Below are positions 1 through 52,904 of a stretch of DNA of 52,904 bases, one piece after another. The DNA lies in NCBI GenBank assembly GCA_944323335.1, contig CALUSB010000011.1, positions 1 through 52,904 of the forward strand. Direction: 5' to 3'. The translations under genes and the position numbers were made by a program. Numbering within the stretch: position 1 is the first letter of the stretch; each line of letters starts with the position of its first letter. The notes below the pieces were generated by a model, which made no database searches, was not told the origin of the DNA, and was given only the letters and a program-made list of their open reading frames with translations. The stretch is from Candidatus Gastranaerophilales bacterium (lineage in GTDB: Bacteria > Cyanobacteriota > Vampirovibrionia > Gastranaerophilales > Gastranaerophilaceae).

Positions 1-72
1 GCGTCTGATGCGATTCGAACGCATGACCTATCCCTTAAAAGGGGAGTGCTCTACCTGCTGAGCTACAGACGC
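1..72 (-). tRNA. tRNA-Lys (anticodon TTT)
   Basis: Read on the minus strand, the 72 bases fold as a full cloverleaf. The acceptor stem GCGTCTG pairs with CAGACGC, the D arm is GCTC...GAGC, the anticodon loop is CTTTTAA (anticodon TTT, lysine), and the T arm ATGCG-TTCGAAT-CGCAT is canonical. Base pair 27-43 of the anticodon stem is a C/T mismatch. The discriminator base and CCA end would lie just outside the window, so whether CCA is encoded cannot be seen. Confidence 0.95.
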
Positions 73-142
73 AAATTGTATTAAATTTTCAGTTTTGTCT
101 TCGCTCAGCAGGTAGCTTGTGCGGACTTCGCCGCTTGCCATC

Positions 143-172
143 GCCCTGCTCTGTCAATTGAGCTACAGACGC
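143..172 (-). pseudogene. 5' half of a second, decayed tRNA gene
   Basis: On the minus strand this segment repeats the acceptor 5' strand and D arm of a tRNA (GCGTCTGTAGCTC, then a different D loop, then GAGCAG). The bases GAGCTACAGACGCAAAT at 160-176 also occur as a direct repeat at 60-76. No anticodon arm or T arm follows. Instead there is a GC-richer stretch (about 101-150) with a short hairpin (GCGG 121-124 / CCGC 131-134) flanked by AGCAGG 107-112 / CCTGCT 145-150. It looks like a duplicated tRNA whose 3' half was replaced by an inserted or rearranged sequence. Confidence 0.55.
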
Positions 173-324
173 AAATCATATTGCTTATTTAATATAACAA
201 GAACATATTTTCCCGTCAAATACTTTTTTAAAAAAATTATCACCCATATGTCCTTAGCCTTTCGGGTTTTTTAAAAAAACAAAATTCGGATAATATTTAA
301 ACTATACTCAAGAAAGGGAAAACT

Positions 325-954
325 ATGAAAAAAACTTTACTTCTGCTTGCAGCAACAGTATTTGTATGCCATAGCGCGCTAGCAGCCCCATGCAGCGTTC
401 CATGTGACACAAACAAAGTAAAAGCACCTTGCGAAAAAGGTTGCAAACAGTACAATCCGCCTAAAGGATGCGAAGAGAAAAAATGCGAAAAACCTTGCAA
501 GGAAAAAGCTTGCGAAGATAGCATTAAAGAGGACAACAAATGCTTCTTTGACAATGAATTTGCAAAAATGAAAAAAGTTCTCTGCCTAAGCCCTCAACAA
601 GACAGCGCAGTTGATTGCATTTATGATAAATACAAAAATCAAATGCAAATTCTCCATGACCAAGCAAAAACAAGACAAAATAAACTTTGTCAGATGATTA
701 ACCAATGCGCTTCTAATTCTGAAATAAGAGAACAAAAAGAAGAATTAAAAGAAATTAGAAAAGACGCAAAAGAACAGTACAAGTGCTTCTCAAAAGAAAT
801 AAAAGCACAACTTTGCAAAGACCAAATCAAATGCTTTAACAGATTTAACCGCGCAGAGAAAAGAAAAATGAAAAAACTTGTAAAATACTGCATGGTTCCA
901 CATTTCCCATGCGATTGCGAATGTACTGTTCAAAAAGCTTGCGGCTGCAACTAA
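325..954 (+). CDS. Cysteine-rich exported protein, function unknown
   Basis: A 209-residue protein with a clear Sec signal peptide (MKK, hydrophobic core, cleavage expected after SALA near residue 20). The mature part has about 22 cysteines. They are clustered at the N terminus as PC..PC / GCxxxxC / CxxxC repeats and at the extreme C terminus as a CDCEC...CGC tail. The middle (about 75-170) is a charged Lys/Glu/Gln-rich helical region with an LSPQQ segment. That segment vaguely recalls Spy/CpxP-type periplasmic helical proteins, but I cannot assign it to that family. The start follows a good AAAGGG ribosome site 10 nt upstream. The gene ends at a bidirectional terminator shared with valS. A periplasmic or surface location with many disulfides or bound metal is inference only. 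Confidence 0.8.
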   Translation: MKKTLLLLAATVFVCHSALAAPCSVPCDTNKVKAPCEKGCKQYNPPKGCEEKKCEKPCKEKACEDSIKEDNKCFFDNEFAKMKKVLCLSPQQDSAVDCIYDKYKNQMQILHDQAKTRQNKLCQMINQCASNSEIREQKEELKEIRKDAKEQYKCFSKEIKAQLCKDQIKCFNRFNRAEKRKMKKLVKYCMVPHFPCDCECTVQKACGCN

Positions 955-960
955 ATCTAA

Positions 961-990
961 AAAATTGCCCCGTAAAATCGGGGCAATTTT
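961..990. terminator. Bidirectional intrinsic terminator
   Basis: A perfect 11-bp inverted repeat (AAAATTGCCCC 961-971 and its complement 980-990, 8-nt loop) has a U-tract in both directions. It lies between the convergent Cys-rich protein gene and valS and can terminate both. Confidence 0.85.
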
Positions 991-991
991 G

Positions 992-3604
992 TTATGATAA
1001 TTTGTCAATAAGTTCTTGAATTATTGAAATTTCTGATTTTATCTCCTCTACCCTCTGGCGAGTTTGCTCAACTACTTCCTTAGGTGCAGACTGTACAAAT
1101 TTTTCATTTTTTAATCTGCCATTTAGCGAGTTCATTTCAGCCTCAAATTTTTGAATTTTCTTGTTTTGTCTTTCAATTTCTTTTTGAATATCAATTAACC
1201 CCTCAAGCGGAACGATAATTTTTGTATCTGCAACGGTACAGTACGCACAGTGCTTACTATCTGCTGCACCATCAACAAATTCAACCTCTTCAACACGTGC
1301 AAGGCGCTTGATATATGGGATAATTTTACCAAACAAGTCTTTTGAGCCGTCGATTTTAATATTAATTTTAGTGCCTACGGGTATATTAAAATCAGCCCTT
1401 AGATTTCTAAGAGATTTTATGGCGTCAAAAACTATTTCCATCTGCTTTGCTTCGGTATCAAAGACAAGTTCTTCTTTGTATTGAGGAAAATCGCTCTTCA
1501 TTATGGCAATTTCCTTTTTATCAACGGGCATCATCTGCCAGATTTTCTCTGTAATATGCGGCATTATAGGATGCAGAAGTTTTAGAGATTGTTCAAGCAC
1601 ATAAGTTAACACGGGCTCGTTTTTCTCAATTTTTGAAAGTTCTACATACCAGTCACAGTAGTAATTCCAGAAGAAATCATATAAAATTGAAGCTACTTCT
1701 CCTATACGATAGTTTTTAATATTATCATTTACCTCTTTAACCACGTTATTTAAAGAGTTTAAAATCCATTTATCGGCAATTGTAAGATTATTTAGGTCTA
1801 ATTCAAGCTCTTTGCCGCTTTTTGTTAAATTCATAAGCACAAATCTTGAAGCATTCCAGATTTTATTTGCAAAGTTTCTGCCGTACTCAAATCTTTCGTT
1901 TGAAAGCTTGATGTCCTGACCGCCGTATGTGCATAGTGAAGTAAGCGTAAAGCGCATAGCATCACAGCCGTATTTTTCTATAATTTCTACAGGGTCAATA
2001 GTATTACCTTTTGATTTTGACATCTTTTGACCGTTTTCGTCACGAATAAGACCGTGGATATAAACTGTTGAAAACGGTGGAACTTTTGTAAACTCAAGCC
2101 CCATGGCAATCATACGAGCAACCCAGAAAAATATAATATCAAAGCCTGTTACAAGAGTTGTTGTAGGGTAAAATTTCTTAAAGTCATCACTTTCAGTGTC
2201 GGGCCATCCCATAGTTTCAAAGGGCCACAAACCTGATGAAAACCAAGTATCAAGAACATCTGTGTCTTGAGTATAGTTTTGAGGGTCAGGATTTTCAAGA
2301 GCTACAACCATCTCACCTGTTTTTTTATGATAATAAGCAGGTATTTGATGTCCCCACCACAATTGACGAGAAATACACCAATCGCGAATGTTTTCCATCC
2401 ACATCAAATAGTTTTTCTCCCAGCGAGAGGGAACAAATTTTATAGAACCGTCTTTTACTTTTTCAATTGCAGCGCGGGCAAGAGGCTCCATTTTAACAAA
2501 CCATTGCTCTGATAAAAGGGGCTCAATTGTAGTATTACAGCGCTGGCACTTGCCCACGGCATGCGGGTGGTCGGTAATTCTAACCAAAACCTGATGGTCT
2601 TTTAACATTCTCAATGTGCGCTGACGTGCGTCATATCTGTCTCTTCCGTGAAGCTCGGGGTGAACCTCGGGACAAGCTATCATTTTACCTTGTTCATCAA
2701 TTACTTTTATTGATTTTAAGCCGTGGCGCTTACCTACTTCAAAGTCATTAGGGTCATGCGCAGGAGTAATTTTAAGAGCGCCCGTACCAAAGCTTTTATC
2801 GACATATTCATCCGCTATAATCGGAATTTCTCTTCCCGTTAGAGGAAGAACACATTTCTTGCCTATTAAATCTTTATATTTGTAATCATTAGGGTTAACT
2901 GCAACCGCAACATCGCCAAACATAGTCTCAGGGCGAGTTGTAGCAATTACTATGGCACCCATTTCATCTTTTAGAGGATATGAAATCTCCCAAAGTTTGC
3001 CGTCTTCATTTTCGTATTGAGTTTCAATATCGGAAATGGCACTTTGGCATCTGGGGCACCAGTTTACAATGTATGCGCCTTTATATATTAAACCTTTATT
3101 ATAAAGGTCAACAAACACTTTTTTAACCGCTTTTGAACAACCCTCATCAAGTGTAAAACGGGCACGAGAAAGGTCAAAAGACGCTCCGAGCTTTTTAAAC
3201 TGACCAAGAATTTTGCCCTTGTGGTCGTTTGCCCAATCCCAAGTGAGTTTAACAAATTCTTCTCTGCCTAAATCATGACGGGTTTTACCTTCTTTTGCAA
3301 GGTGTTTTTCAACAACATTTTGAGTAGCAATACCCGCATGGTCGCAGCCCGGCAGCCAAAGAGCCTCATAGCCTCTCATTCTGTGATATCTTGTTAAAAT
3401 ATCTTGCAGGGTACCATCCAGCGCATGACCCATATGCAAAACACCCGTGACGTTTGGCGGCGGGATTACAATTGAGTAAGGTTCTTTTTTTGATTTTGAA
3501 TCAGCCTTAAAACACTCATTTTCTTCCCAGAATTTATAGATAGTTGTTTCTATTTCTCTGGCGTCATAGGTTGTTGCCATGTTTTGGGTTTGCGAATTAT
3601 CCAT
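992..3604 (-). CDS. valS: Valyl-tRNA synthetase
   Basis: Class I aminoacyl-tRNA synthetase of 870 residues that charges tRNA-Val in the cytoplasm. The HIGH signature is HMGH at 57-60, following PPPNVTG, and the KMSKS loop is at 527-531. Two Cys pairs (183/186 and 353/356) form the zinc-knuckle segments usual in this family. The editing (CP1) region lies between about 190 and 345. The C-terminal 65 residues are a charged coiled coil, the tRNA-binding arm typical of ValRS. Length is normal. The first ATG follows a GAGG ribosome site. An internal Met at residue 9 is a possible alternative start. It appears to be transcribed alone. Confidence 0.97.
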   Translation of the reverse strand: MDNSQTQNMATTYDAREIETTIYKFWEENECFKADSKSKKEPYSIVIPPPNVTGVLHMGHALDGTLQDILTRYHRMRGYEALWLPGCDHAGIATQNVVEKHLAKEGKTRHDLGREEFVKLTWDWANDHKGKILGQFKKLGASFDLSRARFTLDEGCSKAVKKVFVDLYNKGLIYKGAYIVNWCPRCQSAISDIETQYENEDGKLWEISYPLKDEMGAIVIATTRPETMFGDVAVAVNPNDYKYKDLIGKKCVLPLTGREIPIIADEYVDKSFGTGALKITPAHDPNDFEVGKRHGLKSIKVIDEQGKMIACPEVHPELHGRDRYDARQRTLRMLKDHQVLVRITDHPHAVGKCQRCNTTIEPLLSEQWFVKMEPLARAAIEKVKDGSIKFVPSRWEKNYLMWMENIRDWCISRQLWWGHQIPAYYHKKTGEMVVALENPDPQNYTQDTDVLDTWFSSGLWPFETMGWPDTESDDFKKFYPTTTLVTGFDIIFFWVARMIAMGLEFTKVPPFSTVYIHGLIRDENGQKMSKSKGNTIDPVEIIEKYGCDAMRFTLTSLCTYGGQDIKLSNERFEYGRNFANKIWNASRFVLMNLTKSGKELELDLNNLTIADKWILNSLNNVVKEVNDNIKNYRIGEVASILYDFFWNYYCDWYVELSKIEKNEPVLTYVLEQSLKLLHPIMPHITEKIWQMMPVDKKEIAIMKSDFPQYKEELVFDTEAKQMEIVFDAIKSLRNLRADFNIPVGTKINIKIDGSKDLFGKIIPYIKRLARVEEVEFVDGAADSKHCAYCTVADTKIIVPLEGLIDIQKEIERQNKKIQKFEAEMNSLNGRLKNEKFVQSAPKEVVEQTRQRVEEIKSEISIIQELIDKLS

Positions 3605-3705
3605 TTTATCCTCAAAAAATTTTAACTACAAAAATAATTTATCACAAAAGTATTAGCCCATAAAGCCTATTATTTTTTATTAAAATTTTAATTAATCTTT
3701 TAACT

Positions 3706-5139
3706 ATGAAAAAAGTCTGCGCAATGCTTTTTTTAATAGTATTTATTTTTAATCAAGTATCTTATTGCTTTGCTGAAGAACAGCAAGCAGACAAGACTAT
3801 TGACCTTTTTACTACTTTTGACGAGTGCCTAAAGGACGTAAACATAGAATACGAGCTAAAAAGCTACCTTGACGAGAACCCTGTTTATGTAAATTTAAAA
3901 GAATGTATTGAAATTGCTTTGTTATACAACTTCTATCTAAAAAGTGCGGATTACAGTTATATTAAAGACAAATGGGAATACAGAAACGCACTCACAAATT
4001 TTCTGCCCAGCCTTGGTACTACAGGGTACTCTATTTACTATAGCGGTCAAGTATTAGTAGGTGCAGCGCTAGTTGACAGATTCAACGAACTTGCCTTGTC
4101 TGTAACACTTAACGCGGGTCATCAACTAACAAAGGGCGGTGAACAAATTTTTGAAGCATTGGCAAAGAAAAATTTAAAATTTGCAGGCAGGCACAACTTT
4201 AACTACACAAGAAGTGAAGTGCTTCTAAATTGTACAAAATATTATTACGAGCTTTTACGCGCAAAATTAAATATCGAAATTTATCAAAAAAATTATAAAG
4301 AGCGGCACGCACAGCTTACATTGACGGAAAATCTCCTAAATTCCGGACTTGGAACAAAATTTGATGTTATTCGCTCTAAAACGGAACTGGCACAAGCCAA
4401 ACAAAGCCTGCTTGATGCCATTCAAGAGTTTCGTTATTCTCAAGCACGACTGGCTAATATTATGGGGATAGAAATTACAACTTGCCTTATGCCGATTGAA
4501 ATTGAAGCAAAAGAGTATATGCTTGTTGATAGCACAAAAAGCATAGATGAATTATTTGAAATAGCATCACTTTACAGAGAAGACATTAAAAAAATACGCT
4601 CGCAAATAAAAGCTCTCAAAGACGAAAAAAGAATGATTTACACGCAGTTTGTTCCAAAACCAAGGGTACTTATTCAACAACAATGGCAAGGAACAGCGGC
4701 AGCAGGACTTGGCCCTGCGACAATTGTCGGGGGATATATGGATATAAATCTGGGTAAAAATAGCGGCTTTGGTACGATAACGGAGGCAAAAGCAAAACAG
4801 GCTCAGATTGACAAAAGCCTTGTAGATTTAGAGCAATCATTAAGAGATATAAAAGAAAATATTCTAAAATCCTATTATGAATCGAAAATATCCAAAGACA
4901 GAATAGCAATATCAAGGGGTCAAATGAAATATGCTCTTGATAGTGTAGAGCTATCTGAACTTAGGCTTGATGCAGGTGAGGGGATATTAATTGATGTTAT
5001 ACAAGCGCAAACTTTTAAAACAAGAGTAAGAATTGAGCTTGTGAATTCAATAATAAGATACAATATAGCTCAAGTGCAAATGCTCTTTGACAGCGGGACA
5101 ATAACACAAGAGAATATAACCGAAAACTATTCTCCGTAA
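3706..5139 (+). CDS. TolC-family outer-membrane efflux protein
   Basis: A 477-residue protein with an N-terminal signal peptide (about 1-24) followed by the repeated helical layout of outer-membrane efflux proteins. Each repeat starts with a segment like VNLKECIEIALLYN (about residues 65-80), followed by long amphipathic helices and barrel strands. It would form the trimeric outer-membrane/periplasmic channel for type I secretion or RND/MFS efflux. No inner-membrane pump or membrane-fusion partner is adjacent, so its substrate cannot be inferred. No Shine-Dalgarno sequence is obvious before the ATG. The next gene is downstream of an intrinsic terminator, so this is a one-gene unit. Confidence 0.88.
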   Translation: MKKVCAMLFLIVFIFNQVSYCFAEEQQADKTIDLFTTFDECLKDVNIEYELKSYLDENPVYVNLKECIEIALLYNFYLKSADYSYIKDKWEYRNALTNFLPSLGTTGYSIYYSGQVLVGAALVDRFNELALSVTLNAGHQLTKGGEQIFEALAKKNLKFAGRHNFNYTRSEVLLNCTKYYYELLRAKLNIEIYQKNYKERHAQLTLTENLLNSGLGTKFDVIRSKTELAQAKQSLLDAIQEFRYSQARLANIMGIEITTCLMPIEIEAKEYMLVDSTKSIDELFEIASLYREDIKKIRSQIKALKDEKRMIYTQFVPKPRVLIQQQWQGTAAAGLGPATIVGGYMDINLGKNSGFGTITEAKAKQAQIDKSLVDLEQSLRDIKENILKSYYESKISKDRIAISRGQMKYALDSVELSELRLDAGEGILIDVIQAQTFKTRVRIELVNSIIRYNIAQVQMLFDSGTITQENITENYSP

Positions 5140-5190
5140 ACAAATGTAAAGATTTTTTCAAATAAAATAAAAATTGTAGCAAATACACTA

Positions 5191-5238
5191 ATTTAGGAGT
5201 TTTAAATTGGTATAAAAAGATACCTAACAACCCTAAAT
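5191..5238 (+). ncRNA. Nested stem-loop in the tolC/flavin-reductase gap
   Basis: An outer 7-bp stem (ATTTAGG 5191-5197 with CCTAAAT 5232-5238) encloses an inner 5-bp hairpin (GGTAT 5209-5213, loop AAAAAG, ATACC 5220-5224). An intrinsic terminator follows 17 nt later. This could be a small RNA, the 3' UTR of the tolC-type gene, or a leader structure for the downstream flavin reductase. The AT-rich context makes chance pairing possible, and no known RNA family is recognised. Confidence 0.25.
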
Positions 5239-5254
5239 ACATATTAACACAATC

Positions 5255-5280
5255 AGCCTGCGCATTTGCAGGCTTTTATT
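5255..5280 (+). terminator. Intrinsic terminator after tolC-type gene
   Basis: The 7-bp stem AGCCTGC (5255-5261) / GCAGGCT (5268-5274) has a 6-nt loop and a following T-rich run. It sits 53 bp upstream of the flavin reductase start, so it ends the preceding unit or attenuates the next. Confidence 0.75.
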
Positions 5281-5326
5281 TTACTTTTTTTGACAATAAT
5301 ATATAATTTTATAAAAAGGAGTAAAA

Positions 5327-5824
5327 ATGGATAAAACTGCACTAAATAAAATTTCATACGGCATGTATATAGTTTGCACAAAAAACAACGACAAATTTTG
5401 CGGATGTGTTGCAAATTCTGCCATGCAAATTACTGCAGAACCCGCAACAATAGCTGTTAGCATTAATCATAACAACTATACAAATGAAAAAATTAAAGAA
5501 TGCGGGGAATTTTCAATATGCGTACTTCCCGAGAATATTAACCCTCTTACAATAGGAACTTTTGGCTTCAGAAGCTCAAGAGATTTTGACAAATTTGAAA
5601 ATACAAAATACTTTATAAAAGACGGTTTGCCCGTTTGTGAAGATGCATGCGCTTATATTTTATGCAAAGTTATAAACACAAGCGAAACAAATACGCATAC
5701 TATTTTTATAGGCAAGATAAAAGACTGTGAAATATTAAAAAACGACCCGCCCATGACGTATGCATACTATCACAATATAATTAAAGGCAAAAGTCCAAAA
5801 AACGCACCTACATACATTTCTTAG
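5327..5824 (+). CDS. Flavin reductase-like FMN-binding protein
   Basis: A 165-residue split-barrel flavin-binding domain. The order (N-terminal SYGMYIVC strand, NS.MQIT segment, AVSINHNNYT, the GxFGFRSSRDFDKF region, the C-terminal YYH.IIKGK.PKNAPTY motif) matches the flavin reductase domain at the N terminus of high-molecular-weight rubredoxins and related anaerobe flavoproteins. Here the protein stops where the rubredoxin domain would begin. Probable role: NAD(P)H- or protein-dependent flavin reduction in oxygen or redox defence, in the cytoplasm. The start follows AAAGGAG. Its stop overlaps that of the convergent neighbour by 4 bp (TTAG). Confidence 0.85.
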   Translation: MDKTALNKISYGMYIVCTKNNDKFCGCVANSAMQITAEPATIAVSINHNNYTNEKIKECGEFSICVLPENINPLTIGTFGFRSSRDFDKFENTKYFIKDGLPVCEDACAYILCKVINTSETNTHTIFIGKIKDCEILKNDPPMTYAYYHNIIKGKSPKNAPTYIS

Positions 5825-6240
5825 CCTATTGTGCCTGATTTAATACTATCAACCAGTACTCTTATCGGGTTTCTTCGGCCTGATATTGAATTATATTTCA
5901 GGTTATATTTTTCACAAAGAAACTGGCAAGTTTGCTGCACCAAATCCATTGTTCTTACTTTAGCTTCATTTTTTGAATTATAGACACCGGCGTCTTTAAT
6001 GGTTTTTTTAGGATTGCTCGCGCATATAAAATTAATTTTAAAGGCAAAGCCCTTGGCACAATAACCCGAAGCCTTAAGCTCAATTGTGTCACCCTCGCTT
6101 ATTTGTTTAATTTTGGGTATTTCGAGAAACTTGCGATATTCTTCTATTACAGCATCAGGATAGCCCTCAGTATGAATTGGAGGAATTCTTTGATAAACAC
6201 TTTTGTCTATTTTTAAATTTGCACAAAAATTTAGGCTCAT
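5821..6240 (-). CDS. Hypothetical protein
   Basis: A 139-residue protein that I do not recognise. The start is chosen at the ATG ending at 6240 because GGAG lies 5 nt before it; an upstream in-frame start at 6270 lacks a ribosome site. The sequence is hydrophilic with four cysteines, an SGRRNP segment near the C terminus, and no signal peptide or membrane helix. It is convergent with the flavin reductase and shares a TTAG stop overlap. No function can be suggested. Confidence 0.65.
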   Translation of the reverse strand: MSLNFCANLKIDKSVYQRIPPIHTEGYPDAVIEEYRKFLEIPKIKQISEGDTIELKASGYCAKGFAFKINFICASNPKKTIKDAGVYNSKNEAKVRTMDLVQQTCQFLCEKYNLKYNSISGRRNPIRVLVDSIKSGTIG

Positions 6241-6382
6241 GGTGACTCCAAGTATATAAAAAATGAACAAAATATTTTTTGCCTTAAAAATCTACCTTTG
6301 TCAAAATAGCCAATATATATGTGTTTTAGGAATTTTTAGAAATTTAATGTTAAGTATTGTAACAAAATGAGTATATACTGAA

Positions 6383-6412
6383 TTTACACTTTTTATATTG
6401 TTTTTATATAAG
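6383..6412 (+). promoter_or_regulatory. Predicted sigma-70 promoter for the 104-residue protein gene
   Basis: TTTACA (6383-6388), 18-bp spacer, TATAAG (6407-6412). The expected transcript start near 6419 leaves a leader of about 37 nt carrying the AAAGGAG ribosome site of the gene at 6456. Confidence 0.45.
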
Positions 6413-6455
6413 TGTAAGAATTAAAAAACAAGAAATTTTAAAAGGAGATAAAATT

Positions 6456-6770
6456 ATGTGTCTAGGTTTAAGCGCAGCATCAACATTAGGAGCATCAAAC
6501 AGAGGTTTTGTTCTAAACCCAAAAAATGAAGCACCAAAAGCAAACAATGACGAACTTCTTAAAAAGAAAGAACCCGAAAAACCACAAGTTAACCCATTTG
6601 ATTATTCACCCGAAGAACTTAATGCACAATTTGCAGCAGTAAGCAACCCAATTCAATCAGTTCCCACAGAAACCCTTGGAACCATGGCATACACTGGCGG
6701 CGGAGCAGAAGCTGCAGGAACAATGGCATCAGCAGGCAGCAGTGTAACAAGCGTATCTTGTGTAGCATAG
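6456..6770 (+). CDS. Small low-complexity protein, function unknown
   Basis: A 104-residue protein with a strong AAAGGAG ribosome site. It begins MCLGLSAAST, has a Lys/Pro/Asn-rich middle (KKKEPEKPQVNPFDYSPEEL), and ends in an Ala/Gly/Ser/Thr-rich tail finishing in Cys-Val-Ala. There is no signal peptide or membrane helix. The composition suggests a disordered protein. The following 47-residue membrane peptide gene starts 37 bp downstream and is probably co-transcribed. I do not recognise the family. Confidence 0.7.
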   Translation: MCLGLSAASTLGASNRGFVLNPKNEAPKANNDELLKKKEPEKPQVNPFDYSPEELNAQFAAVSNPIQSVPTETLGTMAYTGGGAEAAGTMASAGSSVTSVSCVA

Positions 6771-6807
6771 TTCTCTTGGTAAATAATAAAAATTAAGGTG
6801 GTAGAAT

Positions 6808-6951
6808 ATGAACGAAAATAGATTTACAAACTATCTGCTTTGTTCGATATTAGTATTAACAACAGTAATGTTTAGCTGGACTTTTCTCTATATAAATCAA
6901 ATAGCAATCAATACAACAAATACTCCTATCGTATCAGCATTTGACGCATAA
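6808..6951 (+). CDS. 47-residue single-span membrane peptide
   Basis: A short ORF preceded by an AAGGTGG ribosome site 7 nt before the ATG. A hydrophilic N terminus (MNENRFTNY) is followed by one hydrophobic helix (about residues 9-33) and a polar tail ending SAFDA. It sits between the 104-residue protein gene and a strong terminator, which supports it being the last gene of a two-gene unit. Function unknown. Confidence 0.6.
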   Translation: MNENRFTNYLLCSILVLTTVMFSWTFLYINQIAINTTNTPIVSAFDA

Positions 6952-6971
6952 TAAATTTCATAAATATAAAT

Positions 6972-7004
6972 AACACCCTGCAAAACTTCTATTTGCAGGG
7001 TGTT
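6972..7004. terminator. Strong bidirectional intrinsic terminator
   Basis: A 13-bp perfect stem (AACACCCTGCAAA 6972-6984 and its complement 6992-7004) has a 7-nt loop and T-runs on both sides. It separates the small membrane peptide gene from the convergent ferredoxin oxidoreductase operon. Confidence 0.9.
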
Positions 7005-7030
7005 TTATTTGTTTTAAAAAGTAATATCGG

Positions 7031-7282
7031 TTACTTTTTTTCTACACGAATTGCATTGTCCGGACAAACAAGTTCACATGTACCACATCCGATGCATTCT
7101 TCAGGGTTGGGCTCAACAGCAGGAGTTTGGTATATACCTACTTCCTTTGACCAATTTAAGCATTTTTTAGGACATTTAACTATGCAAAGACCGCAACCCT
7201 TGCAGTAGTCAGTATACAAATGCCAGTCTGCTTTTCCTTTTGCAACATTTTCAACTGTTATTGCTTTATGTGTTTTTGTCAT
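7031..7282 (-). CDS. 2-oxoacid:ferredoxin oxidoreductase, delta (ferredoxin-like) subunit
   Basis: An 83-residue 2x[4Fe-4S] ferredoxin domain with two CxxCxxCxxxCP motifs (CKGCGLCIVKCP and CIGCGTCELVCP). It is the electron-accepting delta subunit of the four-subunit 2-oxoacid:ferredoxin oxidoreductase. The ATG at 7282 is preferred over an in-frame GTG at 7291: it lies 1 nt after the stop of the gamma gene and has AGGTG upstream. It is the last gene of the operon, facing a bidirectional terminator. Confidence 0.93.
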   Translation of the reverse strand: MTKTHKAITVENVAKGKADWHLYTDYCKGCGLCIVKCPKKCLNWSKEVGIYQTPAVEPNPEECIGCGTCELVCPDNAIRVEKK

Positions 7283-7283
7283 T

Positions 7284-7844
7284 TTATACACCTGCTTTCT
7301 CTATTAAGCCCATACCCATTTCAAGAGCTTTGTAGTTCAAGTCTCTCAATTCGGGTTTAGCGTCAAATTTCTTACCAAGAGCCATTTCCATAGCGTTCTT
7401 GATATCAGACAATTTAAGAACATTTGTTGCACTGAGTAAAACACCTAAAACAATGATATTAAATACCCTTGCGCTCAACTGTTCATTTGCTATTTTATTT
7501 GCTTCAACGGAAATAATATTCTTTGCTTTGCATTCCGGTTTTTTTGAGCAAACCGAAGAATCATATATTACTGTTGAGTTTTCATTAACATATGTAGTAC
7601 ATCTGTCGATAGCTCTATCAGACAACATAATAACTATGTCACCTTTTGAAAATCTTGGTTCACCAATTTTCTCATCAGCTATTTGACAAAATGCAATTGA
7701 AACACCACCTCTTTGTTCTACACCAAAGTTAGGTATGTAAAGAATTTCTTTACCTGCTTCGTAACCGGCTTCAACAAGGATTTTTGCTATACTTTGAACG
7801 CCCTGTCCGCCTTCACCTGCTAAAACTATTCTTGTTCTTGCCAT
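7284..7844 (-). CDS. 2-oxoacid:ferredoxin oxidoreductase, gamma subunit
   Basis: A 186-residue protein of the pyruvate/ketoisovalerate oxidoreductase catalytic-domain (gamma) family. It shows the glycine-rich AGEGGQGVQ start, the GVEQRGG segment and the MLSDRAIDR region. It helps bind CoA and completes the catalytic assembly with alpha and beta. The start is placed at the Met just before ARTRIVLAG because GGAG lies 8 nt upstream and only 4 nt separate it from the beta-subunit stop; a longer reading would overlap beta. Confidence 0.93.
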   Translation of the reverse strand: MARTRIVLAGEGGQGVQSIAKILVEAGYEAGKEILYIPNFGVEQRGGVSIAFCQIADEKIGEPRFSKGDIVIMLSDRAIDRCTTYVNENSTVIYDSSVCSKKPECKAKNIISVEANKIANEQLSARVFNIIVLGVLLSATNVLKLSDIKNAMEMALGKKFDAKPELRDLNYKALEMGMGLIEKAGV

Positions 7845-7848
7845 AATT

Positions 7849-8604
7849 TTACTCCAATCCTTCTCTTTGAACGAAATCTTTAACTTCAAAGAACTCTTCC
7901 ATAGTTTTTAATCTGTCCCAAGTTTGAACATTGTTTGTTCTCCAGTTCAAAGGACATACAGAAAGAACTTCGACGAATGAGAAACCGCCCATATCAACAT
8001 TTTTAAGAGCTTTTTTAAATGTTGCTTTTAACTTTCTCAAGTTAGAAACAGAAGCTCTTGCAACAAATGACTTTTCAGGGTCAGCAATTGAAGCAACCAT
8101 TTCAGCACCTTTTGCAGGTCTGCCGGTAACGTCGCAATCACGACCATAGGGAGTTGTTTCTGTTTTTTGACCGGGCATTGTTGTAGGTGACATCTGACCG
8201 CCTGTCATACCGTAGTTAGTATTGTTTGCAACAATAATCAAAAGGTTTTCTGACCTTACCGCAGCGTTTACCAGGTGCTGAGAACCGATAGCAAGACCGC
8301 CGCCATCGCCCATATATGCAATACCTACCAAATCAGGATTAGCTCTTGTTACACCGTAAATTACCGGGGTTGTACGACCGTGGTGAGTTTGAACCGTATC
8401 TACGTTCATATAATTCCAAGATAACAATGAACATCCGATATCACAACCAAATACTGCTTTGTCATTTAGCTCAAGTTCATCAATAGTTTGGGCAAGAGTT
8501 TTTAAAATCATGCCATGCCCGCAACCGGGGCAGAATTTAGATGCACCAACTTCGGCATTTTGAGCTTTTGCCAATCTTGGTCCTTTTTCTAACATTTCTA
8601 TCAT
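7849..8604 (-). CDS. 2-oxoacid:ferredoxin oxidoreductase, beta (TPP-binding) subunit
   Basis: A 251-residue thiamine-diphosphate subunit. FCPGCGHG near residue 24 is the signature start of KorB/VorA-type beta subunits. The TPP/Mg motif is GDGGG followed by ANNTNYGMTGGQ, and the SPTT segment follows. It catalyses decarboxylation of a 2-oxoacid and electron transfer to ferredoxin, yielding acyl-CoA. GAGG precedes the start. The exact substrate (2-oxoglutarate or branched-chain 2-oxoacids) cannot be decided from sequence here. Confidence 0.94.
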   Translation of the reverse strand: MIEMLEKGPRLAKAQNAEVGASKFCPGCGHGMILKTLAQTIDELELNDKAVFGCDIGCSLLSWNYMNVDTVQTHHGRTTPVIYGVTRANPDLVGIAYMGDGGGLAIGSQHLVNAAVRSENLLIIVANNTNYGMTGGQMSPTTMPGQKTETTPYGRDCDVTGRPAKGAEMVASIADPEKSFVARASVSNLRKLKATFKKALKNVDMGGFSFVEVLSVCPLNWRTNNVQTWDRLKTMEEFFEVKDFVQREGLE

Positions 8605-8634
8605 TTATTTTTTCCTCTTTTTCTATTCTAAAAA

Positions 8635-9729
8635 CTACACTGTTGCAGGTTCTTTAACCATAGATTCAACTTTTTGAACAATGTCGTCACCTGTAACGCC
8701 GACGCCCATTTTAAATAGAGTTGAATAAGGTGTTTGTAATCCGTAGATTTTTTCAAGAACCATTTGAGCAAGTTGACCGTTTGCAGATTCTGTGAAAAGC
8801 ACTTGCTTAGCACGCGCAACTGCTGCTCTTAGAGGTTTAACAGCAAGAGGACGAAGTGTAATAGGTCTGAATAAACCTGCTTTTATACCTTTTGCTCTTA
8901 ATTCATCAACAGCTGTCATTGCAGACCTTGCAACAATACCATGAGCGATGATAAGAATTTCAGCGTCATCAGCTTTGTATTCGAGGTATTCTTCAATTTC
9001 AGGAGAAATTCTGTCGAATTCTTCTTGGTATTTATCAAGAACTTCCATAAGTTCTTCTTCAAGGTTAAATGTATTTCTGATATGGTTAACCGGTCTTGTA
9101 CCGTTTGCACCACCCAAAGTAGCTTCAACAGGAACCATCTTAATGCCGCGAGAAGCAGGGTCATACAATGTAACAGGTTCTCTCATTTTACCTTGGTAAC
9201 CATCAGCCAACATAAATGTAGGGAATCTGTACTTCCAAGCGGTATTAAATGCTTTAATCATGTAATCATACAGGTCTTGGTGTCCCGCAGTAGAGTATAC
9301 AATTCTAAAACCTTCACCGTTACCGCCAAAACATGTAAGTCTTGTTTCTTGTTGAGCGTAAATAACAGTCGCTGTTGACGGGCCGCCTCTTTGCATTACT
9401 GCACATACAAAAGGTATTCTCATCATCTCAGCCATGCTCTGAGCATCTTGCATAATAACATTACCCGGGCCTGCTGTAGCGGTAAATGCTCTTTTGCCCG
9501 CTAAAATACCACCGATTGTAGAAAAACCGGCAGAAATTTCATCTTCTGTTTGCAAGAAGCCTGCTTCTGTTTTAGGAAGCAATTTGCACCAAGTGTGCAT
9601 AATTTCGTTCTGAGGAGTGATGGGATAACCATACATAAACTCAGCCTCTGCAGCATTAGCCGCATAGGCTATAACTTCGTTTCCTGTCAAGAACATTCTG
9701 GTGTCTTGTGTAATAAGTTTTTTTACCAT
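8635..9729 (-). CDS. 2-oxoacid:ferredoxin oxidoreductase, alpha subunit
   Basis: A 364-residue alpha subunit of the KorA/VorB group. It shows YPITPQNEI near the N terminus, the pyrimidine-binding region around QTEDEISA, a TATAGPGN loop and the C-terminal transketolase-like domain. It is the first gene of an alpha-beta-gamma-delta operon, with AAGGA before the ATG. It supplies the pyrimidine-binding half of the TPP site. The operon marks anaerobic, ferredoxin-linked carbon metabolism: acyl-CoA and reduced ferredoxin from 2-oxoacids, or the reverse direction. Confidence 0.94.
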   Translation of the reverse strand: MVKKLITQDTRMFLTGNEVIAYAANAAEAEFMYGYPITPQNEIMHTWCKLLPKTEAGFLQTEDEISAGFSTIGGILAGKRAFTATAGPGNVIMQDAQSMAEMMRIPFVCAVMQRGGPSTATVIYAQQETRLTCFGGNGEGFRIVYSTAGHQDLYDYMIKAFNTAWKYRFPTFMLADGYQGKMREPVTLYDPASRGIKMVPVEATLGGANGTRPVNHIRNTFNLEEELMEVLDKYQEEFDRISPEIEEYLEYKADDAEILIIAHGIVARSAMTAVDELRAKGIKAGLFRPITLRPLAVKPLRAAVARAKQVLFTESANGQLAQMVLEKIYGLQTPYSTLFKMGVGVTGDDIVQKVESMVKEPATV

Positions 9730-9803
9730 TTTGAATCCTTACATTTTGTGAGTGAATACACTATTTTCATACTACAAAATTAAGGAATATTCAAGTAAAA
9801 TTA

Positions 9804-10979
9804 TTAGTTTGATGATTGTTTTATCTTATAGTCTGCAGAAGTTTTTAATCTGTATAAGTTATTAAAATCCATATCAAGCGGAAGGTGGATTTTTCTCCTT
9901 TGTGACTGTGCGAACTCGCCCAAAGTCAAAAAATAAGGAATCAAATCTCTTCTTTTGTTCAAATTCACCTTATTTCTCTCGTATTTATAAGCCGCAGCAG
10001 TATAGGCTATAAACTCTTTTTTAAGCTTTGCTCTTTTTATATTTTCAGGGTCATTGGGATTGTCACTAATAGGACACAACGGCTCTAAAATACTTACTAT
10101 TTTATGATATTCCGGATTAACACTTTTACCTTGAAGTATTTTGTATGGAATATCTTCAAGTTCTTTTAAGACAGCAACATCTCGTCCTAAAATTTGTATC
10201 TCGCCTCTGTAACCGTCAGGAAAAGCTACAGAAAGGTGTACAGCCGTGTAGCCGGTTTCATTTCTCACGCTTTTTTCATTTACAAAGATACCAAACCTGT
10301 CGGATGAAGCCTGCGCAAGCTTGTGAAGTTTGGTTTGTCCTACATATTGAAATTTTTTGTCATGCGGGGTGTGGTTTTCTACTTCTGTTATTTTTAATCT
10401 GCCTTCTTTAACAATCTCAATAAGTTCGTCAACGATAAGGTCGGCACTGTTTTTCGAATTGTCACCAAGAATAATTCTTGCGCCGATTATATCTCCAAGT
10501 CTGTTAATTACGGCTTCTTTTGAAAACAAATATTTCTGAGTTGCCTTTTCTCTGATTGAATTTGCACCTTTGGTTCTAAACTCAAGATTGTATATAGGAT
10601 GTTCTCTGTCACAACTTTTGTTATTTTCCGGCATAAGCGAATCAAGAGATTGCTTTAGGGTGATTTCAAGCCGCTTGGTATCATATGAAGCCTCTCTTGA
10701 TATTCTGTGGGCCAAAACATTTGTTATAGTTCTTTCTTTTTCATGCATTACCTTATCATCAGCATCTCTAATGCTTGACTGCACGGGTAAAGCACCTAAT
10801 TTATCACTAAGTTTTTCTTTTTGTTTTTTTCGACTTGTGAAACTTATTGTATCAGATGCAAGCGGTTTTAAATTTGTGCTGTTTACAAAAAAATTAGGAA
10901 CACTTTTATTTAAGTTTGTTTTATTGGTTTTTAAAGATGGAAAATTGCTGCCAAGAGACAACCCAAATATTTTAATCAT
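9804..10979 (-). CDS. RelA/SpoT nucleotidyltransferase-domain protein
   Basis: A 391-residue protein. The centre resembles the (p)ppGpp synthetase fold. An EFRTKGANSIREKA segment matches the usual RvK...Si.KL stretch. GDIIGARIIL matches the DI.G.R motif. GYTAVHLSV then RGEIQILG with a following LEDIPYKI match the Y..H...EiQ...E motifs. There is no HD hydrolase, TGS or ACT domain, so it is closer to small alarmone synthetases, but with a long N-terminal extension (about 1-90) that includes ISFTS and a C-terminal helical extension. It could be an alarmone synthetase, another pyrophosphotransferase or a toxin. It appears to be a single-gene unit. Confidence 0.72.
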   Translation of the reverse strand: MIKIFGLSLGSNFPSLKTNKTNLNKSVPNFFVNSTNLKPLASDTISFTSRKKQKEKLSDKLGALPVQSSIRDADDKVMHEKERTITNVLAHRISREASYDTKRLEITLKQSLDSLMPENNKSCDREHPIYNLEFRTKGANSIREKATQKYLFSKEAVINRLGDIIGARIILGDNSKNSADLIVDELIEIVKEGRLKITEVENHTPHDKKFQYVGQTKLHKLAQASSDRFGIFVNEKSVRNETGYTAVHLSVAFPDGYRGEIQILGRDVAVLKELEDIPYKILQGKSVNPEYHKIVSILEPLCPISDNPNDPENIKRAKLKKEFIAYTAAAYKYERNKVNLNKRRDLIPYFLTLGEFAQSQRRKIHLPLDMDFNNLYRLKTSADYKIKQSSN

Positions 10980-11037
10980 TTTATAGTTACCTTAAAAAAT
11001 CAGACCAGTGTACAAAACTTGAGAAAAAATTTTTTTG

Positions 11038-11382
11038 CTACTGTAAAATATTTTCTACAAAATCTATTTTTTCACCCAAGATTGAAATCGCACTTAATCT
11101 GTATGAAGAAAAATTTTCATGCGTTTGAGCTATGAAATAACTTACACCTTTTTTTATTTTTTCAATTTTAGATTTTGTTATAGCTTCAAACGGGACCCCA
11201 AAAGATGTATTTGTTCTGCATTTAACCTCAACAAAGTATAAAATAGAGTCCTTTTTAGCAATTATATCTATTTCAGAGTATCTTGAGTATCTGAAATTTC
11301 TCACTAAAATTTTAAAACCCTTTTTTATTAAAAAATCTGCCGCTTTATCTTCGCCGCATTTGCCTTTAACTTTGTTTGACAT
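11038..11382 (-). CDS. YraN/UPF0102 endonuclease-like protein
   Basis: A 114-residue protein of the YraN family (restriction-endonuclease-like fold). The motif order is G..GED.A..FL...G, ILVRNFRYSRYSEIDIIAKK, then FVEVKCRT, giving the E-D-ExK nuclease site. It is thought to act in DNA recombination or repair. The start at 11382 matches the family length; an upstream in-frame extension has no family support. It is divergent from gatA with a 35-bp intergenic gap. Confidence 0.85.
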   Translation of the reverse strand: MSNKVKGKCGEDKAADFLIKKGFKILVRNFRYSRYSEIDIIAKKDSILYFVEVKCRTNTSFGVPFEAITKSKIEKIKKGVSYFIAQTHENFSSYRLSAISILGEKIDFVENILQ

Positions 11383-11417
11383 AAAATAATTGTAATACAA
11401 ATTAGTGGAGCACATCA

Positions 11418-12854
11418 ATGGAATTATTGAAAAAAACCGCAGTTGAACAAAGAAAAGCGCTTCTAAACAAAGAAATAAGCGCAGTTGAACTAACTGAAGA
11501 AACATTTAAACAAATAGAAAAAGAAGACGATAAAATAGGGGCTTATAACTCCCTGACAAAAGAACAGGCGATTGAGACTGCAAAAAAAGTTGACCAAAAA
11601 ATTGCACAAAACGAAGAGCTACCTATAATGGCAGGTATTCCTCTTGCACTTAAAGATAATATGAACATGATAGGTTCAAGAACTACTGCAAGCTCAAAAA
11701 TCTTAGAAAATTTTGTTTCACCGTTTGACGCCACTGTTACAAAAAAATTAAAAGAAAACTTTGTACCGATTATAGGCAAGGCAAACCTTGATGAGTTTGC
11801 AATGGGTTCAAGTAATGAAAACTCAGCTTTTAAAATTGTAAGAAACCCTCACAACCTGAACAAAGTCCCCGGAGGCTCTTCAGGCGGTTCTGCAGCCTCT
11901 GTTGCTGCATATGAAGCAACGGTTTCTCTTGGTTCAGACACAGGCGGCAGTATCAGACTTCCTGCAAGTTTTTGCGGTATTAACGGTTTTAAACCTACAT
12001 ACGGCAGAGTTTCTCGCTACGGGTTGATAGCTTTTGCTTCTTCCCTTGACCAAATAGGGCCTTTTGGCAGATGCGTAGAGGACATTGCAAATCTTTACAT
12101 GGCAATTGCAGGCTGGGATGAAAAGGACTCAACATCACTTAAACTTGAAGTTGAAGACGTTAACAAAACCTTAAAAAATGACATCAAAGGTCTTAAAATC
12201 GGAGTCATTAAAGAACTTATGGCAGAGGGTGTCAGCGATGATGTAAGAAAATCAATTGAAAACGCTATTGAAGTTTACAAAAAACTCGGCGCAGAAATTA
12301 AAGAGGTTTCTCTTCCTCTTTTAAAATATTCAATAGGTATTTACTACATCGTTGCAACAGCTGAAGCAAGTTCAAATCTGGCGCGTTTTGACGGTGTCAG
12401 ATACGGTTACAGAACAAAAGACGCTCAAAATCTTCTTGAAATGTACACAAAAACTCGTGCCGAAGGTTTTGGAGATGAAGTTAAAAGACGTATAATGCTT
12501 GGAACTTACGCTCTATCAAGCGGATATTATGATGCTTACTACAAAAAAGCTCAACAGTTAAGACGTCTTGTTAAAAATGATTTTGACAATGTGTTTAAAG
12601 ATGTTGATGTGCTTATTTCACCAACATGTCCTACAACAGCGTTTGACATAGGTTCTCGTAACGAAGACCCGCTTGCAATGTATCTGACAGATATTGCAAC
12701 AATCAGTGCTAACCTCATCGGAGCACCTGCACTTAGCACTCCTTGCGGATTTGATAGCGAAAAAATGCCTATAGGTTTACAAATTATAGGCAAAAACTTG
12801 GATGAATCAACAATTCTAAGAGCGGCTTACAATCTTGAACAGGCGTTGAAATAA
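11418..12854 (+). CDS. gatA: Glutamyl-tRNA(Gln)/aspartyl-tRNA(Asn) amidotransferase subunit A
   Basis: A 478-residue amidase-signature enzyme. It releases ammonia from glutamine for GatB to amidate Glu-tRNA(Gln) or Asp-tRNA(Asn). The catalytic triad is visible: Lys79 in ALKDN, Ser154 in PGGSSGGSAA and Ser178 in GSDTGGSIR. Length is normal. GTGGAG lies upstream of the ATG. gatB and gatC are not in the window, so the subunits are encoded in separate places. The gene ends at an intrinsic terminator. Confidence 0.97.
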   Translation: MELLKKTAVEQRKALLNKEISAVELTEETFKQIEKEDDKIGAYNSLTKEQAIETAKKVDQKIAQNEELPIMAGIPLALKDNMNMIGSRTTASSKILENFVSPFDATVTKKLKENFVPIIGKANLDEFAMGSSNENSAFKIVRNPHNLNKVPGGSSGGSAASVAAYEATVSLGSDTGGSIRLPASFCGINGFKPTYGRVSRYGLIAFASSLDQIGPFGRCVEDIANLYMAIAGWDEKDSTSLKLEVEDVNKTLKNDIKGLKIGVIKELMAEGVSDDVRKSIENAIEVYKKLGAEIKEVSLPLLKYSIGIYYIVATAEASSNLARFDGVRYGYRTKDAQNLLEMYTKTRAEGFGDEVKRRIMLGTYALSSGYYDAYYKKAQQLRRLVKNDFDNVFKDVDVLISPTCPTTAFDIGSRNEDPLAMYLTDIATISANLIGAPALSTPCGFDSEKMPIGLQIIGKNLDESTILRAAYNLEQALK

Positions 12855-12870
12855 AAAAAATAAACAATAA

Positions 12871-12900
12871 AAAAAGCACCCCTTTAAAGGGTGCTTTTTT
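12871..12900 (+). terminator. Intrinsic terminator after gatA
   Basis: The stem AGCACCC (12875-12881) / GGGTGCT (12889-12895), extended by flanking A-run/T-run pairing, is followed by a run of six T. Confidence 0.88.
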
Positions 12901-12972
12901 AATACTTCTTAACAAAGTATAAAGCAAATTCAAGTATTATCCGATAAAAGATTAGGATGACAAAGAAAGGTT

Positions 12973-13647
12973 ATGGAAATGGGCAGTAATGTTAATAACA
13001 ACCTAAACGGCATATTGGATGCCATGGGAATAAGAGAAGAATTTGAAGAAAAAGCAAAAGCCGCCTTTGAAGATGCAAAAGCATCAGAGAGCGACAAAAG
13101 TATTTTTGAATCCAAAGAAAGTTTTATAGAGCATTATAATGACGTTATTATGGGCTCAAAAGACACAGAATCTATACCGGTTGATTATTTTACAGCTGTT
13201 GCTACCGATAAAGGATATATTATCGATAACAGTGAAAGCGCAAATAAACTAAGAAGCCTTGTAGACAGGGACGGAAATGGTGAACTATCAAGAGATGAGT
13301 CATCCTTGTTGCTTGATAGCGTCTATGAAGCAGCTACAGTGCTTAACACCGAGCCGATAGAAAAAGAAGAAAAGAAAGAAGAAAAAAAAGAAAACTACAC
13401 AACTGTTGCGATTGACCCTTGGGGACAAGGGCCTGACGATTGTCTTTCAAGAATAATAGCAAACCACGTTGACGGTATAAAATTATATAGCGAAGATTAC
13501 AATCAATATCTAGCTAAAATATGCGAATTAAACGGCATAAAAGACCCAAATGTCGTTTATGGCGAGGTTAAACTCCCGGAACTTGTATGTGATTCTAACG
13601 GAGAAATTCAAAGAGATGCTGATGGCGCCATAAAATTTGCAGAATAA
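12973..13647 (+). CDS. EF-hand protein with LysM-like C-terminal domain
   Basis: A 224-residue protein. Residues 98-109 form a canonical EF-hand loop (D98, D100, N102, E104, E109). An acidic/Lys linker (about 128-142) leads to residues 145-203, which read like a LysM domain: WGQGPDDCLSRIIANH at the start and a GIKDPNVVYGEVKLP end. LysM binds peptidoglycan or chitin-like glycans, so a cell-wall-associated calcium protein is plausible. No signal peptide is visible, which leaves its export open. AAAGG precedes the start. Confidence 0.75.
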   Translation: MEMGSNVNNNLNGILDAMGIREEFEEKAKAAFEDAKASESDKSIFESKESFIEHYNDVIMGSKDTESIPVDYFTAVATDKGYIIDNSESANKLRSLVDRDGNGELSRDESSLLLDSVYEAATVLNTEPIEKEEKKEEKKENYTTVAIDPWGQGPDDCLSRIIANHVDGIKLYSEDYNQYLAKICELNGIKDPNVVYGEVKLPELVCDSNGEIQRDADGAIKFAE

Positions 13648-13824
13648 CTATAACGCCTTAAAAAATCTACTACTTACCCCTCCACTCCCTATCCTAACAC
13701 GAACACTTTTTAAGCACTTGGGGCACTTTCCTTCATAAAAAGTGCCCTCTTTATTTTTGTAAATCCTGCCATATACATGACAGCACTCAAACATAACTCC
13801 TAGAAATTGTCTTTTTTCAGCCAT
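13648..13824 (-). CDS. 58-residue zinc-ribbon-like small protein
   Basis: A short ORF encoding 58 residues. It contains a CC pair at 14-15 followed by VYGRIYKN, a CPKC knuckle at 35-38, and a C-terminal VRIGSGGVSSRFFKAL. The two cysteine pairs suggest one bound zinc. The GGxSSRFF ending resembles small conserved proteins that I recall from several phyla, without a known function. Its stop codon directly abuts the stop of the convergent EF-hand/LysM gene (13647/13648). The start is uncertain: Met1 has no clear ribosome site, while Met11 follows AGGAG at a very short spacing. Confidence 0.65.
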   Translation of the reverse strand: MAEKRQFLGVMFECCHVYGRIYKNKEGTFYEGKCPKCLKSVRVRIGSGGVSSRFFKAL

Positions 13825-13937
13825 AGAAATATTTTACAACTTATAAAAACTACAAACAAGTCATCTCATCTAAAAGGTTGTTTTCTTTTTTAAAAAAAAT
13901 CATTAATTTTATTATAGGTTATTAATGAGGTTAGATT

Positions 13938-14444
13938 ATGAGTACAAGATTAAGCGGACAAGCACTTATGGCACAAGCCATATACGGACTTACAAACAAC
14001 TTTGCGGTACTAAGCGCCGGAGCATCAGGCGGCTTAACGCTTGAACAAATTGTTAATCCGTCCGACGAAGTAAATAAAAACAACTTAAATGTGAGCTTTC
14101 AAAGCTATTTGTCACAAAACTTCTCAAGTATTGATGCTGACGGCGATGGCAAAATAAGTGCAACAGATATACAGCAATATACAAATCAGCTCTCACAAAA
14201 GGGTCTTAGCTATCAAGAACTTATGCAGTTATGCTACAGTTCGTCTGCAGGCTCACAACTTGAGGAAGTCCTTGCTCACTTTAGTGAAATTGACCAAAAC
14301 GGTGACGGCAGAGTAACAAACGCAGAAATTGCTGCCTATGGCGTTGACACAGAAATTGAAGAAATGGAAGAAAATCACCCCAAATTTCAACCGACAAATA
14401 TTTCAAACTACGTTGACAATGATGATGTAACATCATCTACATAA
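13938..14444 (+). CDS. Protein with two EF-hand calcium-binding loops
   Basis: A 168-residue protein with two canonical EF-hand loops: residues 66-77 (D66, D68, D70, then Lys-Ile-Ser, D77) and 119-130 (D119, N121, D123, E130). The N terminus is Gly/Ala/Ser-rich without a signal peptide. The C terminus is acidic. It probably binds calcium; the partner is unknown. GAGG precedes the ATG. The 3' end overlaps rsmD (convergent) by 12 bp. Confidence 0.8.
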   Translation: MSTRLSGQALMAQAIYGLTNNFAVLSAGASGGLTLEQIVNPSDEVNKNNLNVSFQSYLSQNFSSIDADGDGKISATDIQQYTNQLSQKGLSYQELMQLCYSSSAGSQLEEVLAHFSEIDQNGDGRVTNAEIAAYGVDTEIEEMEENHPKFQPTNISNYVDNDDVTSST

Positions 14445-14978
14445 TCTTATAAACAAAAGACAACAACGACCATAATTTTTTTCTTTAAAAAGTTCCGATG
14501 AAGTGAATTTCCCAAGTTCCCTTATAACATCGGGCTTTTTCTTTTTATCACATTCAATTATAGCAACCCCATCAGGCAAAAGCAGGTTTTGACATATCTC
14601 AAATATCCTGCTATAAGAATAATCCCATGGCGGGTCAGCGTATATTACATCAAATTTAGAGTCTTTTTTAAAATTATATTTAAGAGAATCTGATTTTATA
14701 ATTTTAGTGTCAGTGCTGAGGTCTTTTAGATTTTGTTTTGCAATGTTTATAACCGATGAATCTATCTCAAAAGACAATGTTTCAAAACCTCTTGATAGAG
14801 CTTCAAGGGTCATGATGCCGCTGCCTAAAAACAAATCCAGAAATTTTTTACCCGAAAAATCACCCATATAAGAGTATAAAACATTAAACACGCTCTCTCT
14901 GACATTAGAAAGAGTTGGACGCACACCCTTTGGAGTGATTATTTTTCTACCTTTATATTGCCCACCTGTAAGATGCAT
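14433..14978 (-). CDS. rsmD: 16S rRNA (guanine966-N2)-methyltransferase
   Basis: A 181-residue methyltransferase of the RsmD family. It starts with the family-typical GGQ.KGRKI..P.G...RPT....RES.FN. The SAM-binding motif is FLDLFLGSGIM and the catalytic motif is DPPW. It methylates G966 of 16S rRNA during 30S assembly. Length is normal. It is divergent from the flavoprotein gene at 15008, with only 29 bp between them. Confidence 0.92.
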   Translation of the reverse strand: MHLTGGQYKGRKIITPKGVRPTLSNVRESVFNVLYSYMGDFSGKKFLDLFLGSGIMTLEALSRGFETLSFEIDSSVINIAKQNLKDLSTDTKIIKSDSLKYNFKKDSKFDVIYADPPWDYSYSRIFEICQNLLLPDGVAIIECDKKKKPDVIRELGKFTSSELFKEKNYGRCCLLFIRLCR

Positions 14979-15007
14979 TTTTTAAAAACCTTTTGCATCA
15001 TAATAAC

Positions 15008-16378
15008 ATGAAAAAAATAGTAATTATCGGCGGCGGCGCAGCAGGCCCAAAAACAGCAGCAAAAGCAAAAAGGATGAACCCCGAGAATACAGTTGAACTC
15101 TATACTGATGAAAACCTTATTTCATACAGCGCTTGCGGACTTCCGTATTTTATAGAGGGAACGGTAAAAAATATTAATCAACTCATCATAAGAACGCCCG
15201 AAGACTTTGAAAAACAAGGGATAAATATTTTTCTTGAACATAAAGTGGAAAAAATTATCCCCGAGAAAAAATGTATAATCGCAAATAATAAAGAAATAAG
15301 CTATGACGAGCTTGTAATATGCACAGGTGCTGAACTTATCAGACCAAATATAAGAAATATCGATATAGACGGAGTCTATTACCTTAAAAAAATTCAAGAC
15401 GGTATAAAAATAAAAGAAGCTATGCAAGAAGCCAAAAAAGTAATCATAATAGGCGGCGGATATATTGGAATAGAGCTTATTGAGGCTTTTGTTGAAAACG
15501 GCATAAGCGTCACGCTTGTTGAAAATTCAGACAGAATGATGAAAATTTTTGACAGTGAATTTAGCGATATGATAAAAAATCACATCCTTGAGCGCGACAA
15601 GCAATGGGTTGATATGTACTTCAATCAAGAGGTTGAAGAGTTTTTTGCCGATGAACAAGGAAAATTTATAAAACTAAAAACAAAAAGCGGGCTTGAGCTT
15701 GAGGCAGATTTTTGCGTTATTGCTATCGGTGTAAGACCAAATGTAACTTTAGCAAAAGATGCAGGTGTAAAAATCGGCATAACGGGCGGCATTGAAACAG
15801 ACAACTCAATGCGAACAAATATAGAAAATATCTGGGCAGCGGGAGATTGCACCGAAGAGCATTGTCTTATTACAAAAAGGCCCGTTTATGTTGCACTTGG
15901 AACAATAGCAAATAAGGAGGGGCGTGTTGCCGCGATTAATGTTACAAATTGCCCGAAGGTGTGTGAGAAGTTTGATGGCATATTAGGTTCTGCTATTACA
16001 AAATATTTTAACTACACCATAGCTATTACCGGTATGAATGCGCAAACTGCAGCAAAAATTGCCCAAAAACATGACTTGCAGCCAATAAGCGCCACGGTTG
16101 TCAAAAAAGACAAAGCGGGTTACATGCCGGATTCAGAGAACATTACAATAAAACTCGTTGCAGATAAAAAAACAGGCAAGCTCCTTGGTGCACAAGGCGT
16201 TGGCACGGGAGATGTAAATAAAAGGATAAATACGGTTACATCAGCTCTTCAATCAGGTCTTACCGTAGAAGAATTTTTACACCTTGACCTGCCATACGCT
16301 CCGCCTTATTCTTCAACGATAGACATACTCTTAACTGCAGCATATAGGCTTGATGCGCAGATTAAAGGCAAAGAATAG
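15008..16378 (+). CDS. FAD/NAD(P)-dependent oxidoreductase, CoA-disulfide reductase/NADH oxidase type
   Basis: A 456-residue flavoprotein of the pyridine nucleotide-disulfide family. It has an N-terminal FAD Rossmann motif (IIGGGAAG), the single redox Cys in SYSACGLPYFI typical of CoA-disulfide reductases and Nox/Npx enzymes, a second Rossmann motif for NAD(P)H (IIGGGYIGIEL), the FAD-binding AAGDC segment, and a dimerisation domain. It probably reduces CoA-disulfide, oxygen, peroxide or polysulfide with NAD(P)H. The ATG at 15008 is chosen over an in-frame TTG at 14993. No clear ribosome site precedes either. Confidence 0.87.
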   Translation: MKKIVIIGGGAAGPKTAAKAKRMNPENTVELYTDENLISYSACGLPYFIEGTVKNINQLIIRTPEDFEKQGINIFLEHKVEKIIPEKKCIIANNKEISYDELVICTGAELIRPNIRNIDIDGVYYLKKIQDGIKIKEAMQEAKKVIIIGGGYIGIELIEAFVENGISVTLVENSDRMMKIFDSEFSDMIKNHILERDKQWVDMYFNQEVEEFFADEQGKFIKLKTKSGLELEADFCVIAIGVRPNVTLAKDAGVKIGITGGIETDNSMRTNIENIWAAGDCTEEHCLITKRPVYVALGTIANKEGRVAAINVTNCPKVCEKFDGILGSAITKYFNYTIAITGMNAQTAAKIAQKHDLQPISATVVKKDKAGYMPDSENITIKLVADKKTGKLLGAQGVGTGDVNKRINTVTSALQSGLTVEEFLHLDLPYAPPYSSTIDILLTAAYRLDAQIKGKE

Positions 16379-16379
16379 T

Positions 16380-17243
16380 TTATTTTATGTAGTCAAAAGC
16401 CAAATCAAGGGTATTTGCCTTTGCAACAATAGCGCTTGTTGAAATTATATCGACGCCTGTTTTTGCTATAGCTTCTACAGATTCAAGGTTAACCCCGCCG
16501 CTTGCCTCAACTATTGCTTTCTTGTCAATTAATTTAACGCACTCTGTCATATCTTCAGGCGACATATTATCAAGCATTATAATATCAGCACAAGCACTTA
16601 TTGCAGCTTTTACCTGCTCTATTGTGTCACATTCAACCTCAATTTTGTGAGCATGGGAAATATTTTCGCGAACTTTTTTCACCGCAGTTTCGATTGAACC
16701 GCCAAGAAGAGCTATATGATTGTCTTTGAGCATAACACAATCACTGAGGTTAAACCTGTGCAAATGCCCACCGCCCACTTTTACTGCGTATTTTTCAAAA
16801 ATTCTGAAGTTGGGAGTGTTTTTTCTTGTATCAACAACTCTTGCACCGTATTTTTGAGCAATATTTTGATACTTTCTTGTCATGGTGGCAATTCCGCTCA
16901 TTCTCTGAGTATAGTTAAGCGCCAATCTTTCACCTGTTAGAATATATCTTGCACAGCCTGAAATACGAGCAATTTTGTCGCCTTTTTTAATTTCATCGCC
17001 GTCGTTAAAATAAAACTCAACTTCGACTTTATCTTTTGCAAGAACTTCAAAGACCATTCTAAAAACGTCCGCTCCGCAGAAGACTCCGTCAGTCCTTGTA
17101 GTTAAGTATACGCAAAATTTTGCATCATCACTTAATGAAGCACAAACAGAATCGGTTGTAATATCGCCATATCCAATATCTTCAGATAAAGCAGCTTTTA
17201 TGTGCTCTTCTATCATAAAATCATTCAGCAAAAATTTCGCCAT
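16380..17243 (-). CDS. nadC: Nicotinate-nucleotide pyrophosphorylase (carboxylating)
   Basis: A 287-residue quinolinate phosphoribosyltransferase. It converts quinolinate and PRPP to nicotinate mononucleotide in de novo NAD synthesis. The early segment ALSEDIGYGDITTD, the DTRKNTPNFR substrate motif, the GGG.LHR..L.D..M.K.NH region and the barrel segments EVE and LDNM are all present. The start at 17243 is preferred because GAGGT lies 6 nt upstream; this overlaps the nadB 3' end by 23 bp, suggesting translational coupling. nadA is not in the window. Confidence 0.95.
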   Translation of the reverse strand: MAKFLLNDFMIEEHIKAALSEDIGYGDITTDSVCASLSDDAKFCVYLTTRTDGVFCGADVFRMVFEVLAKDKVEVEFYFNDGDEIKKGDKIARISGCARYILTGERLALNYTQRMSGIATMTRKYQNIAQKYGARVVDTRKNTPNFRIFEKYAVKVGGGHLHRFNLSDCVMLKDNHIALLGGSIETAVKKVRENISHAHKIEVECDTIEQVKAAISACADIIMLDNMSPEDMTECVKLIDKKAIVEASGGVNLESVEAIAKTGVDIISTSAIVAKANTLDLAFDYIK

Positions 17244-18867
17244 TTTCTACCTCACATTTTGACTCAATGGCATTATTTGCCACTTTATTTACAACTTCAG
17301 CGCACTGCGGAAAATCTTCCCTGTAGTGCGCACCCAAAGAATTTTCCCTTGCAAGTGCTGCCTCAACTATAAGCGAAGCCACAAGAATCATATTCTTTGT
17401 CTCATAGCACTCAATAATATGAGAACAAGTTGAAGAATTTAAAACTTTTGAAAGCTTGGCAAGCTCAACTTTGGCATTTGTGAGTTTTTCTTTATTTCTT
17501 ACAATTCCGACATTTTCCCACATAATTGTTTTGATATTGTTTTTAATTTCTTCAATGTCAGTATCTATAAAATCACAACAGTTATCGGTATCTTGAACAT
17601 ATTTATCAAGTATTGTTTTAACCTTTTCATCATAGTTTTTAGGTGCATCAAGATTTCTTTCGGATAGAAAATCTGCAAGCTCGTATGCCCCTGCAGCACA
17701 TTCAAGAAGAGAATTTGAGGCAAGTCTGTTTGCACCGTGAAAACCACTGCATGACGCTTCGCCTAAGGCGTAGAGATTTTCTATGGTTGTTTGTCCGTAG
17801 ATATTTGTTTTTATACCGCCCATAAAATAATGTGCAGCAGGCGAAACAGGTATCAAGCCGTCTGAAATATCAATATTATTCTCTTCGCAGCTTTTTGTAA
17901 TGTTTGGAAATCTGTTTCTGAAAAATTCTATCCCCATTTGTGAAATATCAAGAAAGACATTGTCATCGCCGTTTTTAATCATTGTAGAATATATAGCACG
18001 CGCTACAACATCTCTTGGTGCAAGTTCTCCTCTTGAATCAAAATCATGGGCAAAGTATTTGCCTTTTGAATCACAAAGTTTTGCACCCGCTCCTCTAACC
18101 GCTTCGGAAACTAAAGGCATGGTATTTTTGTTATTTAGCGCAAGAGCGGTAGGGTGAAACTGAACAAATTCCATATTTTCAACCTTTGCCCCTGCTCTAT
18201 AAGCAAGCGCTATACCATCACCTGTTACAACTTCGGGGTTTGTTGTATGAGCATACAACTGTCCGACTCCGCCGCTAGCGATTACAACAGCGTTAGAATA
18301 AACGGCTTCATAGGAATCTGCCTCGCGATTGTAGACTATAACACCTTTTGCACTGTTTGATTTATCAACAAGTATTTCAACCGCTGAGGTATTTTCATAA
18401 ACTTCTATTTCATCAGACTCTCTGACTCTTTGACACAATACATCTTCAATGGCTCTGCCTGTAGCGTCTTTAACGTGGAGAATTCTTGGAACACTGTGTG
18501 CCGCCTCAAGTGCAAAGCTTAATTTACCATCGGGCGTTTTATCAAACTCAACGCCTAAGTTAATTAAATCCTGAATAACGCAAGAAGAATTTTGTGAAAT
18601 AAATTTAACCGTATTAAAATCATTCAGCCCGCATCCTGCTTTAATTGTATCGCTGATGTGCGAGCTTATGGAATCATCCTTATTAAACTCGGGCAGAACT
18701 GCAACAATGCCGCCCTGAGCAAGACTTGAACCTGACTTATCAAGCTCCGATTTTGTTACGACTAATATGCCGTCATTTACATGCTTTTGCGATGCGATTT
18801 TAAGCGCGAGATACAGTCCTGCAACACCACTGCCAATTATAACTACAGAATATTTAGAATACTTCAT
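17221..18867 (-). CDS. nadB: L-aspartate oxidase
   Basis: A 548-residue flavoprotein that oxidises L-aspartate to iminoaspartate, the first step of de novo NAD synthesis. It has an N-terminal FAD motif (IIGSGVAGLYLALK), the GSS..AQGGI segment, a substrate region with HPTAL, and an ALGE.SCSGFHGANRLASNSLLE block. The C-terminal helical domain is complete. In an anaerobe, fumarate rather than oxygen would be the likely electron acceptor (established for E. coli NadB). AAGGA precedes the start. It is the first gene of a nadB-nadC pair. Confidence 0.95.
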   Translation of the reverse strand: MKYSKYSVVIIGSGVAGLYLALKIASQKHVNDGILVVTKSELDKSGSSLAQGGIVAVLPEFNKDDSISSHISDTIKAGCGLNDFNTVKFISQNSSCVIQDLINLGVEFDKTPDGKLSFALEAAHSVPRILHVKDATGRAIEDVLCQRVRESDEIEVYENTSAVEILVDKSNSAKGVIVYNREADSYEAVYSNAVVIASGGVGQLYAHTTNPEVVTGDGIALAYRAGAKVENMEFVQFHPTALALNNKNTMPLVSEAVRGAGAKLCDSKGKYFAHDFDSRGELAPRDVVARAIYSTMIKNGDDNVFLDISQMGIEFFRNRFPNITKSCEENNIDISDGLIPVSPAAHYFMGGIKTNIYGQTTIENLYALGEASCSGFHGANRLASNSLLECAAGAYELADFLSERNLDAPKNYDEKVKTILDKYVQDTDNCCDFIDTDIEEIKNNIKTIMWENVGIVRNKEKLTNAKVELAKLSKVLNSSTCSHIIECYETKNMILVASLIVEAALARENSLGAHYREDFPQCAEVVNKVANNAIESKCEVENGEIFAE

Positions 18868-18943
18868 TGTCGTCCTTTTTGTCGGAGTATCTAGTAATAT
18901 TTTAATACAAATATTCTCTTATTCCATATTATTTTATAAATAT

Positions 18944-19684
18944 TTAACCTTGATTAACCCCGGCGCCAAAAAGAGCAAAGTCATACTTAACAGGGTCATT
19001 TGGGTCAAATTCTTTTAATTTTTCGGTAAGTTCAAGCACGGACTTAAAGTCGTTTGCATTTCTTTTTAGCAACCCTAAAGAACGAGAAACTCTGCCCACA
19101 TGTACATCTAAGGGAATTAAGAGCTCATTTGTACCCATAAAATCCCACAAACCGATATCAACAGGCCCGCGCCTTACCATCCAGCGCAAAAACATATTTA
19201 GTCTTTTCATTGCCCCGCCTTTTTCGGGACGAGCAAAAAGATGACAAAAACCAAGCCCCGGTGGGCAATTCAGGCAAGAGTAAAAGTATTTACTTACAAA
19301 ATTAAGCATATCGCCATTTTTCTTACCTTCATAAAACAATTCCTCAAGCGAAATTTTATCTTTTTTGTATAGTTTTTCAAGAGAAGATAAAAAGCACACA
19401 AGGTCTATATCTTTTACAAATCTGTATACAAAACCTTCTACAAGCTCTTTGTTTTGAGAAAAATTTAAAACAAACTCATAGGGTTTATTTTCCATAACAT
19501 CAAAAAGGTTATCAAGCTTTGCAATAAAAGCTTCACGCTTGCCAAAAGCAAACAATGCCGCTATAAAAGAGGCGATTTCTATATCATTTTTATTTTTAAA
19601 TTTATGCGCAAAGCGCACCGGGTCGTTTTTTATAAAGTCTTTTGTCTCATATTTTTTTACAAGCTTATCAAGGTAGTCTTTCAT
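18944..19684 (-). CDS. TIGR02757/DUF2400 family protein
   Basis: A 246-residue protein matching the TIGR02757 family. The N-terminal part has D..RFAH.F and a FIAALFAFGKRE segment. The C-terminal part has GGAMKRLNMFLRWMVR, then a DVHVGRVSRSLGL stretch reminiscent of helix-hairpin-helix DNA glycosylase folds, and a final FALFGAGVNQG. The function is not established; a nucleic-acid role is inferred from the fold resemblance. Its start overlaps the tadA stop as ATGA, so the two are coupled. It is the last gene of a long minus-strand operon. Confidence 0.85.
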   Translation of the reverse strand: MKDYLDKLVKKYETKDFIKNDPVRFAHKFKNKNDIEIASFIAALFAFGKREAFIAKLDNLFDVMENKPYEFVLNFSQNKELVEGFVYRFVKDIDLVCFLSSLEKLYKKDKISLEELFYEGKKNGDMLNFVSKYFYSCLNCPPGLGFCHLFARPEKGGAMKRLNMFLRWMVRRGPVDIGLWDFMGTNELLIPLDVHVGRVSRSLGLLKRNANDFKSVLELTEKLKEFDPNDPVKYDFALFGAGVNQG

Positions 19685-20127
19685 TTTCTTAATTCCAAAA
19701 AATATTTTTCAAGAACTTTATTGCACTCATCCTCCATGATACCGCCAAAAACTTTTGGCTTAAAGTCGGAAATATTTACAAGATTGATTTTAGAGCCAAA
19801 AGCGCCGTATTTTGTATCATATGAACCAAAATAAATTTCATCAACTCTTGAGTTTAAAATAGCCCAAGCACACATCGGACAAGGCTCAAGCGTTACATAG
19901 AGCTTACAGCCACTTAAGCGCCAATTACTAAGGACTCTTGAGGCTTCCCTAAGTGCTGAAATTTCAGCATGAGCGCTTATGTTGTTTGTCTTTTCTCTTG
20001 TGTTTACCGCTTTTGCAATAACTTTTGAACCTTTGACTATAACACAACCTACAGGTATGTCTTTGCCTGAGGTCAGTGCCATATCAAGAGCTAATTGCAT
20101 ATATTCTTTATTATTCGACATAATCAT
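19681..20127 (-). CDS. tadA: tRNA(adenine34) deaminase
   Basis: A 148-residue zinc-dependent deaminase that converts A34 to inosine in tRNA-Arg(ACG). The catalytic HAE motif (SAHAEISAL) and the PCPMC zinc ligands in LEPCPMCAWAI are intact, followed by the typical GAFGSKINL segment. The 5' end overlaps the histidine kinase gene. An internal ATG at 20121 is an equally possible start, and neither has a good ribosome site, so translation is probably coupled to the upstream gene. Confidence 0.92.
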   Translation of the reverse strand: MIMSNNKEYMQLALDMALTSGKDIPVGCVIVKGSKVIAKAVNTREKTNNISAHAEISALREASRVLSNWRLSGCKLYVTLEPCPMCAWAILNSRVDEIYFGSYDTKYGAFGSKINLVNISDFKPKVFGGIMEDECNKVLEKYFLELRK

Positions 20128-21763
20128 TAAAAACTAAAGACAAGTTGAAATAATTATCTTCACAATCAAGTATTATATCTATATTCATAGCTGCACAAAG
20201 CCCTTTAACAATATACAGACCAAGCCCCGTACCTCTTGTGGTGCGAGTAAGCTCGGAATCCATACGAATAAACTTGTCAAAGAGTTTTTCTTTCATATCC
20301 TCGGGAATTGGCTGCGTCTTGTTTGCTATAGATACACAAGGACGGCCCGAAACATTTGCGGCGTATATTTTTATCGGCTCATTATCCTGATTATACTTAA
20401 CCGCATTATCACACAGGTTAACTAAAACCTGCTCTAATCTGTCACTGTCGGCGTATACCTCTTTTAGCTCGGGGGATATTTTTACGTCAAACTTTGAATT
20501 ATTAGAGTTAGCGTATAGTATTGAATTTTCTATTGCTTCACCAAGGTTAATTTCAACCTTATTTAATTGAATACTAAAGCTTTCTATCTCAGGAACTACA
20601 AGCAAATCTTCAACCATTCTTGAAAGTCTTTGAGCTTGTTGTTTGATAATTTTTAGCGATTTTATTCTTGTTTCATCGTCAATTTTTATATCATGGCGCA
20701 AAAGCCTGCTTGAGTAGCCCACAATACTTGTAAGAGGGGTTCTAAACTCGTGACTTATAGCATTTACAAGGTTTGTTCTAAAATCGTTCAAGCGCTCAAG
20801 TTCGATATTTTTTTCCGATAAATCCTGATAAGATTGATGAATCTTTTTTGCCATATAGTTGAACTCTTTTGCGAGAAAAACAATCTCATGCGGGGTAAAA
20901 GCACTTTTTAAAAGGTGGATTTTTCTCTCATAACTGCCTTTTGATATTGCAATAATACCTTTAAACAACTGCCTTATGTTGATATACAGGTAAAAAGTGT
21001 AAATACCGACTATTGCAATTATGAAAAACGCCGCAAGGGAAAGCGAGAGGATTATTCTAAATCTTGCTTTATCAATCGTAGCGTTTGTAATGTTTTCCGT
21101 TGTATTTACAATTACTGTCCAGTCAGGGTTTTCAAGCGCATAGTAAGCGCTCGGCTGGTTTTTGTACTTGTTAAACAAATCGGGAAACTCAAGTTTTTTA
21201 TTTTGAGGAAGATTTTTTAGTAAGCGCTCAAACTCGGGAGCGTCAACAGTATTTGTTGCAACAAGAGAATTATCCTTTGCAACAATATAAATCTGACGTT
21301 TTTCGTCTTTATATCTTTCAGACACAGCATTTTGCATATCTGTAGCATCAAGCAGCGCCACAAGCGAGTACTCGTCATTTATATCACTGTGCAGTTTTAT
21401 TTTTGAAGTTTCTTTGTCAAAAGCGTACACTTCACTTGGAACTTTAGATTTTTCAACTATATCAAGGTTGCTTATAATACTGTTTTTTCTCTCAACTTCA
21501 GATAAAAAATCGGCTCTATCTGATGCATAAGGAATAAAAGTAATAGCATCTGCCACCTGATTAAGAGCGTCTTGAGAGGATTTTAAGTAAGCCTGAACAT
21601 TTTCACCAATTGTGCGCGACATCTCAAGAGCACTGTAGTTAAGTTCTTTTCTCACAGACTGTTGAGAAATATTTGAAATAATAAGCCCTATTGTAACAAA
21701 GGGTATAAGAACCGCAAAAAGCAGTACTATTATTATCTGTTGGGCGATTTTAAGCCTTTGCAT
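20111..21763 (-). CDS. Membrane sensor histidine kinase
   Basis: A 550-residue sensor kinase. Transmembrane helix 1 (about 10-30), an extracytoplasmic sensing region of roughly 200 residues (Cache-like by size and position), transmembrane helix 2 (about 230-252), and a HAMP-like linker precede the kinase core. The phosphoacceptor H-box is ISHEFRTPLTSIVGY, the N-box DRLEQVLVNLCDNAVKYN and the G-box GTGLGLYIV. The ATG overlaps the stop of the response regulator (TAATG), so they form a coupled two-component system. The signal is not predictable. Confidence 0.92.
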   Translation of the reverse strand: MQRLKIAQQIIIVLLFAVLIPFVTIGLIISNISQQSVRKELNYSALEMSRTIGENVQAYLKSSQDALNQVADAITFIPYASDRADFLSEVERKNSIISNLDIVEKSKVPSEVYAFDKETSKIKLHSDINDEYSLVALLDATDMQNAVSERYKDEKRQIYIVAKDNSLVATNTVDAPEFERLLKNLPQNKKLEFPDLFNKYKNQPSAYYALENPDWTVIVNTTENITNATIDKARFRIILSLSLAAFFIIAIVGIYTFYLYINIRQLFKGIIAISKGSYERKIHLLKSAFTPHEIVFLAKEFNYMAKKIHQSYQDLSEKNIELERLNDFRTNLVNAISHEFRTPLTSIVGYSSRLLRHDIKIDDETRIKSLKIIKQQAQRLSRMVEDLLVVPEIESFSIQLNKVEINLGEAIENSILYANSNNSKFDVKISPELKEVYADSDRLEQVLVNLCDNAVKYNQDNEPIKIYAANVSGRPCVSIANKTQPIPEDMKEKLFDKFIRMDSELTRTTRGTGLGLYIVKGLCAAMNIDIILDCEDNYFNLSLVFNDYVE

Positions 21764-22485
21764 TAAGCTTCCTCCAAAGAACCAAAGGGTGTTAATTTAT
21801 AACCCACATTTGTTACCGTATGTAAGTATTTTGGCTTTCTTGTGTCCTCTTCGATTTTTTGCCTTAAAGAACCCACATGCACTCTAACCATACGGACATC
21901 TTCATCCGACCCGTAACCCCAGACCTCATCAAGCAAAGTGGCAAGCGTTACAGGATTATTCAGGTGCTGCATAAGACAGTATAGAATCTCAAACTCGGTT
22001 GGGGTAAGTTTTTTCTTCTTGTCTTGAATAACTGCCTCAAGTGAATCGGGCAGAATCTCAATGTCGCCGGCCCTTAGAACTTCTTTAGAATTTGTTTCAT
22101 CGGAAGAATTTTCGCTGCGGCGAAGAAGAGCTCTGATGTGCAGCAGAACTTCCTGAACATCAAAAGGTTTAACAAGATAGTCATCCGCACCACAGTCAAA
22201 GCCCTCTGTTTTATCGTTAATTGTACCCTTGGCCGTGAGCATAAGAATAGGAACTGCAGGCTTTACAAGCCTTATATTTTTGCAGACGTCATAGCCGTTC
22301 ATCTTTGGCATCATTACATCAAGCAAAATAAGGTCATAGTTGTTCTCTAGTGCCTTTTTAAGACCTGCCTCGCCGTCTGAAGCGCTATCTACAATATATC
22401 CGCTCTGAGCAATATCAAAAGTCAAAAGCTCCCTTATTTGCTCATCATCATCTACTACCAGTAACCTTTTATTTGTTTTTGTCAT
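21763..22485 (-). CDS. OmpR/PhoB-family response regulator
   Basis: A 240-residue DNA-binding response regulator. The receiver domain has the acidic pair in LVVDDDEQ, the phosphoacceptor Asp in LILLDVMMPKMNGYD, and the conserved Thr/Lys positions (LTAKG, DYLVKPF). A winged-helix output domain follows, with LTPTEFEILYCLM and a VRMVRVHVGSLRQKIE recognition region. The start at 22485 has AAGGT upstream and lies 7 nt after the SPFH gene stop. It is paired with the histidine kinase gene that follows. Confidence 0.94.
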   Translation of the reverse strand: MTKTNKRLLVVDDDEQIRELLTFDIAQSGYIVDSASDGEAGLKKALENNYDLILLDVMMPKMNGYDVCKNIRLVKPAVPILMLTAKGTINDKTEGFDCGADDYLVKPFDVQEVLLHIRALLRRSENSSDETNSKEVLRAGDIEILPDSLEAVIQDKKKKLTPTEFEILYCLMQHLNNPVTLATLLDEVWGYGSDEDVRMVRVHVGSLRQKIEEDTRKPKYLHTVTNVGYKLTPFGSLEEA

Positions 22486-22492
22486 AATTACC

Positions 22493-23461
22493 TTACTTTT
22501 TGTCAAACATCTGTTTAATGCCGTCAACAGAGCTTAAAATACCCGTTGCTTCATATGGCATATAAACAACTTTATTATCTTTGCCGCTTGTAATATCTTG
22601 AAGAGTTTCAATATATTTCATAGCGATTAAGTACTTATCAGGCTGTCCGTTTCCACTTAGCGCCTCAATAATATTTCTTATGGCTTGCGCTTCACCCTCT
22701 GCCTCTCTTATACGGGCTTGAGCCTTACCCTCTGCCACAAGGATTTCAGCCTGCTTTTCACCTTCGGCTTTGTTTATTTGACTTTCTTTAACACCCTCAG
22801 CCTCAAGGATAGCAGCTTTTTTAAGACCCTCAGCCTCAAGGATAGCCGCACGCCTGTCACGTTCAGCTTTCATTTGCTTTTCCATGGCGTTTTGAATTTC
22901 TTTAGGCGGGATAATATCTTGGAGCTCAACCCTGTTTATCTTAACACCCCATTTATTTGTAGCGTCATCCAATATGGCCCTTAGTTTTTCATTAATTATG
23001 TCACGAGAGGTAAATGTTGTATCTAAATCCATCTCCCCTATTACGTTTCTAAGAGTTGTTTGAGTTAATTTTTCAATAGCCTCGGGCAGATTTTCAATTT
23101 CATACACAGCACTTTTTGGGTCAATAATTTGAAAATACAAAAGCGCATTTATTGAAATTGTAACATTATCTTTTGTAATTACGTTTTGACGGGGAAAATC
23201 AAAAACACTTTCTCTTAAATCTATTTTATCAACAGTAGAATAAACACTGTAAGATTCGCCGTTTGCAAGTCTTAAAACCTTTTTCCAATGCACGCCGCGA
23301 ACAGTGTCCACAAAAGGAACAATAAACTGCAGCCCGGGGTGCAAAATGCGGTTAAAGCGACCCAAACGCTCAATTATCATTACCTGAGCCTGATTAACAA
23401 TTTTAAATCCGCTGAGGAAAAATACCACAACGAGTACTACAAAAATCAAAAATAAAATCAT
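22493..23461 (-). CDS. SPFH/stomatin-like membrane protein (QmcA type)
   Basis: A 322-residue protein with one N-terminal membrane helix (about 1-20) and an SPFH/PHB domain (RLGRFNRILHPGL..IVPFVD near the start). It also has a characteristic long Ala/Glu/Lys-rich coiled coil (about 185-265) with imperfect repeats of the type AILEAEG. It oligomerises into membrane rings and organises membrane microdomains or controls FtsH-type proteolysis. It is co-transcribed with its usual partner, the upstream NfeD-like gene. AAGGAG precedes the start. Confidence 0.93.
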   Translation of the reverse strand: MILFLIFVVLVVVFFLSGFKIVNQAQVMIIERLGRFNRILHPGLQFIVPFVDTVRGVHWKKVLRLANGESYSVYSTVDKIDLRESVFDFPRQNVITKDNVTISINALLYFQIIDPKSAVYEIENLPEAIEKLTQTTLRNVIGEMDLDTTFTSRDIINEKLRAILDDATNKWGVKINRVELQDIIPPKEIQNAMEKQMKAERDRRAAILEAEGLKKAAILEAEGVKESQINKAEGEKQAEILVAEGKAQARIREAEGEAQAIRNIIEALSGNGQPDKYLIAMKYIETLQDITSGKDNKVVYMPYEATGILSSVDGIKQMFDKK

Positions 23462-23464
23462 TAT

Positions 23465-23911
23465 TTACTCCTTACTAATCTTCTCAACGTACATAATCAG
23501 GCTTTCATTTTTTACAATTTTAACTATTTCGCCTTCTTTAATTTCTTCTCCGTTAATTGATTTTGCCTGCCAAACTTCGCCGTAGATTTTAATTGAACCA
23601 ATGCCGTCAGTGTTTTTGACACCGATATCTTTAAGAACCAAGGCCTCGTTTTCAATATACTTGGCGTCAACCCCTGTTTGCTCGTCGCCTGTTTCTTTTT
23701 TTCTCATAAAAGGGCGTGCGGTAATATAAAACAACACAGCAAAAAGAGCAAACATGCCGCCTTGAATCCAGTAGTTATCAGGGTATTTAAAAGCGGCTAT
23801 TGCAGCAAAAAACGCAGCACCGCCAAGCGGCAGAAAGAACATGGAGGGAGTCATAATTTCTATAAAAAGAAAAACAAATCCGACCAAAGCCCATATTTTG
23901 TATATTTCCAT
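23465..23911 (-). CDS. NfeD-like membrane protein
   Basis: A 148-residue short NfeD protein. Hydrophobic segments in the first 75 residues (at least two helices, with IEIMTPSMFFLPLGGAAFF typical of the family) are followed by a soluble OB-fold domain (IGSIKIYGEVWQAKS, then EGEIVKIVK). It lies 3 bp upstream of the SPFH gene, the standard NfeD-SPFH gene pair. It has an AGGGG ribosome site. Confidence 0.92.
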   Translation of the reverse strand: MEIYKIWALVGFVFLFIEIMTPSMFFLPLGGAAFFAAIAAFKYPDNYWIQGGMFALFAVLFYITARPFMRKKETGDEQTGVDAKYIENEALVLKDIGVKNTDGIGSIKIYGEVWQAKSINGEEIKEGEIVKIVKNESLIMYVEKISKE

Positions 23912-23966
23912 AATTTACCCCTTATCTGTATTACACAAGTCTAGTGGTTTTTATGGCATGTGTCAA

Positions 23967-25340
23967 TTAGCGAGATGCTATTACTCTGGCTACATGAACA
24001 CCTGACGCGCTTGCTTGCATTAAGCCCCTTGTAACACCGGCACCGTCGCCTATTGTGAAGAGATTTTTAACTCCTTGAGTTTCAAGTTCATTTGTTAAAA
24101 GAACACGTGCGGAGTAGAATTTAACCTCAACACCGTATAAAAGGGTATATCTTGAAGCAACACCGGGGGCGATTTTATCTAATGCATAGAGCATTTCAAT
24201 AATGCTTAAAAGTTGTCTGTAGGGAAGCACAAGGCTTAAGTCCCCGGGGGTAGCGCAAGTAAGCGTTGGAGTTATTATGCTCTCTTTAATTCTTTGAGCA
24301 GTCGAGCGTCTGCCGTCGAGCAGGTCGCCGAATCTTTGAACCAAAATACCGCCGCCCAGCATATTTGCAAGGCTTGCGATGTGTTGACCGTATTTAATAG
24401 GTTCTTTAAAGGGTTCAGTGAATTTCTTTGACACAAGGAGTGCAAAGTTTGTATTATCGGTCTTTTTGTTTGCGTACGAGTGCCCGTTAACAGTTGAAAT
24501 ACCGTTGTAGTTTTCATTTACAACTTCGCCGTTAGGATTCATACAGAATGTTCTTACTTCATCGCCAAAAGTAGGAGAATGATAGATTAATTTTGACTCG
24601 TAAAGTCTTGATGTAATAGGCTCCATAACAGCAGCGGGAAGTTCAACACGAACGCCCACATCAACCGCGTTATTTACCATGCCTATTTTATTTTTTGCAA
24701 ATTCATGAGTCAGCCAATCTGCACCCTCACGACCGGGGGCAACAACAATGTAATCTGCTAAAATTTTATCACCAGTATTTGTAACAAAGCCTTTTACCTG
24801 TTCGTTTTCAACAATTAAGCTTTCAACTTTTTGGTTGTTAATTATGGTGATTTTTTCATCCAAATAATCCTGCATATGTTTTAATACATGTAAAGAACGC
24901 TCTGTACCGAGGTGTCTTACGGGAGAATGTACAAGTTTAAGTTCGGCAAGTGTTGCAGCGCGTTCAATATCGGCGAATTCTTCTCTGTTTGTACCGTAAA
25001 CAACTTCTGTTGCACCATGCTCAAGGTATAATTGGTCACAGTAAGAAATAAGGTCTTCTACCTCTTTATATGACATATAATCTACCAAGTGACCGCCAAC
25101 ATCGGGGGTTAGGGTTAATTTACCGTCCGAAAAAGCACCAGCACCGCCCCAACCGCAGAGAAGTCCGCAGTTTTTACAATTTACACACTGCTTTAAACCT
25201 TCTCTCATCGGGCATTTTCTGTTTTCAATTTTACTGCCTTTTTCAATTAAAACCACTTTCCAATCGGGTTTAAGCTTGGTTATCTCAAGAGCAGTAAAAA
25301 TTCCCGCAGGGCCGCCACCGATAATTGCAACATTATACAT
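23967..25340 (-). CDS. Predicted FAD-dependent dehydrogenase (COG2509 type)
   Basis: A 457-residue flavoprotein with an N-terminal GGGPAGIF FAD motif and an early four-Cys stretch (RKCPMREGLKQCVNCKNCG) ahead of GWGGAGAFSDGKLTL. That arrangement is typical of the uncharacterised COG2509 dehydrogenases. The C-terminal FAD segment is FTIGDGAGVTRGLMQASASG. The substrate is unknown. It stands at the head of a minus-strand block leading to NfeD/SPFH. AAGGAAG precedes the start. Confidence 0.88.
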   Translation of the reverse strand: MYNVAIIGGGPAGIFTALEITKLKPDWKVVLIEKGSKIENRKCPMREGLKQCVNCKNCGLLCGWGGAGAFSDGKLTLTPDVGGHLVDYMSYKEVEDLISYCDQLYLEHGATEVVYGTNREEFADIERAATLAELKLVHSPVRHLGTERSLHVLKHMQDYLDEKITIINNQKVESLIVENEQVKGFVTNTGDKILADYIVVAPGREGADWLTHEFAKNKIGMVNNAVDVGVRVELPAAVMEPITSRLYESKLIYHSPTFGDEVRTFCMNPNGEVVNENYNGISTVNGHSYANKKTDNTNFALLVSKKFTEPFKEPIKYGQHIASLANMLGGGILVQRFGDLLDGRRSTAQRIKESIITPTLTCATPGDLSLVLPYRQLLSIIEMLYALDKIAPGVASRYTLLYGVEVKFYSARVLLTNELETQGVKNLFTIGDGAGVTRGLMQASASGVHVARVIASR

Positions 25341-25432
25341 AATTAAAAACTTCCTTTATTACTTACCAAACAGGGCAAAAAACCCACCAAGAGCAATTAT
25401 ACTACAAACAAATTATTTAAAAGTATTTAGAG

Positions 25433-25462
25433 TTGAATTTTTAACATTTTTAATAATATAAT
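25433..25462 (+). promoter_or_regulatory. Predicted sigma-70 promoter of clpP
   Basis: TTGAAT (25433-25438), 18-bp spacer, TATAAT (25457-25462). The predicted start leaves a leader of about 20 nt that carries the GAGG ribosome site of clpP. Confidence 0.55.
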
Positions 25463-25490
25463 AGGGAGTAATATTTTTTGAGGGTAGCAA

Positions 25491-26105
25491 ATGAACGAGT
25501 ATAAAATTATTGACTATGTCCCTACGGTAATTGAATCTTCTTCAAGAGGAGAAAGGTCTTTTGACATATTTTCAAGACTTCTAAGGGAAAGGATAATTTT
25601 TCTCGGTTCAGAGATTGATGATGATGTTGCAAACTCAGTTGTAGCGCAACTTTTGCTCTTAGATAGCGAAAATCCTGAAAAAGATATTATGCTCTATATT
25701 AACTCTCCCGGCGGAGTTATAACTGCAGGACTTGCGATTTATGACACCATGCAGTTAATAAAAGCTGATGTTTCAACAATTTGTCTTGGTGACGCTGCAT
25801 CAATGGGTGCGTTTTTGCTCTCAGGCGGTACAAAAGGCAAACGTCTTGCGCTGCCAAATTCAAGAATTATGATTCACCAACCTTTAGGCGGTGCTAAGGG
25901 TCAGGCAACCGATATTGAAATTGAAGCAAAAGAAATTTTAAGAATGAAAACCATGCTAAACGAGCTTATGGCAGCACATACGGGTCAAAAGGTTGAAAAA
26001 ATTAAAAAAGACACGGAACGCGACAACTTTATGACAGCTCAAGAGGCTCTTGAATACGGGCTTATAGATAGAATTATCTCAAGAGATAATCTAGAGAACA
26101 ACTAA
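25491..26105 (+). CDS. clpP: ATP-dependent Clp protease proteolytic subunit
   Basis: A 204-residue serine peptidase. The catalytic triad is Ser104 (DAASMGAF), His129 (MIHQPLGG) and Asp178 (DTERDNF), with spacings of 25 and 49 residues as in E. coli ClpP. The oxyanion SPGG segment is present. It forms the tetradecameric chamber of ClpXP/ClpAP. No clpX follows; the next gene is convergent and its stop overlaps clpP by 4 bp (CTAA). Confidence 0.97.
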
Positions 26106-27784
26106 GCTCTTTCAAACAAATAAACTCTCCAGCTCCCGCTATCCCAATGCCCTCTGTAGGCAAGGTTTTTTCGGGCTTCTTTTAGGGTGTAGTTTTTAGC
26201 ATAAGAGCTTACAAGGTACAAAAAAGGAATTCTGTTATATTGCTCCTCATTTAGCACAATATTCTCAAGTCTTTTTTCGTCAAAAAAGGAAACTGTTTTT
26301 AGCTCTACTATAAAAAACTTATCTCCTTTTTTCAGCTTTGAAAAGTAATTATCAGACATAAAAGAGCTGATTTTATTGTTATATTTCATAAGGAAAATAT
26401 CTCTGTAGAGCTCTTTTCCTCTCTTGAAGGCCTCATAGGTATTTGACTCTCCTAAGTATACAATGTAGGGAAAATTATACTTGTCTATTGAATTTGCGTA
26501 AAAAAAAAGATTGTCCTCTTTTGTATATTTTTCAAACCTTGATGGCGGATAGTAAAGATATAGCACTCTATCAGAATTTTTAACACCCATATCTTTTAGT
26601 GCACTCACTGCCAATCTTTGTCCCTCAAGGCGCGTCAATCTTACAGGAGAGGTATATGATACAACAATATAAAAAAGTGTTAAAACAGAAAAAATCGTAG
26701 CAAGAGAAATCTTTAAGCCCTTGAGTTTCATCGTTGACCAGCCAACTGCAACAAGAAGAATTAAAATAGGATAGAGCTCTATTAAATACTTTGTAAGGAA
26801 AATAATTTTGCCAAAAAGTGCTGCAACAAGCACTGTAAGAAAAGTTGCAACAAAAAGTGTTAGAAGATAGTAGTTAACTCTTCTGCCGTTTTCAAAAGCT
26901 TTTATAATAAAAGCAATACAAATAACGGTAGGAACAAGAGCAAAAACAATAAAACCAAAATTCAGCGCAGCGTTAGAGAATATTTCATTTAAGAAACTTG
27001 GCGGCGCATTTGAAATATTTTTTAAGACGGGAGAGAACAGGTCAGTAAAGTAAAATAACAACTTTGACCAGCTAAAAGGCGCCCACCACTGACTAAAATA
27101 ACGAGGATGCGCAAAAAGATTAAACAAAAAAGGTACAAGAGGCAAAGATAAAATTACTATCGCCAAAATATTGTTAAAAAGATTGTTTTCTTTCTTTTTC
27201 CTCTGCATAAATGCTATAAGGGCACAAACATTAAAAAGTACAAAAACAAAGCCTATTGTATGTTCAAAAATTAACAAGAGCGAAAAAAGTGTAAGCATCC
27301 AACAGTTTTTATTTGACGGGTTATTGAAAACCTTAAGAGAGTAAAAAAGTACCATTGACGCTATTAAAAAAGTAAGCGAATAGATTCTGACTTCTTGAGA
27401 AAAATAAATCAAAAACCCGCTTATTGCAGTAATAAAGGCCGCAGCGAGCGCACAGAGTTCACCGTGCTTTTTAACCAGATATTCTTTAGCGCAAAGATAC
27501 ATTGTAAAAATTGAAATCACTCCGGGCACAAGCGAAGAAACCCTTAATGACACATCAGAGTCTTTAAAAATTGCCATCCAGCCTTTTAAATAAAAATAAT
27601 GCAAGGGGGCATGACAGTTATTTGCAACACCTTTAAAGAAATCCTGCGGAAATTTAAGATTGGCTATTGACCATGTGAGGTACTCATCGTTCCACATACC
27701 CTCGGGTTTATCTATATTCCAAAGGCGGAGCAAAAGTCCCAACAATACTATTAAAATAAGAAATAATGTATGATTTTTATTCAT
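26102..27784 (-). CDS. ArnT/PMT-like membrane glycosyltransferase
   Basis: A 560-residue integral membrane protein with about 10-12 hydrophobic segments and a C-terminal periplasmic domain. The first loop carries the acidic pair in [12 protein letters not shown], with an AP.HY segment ([12 protein letters not shown]), typical of ArnT/PMT-type GT-C enzymes that use polyprenyl-phosphate sugars. It probably glycosylates lipid A, another glycolipid or proteins at the outer face of the inner membrane. The start is the ATG at 27784; an in-frame TTG at 27793 is less likely. Confidence 0.85.
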
Positions 27785-27894
27785 AATAAACAAAGCATAT
27801 CAGAAGTTTTAATCTTTGTCATTTTTTTTAAAATTATTAAAAAAGTGGAAAAATTAAGATTTTCATTGTAATATTAATTTCAAAAGGAGTACAG

Positions 27895-29223
27895 ATGGGG
27901 TTTAACAACACCATAACAGTTATAAGTAACAGTGAAGTGCTTATCGGACAAATAAGCGAAAAGCTTGTGCTGCTTAGAGATTTAGACAAAGTAACAAATT
28001 GCTCGCGCAAGGATTCAATTGCATTTTTAAAAAATCAATTGCCAAATGTAATCATGCTCCATTGTGAAAATAATGACCCTGAAGCGCTTGAAGTTATAAA
28101 ACAAATAAAAAATGAACCGCAGCTAAGGCAGATACCTATACTTTTTCTTGATGAAAACTGCAGCAGAGAAACAATAATTGATGCCTTTGATACAGGAATA
28201 AGCGATATTTTAAAAATCCCCTGCGAAGACCATGAGCTTTTAATAAGGGTTATTTGGTGCATTCAAAAAGATGAAATAAATACAAACAGGCAAACTCGCT
28301 TTGATTTTATGAAAGATTTAGGTATAATTCAGCCTGACACGGGAGTTTACACACAAAAATACTGTGAAGAATTTCTCAAAAATGAAATAGAACACACAAT
28401 AAACCACAAAGCTCAGGCATGCCTTATGTTAATAACACCTGACAGCAAATACCCCGGATACAAAAACCCTAAAGAATTTTTGGATGTTGTTAACAAATCA
28501 GTAAGATTAAACGACTCTGTTGCAATAAAAGATGTGGATGAGTTCTACATATTTTTACCAAAAACAAAATTAAACGGGGTTTATCCCGTATTTGAAAGGA
28601 TAAACAACAATTTAGGCGTAGATTGCGGAGCAAACGCATCTGTAATTGAGATAAAAGATGAGAGATTTGACTCGGTCAAAAATCTTCTTCAAGACGCGCT
28701 AAACAAGGCAAAAGAAGAGACAAACGCCCTTATTGTGGCATCAAGCCTGTATTCTAAAGACCCAAATGCCGGTATAAACCTTGCAAAACAGTCTCCGGTT
28801 ATGCCAAAAGACAAGGTAAGCACTCAAAAACTCGCACAAAAGGTTGAAATGGCAGATGAAGACAAGAAAAATAAACTCTTCAGACAAGCATACAGACAAA
28901 AGTGCAGAATAGTTTTTGAACCTGTTTTTGAAAAGTATCAAAATTACATTAACAGCAAAATAAAAGACGTTACCGTAAAATATGACGTCACTGTTGAAAA
29001 AACAAGATTTGTAATTTATAAAAACAATCTGCGTGCAACACTCTCTATAACATACGGAGGGTTATATAAAGCTCGCATTGACACATCAATTGTTCACTCT
29101 GACATTACAAAAAACACTAATTCTATAGTACTTGACTTTGTGCAGTTGAATTTCCAAAAACTCTCACAAGTAATAGAAGAGCTTTATGTGGAATTTAAAA
29201 ATCTGCTAAAAAATTCAAATTAG
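27895..29223 (+). CDS. Degenerate receiver plus degenerate GGDEF protein
   Basis: A 442-residue protein. Residues 5-125 fold like a response-regulator receiver, but the acidic pocket is replaced (VISNSE) and the phospho-Asp position reads MLHCEN, so it should not be phosphorylated normally. The Lys of SDILKIP remains. Residues about 145-300 resemble a GGDEF domain whose signature has decayed to KDVDEF. The C-terminal 130 residues are not recognised. It is likely a regulatory scaffold rather than a cyclase. A strong AAAGGAG precedes the start. The stop overlaps the convergent small gene (TTAG). Confidence 0.65.
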   Translation: MGFNNTITVISNSEVLIGQISEKLVLLRDLDKVTNCSRKDSIAFLKNQLPNVIMLHCENNDPEALEVIKQIKNEPQLRQIPILFLDENCSRETIIDAFDTGISDILKIPCEDHELLIRVIWCIQKDEINTNRQTRFDFMKDLGIIQPDTGVYTQKYCEEFLKNEIEHTINHKAQACLMLITPDSKYPGYKNPKEFLDVVNKSVRLNDSVAIKDVDEFYIFLPKTKLNGVYPVFERINNNLGVDCGANASVIEIKDERFDSVKNLLQDALNKAKEETNALIVASSLYSKDPNAGINLAKQSPVMPKDKVSTQKLAQKVEMADEDKKNKLFRQAYRQKCRIVFEPVFEKYQNYINSKIKDVTVKYDVTVEKTRFVIYKNNLRATLSITYGGLYKARIDTSIVHSDITKNTNSIVLDFVQLNFQKLSQVIEELYVEFKNLLKNSN

Positions 29224-29423
29224 TTATTGCTTACAAGCATTTTAAATGCAACAAGACCGCGTGCAGAGATTTGTTTTGATGTTGCACGTTGTTCTTTTGC
29301 AATATTAAATACACGTGCTATTCTTTGCACCTCTTGAATTTTCTTTACACTATCAAGTTTGTAGACGTTTTTTTCAGGGTCGCAAACTATGTTAAATATT
29401 GTGTTTAATTCAATCTCAGTCAT
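29220..29423 (-). CDS. Small hypothetical protein
   Basis: A 67-residue charged protein. The composition and length are loosely like the RNA polymerase omega subunit (NVYKLDSVKKI then an RIARVF stretch), but the match is too weak to assign. An inverted repeat (CTCTCATAA 29434-29442 / TTATGAGAG 29469-29477) lies just upstream of its start and could be an operator. Its stop overlaps that of the convergent receiver-like gene by 4 bp. Confidence 0.5.
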   Translation of the reverse strand: MTEIELNTIFNIVCDPEKNVYKLDSVKKIQEVQRIARVFNIAKEQRATSKQISARGLVAFKMLVSNN

Positions 29424-29516
29424 AACTAAAAAACTCTCATAAGCTATTGTTATATTAATAAAGTTTTTTTATGAGAGATAATTGACTAATTTTTATTTAA
29501 TATTAACAAATGTAAA

Positions 29517-30053
29517 TTACTGTATTGAGGGCTTTCTTAAATCATCAAAAGTAACGCCGTTTACCTTGAGTATAAAGTCGCAGATTTCCCTGACCGCGCC
29601 TCTTCCGCCTGATTTTTCGGTAACAATGTCACATATATCTTTTACATCATCAACGGCATCATTGGGGCAAACTGAAAGCCCGCAAGATTTAAGAACTTCG
29701 ATATCAGGCAAATCGTCACCCATATACATAATTTCATCATACTTTAGTGAAAATTCTTTGCAAATCTCATCCAAAGCCGGCATTTTATTTTTTTGGTTCA
29801 TAAAAAGCTTAGTTATATCGAGAGTTCTTGCCCTCTCAATGACCGCCCGAGATTCTTTAGCAGTAATTATAGCGGTTTTAATACCTGCTTTATTAATCAT
29901 AACGACACCTAAGCCGTCTTTAGCATTAAAAGCCTTTGCTTGATTACCGTCAGGAAGATAAATCAAAGACCCGTCAGTCATAACGCCGTCTATATCAAAA
30001 GCTGCAAGTTTAATTTTTTTTGCTTTGAGCTTTATATCAAGAGAAATTTCCAC
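29517..30053 (-). CDS. kdsC: 3-deoxy-D-manno-octulosonate 8-phosphate phosphatase
   Basis: A 178-residue HAD phosphatase of the KdsC type. Motif I is FDIDGVMTDG, followed by the LIYLPDG stretch and the FNAKDGLG segment; the Thr/Ser motif II is in IITAKES; the motif III/IV acidic residues are in YMGDDLPD. It releases phosphate from Kdo-8-P to give Kdo for lipopolysaccharide. It starts with GTG, overlapping the kdsD stop (TAGTG), which indicates coupled translation. There is no other Kdo gene between the pair. Confidence 0.93.
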   Translation of the reverse strand: MEISLDIKLKAKKIKLAAFDIDGVMTDGSLIYLPDGNQAKAFNAKDGLGVVMINKAGIKTAIITAKESRAVIERARTLDITKLFMNQKNKMPALDEICKEFSLKYDEIMYMGDDLPDIEVLKSCGLSVCPNDAVDDVKDICDIVTEKSGGRGAVREICDFILKVNGVTFDDLRKPSIQ

Positions 30054-31042
30054 TACACAACTCCTGCTTTAAGTAAGTCATGAATATGTAAAAGACCTAT
30101 TGGAACATTATTTTCATCCACAACCGCAAGTGAAGTTATTGAATGCTTTTCCATAATGGCAAGTGCCTTTGCGCAAAGTTCATTTATACCAATGGTTTTG
30201 GGGTTTTTTGTCATAACTTCGCTGGCTTTAAGCGAAGCGGCATTAGGGTATTTTATAACCGCGCGTCTGATATCACCGTCAGTCAGAACCCCTGTAAGTT
30301 TATTGTTATTATCAACCAAAAGTGCCGTTCCAAGACGCTTTTCACTAACAATTTTTATCGCATCGCTAAAATTAACATCTTGCGAAACTATTGGCAGACG
30401 TTCGTCTTTTACCATAAGCTCGCCAACTTTGTATAAAATTCCTTTACCAAGAGCGCCTGAGGGGTGATAAAGAAGAAAGTCTTCATATGTAAAACCGCGC
30501 TTCTTAAGGAGACAAACTGCTATTGCATCCCCCATAGCAAGAGTAACCGTAGTACTTGCAGTAGGTGCTTTATTAAGCGGGCATGCTTCACGTTCAACCG
30601 ATATATCAAGCACAACATCGCTTTTTTGCGCAAGTGTAGAGTTTAAACCGCCTGTTATACCAATAAGCGGAACACCAAAGCGCATAATGAGAGGAAGTAA
30701 ATTTAAAAGCTCCTGTGTTTCTCCACTGTTTGATATTGCTATTACCACATCATTTCTTGAAATTATCCCGCTATCGCCATGAGTTGACTCAGCAGGGTGC
30801 AAAAACACTGCAGGAGTACCCGTAGAGCACAAAGTAGAGGCAATTTTTCTGCCTACAAGCCCTGATTTACCCATACCGGTAACAACAACTTTACCCTTTG
30901 AAGAGTAAATTATATCAATTGCTTTTACAAAATCATCACCCAAGCGCTCTTTTAATTTGAGAACTGAATTTGCCTCAATATCAAAGACTTCTTTTGCACT
31001 GTTTATAAGCTCAAGACTGTCAATAATAGCGGAATTATACAT
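30053..31042 (-). CDS. kdsD: Arabinose-5-phosphate isomerase
   Basis: A 329-residue KpsF/GutQ/KdsD protein. A sugar-isomerase (SIS) domain (about 40-185) has VVTGMGKSGLVGRKIAS and SNSGETQELL; two CBS domains follow (about 205-325). It converts ribulose-5-phosphate to arabinose-5-phosphate for Kdo synthesis. The start at 31042 has GAGAGG upstream; an in-frame TTG at 31057 was not chosen. It is the first gene of the kdsD-kdsC pair. Confidence 0.94.
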   Translation of the reverse strand: MYNSAIIDSLELINSAKEVFDIEANSVLKLKERLGDDFVKAIDIIYSSKGKVVVTGMGKSGLVGRKIASTLCSTGTPAVFLHPAESTHGDSGIISRNDVVIAISNSGETQELLNLLPLIMRFGVPLIGITGGLNSTLAQKSDVVLDISVEREACPLNKAPTASTTVTLAMGDAIAVCLLKKRGFTYEDFLLYHPSGALGKGILYKVGELMVKDERLPIVSQDVNFSDAIKIVSEKRLGTALLVDNNNKLTGVLTDGDIRRAVIKYPNAASLKASEVMTKNPKTIGINELCAKALAIMEKHSITSLAVVDENNVPIGLLHIHDLLKAGVV

Positions 31043-31166
31043 ATACAAGCCTCTCAACCATACTTTTATAGAAATTATACACTAAAAGGTTTAGATTTTG
31101 AATTTTGTTATAAAAAATTAAAATTTCACTCCGAGATATTTAATATACGGAGAAATACCTATAACA

Positions 31167-31469
31167 GTGAATATTTTTAGTATAAAGGTTCTAAAATCAA
31201 ACAACATGATTGAAAAAATTGAAAATTTCCTCAAAAATTCCCCAAGGCAAAAGGTTGATGTGGATATTAGCGACTTAAATCTTATAGATGCCTCACGCGT
31301 TGCACTTTTATCATCCGTAAGATTCTTTGCCACATATCCCGATAAAAAAATATGCTGGTCGGTAAAAGACGAGGAAACAAAAAGAACAATTTCAAATCTC
31401 ATGTTAAAAAACATGGAGCTTAAAATAAAAGATAATACAACGGCAGAAAAGGTTTATTCAATACGATGA
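31167..31469 (+). CDS. Small STAS-like protein
   Basis: A 100-residue protein. VDVDISDLNLIDASRVALL matches the core of STAS domains (anti-sigma factor antagonists), where a Ser sits in a D-x-S motif, and the helical follow-up is similar. The GTG start at 31167 keeps a first beta strand; an internal ATG near 31206 would delete it. The stop overlaps the aldolase start (ATGA), so the two are coupled. This is an odd pairing, and the role is unknown. Confidence 0.55.
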   Translation: MNIFSIKVLKSNNMIEKIENFLKNSPRQKVDVDISDLNLIDASRVALLSSVRFFATYPDKKICWSVKDEETKRTISNLMLKNMELKIKDNTTAEKVYSIR

Positions 31470-32062
31470 GCGAAGCAATAAGAGAAATTTTTAAAACGAA
31501 AATATACGGAATTATAAGAGAAGATAACCCCGAAAAAGCCTACGAGATAGCAAATGCATACGCACAAGGCGGCATTAAGGTTATCGAGATTAACTCTGAA
31601 ATTGAAGCAATAAAGAAAGTCAGCCAAATAAAAGGTGTCTATGTGGCACAAGGCGGAGTTATAACATCCGAGCAAGCACACAGCGGTATTGAAGCAGGTG
31701 CAAAGCTTATTGTATCACCGATTTTACAAATGGGATTAACCAAAGTATCTTCAAGCAGCAAAATCCCTCTTATACTGAGCGCCACAACACCAAATGAAGC
31801 ATACAGTGCTTGGAAAGTTCGAGTACCTGTCATTAAAATATTCCCAATAAAAGATTTAGGCGGAGATACCTACATAGAAGACCTATTGCGCCCTATGAAA
31901 TTTTTAAATGTTATGCCCTGCGGCAGTGTAAAAACTCAACACATAAAACCGCTGCTAAACGCCGGTGCATGTGCTGTTGGCATGGGGCGCGAACTATACC
32001 TTAACAAAAACTACGAACAAATTGTAGACAGTGTCAAAGAAGCGGTAAAAGAAGCAAATTAG
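31466..32062 (+). CDS. KDPG/KHG-type aldolase
   Basis: A 198-residue class I aldolase of the Eda family. It shows the N-terminal GIIRE, KVIEINSE (catalytic Glu), GGVIT, and the Schiff-base Lys in VIKIFPIK, followed by LNVMPCGSV and the GMGREL end. It would cleave 2-keto-3-deoxy-6-phosphogluconate or hydroxy-ketoglutarate. No edd is in the window. Its TAG stop directly abuts the convergent leuA stop. The start overlaps the STAS-like gene by 4 bp. Confidence 0.85.
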   Translation: MSEAIREIFKTKIYGIIREDNPEKAYEIANAYAQGGIKVIEINSEIEAIKKVSQIKGVYVAQGGVITSEQAHSGIEAGAKLIVSPILQMGLTKVSSSSKIPLILSATTPNEAYSAWKVRVPVIKIFPIKDLGGDTYIEDLLRPMKFLNVMPCGSVKTQHIKPLLNAGACAVGMGRELYLNKNYEQIVDSVKEAVKEAN

Positions 32063-33583
32063 TTACTTGTAAACTTGATTTAGCGCGTTAAATATAGCTT
32101 TTACGTTAGCTTTAGCAGTGTTTTTATCTGTGGCACGGCCGATAATCTCTTCACCGTTTTTGCCCACAAGTTTAATAACACTCATTGCAGTAGCGCCTGA
32201 ACCCATTTTATCTTCATCAAGCGCATATTGTTTGTAGTGCGATAATTTTCTCGGGAACCCTGCATTTTTAAGTGCATCAAGACAAGCGTCCAAAGGCCCG
32301 TTTCCTGAGCCTTCTACTTCTTTTAGTTCACCCTTAAATTTGAAATCAAGTTTAAACTTATCTCCTGCAACATGCTTAAATGATACAAGTTCAAATGCAC
32401 CTTTTATATCAAATATTTCTCTGAAGTAAATTTCAAGAATTTCATCTACACTGAGCTCGCCTTTTACTTCGGAAACTTCTTTAACTGCAGGTGTCAGGCG
32501 AACTGCTTCTTCAATTGTAATTGGGTAACCCGCATTATTAATAATTTCAAATATTGCGGTCTTGCCTGATTGAGAAGTAAAGCCGATTTTCTCATCATCA
32601 CCGCGCCCGATAAGCGAGGGATGAATTGGCCTGTATGCACCAAATTCCATATCTCTTGTTTTAATAGCACCATCTTGGTGTATTCCGCTCCTGTGAGCCA
32701 AAGCTTCAGGGCCAACAAGCGGCGCTTTCTCATAAATTTGAACCTTTGACATCTGAGAAATTATCATCGCGGTTTCATAAATTTTATCCAAATTAACAGG
32801 GACATCAACCCCATTATTATGAAGCGCAACTGCGACTTGAGCAAAATCAGTATTACCGGCTCTCTCACCAAGTCCGTTTAGACAACACTCAAGCTGAATT
32901 GCACCTGCAAAATACCCCTCAACTGTTGTGGCGGTTGCCATGCCAAGGTCGTTATGATTGTGAAGAGAAATTATTACATCATCAGGCAAAGACTCTTTTA
33001 CTTTTTCTATCATATTAATAAAAGTCTTTGGGCGCGTTCTCTCAACAGTGTTTGGCAGATTTATTACACTTGCGCCTGCTTTTACTATTTTCTTTAGAGT
33101 ATCAATTACAAAATCAAGATTTTCTATACAGTCGCCAAAATGCTCTACGCTAAACTGCACCTGAGCGTTTTTGTTTATTTTTTTAACACTTGAATAAGCA
33201 TACTCAACCGCTTCTATCGCTTTTTTTGCGCAATATTGAGACTCTTTGTTTAAAACGTATTTCATATGAAAAGGACTGAGTGTCAAAAATGTATGTATTC
33301 TTGGAATTTTAGCATGCCCTATTGAATCAATTGCACTATCAATGTCTTTTTGGACAGTTCTAGCCAGAGCGGACACAACAAGGTTATCCCATGCCATATC
33401 AGCCAAAGCAGAGCATGACTGAAAATCCATATGAGAAGATGCGGGAAAACCAACCTCTACCGCCTGAACATTAAGTTCTTTGAGTTTTTCAAAAATAAAT
33501 TGCTTTTCGCTCAACTGCCAAGGCTTTTTTAGTGATTGATTTCCGTCTCTTAAAGTAATATCGTAGAAAAAAGGCTTATCCAT
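32063..33583 (-). CDS. leuA: 2-isopropylmalate synthase-type Claisen condensing enzyme
   Basis: A 506-residue protein of the isopropylmalate/homocitrate/citramalate synthase family. The TIM-barrel domain begins with DITLRDGNQSL, has SLHNHNDLGMATA (metal-binding HNH) and the GLGERAGNTD motif. Residues about 390-500 form the LeuA regulatory domain that binds the end product. It condenses acetyl-CoA with 2-oxoisovalerate in leucine synthesis; a related substrate cannot be excluded. It is transcribed alone. A perfect palindrome ACACGTGT (33608-33615) lies about 25 bp upstream. Confidence 0.85.
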   Translation of the reverse strand: MDKPFFYDITLRDGNQSLKKPWQLSEKQFIFEKLKELNVQAVEVGFPASSHMDFQSCSALADMAWDNLVVSALARTVQKDIDSAIDSIGHAKIPRIHTFLTLSPFHMKYVLNKESQYCAKKAIEAVEYAYSSVKKINKNAQVQFSVEHFGDCIENLDFVIDTLKKIVKAGASVINLPNTVERTRPKTFINMIEKVKESLPDDVIISLHNHNDLGMATATTVEGYFAGAIQLECCLNGLGERAGNTDFAQVAVALHNNGVDVPVNLDKIYETAMIISQMSKVQIYEKAPLVGPEALAHRSGIHQDGAIKTRDMEFGAYRPIHPSLIGRGDDEKIGFTSQSGKTAIFEIINNAGYPITIEEAVRLTPAVKEVSEVKGELSVDEILEIYFREIFDIKGAFELVSFKHVAGDKFKLDFKFKGELKEVEGSGNGPLDACLDALKNAGFPRKLSHYKQYALDEDKMGSGATAMSVIKLVGKNGEEIIGRATDKNTAKANVKAIFNALNQVYK

Positions 33584-33758
33584 ATACTAAGTTATTCCAA
33601 TTATTTGACACGTGTGCTATAATTGTAAAACAAACAACAAATATTGATGACAAATCACCAACTATGTAAATTTTTGTTAATCCAAATCCCACTCTCTAAG
33701 TGTTTTTTAGCAATTTAATTTTATTTTTGACGTTAAAAGACTTGGTTGAAGAAGGTAT

Positions 33759-34370
33759 ATGATTACTAGAATACAAAGCAACAACAACAAAACAGTGAAT
33801 TTTTGTGCGCTCAAACCAAGCTCAATTCAGCTGGGCAAGGGGGCACAGGCTTTGCTTACAAAAGCAAACGACTTTTCCAGCGTACATCAAAGACTTGCAA
33901 TAGGCGCTTCCGCTCTTTTAATGCAGCCAATTATCGACATGCACAATAAAGACGTGGACAAAGATACAAAAAAAGTCTCAGCCATAAGAAGCGCAGCTAA
34001 AGCTATTATAGGAACCGTAACCGGCCTTGTTGTAAGAAGCGGCTGTATGAAGTTCGCAGAACTTAAATATGCGCAAAAAGACGCAGCCGGCAACATCATT
34101 AAAGAAGCAGGGCAGATAAAAATAGACCCTGCAAAAGTTCAAAAATCATTTGGCGAAGGTTTTGAGGCACTCAAACTTGACAATAAAGCTCTAAGCGACG
34201 CGATAAAACGCGTACCCTCGGTTGTAGGTACAATAGTAGCGCTCGGCGTTATGATTTTTACGAACTTTTTGCTTGATGCACCGCTTACCAACATAACCAT
34301 GGAAAAGATTGATGAGTTCATGGATAAACGCTTAAAGGAAAAAGAAAGTGCAGGCGAGCAAAATGGCTAA
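33759..34370 (+). CDS. Hypothetical membrane-associated protein (first of a pair)
   Basis: A 203-residue protein that I do not recognise. The N terminus carries a short tag ending VNFCALKPSS, similar in position to ISFTS in the RelA/SpoT-domain protein. Hydrophobic stretches at about 45-60, 85-100 and 150-170 could be membrane helices, followed by a charged tail. The ATG follows GAAGGT. It overlaps the next gene by 8 bp (ATGGCTAA), so the two are translated together. Confidence 0.7.
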   Translation: MITRIQSNNNKTVNFCALKPSSIQLGKGAQALLTKANDFSSVHQRLAIGASALLMQPIIDMHNKDVDKDTKKVSAIRSAAKAIIGTVTGLVVRSGCMKFAELKYAQKDAAGNIIKEAGQIKIDPAKVQKSFGEGFEALKLDNKALSDAIKRVPSVVGTIVALGVMIFTNFLLDAPLTNITMEKIDEFMDKRLKEKESAGEQNG

Positions 34371-34917
34371 CTTTGCACAAAAAATGATTGCAAATTTTGC
34401 AAATGACAATGCCAAATTTCTTTTTCTATCAGCTGCTGCAGGTTGGTTTTTGGCAAGCTCTGCGCAAACTTTTGGAATATTAACCAATAAAAAAATTGAT
34501 AAAGAAGACAAGAAATTTTTAATACCTCAAGAAATTGCTGACGGTGCAGCAAATATTGGTCTGTACGCCCTATTTACAGCACCTCTTATGGGTTTAACGG
34601 AAAAATTAATAGACAACGGCAAAATTGCCTTTAAAAATATAGAAAAAGGCACGGCAGAATTTGACAGATTAAAAGGCGGCGCAAGAGTAATAGCTTCAAT
34701 TGCAGGCGCTATTATTTCAAGCAATATTTTAACTCCGCTTGTAAGAAATAAGCTCGGCACGATAGCTCAAAGAAAAGCGCTGCACCAAAAAATAAAAGTA
34801 ACTGAACCCAATTATGACCCGTACTATCAACCTCTGTTTCAAAAAAACTACGGCAAAGCACCACTTAAAATGAGCAGCTATATGAGCTTTACAAGAAATC
34901 ACGGGCTAAAAATTTAG
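34363..34917 (+). CDS. Hypothetical membrane-associated protein (second of a pair)
   Basis: A 184-residue protein with hydrophobic segments at about 20-38, 60-80 and 110-130 and a basic C terminus. No family is recognised. The start at 34363 is preferred over 34348 because of the upstream AGGCGAG and the 8-bp overlap with the preceding gene. Its stop overlaps that of the convergent sigma-like gene (TTAG). Confidence 0.7.
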   Translation: MANFAQKMIANFANDNAKFLFLSAAAGWFLASSAQTFGILTNKKIDKEDKKFLIPQEIADGAANIGLYALFTAPLMGLTEKLIDNGKIAFKNIEKGTAEFDRLKGGARVIASIAGAIISSNILTPLVRNKLGTIAQRKALHQKIKVTEPNYDPYYQPLFQKNYGKAPLKMSSYMSFTRNHGLKI

Positions 34918-35525
34918 CCGAGCTGCTGTTTTATGAGTTTTACCATCTCGCAAAAACGCTTACTCAGGTCAGCTTGAGAAATTTTCAACTTTCTTGCAAT
35001 GACACTTTGGCGTAAATTTTGCACATAGCGCATGGTGAAAATTTCCAAATATTTTTTTGAAGGGTTGCCCAAATCCAGCTTATCAATAACATCTAAAATA
35101 CTCTTTGCAATCTCAGGATTTGTATATTTTTCAGAAATAAATTCCTCGGGGTCAATAAGATTAGAATACCTGTCTTGCTCACCCTGCTGAGGACTTTTTT
35201 GTACACTTATAGAACGATTATCAGTTATTTCTTTTGGTTCGACAACTTTTTTTATTTGAATAGGCTCAATTTCAATAGCTTTTTTGTGACTTAATGTCTG
35301 TATAGTATTATTTGATTGAAAATTCTTTAAAACATTTGCAATTGAAGTGTCAGCAACTTTTGTTAAATAATTTTTTAAGCTTTCTATGTTTGAAACAGAA
35401 TCCAAAAGAAGATAGGATTTTTTATAAACCTCAGCACAAAACTGCTCCATAAGGTTTTCATGTCCTATGTAGTCTGGGTGTTGTTTTATTATACTTTCTA
35501 TTAATTCCCTTTGTTTAGAATCCAA
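34914..35525 (-). CDS. Divergent sigma-70-like regulator
   Basis: A 203-residue protein. The N-terminal part (about 15-70) resembles sigma region 2, with YIGHENLMEQFCAEVYKKS, a leucine/serine-rich stretch and a WL-like SLKNYLTKVADTSIANVLK. A Gln/Ser-rich linker (about 70-125) is followed by a C-terminal helix-turn-helix resembling region 4 (EIFTMRYVQNLRQSVIARKL, then KISQADLSKRFCEMVKLIKQQL). It could be an unusual ECF-type sigma factor or a DNA-binding regulator. The family assignment rests on pattern only. Confidence 0.5.
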   Translation of the reverse strand: MDSKQRELIESIIKQHPDYIGHENLMEQFCAEVYKKSYLLLDSVSNIESLKNYLTKVADTSIANVLKNFQSNNTIQTLSHKKAIEIEPIQIKKVVEPKEITDNRSISVQKSPQQGEQDRYSNLIDPEEFISEKYTNPEIAKSILDVIDKLDLGNPSKKYLEIFTMRYVQNLRQSVIARKLKISQADLSKRFCEMVKLIKQQLG

Positions 35526-35617
35526 TTTTCAAAAACTCCCGATAATTAAATATTATCACAAAGAGATTATATCTTTTAATATAATTTTTTGCATTTTTGT
35601 TACATTATTTGACGGGT

Positions 35618-35646
35618 TTGCAGGCAGATATTTTTAGATATATAAT
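35618..35646 (+). promoter_or_regulatory. Predicted sigma-70 promoter of bamA
   Basis: TTGCAG (35618-35623), 17-bp spacer, perfect TATAAT (35641-35646). The leader of about 30 nt carries the CGGAG ribosome site of bamA. Confidence 0.55.
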
Positions 35647-35682
35647 GTATGTAAGATAAACTAGACATTTATCCGGAGTTAG

Positions 35683-37680
35683 ATGAGAAGTATAAAAAAA
35701 CTGTTCATAATTTATGCAGTTCTGGGCGTATTTATGCTCCAGCAGCCTTCTTATGCGGCTTTTAACTTTAAATTTCCCAAGTTTTTTAAATCCAAAAAAG
35801 AGAAAAAAATAGAAAAACAACAGGAAAATATAACTCCAGATGAACAAAATGCATACGAAGAAGAGATTGTTCCACAAGGACAAAATGCTGTTGAAACCAC
35901 TCAAGAAAGCAGTGCAAACAATAATGAAACGGTTGATGCGGTATATATTAGCCAAGTTGAAATTTTTGGAAACAACATTATAGAAACATCTTTTATAAAA
36001 GACCAACTAAGCTCAAAAGAGGGCTATATCTATGATAGGAAAAATATCTCTGCAGACTTAAACAAGTTATATAAAACAGGATATTTTACTCAAAACATAA
36101 GAGCAGTACCGCTAAGAGCAGATGATGGCGGTATAAGACTCAGAATAATAGTTGAAGAAAACCCCCCGATAAAAGGTTTTACAATAGAGGGTAATAATGT
36201 CGTAGCTACAAAAGACATCATGACTATACTTTCTCAATACGAAGGCCAACCCCAGAATATCTTAAACATCAACTCCGCAATTGAACAAATTCAAGAAATG
36301 TATAGCATGAAGGGCTACATTTTATCAAGAGTAGTTTCTGTTCAAGATGACCCTGACGGCATGGTAAATATTGTTGTGGATGAGGGCGTCATTAATGATG
36401 TTATTGTTGAGGGTAACTACAAAACCCGCGACTTTATTGTTAAAAGAAACATCTTGCTTGAACCGGGAACTGTCTACAACGAAAACATCATGCGAGATGA
36501 CATCTTAAGACTAATGGGCACACAAGCATTTAAAGATGTCAAAAGAGATATTGAAATGGACCCCTCAACAGGGAAATACAATGTAACAATCTCGCTTGAT
36601 GAACAAAGAACAGGTAAAATCTCGCTTGGTGTAGGTGTAGATTCTATGTCAGGCTTCTTTGGTTCGGTCGGTTTTTCGGAAAACAACTTTAGAGGCTTAG
36701 GTCAAAAGTTAAGTATTAACTTTATGGCAGGTACGGGTATTTTAATGAACGACAGTTCAATTATAAACAGACCCAACCTGCAAGCTGAACTTGGTTTTAT
36801 TGAACCTCATTTTAAATCAGAAAACCAATCTTTAGGTTTTAGAGCATTTGTCAGAAACTTTGGTAGCTATCAAGTACCGCTTGCAATTGAAAAACGCTAT
36901 GGAGCAGACATTACTCTTACAAGAAAATTCAAAGCATTTAAGAACCTAAGCGGAAGCATTAGCTTTGGCGGAGAAAGTGTTGACCTTGATGAGGGTGATG
37001 AATGGAAAGCAAGAAGTGTGTTTGCATCAAAGGGAATTGACTACTCTGAAAGGGCCAGACAACTTGATGGCGGCGTGTATGCTAAAATTACTCCTGCTTT
37101 AATTTATGACACAAGAGACACTGTTGTTAATACAAGACGAGGCATCTTGGCGCGTATCAGTCTTGAAGAATCAATCGGCTTTGGGGCAGATTCATTTGGT
37201 AAATTATACGGTATGTTGAAAAAATTCATACCTGTCGGCAGAAAATCAACATTTGTGATTGCAGCCAGAGCAGGCGGTAAAATACACGGTGATATGCCTG
37301 AATTTGCAGCATACGCCCTTGGCGGCCCATATACCATAAGAGGTTTCAACATATCTGAAGTTGGTACCGGTAACGGCTTTATGATGGGTACAGCTGAGTT
37401 TAGGACTCCTATACCGTTTATGGACAGACTTACAACAAATACTTTCTTAAACAACGTAAGACTTGCCGCATTTATGGATGCAGGTACAATCTTTGGCGAT
37501 ACTCTAACAAACAAACTGTATGACCGTCCGGGATACGCTATCACTGCAGGTGTCGGCTTAAGAGTATTTATCCCCGGTCTTGGCCCTATCAATCTTGACT
37601 ACGCTATACCATTTACAAATACAGGCGGAAAAGACCGCAGCAACGGATTCTTCACATTTGGTATGGGTGAGATGTACTAG
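35683..37680 (+). CDS. bamA: BamA/Omp85 outer-membrane protein assembly factor
   Basis: A 665-residue Omp85 protein. A signal peptide (1-25) is followed by a Lys/Gln/Glu-rich linker and three POTRA domains (about 84-170, 171-250, 251-330; the starts read VEIFGN, FTIEGN, VIVEGN). A beta-barrel of about 330 residues has the conserved IRGF loop motif and an aromatic C-terminal residue (GMGEMY). It inserts outer-membrane proteins. Three POTRA domains, rather than the five of proteobacteria, match cyanobacterial-type Omp85. It is transcribed alone and ends at a terminator shared with gyrA. Confidence 0.92.
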   Translation: MRSIKKLFIIYAVLGVFMLQQPSYAAFNFKFPKFFKSKKEKKIEKQQENITPDEQNAYEEEIVPQGQNAVETTQESSANNNETVDAVYISQVEIFGNNIIETSFIKDQLSSKEGYIYDRKNISADLNKLYKTGYFTQNIRAVPLRADDGGIRLRIIVEENPPIKGFTIEGNNVVATKDIMTILSQYEGQPQNILNINSAIEQIQEMYSMKGYILSRVVSVQDDPDGMVNIVVDEGVINDVIVEGNYKTRDFIVKRNILLEPGTVYNENIMRDDILRLMGTQAFKDVKRDIEMDPSTGKYNVTISLDEQRTGKISLGVGVDSMSGFFGSVGFSENNFRGLGQKLSINFMAGTGILMNDSSIINRPNLQAELGFIEPHFKSENQSLGFRAFVRNFGSYQVPLAIEKRYGADITLTRKFKAFKNLSGSISFGGESVDLDEGDEWKARSVFASKGIDYSERARQLDGGVYAKITPALIYDTRDTVVNTRRGILARISLEESIGFGADSFGKLYGMLKKFIPVGRKSTFVIAARAGGKIHGDMPEFAAYALGGPYTIRGFNISEVGTGNGFMMGTAEFRTPIPFMDRLTTNTFLNNVRLAAFMDAGTIFGDTLTNKLYDRPGYAITAGVGLRVFIPGLGPINLDYAIPFTNTGGKDRSNGFFTFGMGEMY

Positions 37681-37706
37681 AGAAATTTAGTTTTATTTGT
37701 AAACAA

Positions 37707-37735
37707 AAAAGTACCGCATTAAATGCGGTACTTTT
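37707..37735. terminator. Bidirectional terminator between bamA and gyrA
   Basis: A 13-bp perfect stem (AAAAGTACCGCAT 37707-37719 and its complement 37723-37735) has a 3-nt loop and T-tracts on both strands. Confidence 0.9.
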
Positions 37736-37753
37736 AGTATAAAGTTTTAAACC

Positions 37754-40294
37754 TTATTCCAGATTTAAGTTACCTTGCTCAAAATTATCCTGAGGAGCTT
37801 CTTGAGTTACGGTTTCTTTATCCGTATCCGTATCATCATCAGGATTGATTATCTTGTTAACAGATACCACAGTATCATTGTCCACAAGGTTTTGAACCTT
37901 AACACCCGTTGCGGGACGTCCCTGACGAGAAATATCAGCAGCGCTTACCCGAGTAACAATACCGTTTGCAGTAACTACCATAATATCATCGTGCTCATCT
38001 ACAATAGTCAACGCCACAAGTCTTGAATTTGATGATTTAAACTTAGTAGCAATTAAGCCTAAACCACCTCTGTTTTGAGGTCTGAACTCGCTTAATTTTG
38101 AGCGTTTGCCAAAGCCGTCTGATGTTACTACAAGCAAGTCTGCATCATAGTCTCTTGGTACAACATCGCAGCCTATAATATTATCTCCGGTTCTTAATTT
38201 CATTGAATTAACACCGCGAGCAGAGCGTCCAAGAGGTCTTAAATCCTCAATTGCAAAGCGAATTGCCATACCGCAAGATGTACCGATAATTATCTCATCG
38301 TTATTCTGAGCCAGTTTAACCCAGTTGAGAGTATCGCCCTCTTCAAGTCCTATTGCAATAATACCGTTTCTTCTGATATTAACAAAGTTATCCAGACTTA
38401 TTCTTTTTATGTAACCGGCATGAGTTAACATAATCAGGTTAGTATTAGGACTAAACTCGCTAACGGGAACTACCGCAGTTATCTGTTCATCCTGCTCTAT
38501 AGGTAGAACATTTATAATAGGCAGACCCTTGGATTGGCGAGAGCCTTCAGGGAAATCGTATACATTTAAGCTGTATACAACACCTTTAGACGAGAAGAAC
38601 AGAACCTTATCATGCATCATAGCAGTAAAGAAGTGTCCGACATCGTCATCTTCTTTTGTTTTCATGCCGCCTTTACCGCGAGTTGCACGGTTTTGACGTT
38701 CAAACGTATCAAGAGAAATTCTCTTTATGTAGCCTTGACGAGTAATAAACACTGCCATTGCAGTATTTGGAGTCAAATCTTCAATGTTCAACTCGCCTTG
38801 CTCGGGAAGAATTTGGGTTTTTCTGTCATCACCATATTTTTCTTTATCTTCCAATAGCTCTTCTTTAATTAGAGCAAGAACTTTATTTCTATCTGCCAAA
38901 ATTGCCTCATATTCTGCAATTTTCTTAATTAAATCGTCATACTCAGCTCTTATTTTATCTTGTTCAAGACCTGTTAAACGTCTTAATTGCATTTCTAAAA
39001 TTGCATTAGCCTGCTCGGTATCAAGCCCAAATCTTGACATCAAACCATTTCTTGCTTCTTCTGTGTTTTTTGATTTTTTAATAAGTTCAATAACTTCATC
39101 AAGCGCGTTTAGAGCTATCATTAAGCCTTCTAATATATGAGCGCGAGCTTTTGCCTTTTTCAAGAAGAAAATTGTTCTTCTTGTAATTACATCTACACGG
39201 TGCTCAATGAACTCGTTTAAAACTTCATACAAGTTCAAAAGTCTTGGCTGTTGACCGACAAGAGCAACCATATTAACGCCAAAGCTAGTCATAAGAGCCG
39301 TTTGTTTGTACAAGTTGTTTCTTACAACATCGGGCTTAGCGTCACGCTTAAGCTCAATTACAACCCTCATACCGTCACGGTCGGATTCATCTCTGATATC
39401 TGAAATTCCTTGAACCTTACCTTCTTTTACAAGGTCTGCAATTTTTTCAATAAGGGCAGCTTTATTTACCTGATATGGAATTTCTGTAACAACAATCGCC
39501 GTTCTTGCCTGACGACCGCCTCCGCCCGGTAATTCTTCAATTTTTGAAACGGCAGACATTTTAATTGAACCACGACCTGTCTCATAGGCTTTCTTAATTT
39601 CAGAAGTTCCAATAATTGTAGCGGCAGTAGGGAAATCAGGCCCTTTGATATATTGCATAAGCCCTTCAACGGTAATCTCAGGGTTATCAATCATTGCTAT
39701 TGTACCGTCTACTACCTCGCATAAGTTATGAGGAGGAATGTTTGTTGCCATACCGACGGCAATACCGGATACACCGTTTAACAAAAGCATTGGCAATCTG
39801 ACTGGCAATACCGCAGGCTCTTGCAGAGAACCGTCAAAGTTGGGCGTAAAGTTAACGGTTTCACAATCAATATCAGCCAGCATAGATGTTGTAATTTTGT
39901 GCATTCTGGCTTCCGTGTATCTCATAGCGGCAGCCGAGTCGCCGTCAACAGAACCAAAGTTGCCATGGCCGTCAATTGTCAAATATCTTGTTGCAAAGTC
40001 TTGTGCCATACGAACCAAAGACTCATAAACCGCATAGTCACCGTGAGGGTGATATTTACCGAGAACTTCCCCGACGATTCTTGCGCATTTTTTAAACGGT
40101 TTATCAGGCGTCATGCCAAGTTCGTTCATTGCAAACAAAATACGTCTGTGAACAGGTTTTAAACCGTCTCTTACATCAGGTAGCGCACGCCCTACAATTA
40201 CACTCATAGCGTAGTCAATATATGAGCGTTTCATCTCGTCACGAATATTAACAGGAACTATTTTTCCATGGTCAAATAAATTAGTCTGACTCAA
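37754..40294 (-). CDS. gyrA: DNA gyrase subunit A
   Basis: An 846-residue type IIA topoisomerase A subunit. The catalytic Tyr126 lies in AAMRYTEAR (E. coli Tyr122). The quinolone-determining region reads [11 protein letters not shown], so the E. coli Ser83 position is Tyr87 and the Asp87 position is Glu91. The C-terminal beta-pinwheel repeats are present. The GyrA-box-like motif is atypical ([10 protein letters not shown]). It introduces negative supercoils together with GyrB, which is not in the window. A ParC identity is less likely given the full-length pinwheel, but the weak GyrA box leaves some doubt. Confidence 0.92.
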
Positions 40295-40377
40295 AACTTT
40301 TACTCCTAAACTGCCTCTATATCAACATTTTATAACAAACACAAGCGCATGGCAAATAAATAGAGCTTATTAAAAGC

Positions 40378-40406
40378 TTGTAAAATCAATGTTGTTTTTA
40401 TACAAT
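40378..40406 (+). promoter_or_regulatory. Predicted promoter of wecB giving a leaderless mRNA
   Basis: TTGTAA (40378-40383), 17-bp spacer, TACAAT (40401-40406), then only 6 nt before the ATG at 40413. The predicted transcript would start at or next to the initiation codon. There is no Shine-Dalgarno sequence. Confidence 0.5.
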
Positions 40407-40412
40407 TTGCAT

Positions 40413-41531
40413 ATGGATAAGAAAATAAAAGTTGCATTAGTTTTTGGAACACGCCCCGAGGCGATTAAAATGGCACCTTTAGTTAAAGAGGTTCAATCAA
40501 GAGAAGAACTCGAGGCAATTACCATAGTAACCGCCCAACACAGGCAAATGTTAGATCAGGTACTTGAGCTTTTTGGAATAGTTCCTGATTATGACTTAAA
40601 CCTTATGAAGCCAAACCAGAACCTCTGGGGGCTCACATCTGATGTACTTTTACAAACAAAAGAATTATATGAAAAAATAAAACCCGACATTGTCCTTGTA
40701 CATGGTGACACCACAACAGCGGGCGCTGCAGCACTTAGCGCATATTATGCAAGAATTCCTATAGGGCATGTTGAAGCAGGGCTTAGGACTTTTAATAAAG
40801 ATTATCCTTTCCCTGAGGAGATAAACAGAGTGCTTGTTGACGCGGTTTGCGATATGCACTTTTGCCCTACTGACGGCTCTGTTGAAAATATAAAAAACTC
40901 AGGTATCAAAACGGCAAATTCACTGTATAAAACAGGTAATACGGTAATTGATGCACTTTTATACACGGTAGAAAACAAAGAGGCAAATCTTGATTTTATC
41001 GGTTTAGAGCCCAATTTAAAAACCATTCTTTTAACTTCGCACAGGAGAGAAAACTTTGGCAAGCCGCTTGAAGAGATTTGTGATGCGGTTATTGACTTAA
41101 TCAATAACAATAAAGACATTCAAATTGTTTACCCGGTGCACTTAAACCCAAATGTACAAAATACGGTAAGAGCCAAACTTGAGGGTATAGATAGGGTTAA
41201 ACTTATTGACCCGCTTGACTATGCACCTTTTGCAACATTGATGAAAAAATCTCATATAATACTGACCGATTCAGGCGGTGTACAGGAAGAAGCTCCTTCT
41301 CTTGGAGTTCCTGTCCTTGTTTTAAGAGATGAAACAGAGCGTCCTGAAGCACTTGAGTACGGCTGCGTCAAGCTTGTTGGCGCACACAGGGATAAAATAG
41401 TATCAACAGTGCAAAAACTGCTCGATGATAAAGAATTTTACAATTCCATGAAACAAGCTGCAAACCCATACGGCGACGGGCTTGCTTCAAAAAGAATTAC
41501 TGACGCCATAGTTGAGAGATTTAGAAAGTAA
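40413..41531 (+). CDS. wecB: UDP-N-acetylglucosamine 2-epimerase (non-hydrolysing)
   Basis: A 372-residue enzyme. It has N-terminal GTRPEAIKMAPLV, TAQHRQMLDQVLELF, VHGDTTT, HVEAGLRT, and the C-terminal TDSGGVQEEAPSLGVPVLVLRDETERPEA motif, all typical of the non-hydrolysing UDP-GlcNAc/UDP-ManNAc epimerase. It makes UDP-ManNAc for surface polysaccharides or enterobacterial-common-antigen-like glycans. The start at 40413 fits the family start and the leaderless promoter; an in-frame ATG at 40389 would place the promoter inside the gene. Confidence 0.93.
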   Translation: MDKKIKVALVFGTRPEAIKMAPLVKEVQSREELEAITIVTAQHRQMLDQVLELFGIVPDYDLNLMKPNQNLWGLTSDVLLQTKELYEKIKPDIVLVHGDTTTAGAAALSAYYARIPIGHVEAGLRTFNKDYPFPEEINRVLVDAVCDMHFCPTDGSVENIKNSGIKTANSLYKTGNTVIDALLYTVENKEANLDFIGLEPNLKTILLTSHRRENFGKPLEEICDAVIDLINNNKDIQIVYPVHLNPNVQNTVRAKLEGIDRVKLIDPLDYAPFATLMKKSHIILTDSGGVQEEAPSLGVPVLVLRDETERPEALEYGCVKLVGAHRDKIVSTVQKLLDDKEFYNSMKQAANPYGDGLASKRITDAIVERFRK

Positions 41532-41582
41532 GCAAAAAATATTTTTCAGACTCTTTGTAGAAGTGCAAGAAAAAGACATTTT

Positions 41583-41798
41583 ATGAGCATAAGCATTAAC
41601 AAAATAATTAAAACGGCAAGTCCTGCAAAAATATTAAAGAAAAGCGCAAACGCAGCTGCCAAATATAACAATACGCATACAAATGCACTGAGGGATGCCG
41701 CTTTTGCAAGCGTGCAAGCAGATTTAATGCGTATGGGAATGTGCCCGCACAAAGCACGAGCCATTGTTTTAGTTAATTTGTATACTAAGTTAAAATAA
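41583..41798 (+). CDS. Small basic helical protein, unknown
   Basis: A 71-residue Ala/Lys-rich protein, predicted mostly helical, ending NLYTKLK. There is no signal peptide. It lies 51 bp downstream of wecB on the same strand with only a weak AAGAAAAAG upstream. A longer hydrophobic reading exists on the other strand but overlaps the end of the EF-hand gene. I favour the plus strand by residue composition, with limited confidence. Confidence 0.42.
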   Translation: MSISINKIIKTASPAKILKKSANAAAKYNNTHTNALRDAAFASVQADLMRMGMCPHKARAIVLVNLYTKLK

Positions 41799-41804
41799 GT
41801 ATAA

Positions 41805-42242
41805 TTATGCAGCTGTATAGGCACTTAGCGCGTCAGATAGAGATGTTGAGTTAATTTGCGAATTGTCATCGCCCGATGAACCGTGACGCAGCTCATAAAT
41901 TATCATTTCGGCACTTGACACTGTACCGTCTTTATTTAAGTCCATTTCATCATACTCTTCATCTTCTTCATTCGATTGAGAAGAACCCGAAGAAGATGAG
42001 CCGCTTGTACTTTGTATCTCTTCCGTGCCTTCAATTTGCATACCTGCAGGAACACCAAGATTTGACAAATCCGGTTTTTGAGAGTACAAATTTTCTGCAT
42101 CTTCACCTACAGAGTCAAGTGCGTCTTGAAAAACATCTTCAAAAACTTCTGTGTCTGTTTTATCAATTTGAGTATAAGAACCTATTGAATAAGCGCTTAT
42201 GCCCTGCAGACCGTACATAGAGTCGCTAATTGAGTCAACCAT
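41805..42242 (-). CDS. EF-hand acidic protein
   Basis: A 145-residue acidic protein. A single canonical EF-hand loop is at 101-112 (D101, N103, D105, E112) after a Ser/Gly-rich spacer (about 78-92) and a strongly acidic stretch (91-101). No signal peptide or membrane helix is visible. A strong AAGGAGGT ribosome site precedes the start. It is the third EF-hand protein in the window. Calcium binding is likely; the partner is unknown. Confidence 0.78.
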   Translation of the reverse strand: MVDSISDSMYGLQGISAYSIGSYTQIDKTDTEVFEDVFQDALDSVGEDAENLYSQKPDLSNLGVPAGMQIEGTEEIQSTSGSSSSGSSQSNEEDEEYDEMDLNKDGTVSSAEMIIYELRHGSSGDDNSQINSTSLSDALSAYTAA

Positions 42243-42324
42243 TTAAAACCTCCTTAATATAAGCATTTTTTCATGGTTTCTCAAAAAATAAATCATGCAA
42301 AAAATATACATATATTTGTATACT

Positions 42325-42360
42325 AAAATACCACCCGTCAAATAACGCGGGCGGTATTTT
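42325..42360 (-). terminator. Terminator of the ribosomal-protein operon
   Basis: A 13-bp stem (42325-42337 / 42348-42360) has one position that pairs only as G-U on the minus-strand RNA. A U-run follows on that strand. It lies 20 bp after the rpsI stop. Confidence 0.85.
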
Positions 42361-42379
42361 AAATGTTGAATAAAAAAGA

Positions 42380-42781
42380 TTATCTTTTTGAGAATTGGAA
42401 TCTTTTTCTTGCTCTTTTGCGACCGTATTTTTTACGTTCTTTAACTCTTGCATCACGAGTCAAAAGACCTTCTTGTTTTAATACAGGTTTGAACTCTTCG
42501 TTCATTGCAAGTAATGCACGAGAAATAGCGTGCTTAATTGCGTCAGCTTGAGCACAAACACCACCGCCGACAGCTTTAACTCTAACGTCAAGTTTGTCTT
42601 GATTATCAGTTAAAACTAAAGGACGGTAGATAGCCATCTCTAAAGAGGGGCGATTTCCAAAATAACCTTTAAGAGTTTTACCGTTGATAAAGATTCTGCC
42701 CTTGCCTGAAGCAACTTTTGCAACAGCTATTGAGCATTTTCTTCTGCCGGTTTTAACTACTTCTTGTTTAGCATCTGCCAT
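42380..42781 (-). CDS. rpsI: 30S ribosomal protein S9
   Basis: A 133-residue S9. It begins TGRRKCSIAVAKV, contains GGGVCAQADAIKHAISRAL, and has the Arg/Lys-rich C-terminal tail ending FSKR that reaches the P-site tRNA. It is the last gene of the operon, 2 bp after rplM, and is followed by the terminator at 42325-42360. Confidence 0.97.
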   Translation of the reverse strand: MADAKQEVVKTGRRKCSIAVAKVASGKGRIFINGKTLKGYFGNRPSLEMAIYRPLVLTDNQDKLDVRVKAVGGGVCAQADAIKHAISRALLAMNEEFKPVLKQEGLLTRDARVKERKKYGRKRARKRFQFSKR

Positions 42782-42783
42782 TA

Positions 42784-43224
42784 TTACTTATCTCCTTTGA
42801 TTTCATATTTTTCGGGTTTTTGAGCTTCGTGAGGGTGATTAGCGTCAGCATATACTTTCAATTTTGTAAATTGCTGAGAACCCAAAGTGTTGTGAGGAAG
42901 CATACCCTTAACCGCTTTTTCTATAGCACGTCTTGGGTCTTTTTCCATAAGAGCTTTGAAGCTGATTTCTTTAAAACCGCCAGGGTAACCACTGTGAGAA
43001 CGATACATTTTGTCAGTTTCTTTTTTACCGCTCACTTGAATTTTAGCAGCATTGATAACTACTACAAAATCACCTGTATCAACATTTGGTGTATATTGAG
43101 GTTTATTTTTGCCGCGAAGAATATTTGCGCATGCAACAGCAAGCCTGCCAAGGGTTTGACCTTCGGCATCTATTACATACCATTTTCTTTCTACTTCGAG
43201 CGGCTTTGCGCTAAATGTTTTCAT
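42784..43224 (-). CDS. rplM: 50S ribosomal protein L13
   Basis: A 146-residue L13, early 50S assembly protein. It has [15 protein letters not shown] near the N terminus, GDFVVVINA and the [17 protein letters not shown] block. Length is normal. It overlaps the truA 3' end by 4 bp and precedes rpsI by 2 bp. Confidence 0.97.
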
Positions 43225-44015
43225 TTATTTGCCTTTCCTATATTCATTTGTTTCAGATATTTTGAACATTCATCGTAACCAACATATTCAAGAGTTAAAC
43301 CGATAGCAGGGGCTGTAGCACCTGAATTGTTTCTGTCTTTTGAATCCAAAATTTCTGCCATCGCTAGCGGGTCGAGAGCATCTTTTTGAATTTTAAAGAG
43401 AGTGCCGACGATTGTTCTGACCATATTATAGAGAAATCTGTTTCCTATAATATCAATCACTATATATTTGCCATCATCCGACCTAAAGGCCCCAGCGTGA
43501 TAGATGCTGCACACACATGCAGGGTTATCGGACTTTGACTTAAAAGCACTGAAGTCATACTCGCCTACAAGACACTTTAGTGATTTATCAAACAGTTTCT
43601 CATCCAAGTACCATTTTGCAAATAATACATTTGTATCAAACGGAGAACTTGCTATGTCGTTTCTGATTAAATATCTGTAGTGACGAAACTTCGCGGATTT
43701 TTGAGCATGAAAGGTATTTTCAACTTTTTTTATCTCAAAAACCCTTATATCTTCAGGCAAAATGCCGTTTAGAGAATTGATAAATTTCTTTGTATCAAGT
43801 TCCAAGGAGGCATCAAAGTGAAATGTTTGAGATTTTGCACTAACACCTGCGTCGGTTCTACCTGAAAATATAGTGCTTGTTTTTGTTTTTATCAATGTAC
43901 AGAGCGCTCTTTCAACTTCGTCTTGGATTGTATTACCGCTTGGCTGCTTTTGCGAACCGCAGTAGTTCTTGCCCAGATATGAAATTCGCGCAAGGTAACG
44001 ATTTTTGGTATTCAT
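43221..44015 (-). CDS. truA: tRNA pseudouridine(38-40) synthase
   Basis: A 264-residue TruA. The catalytic Asp is in [18 protein letters not shown] and [12 protein letters not shown] are the conserved core segments. It modifies U38-U40 of the anticodon arm. It overlaps rplM (4 bp) and abuts rplQ, so translation is likely coupled. Its position between rplQ and rplM is a common arrangement in cyanobacteria and Gram-positives. Confidence 0.95.
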
Positions 44016-44443
44016 TATACCAATTGAATCATTGCCATTTCAGCAGCATCGCCTCTGCGGGGAGCAAGTCTGTAAATTCTTGTGTAACCGCCGTTACGAG
44101 TTGCATATTTTTTGCCAATAACCGAGAACAGTTGTCTTAAAACTGTTTGGGAGAGCAGTTTTTGACCTTCTTGAGGAGCATCAAAAATCTCACCTGTTTC
44201 AAGGTTCATATATTTTGAAGTTTCCTTGTCGAAGATATATTTAGCAGCTTGTCTGCGAGAAGCTAAATCGCCTTTTTTAGCAAATGTGATTACATTTTCA
44301 GCATAAGGACGAAGTGCTTTTGCTCTTGCCATTGTAGTTTTTATTTCGCCATGCAAGAACAACTCTGTTGCCAAAGAGCGAAGCAGTGCTTTTCTTTGAT
44401 CAGCTGCCTTTGATAGGTGGTGTCTTTTACACTGGTGTCTCAT
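44015..44443 (-). CDS. rplQ: 50S ribosomal protein L17
   Basis: A 142-residue L17. It has MRHQCKRHHLSK.ADQRKALLRSLATELF at the N terminus and a YTRIYRLAPRRGDAAEMA C-terminal motif. An extended middle section (about 60-105) is slightly longer than the E. coli version but usual in several phyla. It lies between rpoA and truA in the operon. Confidence 0.95.
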   Translation of the reverse strand: MRHQCKRHHLSKAADQRKALLRSLATELFLHGEIKTTMARAKALRPYAENVITFAKKGDLASRRQAAKYIFDKETSKYMNLETGEIFDAPQEGQKLLSQTVLRQLFSVIGKKYATRNGGYTRIYRLAPRRGDAAEMAMIQLV

Positions 44444-44459
44444 TTTATTTATCCTTTTA

Positions 44460-45446
44460 TTATATTAGTTCCAAATCATCTACACCTTCAGGATTGGGTT
44501 GAAGGTCCAAACCTAATTGGTGAAGTTTTTCGATTACTTCATCAGAAGATTTTTTACCGAAGTTTTTAATGTTCAATAAGTCATGTTCTGATTTTTTCAA
44601 AAGTTCTGCCATAGAGTTGATGCTTGCTCTCTTTAAGCAGTTATAAGCACGAACTGAAAGTTCCAAATCTTCAATTGTGAAAGCAGGAACTGCTTCAGTT
44701 GTTTCTTCTTCTTTCTTTTCTTCTTCAATTTTTACACTTACAGGCGTACCGGTAATTGCAGCGATTTGAGAGAAGTGCTCGATAAGAAGATTTGCACCTT
44801 TTGATAATGCTTGAGTTACATCAATTGAACCGTTTGACCAAATTTCAAGAGTTAATTTGTCAAAGTCAAGGTTTTCACCTACACGAGCAGGTTCAACAAC
44901 ATAGCTTACACGTTTGATAGGCATAAATGCAGCATCAATCGGAAGCATATCTATGGGCATACCGTTCTTTTGTTCTTTAAGAACATCTTGAGTTACATAG
45001 CCTTTACCAACTTCAACAACGATATCAGCGTGGATTGAACCGCCTTCTGCAAGAGTACAAATTAAGCAGTCAGGGTTAACAATTTTAACACCTGCGGGAA
45101 GTTCAATATCAGAAGCCAAAACCGCACCGGGTCTTGTAACATCTAATCTCAAATGTTGAACATCGTTATTATCAGTTTTTACAACCAAACCTTTAAGGTT
45201 AAGCATAATATCAATAACATCTTCAACAACTCCGGGGATTGAAGTGTATTCATGAGTAATACCTTCAATTCTTACTGAAGTAACAGCAGCACCCTCAAGG
45301 CTTGAGAGCAATACTCTTCTTAAAGAGTTACCGATTGTTGCGCCATAACCTCTTTCAAGCGGTTCGATAACGAACTTACCGTATTGTGAACCATCTGAAC
45401 TTGTTGTGGTATTAACATTTTTAATTTTAAGTTCCATATTCTTCAT
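44460..45446 (-). CDS. rpoA: DNA-directed RNA polymerase subunit alpha
   Basis: A 328-residue alpha subunit. The N-terminal assembly domain has YGKFVIEPLERGYGATIGNSLRRVLLSS. A Glu/Lys-rich linker (about 237-252) leads to the C-terminal domain with LELSVRAYNCLKRASI and NFGKKSSDEV. The alpha dimer nucleates RNA polymerase assembly, and the C-terminal domain contacts promoter DNA and activators. Length is normal. Two starts (45446 and 45437) share an AGGAG site at non-ideal spacings. Confidence 0.97.
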   Translation of the reverse strand: MKNMELKIKNVNTTTSSDGSQYGKFVIEPLERGYGATIGNSLRRVLLSSLEGAAVTSVRIEGITHEYTSIPGVVEDVIDIMLNLKGLVVKTDNNDVQHLRLDVTRPGAVLASDIELPAGVKIVNPDCLICTLAEGGSIHADIVVEVGKGYVTQDVLKEQKNGMPIDMLPIDAAFMPIKRVSYVVEPARVGENLDFDKLTLEIWSNGSIDVTQALSKGANLLIEHFSQIAAITGTPVSVKIEEEKKEEETTEAVPAFTIEDLELSVRAYNCLKRASINSMAELLKKSEHDLLNIKNFGKKSSDEVIEKLHQLGLDLQPNPEGVDDLELI

Positions 45447-45459
45447 TCTCTCCTAATTA

Positions 45460-46062
45460 CTATTTAGAGTAGTACTCAATAACAAGTTGTTCTTTGAACT
45501 CGGGATCCATCTCTTCCCTTTGCGGTACTCTGTCAAAAACAATCTTTTGAGCAGCTTTATCTACATTTAACCAAGCAAATGAAAGCGCCATATCGATTGA
45601 TTCTTGAACATTTTTTATGTAATTTTGACTGTTTGTTTTAACAGTGACTTCATCTCCTGCTTTAAGCAAATAGGAGGGAATATCAACTTTTTTGCCGTTA
45701 ACAAGAACATGTCCGTGGTTAACGATTTGTCTTGCTTGTCTTCTTGTAATTGCAAAACCTGCGCGGAAGATTACGTTATCAAGTCTTGATTCAAGCATTT
45801 GTAACATAATCGTACCTGTTACGCCTGTTTTTCTTGAAGCAGTTTGATAGTATTTTGCAAATTGCTTTTCAGATACAAGGTAAGTAAGACGAATTTTTTG
45901 TTTTTCTTTTAATTGCAGAGCGTAATCAGATGCTTTCTTTCTCATTGCACCGTGCTGCCCTGAAGAGTTTTGTCTCATTGACGATGTCAATTTACGATTG
46001 GACAAATCTTTGACACCGAAGTTTCTGTATAATTTATTTGTGGGTCCAGTATATCTAGCCAA
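45460..46062 (-). CDS. rpsD: 30S ribosomal protein S4
   Basis: A 200-residue S4 without N-terminal zinc cysteines. The S4 domain is clear: [23 protein letters not shown] then [18 protein letters not shown]. It binds 16S rRNA early in assembly and often autoregulates its operon. It is located between rpsK and rpoA. Confidence 0.97.
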
Positions 46063-46086
46063 TTTTATAGCTCCTTTTTATTATTG

Positions 46087-46473
46087 TTATACTCTACGTT
46101 TTTTAGGAGGACGGCAGCCGTTGTGAGGAATTGGAGTTACGTCCTTAATTAAAGTAATTTCAAGACCTGCAGCTTGAATAGCACGGATAGCGGTTTCCCT
46201 GCCTGAACCGGGGCCTTTTATAAATACTTCAACTTTTCTCATTCCTTGGTCAACTGATTTTTTGGCAACCAATTCTGCTGCAGATTGTGCTGCAAACGGA
46301 GTACCTTTTCTGGCACCTTTGAAACCGCAAGCACCGGCAGATGCCCATGCAACAGCATTACCTTGAGTATCGGTTGAAGTTACGATAGTGTTATTAAAGG
46401 TGGATTGAATGTGTACAACACCTTGTAATACGTTCTTTCTTTCTTTCTTTTTTGTTTTTGTAGGTTTAGCCAT
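46087..46473 (-). CDS. rpsK: 30S ribosomal protein S11
   Basis: A 128-residue S11. It has [16 protein letters not shown]-type sequence (here [15 protein letters not shown]), a [12 protein letters not shown] block and the [16 protein letters not shown] terminus. It is part of the 30S platform near the E site. Confidence 0.97.
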
Positions 46474-46527
46474 TATATTTTCTTCCTTTTATTAATTTCT
46501 TTTGTTACGCCAAAATAAAATCAAATC

Positions 46528-46896
46528 CTATTTCTTTTTGTTAGCTATCGGGCCTGATTTTTTGCCTCTGCGAGTTCTGGCGTTTGTTTTTGTTCTTTGA
46601 CCTCTGACAGGGAGCTTTCTTCTGTGACGAACGCCTCTGTAAGAGTTGATTTCTGATAAGCGTTTGATATTAAGAGATTCTTCTCTTTTTAAGTCACCTT
46701 CGATTGTGTAGTGAGCTATTTCGGTTCTGAGTTTTTTAATATCGTCATCGGTTAAATCGTCAGTTCTTAAGTCTTGTGAAATGTTACAAGCCTCAAGAAT
46801 TTTTGCACTTCTAGTAGGTCCGATGCCGTAGATATAGGTTAATGCGATAACCATTCTTTTGTTACGGGGTAAATCAACCCCAGCCAATCTTGCCAT
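46528..46896 (-). CDS. rpsM: 30S ribosomal protein S13
   Basis: A 122-residue S13. It has [14 protein letters not shown], the [11 protein letters not shown] helix-two-turn-helix and the C-terminal [20 protein letters not shown] tail that contacts tRNA. It is located between rpmJ and rpsK. Confidence 0.97.
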
Positions 46897-46928
46897 TTAT
46901 TTATGTCTCCTTTGAATTACTTTACTTA

Positions 46929-47042
46929 TTAACCCTGTCTTTGTTTGTGTCTTGGGTCAGAACATGTAACTGTTACACGTCCTCTTCTTTTGATTACTTT
47001 GCAATTCTTGCAAATTGGTTTTACTGATGCTCTAACTTTCAT
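46929..47042 (-). CDS. rpmJ: 50S ribosomal protein L36
   Basis: A 37-residue L36, starting [20 protein letters not shown]. The zinc ligands are Cys11, Cys14, Cys27 and His32, so this is the zinc-binding C+ form. It lies 16 bp after infA and before rpsM, the usual position. Confidence 0.95.
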
Positions 47043-47058
47043 TTTTATTTTCCTTTAT

Positions 47059-47274
47059 TTACTTTAATCTATATGTAATTCTGCCTCTTGTTAAATCATA
47101 AGGCGTCATTTCGACTTTTACTTTGTCACCCGGCAATATTCTTATAAAGTTTTTCCTGATTTTTCCTGAAATATGTGCCAATATCTCATGTCCGTTTTCA
47201 AGTTCTACTCTAAACATTGCGTTTGGCAAAGACTCAAGTATTGTTCCTTCAAATTCTATTACGTCTTTAGACAT
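47059..47274 (-). CDS. infA: Translation initiation factor IF-1
   Basis: A 71-residue OB-fold protein. It has [44 protein letters not shown] and the RGRITYR end. It occupies the ribosomal A site during initiation. It is the first gene of this operon here, with its own promoter and an AAAGGAA ribosome site. Confidence 0.97.
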
Positions 47275-47304
47275 TAGTTTCCTTTATATATTTCAACAAA
47301 TAAA

Positions 47305-47332
47305 ATCATACATGTTAAATTTTTCAATGCAA
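47305..47332 (-). promoter_or_regulatory. Predicted promoter of the infA-rpsI operon
   Basis: On the minus strand, TTGCAT (47332-47327), 16-bp spacer and TATGAT (47310-47305) precede infA, leaving a leader of about 25 nt. It is the first plausible promoter upstream of the ten-gene operon. Confidence 0.5.
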
Positions 47333-47556
47333 GGCTTTTTGTACAAGTTTTTTGGCATTTTTGAGGATTTTATTAAATTGTTTTTTTAAAGTAAGGGTAT
47401 ATTTAGTATTTTCAATATGGTTAAAATAGCCGTTTTTATAGTAATTTTAGCGAATAATGTAACGATTTGTAAATTATTTAAAAAGTCTTTTCTTTACTTA
47501 TACAAATAAACACCGGAGCAATTTGACTAATTTAAAATTTATTATAATATAAGCCT

Positions 47557-48534
47557 ATGATTAAAGAAAAAATTTCAAATTTTTGCGAGCTTACAAGAGC
47601 ATACTCGCTGCCAATGTCCGTCGCACCTTGGTTTTTAACCCTTATATGGGCTCAAATCTACCTGCCGTCATACTTAGATATGTTTTTAACTTTTATCGGC
47701 GTTATCTGTGTGCACCTTGGTACAAATCTTTTGGATGATTATATAGATGTCACAAAAGAGCTAAGCCGAGGTAAAAACCTTAACAACATTGACTTTGGCA
47801 CAATAAACAACAAAGCCAGACTTATTTTAAACGGAACTTTTTCACTTAAAAAAGTTACCAGAATAATAGCAATTTTATACGCTATAGCACTTTTGATAGG
47901 CATTTACTATACAATTACAATAGGAGCCGCAATCCCTGTAATTATAGCTTTAACAGGCGCTATGTGTATTTTTTACCCCTTTGCTACAAAGTACTACTCG
48001 GGCGAACTCATTGTCGGTATAATATTTGGCCCTCTGCTTATGAGCGGCACATATTTAGCTCTTTGTGGGCTTTTATCAACAAGAATACTTATTATGTCAA
48101 TATCAGTGGGGCTTTTAACGGCAGCACTTTTGCACACTCACGCCATTATGGATTGGGAATATGACTGCAGCGTGGGCAAAAATACATTCTGCAGGCTTTT
48201 TAAAAACAAACAAAATGCCATCAAGGCGCTTGAAACAATAGTTTGGTTATCTTATGCCAATACAGCGGTTTTTGTAATTGGCGGCTGGCTGCATCCAAAC
48301 GCACTATATACGTTTATTACAATGCCTATAGCAGTTGAGCTTTTTAAATCGATAAAAGACTACGTAAATATTAAAGACGTAAAGTTTATTCCAAAATGGT
48401 GGATGGGGCCGATGGAAGACTGGGATAATATCAACAAAAATCATATGGCGTTTTTTATGTACAGATTTTATCTTGCAAGAAATTTATGCTTCTTATTTTG
48501 CTTGATAGCAGGAATTGCTTGCTATTTAAGATAA
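47557..48534 (+). CDS. UbiA-family prenyltransferase
   Basis: A 325-residue integral membrane protein with about eight hydrophobic helices. The first aspartate motif is NLLDDYIDV (N/D-xxx-D, prenyl-diphosphate/Mg binding) and the second is DWEYD. It belongs to the MenA/UbiA group that prenylates an aromatic acceptor. The menaquinone step (dihydroxynaphthoate) is one option, but no men genes are adjacent. There is no Shine-Dalgarno sequence. A TATAAT box (47543-47548) is only 8 nt upstream of the ATG, so the mRNA is probably leaderless. Confidence 0.85.
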   Translation: MIKEKISNFCELTRAYSLPMSVAPWFLTLIWAQIYLPSYLDMFLTFIGVICVHLGTNLLDDYIDVTKELSRGKNLNNIDFGTINNKARLILNGTFSLKKVTRIIAILYAIALLIGIYYTITIGAAIPVIIALTGAMCIFYPFATKYYSGELIVGIIFGPLLMSGTYLALCGLLSTRILIMSISVGLLTAALLHTHAIMDWEYDCSVGKNTFCRLFKNKQNAIKALETIVWLSYANTAVFVIGGWLHPNALYTFITMPIAVELFKSIKDYVNIKDVKFIPKWWMGPMEDWDNINKNHMAFFMYRFYLARNLCFLFCLIAGIACYLR

Positions 48535-48547
48535 AAATCTCTATAAT
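48519..48547 (+). promoter_or_regulatory. Predicted promoter of the PEBP gene giving a leaderless mRNA
   Basis: TTGCTA (48519-48524), 17-bp spacer, TATAAT (48542-48547), then 6 nt to the ATG at 48554. The -35 lies inside the end of the UbiA gene. No Shine-Dalgarno sequence precedes the ATG. Confidence 0.55.
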
Positions 48548-48553
48548 TACCCT

Positions 48554-49096
48554 ATGAGAAAAATTGTTTTTATTATTTCTGTTTTAGTATTTTTATTTGG
48601 AGCAGGTGTTATTATGGCAAATTCTAATTTTACACTTACAAGCGAAAGTATAAAAAACAACCAAACATTGGCTAACGAACAGGTTTTAAACGGCTTTGGC
48701 TGCAGCGGAGGCAATGTTTCCCCCGACTTAAAGTGGCAAGGAGCACCCGAGGGGACAAAAAGCTTTGCACTTCTTGTCCATGACCCTGATGCACCACGCC
48801 CTAAAGGCTGGTGGCACTGGCTTGTGATAAATATCCCTGTCGATAAAACAGAATTTAAAAAAGGAGAAAAACCCGCCTCTCCTGCACTTGAAACAGTTAC
48901 AGACTTCAATACCTTAGGTTATGGCGGCGCTTGCCCTCCTGTAGGACATGGGGTACATCATTACAACTTTACAATACATGCTCTTGATGTCAAAACTCTT
49001 GATATAACGGTAGATACAGACCCAAATACCGTTGAAAAAATCGTAAAAGAGCACTCCCTTGCAAGCTCAACCATTACAGCGTTGTATCAAAGATAA
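48554..49096 (+). CDS. YbhB/YbcL-type phosphatidylethanolamine-binding-like protein
   Basis: A 180-residue PEBP-family protein with a signal peptide or N-terminal membrane anchor (about 1-22). The core motifs are GGNVSPDLKWQGAPEGTKSF, LLVHDPDAPRPKGWWHWLV and GVHHYNF. The family binds anionic or phospholipid-like ligands, but the bacterial physiological role is not settled. It is likely periplasmic. Confidence 0.9.
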   Translation: MRKIVFIISVLVFLFGAGVIMANSNFTLTSESIKNNQTLANEQVLNGFGCSGGNVSPDLKWQGAPEGTKSFALLVHDPDAPRPKGWWHWLVINIPVDKTEFKKGEKPASPALETVTDFNTLGYGGACPPVGHGVHHYNFTIHALDVKTLDITVDTDPNTVEKIVKEHSLASSTITALYQR

Positions 49097-49119
49097 TTTT
49101 TTTATAATATAATTATCTT

Positions 49120-50922
49120 ATGAAAAAAATCGAAAATATAAGAAACTTTAGCATAATAGCCCACATTGACCACGGCAAATCTACTCTTGCAGACAGATTG
49201 CTTGAACTTACCGGTACAATAGCTCAACGTGATATGCAAAATCAGCTGCTTGATACTATGGATATTGAGCGCGAGCGCGGTATTACAATCAAACTAAACG
49301 CCGCAAAAATGAACTACAGGGCGGATGATGGGAAAAATTACATTTTAAATCTTATCGACACCCCGGGGCACGTTGATTTTTCTTATGAAGTTTCTCGCTC
49401 GCTTGCAGCTTGCGAGGGTGCGCTTTTGATAGTGGATGCAACACAGGGCGTTGAGGCTCAGACCCTTGCAAATGTGTATCTTGCAATGGAACAAAATCTT
49501 GAAATTATCCCTATAATAAATAAAATCGACCTGCCCTCGGCAGATGTCGAGAGGGTAAAACAAGAAATAGAAGACGTTCTGGGAATTGACGCGTCAATGG
49601 CAATTCCTGTGAGCGCTAAAGAGGGAACAGGGATAAAAGAAGTCCTTGAGGCCGTTGTAGCACATATTCCACCGCCTGATGATACATCAGATAAGCCCCT
49701 AAGGGCGCTTGTTTTTGACAGTGCATATGACCAATACTTAGGAACCGTTTGCTTTTTTAAAGTAATAGACGGGTCAATCAAACTTGGCGATAAAATTAAG
49801 TTTATGGCAACAGGCAAGGAGTTTGAAGTTGTTGAGCTTGGATTTTTAAACCCCAACAGAGTACAGGTAGAAGAGCTTAAAACAGGCGAGGTTGGCTATT
49901 TTGCAGGTTCAATAAAAGAAATAACCCGCTTTGTGGGGGATACTATAACGCACGCTCAAAACCCCGCAAAAGAACCGCTTGAAGGGTATAAAGAAGCAAA
50001 ACCCATGGTGTTTTCAGGACTTTATCCCGTTGATAATGACCAATATCACGACTTAAAAGAGGCTCTTGAGAAGCTTAAACTCAACGACAGTTCTATAACT
50101 TTTGAACCTGAAACCTCATCGGCCCTGGGGTTTGGCTTTAGGTGCGGATTTTTAGGTATGCTGCATATGGAAATAGCTCAAGAACGTCTTGAGCGCGAGT
50201 ATGACTTATCACTCATTACAACTGCGCCAAGCGTAATTTACAAAGTCTATAAGACTGACGGCACAATGGTTGAGATAGATAACCCGACGAACCTGCCCGC
50301 ACCGCAGTATCGTGACTACATCGAAGAACCTTATGTCAGAGTAAATATTTTTACTCCGAACGATTTTGTAGGCTCGCTTATGGAACTTTGCCAAGGAAAG
50401 CGCGGAGATTTTATAAATATGCATTATTTGGATAAAACCCGTGTCAATCTTGAATATCACATACCGTTAAGTGAAGTTATCACAGATTTTTACGACCAGC
50501 TAAAATCCCGCTCCAAAGGATATGCCAGCCTTGATTACGATTTTTACGCATACAAGCGCTCTGACCTTGTAAAAATGGATATTTTACTTAGCGGAGAAGT
50601 AGTTGACGCGTTATCTGTCATCTGTCACAAAGATAGTGCTTATAATATAGGTCAAAAGCTTGCAACAAAATTAAAAGAAATTATACCAAGGCAGATGTTT
50701 GAGGTAGCAATTCAAGCTGCAATAGGCGGTAGAATAATTGCAAGGACAACTATTAAAGCTATGCGCAAAAACGTGCTTGATAAATGCTACGGCGGCGATA
50801 TTACGCGTAAAAGAAAACTTCTTGAAAAGCAAAAGCGCGGTAAAAAACGTATGAAATCGGTGGGTAGAGTAGATATCCCGCAAGAGGCATTTATGGCGGT
50901 TTTGAGTCTGAATGAAGAGTAA
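49120..50922 (+). CDS. lepA: Elongation factor 4 (LepA GTPase)
   Basis: A 600-residue ribosome-associated GTPase. G motifs: AHIDHGKST (G1), the [10 protein letters not shown] switch I region, DTPGHVDF (G3) and NKIDLP (G4). The EF-G-like domains III and V are followed by the LepA-specific C-terminal domain ([21 protein letters not shown]). It acts on stalled or mistranslocated ribosomes. A TATAAT box is 11 nt before the ATG, giving a very short leader at most. Confidence 0.96.
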
Positions 50923-50944
50923 TCGTAAAGATAATTGATTTTTA

Positions 50945-50973
50945 TTGACTTATAAAAAACGCATAAATATAAT
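50945..50973 (+). promoter_or_regulatory. Strong predicted promoter of the prepilin-like gene
   Basis: TTGACT (50945-50950), exactly 17 bp, perfect TATAAT (50968-50973). The predicted start near 50980 leaves a leader of about 48 nt carrying GGAG (51011-51014). Confidence 0.65.
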
Positions 50974-51027
50974 AAAATTAATAAGCTTAGATTAGTCTTA
51001 TTTATAAACTGGAGAAAAGATACGAAA

Positions 51028-52904
51028 ATGATTAAAAAATTTGCTTGGCGCAAGAGCGCCGTGCGTCCTTATGGCGTACAAAAGGGGTTTACTTTGGCTG
51101 AATTATTAACAGCTGTGCTTGTAATATCGGTTATTATGGTTGCACTAGCTCCTGTTATAACAAAAAGAATGAAAGAAAATATTACAGTGCAAACTGATAA
51201 CAGAAGAGGACTTGAAATATACACTAACCCCGGGACTTACACATTTGATGTTCCAATAGGTATTAATACATTATTTATCCAAGGCTCGGGAGGAGCAGGT
51301 GGCGGTGCCGGTTCAACGTATGTTGAAAAAGATTTATTAGTTACATCAAGTACCACTTGGACAGTACCAAATGGAGTTAATGAAATTAAATTTACAATCA
51401 CTGGCGCAGGAGGCGGCGGAGGTGGTGCAAATGGAAGTAATAATACTAAACATCCGGATACCAGCCCCAAGGTTTACAATAATTCATGTAGCTCGGATGA
51501 ATTCACTGCAATCAGAGCTTCAACGGAAGAATATGACTTGTGTATAACAAAAGAAAACAAAGGGGGCTCGTCTAAGCCAATCAATGAATCTTGCACAAAC
51601 ACATCTTGCTGCTGGACTTCCCCTAATGCCCTTTGCTATGGAGGAGGTTGCAACAGAAAAGTATGCACCTACAAAGCTGCATATGAATTTTGTGCGTTCT
51701 ACAAAGCATATGCTGTAGGTGCAGAGACAATAGGGGTATACACATACAGATTGGCAAAAGAGCAAGAATGGAAAAAAATACAAAAATATCTAGGCCCATG
51801 GAATAGAGATGTTGCATATCAAAATAGTTTACAACTTTGCACACATAATGCATTTAACTCGGGACATGAGGCATCAAATGTTGCACAATGTAGTGGGGTA
51901 TTGGGCTGTGGAGGATTAGGATGCGGTCCGTCAAATTATTGGGTTAATGCAGACTTTGATGGAAATTTTAAACGATGGGCATATGACAACAAGGCAGCTC
52001 AATATATTGCAAATGAATCTGACGGGCTAAGGGCATACTCTGTCCGTTGCGTTCGCTCGCTAAACAGATATAACCGCTACTCAGGAGCTGGTGGCTCATC
52101 AGGAGCTATTATGGAAAAGACTATTAATGTTCTGCCTAAAGATGTGTTTGAAATAACAATAGGACAGGGAGGAGCAGGCGGTGCTTCAAAAACAAAAGGT
52201 TCCCAGGGAGGAACAACAAAGATAGTACACAAAAGAAAAAATATTGAACTTGGAACATACTATGTAAAAGGAGGATTAGGAGGAAACCCTGCAACAACAA
52301 GTGCCCATGGTAAAGCCTATACAAACGGAACGGCAAGTAATAACACAACACCACAAGGCACATGTTATTCAAGAAACAGAAAAGATACTACAGATAGTTT
52401 TTCAGGAGGCAATACATCATGTACTACTCTATCGTATAGCGGAGAAGCTGGTAGTTCAACAAAAGGAGGTAATGGAGGAAGAGTTAAAAATACAGGGACT
52501 ATTAATGATGGAGAATATAGTTCGGGAGGGTATCTGTATATAGATAGTAACAGAACCGCTAATCAAAGAGCAACAAATACCGAGATAAGTTATGCAAAAG
52601 GACAAAATGCAAGTATTTACGGTTTTGGAGGAGGCGGAGGATTAACTCCCGCTTGGGCTACTTCTACTTCTCACTTCTATAGCGGAGGCAAGGGAGCATC
52701 AGGTAGAGTTGATATAGTGTATAAAGTAGCACTACCCGGTGGCGGTGGAGGTTCAGCATCAAGAGTTGCAGGAGTTAATGGTAATAATAAAATGTATGAG
52801 ATTAAGTATAAGGTAGCTGAGGGAGACAGAATTGTATTTAAAGTAGGTTCAGGAGGAACAGGAGGAGTAGAAGGACAAGACGGACTTAACGGTTCAGCTA
52901 CCGT
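51028..52904 (+). CDS. Giant prepilin-like protein, glycine-rich, with lectin/FGE-like insert (partial)
   Basis: The frame is open from ATG 51028 to the window end: 625 codons plus two bases, with no stop. Residues 1-20 are a basic leader, then the type IV prepilin motif Gly20|FTLAELL with Glu25 (position 5 of the mature protein) and a hydrophobic helix (about 21-43). Next come two 'aromatic-VP.G...' strands leading into glycine runs (YTFDVPIG at about 71-78 and TWTVPNGVNEIKFTITGAGG at about 111-130), like glycine-rich adhesin/tail-fibre domains. Residues about 154-343 form a Cys-rich insert with 14 cysteines, RLAKEQEW near 241 and SVRCVR at 338-343, resembling DUF1566/FGE-sulfatase-type C-type-lectin folds. 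From 352 on, glycine-rich sequence resumes. It is probably a surface pilin or pseudopilin displaying a binding module. The C terminus is missing. Confidence 0.75.
   Translation, partial: MIKKFAWRKSAVRPYGVQKGFTLAELLTAVLVISVIMVALAPVITKRMKENITVQTDNRRGLEIYTNPGTYTFDVPIGINTLFIQGSGGAGGGAGSTYVEKDLLVTSSTTWTVPNGVNEIKFTITGAGGGGGGANGSNNTKHPDTSPKVYNNSCSSDEFTAIRASTEEYDLCITKENKGGSSKPINESCTNTSCCWTSPNALCYGGGCNRKVCTYKAAYEFCAFYKAYAVGAETIGVYTYRLAKEQEWKKIQKYLGPWNRDVAYQNSLQLCTHNAFNSGHEASNVAQCSGVLGCGGLGCGPSNYWVNADFDGNFKRWAYDNKAAQYIANESDGLRAYSVRCVRSLNRYNRYSGAGGSSGAIMEKTINVLPKDVFEITIGQGGAGGASKTKGSQGGTTKIVHKRKNIELGTYYVKGGLGGNPATTSAHGKAYTNGTASNNTTPQGTCYSRNRKDTTDSFSGGNTSCTTLSYSGEAGSSTKGGNGGRVKNTGTINDGEYSSGGYLYIDSNRTANQRATNTEISYAKGQNASIYGFGGGGGLTPAWATSTSHFYSGGKGASGRVDIVYKVALPGGGGGSASRVAGVNGNNKMYEIKYKVAEGDRIVFKVGSGGTGGVEGQDGLNGSAT

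Follow-up and report, generated by a model that had tools for sequence, protein, structure and literature searches.

A prepilin-type protein with a predicted lectin-like head in Gastranaerophilales, probably one of a dispersed family of head-exchanging adhesins

Introduction

The stretch of DNA analysed here (the window; 52,904 nucleotides of contig CALUSB010000011.1, assembly GCA_944323335.1, Candidatus Gastranaerophilales bacterium) ends inside a reading frame that a first-pass annotation, made from the letters of the window, described as a giant prepilin-anchored, glycine-rich protein carrying a lectin- or FGE-like module with 14 cysteines. What kind of protein joins the N terminus of a pilin to such segments, and does it stand alone in its genome? 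Our best explanation is that the window gene is probably one of about 15 dispersed paralogues for modular prepilin-type adhesins, whose heads are exchanged between loci and which together make up a variable repertoire. The paralogues and the exchange are visible only from the rest of the genome and were missed by the first-pass annotation.

Results

The frame opens with an ATG at 51028, about 10 bases downstream of a ribosome-binding-site-like GGAGAAA, and remains intact on the forward strand, with no stop up to 52902, where it is cut by the end of contig C11 of the window genome (G000); the end of C11 is also the end of the window. Coordinates, frame and open end are therefore as first read. 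The word "giant" stands for about 840 aa: the frame is open beyond 625 residues, and its full size is put at that length by a sister gene on contig C32, which is 73% identical overall and 97-98% identical in nucleotides across the final 40 codons present in the window copy, and which continues to a stop (834 aa counted from the ATG). The upstream neighbour is an ORF that we take to encode an elongation factor 4 (LepA)-like protein. The features of the region are as follows.

49120..50922, +: upstream neighbour ORF, marker of the syntenic locus in related species (ORF; syntenic upstream regions)
51028..51087, +: class III (prepilin) leader MIKKFAWRKSAVRPYGVQKG, predicted cleavage after G20 (TIGR02532; N_methyl genome scan)
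51088..51165, +: hydrophobic N-terminal helix FTLAELLTAVLVISVIMVALAPVITK, residues 21-46 (sequence; AlphaFold2 helix 23-46, low confidence)
51205..51315, +: predicted outer glycine-rich (TG-like) domain, first strands and first glycine run, residues 60-96 (kept in 66 family members)
51316..51429, +: predicted inner glycine-rich domain, start, residues 97-134 (pLDDT mostly >90; Pam3 match 79-569)
51430..52065, +: hypervariable 14-Cys head, predicted C-type-lectin-like and related to Lcl_C (DUF1566), residues 135-346 (structure; profile link; paralogue aa identity 13-37%)
51838..52050, +: segment of the head corresponding to the region varied by retroelements in congeners, residues 271-341 (cassette profile A4)
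52066..52737, +: predicted inner glycine-rich domain, remainder, residues 347-570 (Gly_rich_2; PHROG 863; Pam3/ALK structure match)
52738..52902, +: predicted outer glycine-rich domain, beginning of the second half, truncated at the contig end (paralogue L009 goes on to a stop as Gly_rich_2)

The leader MIKKFAWRKSAVRPYGVQKG and the ensuing FTLAELLTAVLVISVIMVALAPVITKRM fit the prepilin rule: FTLAELL stands directly after the cleavage point, G-1, F+1 and E+5 are present, and the basic leader and the hydrophobic stretch are those of class III. The type IV prepilin start was confirmed by NCBIfam TIGR02532 (21.8 bits; cut-off 16.3); Pfam N_methyl scored 20.4 bits on the window protein, slightly below its cut-off of 21.2, and 25.5 bits, above the cut-off, in the genome-wide scan. 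A pilin N-terminal motif and an extra module that does not belong specifically to pilus biology are two features that the protein has in common with modular type IV pilins. We modelled the window ORF with AlphaFold2 using 58 family sequences (mean pLDDT 80; >90 over most of 101-565), together with the complete 834-aa sister (mean pLDDT 84). In neither model is a pilin globular module visible after the helix; the helix, of about 24 residues, runs straight into the scaffold, and residues 45-64 are of low confidence.

The pilus or type II secretion (T2SS) genes that the first-pass annotation proposed to look for are present in G000, with secretin, PilB/GspE and PilC/GspF genes at C5 and a prepilin peptidase gene at C23, and they fit models of the T2SS as well as those of the type IV pilus. 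Since a pilin globular domain is lacking in the models, the protein may remain in the inner membrane or be exported through a T2SS and not sit in a pilus. That the same protein is a pseudopilin-anchored or secreted protein of T2SS type, never incorporated in a pilus, is a possible though less probable reading; the direct passage from helix to scaffold and the double fit of the machinery genes speak for it, whereas large modules grafted on pilin N-termini are reported to be widespread and likely polymerised into pili, as for PilB of Streptococcus sanguinis (PMC8179133).

The glycine-rich segments were correctly named, with Gly_rich_2 (PF21722) scoring 51.7 bits over residues 350-565 (cut-off 24.3), but they do not appear to be loose filler. 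The tail-fibre family PHROG 863 (tail) matches residues 350-563 at E 4.7e-13, and 122 viral models match at E up to 0.001, consistent with a likeness to phage tail fibres. When residues 79-570 of the predicted model were compared by VIA-align, phage tail-fibre tips ranked first: the receptor-binding tip of Pam3 (7ypx) at Z 19.7 (217 aligned, rmsd 4.6) and Pam3 7yfw at Z 18.4 (198 aligned, rmsd 3.0), followed by Bxb1 at Z 14.9 and the TG domains of ALK/LTK at Z about 9. The Pam3 match recurred with the model of the complete paralogue (Z 19.9, 197 aligned, rmsd 2.8). Plain Foldseek with the whole window model gave no match at E up to 0.001, its top rows being ALK/LTK, and a sequence search of the PDB gave a chance-level match only; S16 gp38 is absent among the structure matches listed, which excludes nothing. 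As judged from these predicted models, the scaffold is folded like the tip of a phage tail fibre. In the complete paralogue, matches that span 55..834 further suggest an order of nesting, in which the lectin-like head would lie within the inner glycine-rich domain and this within the outer one. Among viral contigs no relative was found, and there is no sign of phages carrying the gene.

Two other proteins of G000 are of related construction. One (L022:3223-5673, on C40) is a prepilin protein of about 817 aa that has five Gly_rich_2 stretches but lacks a head match, and it may be a headless scaffold; the other (L023:7545-7907, on C9) is a short prepilin-type protein of 121 codons that includes a Phage Tail Collar domain and is thus a further fusion of phage-tail and prepilin parts.

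The search for paralogues with the same leader, also proposed at first pass, yielded 15 genes with the start and architecture of the window gene, dispersed over the 1.67 Mb of G000; this number argues that the architecture is not due to chance. Six copies are complete, with open frames of 766-860 codons, and the remaining ones, the window copy included, are truncated where their contigs stop. Of the 98 contig ends in G000, at least 14 fall inside family genes, because the copies have long near-identical stretches in common. All the genomes used are metagenome-type assemblies that break inside family genes, and their repertoires are incomplete. Within the genus, matches were found in 15 of the 15 genomes searched, and 14-15 core copies were collected in each of G000, G011, G008 and G003; outside it, the complete architecture occurs in G187, of a sister genus. 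One family copy of G011 (L070, on C13) lies in two frames (325 and 268 codons) and is either a disrupted copy or an assembly error. Our literature search, which covered open-access papers, found no account of this prepilin-scaffold-head family in the Gastranaerophilales group.

From the window genome alone the genus might be thought to be without retroelements; this view was wrong, as most congeners have a reverse transcriptase, several of them close to contig ends. In G002 and G007, a reverse transcriptase of the type found in diversity-generating retroelements (DGRs) adjoins homologous prepilin-scaffold-head genes. The G002 enzyme has the motif GLPIGNLTSQ, and no specific DGR model was among the NCBIfam matches of the reverse transcriptases. 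Compared with the G002 template (L162:3758-3964), the neighbouring prepilin gene, with its variable region at L162:5177-5371, is changed at 20 of 60 adenines versus 2 of 147 other bases (p 1.8e-10), and a gene on another contig (L170:1275-1481) at 25 of 60 versus 7 of 147 (p 3.6e-10). This pattern indicates that G002 diversifies the homologous head by a DGR. The adenine bias between the G007 template and variable regions is weaker than in G002, and we leave G007 out as proof. Cassette profile A4 matches the window head at G000:C11:51835-52056.

In G003, a reverse transcriptase gene (C1, 337035-338216) and a prepilin-scaffold-head gene (338362-340832, minus strand) lie beside 29 start-less cassettes of about 260-280 bases each (G003:C1:341244-349770, L160:3245-11771). 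Over 215 nt, the variable part of the target gene is 98.6% identical to its best cassette, as against 74.8% for the next best; a one-base frameshift lies just 3' of the matching segment. Both base differences from the best cassette fall at cassette adenines, but since there are only two of them, one in the shared end repeat, the comparison does not separate retrohoming from gene conversion.

How the window family varies is best seen by comparing paralogues and related species. Within G000, the first 60 or so mature residues are 86-97% identical in amino acids between paralogues, the heads 13-37% (per 20-residue block) and the C flanks 38-78%, some pairs of the latter being 98-100% identical in nucleotides. 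Copies occupy syntenic places in G000 and in two related species, G011 and G008, where the upstream kilobases are mostly >90% identical (range 69-99%). Most heads at the same syntenic locus are 21-43% identical in amino acids, the mean being 0.34 at syntenic versus 0.31 at non-syntenic loci, and the two best cross-species head matches (0.93 and 0.90 aa identity) are at different loci. At G000:C7/G011:C10, each on a single contig, the upstream sequence is 97-100% identical in nucleotides and the C flank mostly 92-98% up to about codon 780, whereas the head between them is 35-72% identical; the head alone differs, and the head of G011:C10 is the one found at G000:C22. At the window locus, the head of the G008 counterpart is 36% identical, and the nearest G008 head (60%) is at another locus.

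Synonymous divergence separates the parts in the same way: dS is about 1.5 or more between heads at the same locus, 0.14-0.47 in the flanks of the clearest G000/G011 pairs, and 0.13-0.28 between heads common to different loci (dN/dS about 0.22). Saturation in the heads beside low values in the flanks argues that whole heads were exchanged and not mutated in place, and on this sequence evidence we take an old module, kept under purifying selection, to have replaced the resident head, and do not read the pattern as in-place hypermutation. Exchange is not universal, since three loci keep related heads (61-71% aa) in at least two species, and it was caught directly only twice. The C flanks are also highly divergent at some syntenic loci (G000:C12 versus G011, G000:C23 versus G008), which indicates that flanks recombine too. 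Homologous recombination in the conserved flanks would be the simplest route for the exchange, and DNA uptake is possible given the ComEC of G000. Silent, start-less cassettes were not found in G000, G011 or G008, and the window species appears to rely on recombination for changing its heads.

Three other accounts of the variation were weighed. In-place diversification by a DGR in the window species too, the reverse transcriptase having been lost from the assembly, is suggested by the reverse transcriptases beside homologous genes in G002 and G007, by the adenine-specific change in G002, and by the proximity of several congener enzymes to contig ends. We consider it unlikely: there is no reverse transcriptase candidate in G000, whose stated completeness is 99.78%, none was scored in G011, and no template-like cassette was found in G000. 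The divergence spans the whole head of about 200 residues and saturates synonymous sites, whereas the retroelement acts on adenines in a region of about 70 codons only, and the 3' end of the window head differs from the conserved end DNA of congener cassettes.

It is very unlikely that the moved heads are assembly chimeras, in which reads of different copies or strains were joined through repeated flanks. Contigs do break in this family, and exact runs shared between copies reach 327 bases in G008; at the loci of the two moved heads, however, the longest exact run common to them is just 38-50 bases in G000 and 15-24 in G011, which makes such joining improbable, one replaced head stands within single contigs and is flanked there by conserved sequence, and the two assemblies are separate. 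There is hardly more than a slight chance that this is an ordinary old paralogue family, with heads that diverged under weak constraint after ancient duplication and were never exchanged. The three loci with recognisably related heads would suit it, but most syntenic heads are no more alike than random pairs between flanks that are mostly >90% identical, two nearly identical heads are found at different loci, dS contrasts between head and flanks, and head cysteines and core motifs are kept.

These considerations leave head exchange as the preferred reading, and the nature of the exchanged head can be described from the window copy and its relatives. The insert holds 14 cysteines (154, 172, 189, 194, 195, 203, 208, 213, 222, 271, 288, 294, 299 and 341) and ends in SVRCVR, just as the first-pass annotation had it; two further cysteines of the window protein are at 446 and 465. 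Across copies the heads have 10 to 16 cysteines, in most an even number, and core motifs persist, so that the heads probably stay folded. In the predicted model, the head matches the C-terminal domain (CTD) of Bdellovibrio Bd2740 (Z 10.1, 105 aligned, rmsd 2.8), that of Legionella Lcl (Z 9.7, 114 aligned, rmsd 3.6) and snake-venom lectin-like proteins (Z about 9.5), with TvpA at 7.7. The model thus gives the head a C-type-lectin-like fold, so the lectin half of the earlier "lectin/FGE-like" label is the better one, and CarF and EgtB, of the FGE/sulfoxide synthase fold, match more weakly (Z 6-8). That the insert is an enzyme of that fold and not a binding head is scarcely credible, for although CarF and EgtB do match, the binding domains match more closely (Z 9.5-10.1) and hypervariability is hard to square with an active site. 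The proposed check against DUF1566 gave a divided answer: Pfam Lcl_C has no direct match to the window protein up to E 1, but a profile of the head picks up sister-genus proteins (E 1e-17 to 1e-55), and two of these score above the cut-off of Lcl_C (40.7 versus 34.9 bits), linking the head to the Lcl_C/DUF1566 family through intermediate sequences. None of the three outcomes that the first-pass annotation named as contrary to it was seen, namely a frameshift or stop shortly past the window, no lectin or FGE fold, and no machinery genes.

The sister genus g21 (L144, L145, L146, L147, L150, L151) has prepilin-started proteins with the same head on other stalks, among them tandem head pairs and cysteine-rich stalks that match an ephrin-receptor-like Pfam family. 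Several sister-genus head copies (G132, G068, G149, G176, G187) contain an in-frame TAA or TAG, one per match; these copies are either pseudogenes or silent copies.

Discussion

In the mechanism that we propose, the prepilin peptidase would process the window protein, a machine like the type IV pilus or T2SS would mount or export it, and the target of the head would be a ligand carried by host mucus, by other microbes or by food particles. Heads would be swapped when the conserved flanks undergo homologous recombination, so that the binding repertoire keeps changing. That the cell may display the product as a binding protein whose head changes is suggested by three analogies: a large modular pilin of S. 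sanguinis is established as an adhesin (PMC8179133), the Legionella Lcl-CTD binds glycosaminoglycans (PMC11162425), and Bdellovibrio Bd2740 forms the tip of a fibre linked to predation (PMC10769870).

Each of three components was known separately: modular pilins, glycine-rich tips of phage type, and variable heads with a lectin fold. The window family combines them in one protein, and the combined architecture is multiplied to about 15 loci in a gut genome of 1.7 Mb, with heads changing places between loci. The exchange of heads looks like a means of changing what the cell can stick to. If this is true, non-photosynthetic relatives of cyanobacteria in the gut put resources into an adhesin repertoire that is rapidly renewed, and a logic resembling antigenic variation operates in a commensal. 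A natural comparison is also available within the genus, where the same domain is varied in three ways, by recombination only (G000, G011), by a retroelement (G002), and by a retroelement with a silent array (G003), and the order and interplay of these mechanisms could accordingly be tested by strain sequencing. We speculate, as a tentative and rather doubtful extension, that the genus has a two-stage system, in which the retroelement hypermutates part of the head, silent cassettes store the variants (29 in G003) and recombination spreads heads over some 15 constant display genes; the window species would have dropped the retroelement and live on recombination alone.

Among known systems, the modular type IV pilins, of which 264 architectures have been listed (PMC8179133), are close in plan: PilB and PilC of S. 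sanguinis and the window protein all have a class III leader and an N-terminal helix with a large grafted module. The window protein differs in having no visible pilin globular module, a phage-fibre-like scaffold and about 15 paralogues with exchanged heads. The scaffold recalls phage tail-fibre tips, namely Pam3 gp24 (PMC9608196) and T2-type/S16 gp38 (PMC12892980), in which constant glycine-rich parts frame hypervariable parts as in the window family; the Pam3 paper describes a conserved glycine-rich stem and a hypervariable tip, and notes the likeness of the fibre to ALK and S16 gp38 (PMC9608196). Unlike these tips, the window protein is anchored by a bacterial prepilin helix, and its variable part is a whole C-type-lectin-like domain as predicted, not loops. 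The predicted fold of the head is shared with Lcl-CTD and the Bd2740 tip; however, Lcl-CTD has no disulfides (PMC11162425), whereas the heads of the window family hold 10-16 cysteines, and Bd2740 sits on a trimeric fibre.

With regard to the mode of variation, DGR targets with C-type-lectin folds (Mtd, TvpA and AvpA; PMC5006420, PMC6642488) resemble the congeners, which mutate a homologous head by means of a template, a variable region and a DGR-type reverse transcriptase, whereas in the window species no reverse transcriptase was found and whole heads are replaced. Silent-cassette conversion at vlsE and pilE (PMC2632889, PMC11499132) is resembled by the 29 start-less cassettes of G003 and their near-identical match to the target gene; it differs in that the G003 array adjoins a reverse transcriptase, and no silent cassette was found in the window species. 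The shufflon PilV adhesins of IncI plasmids (PMC9045228) are likewise prepilin-type adhesins whose distal part is changed by recombination, but in place of an inversion array the window family has dispersed loci, each of them a full gene.
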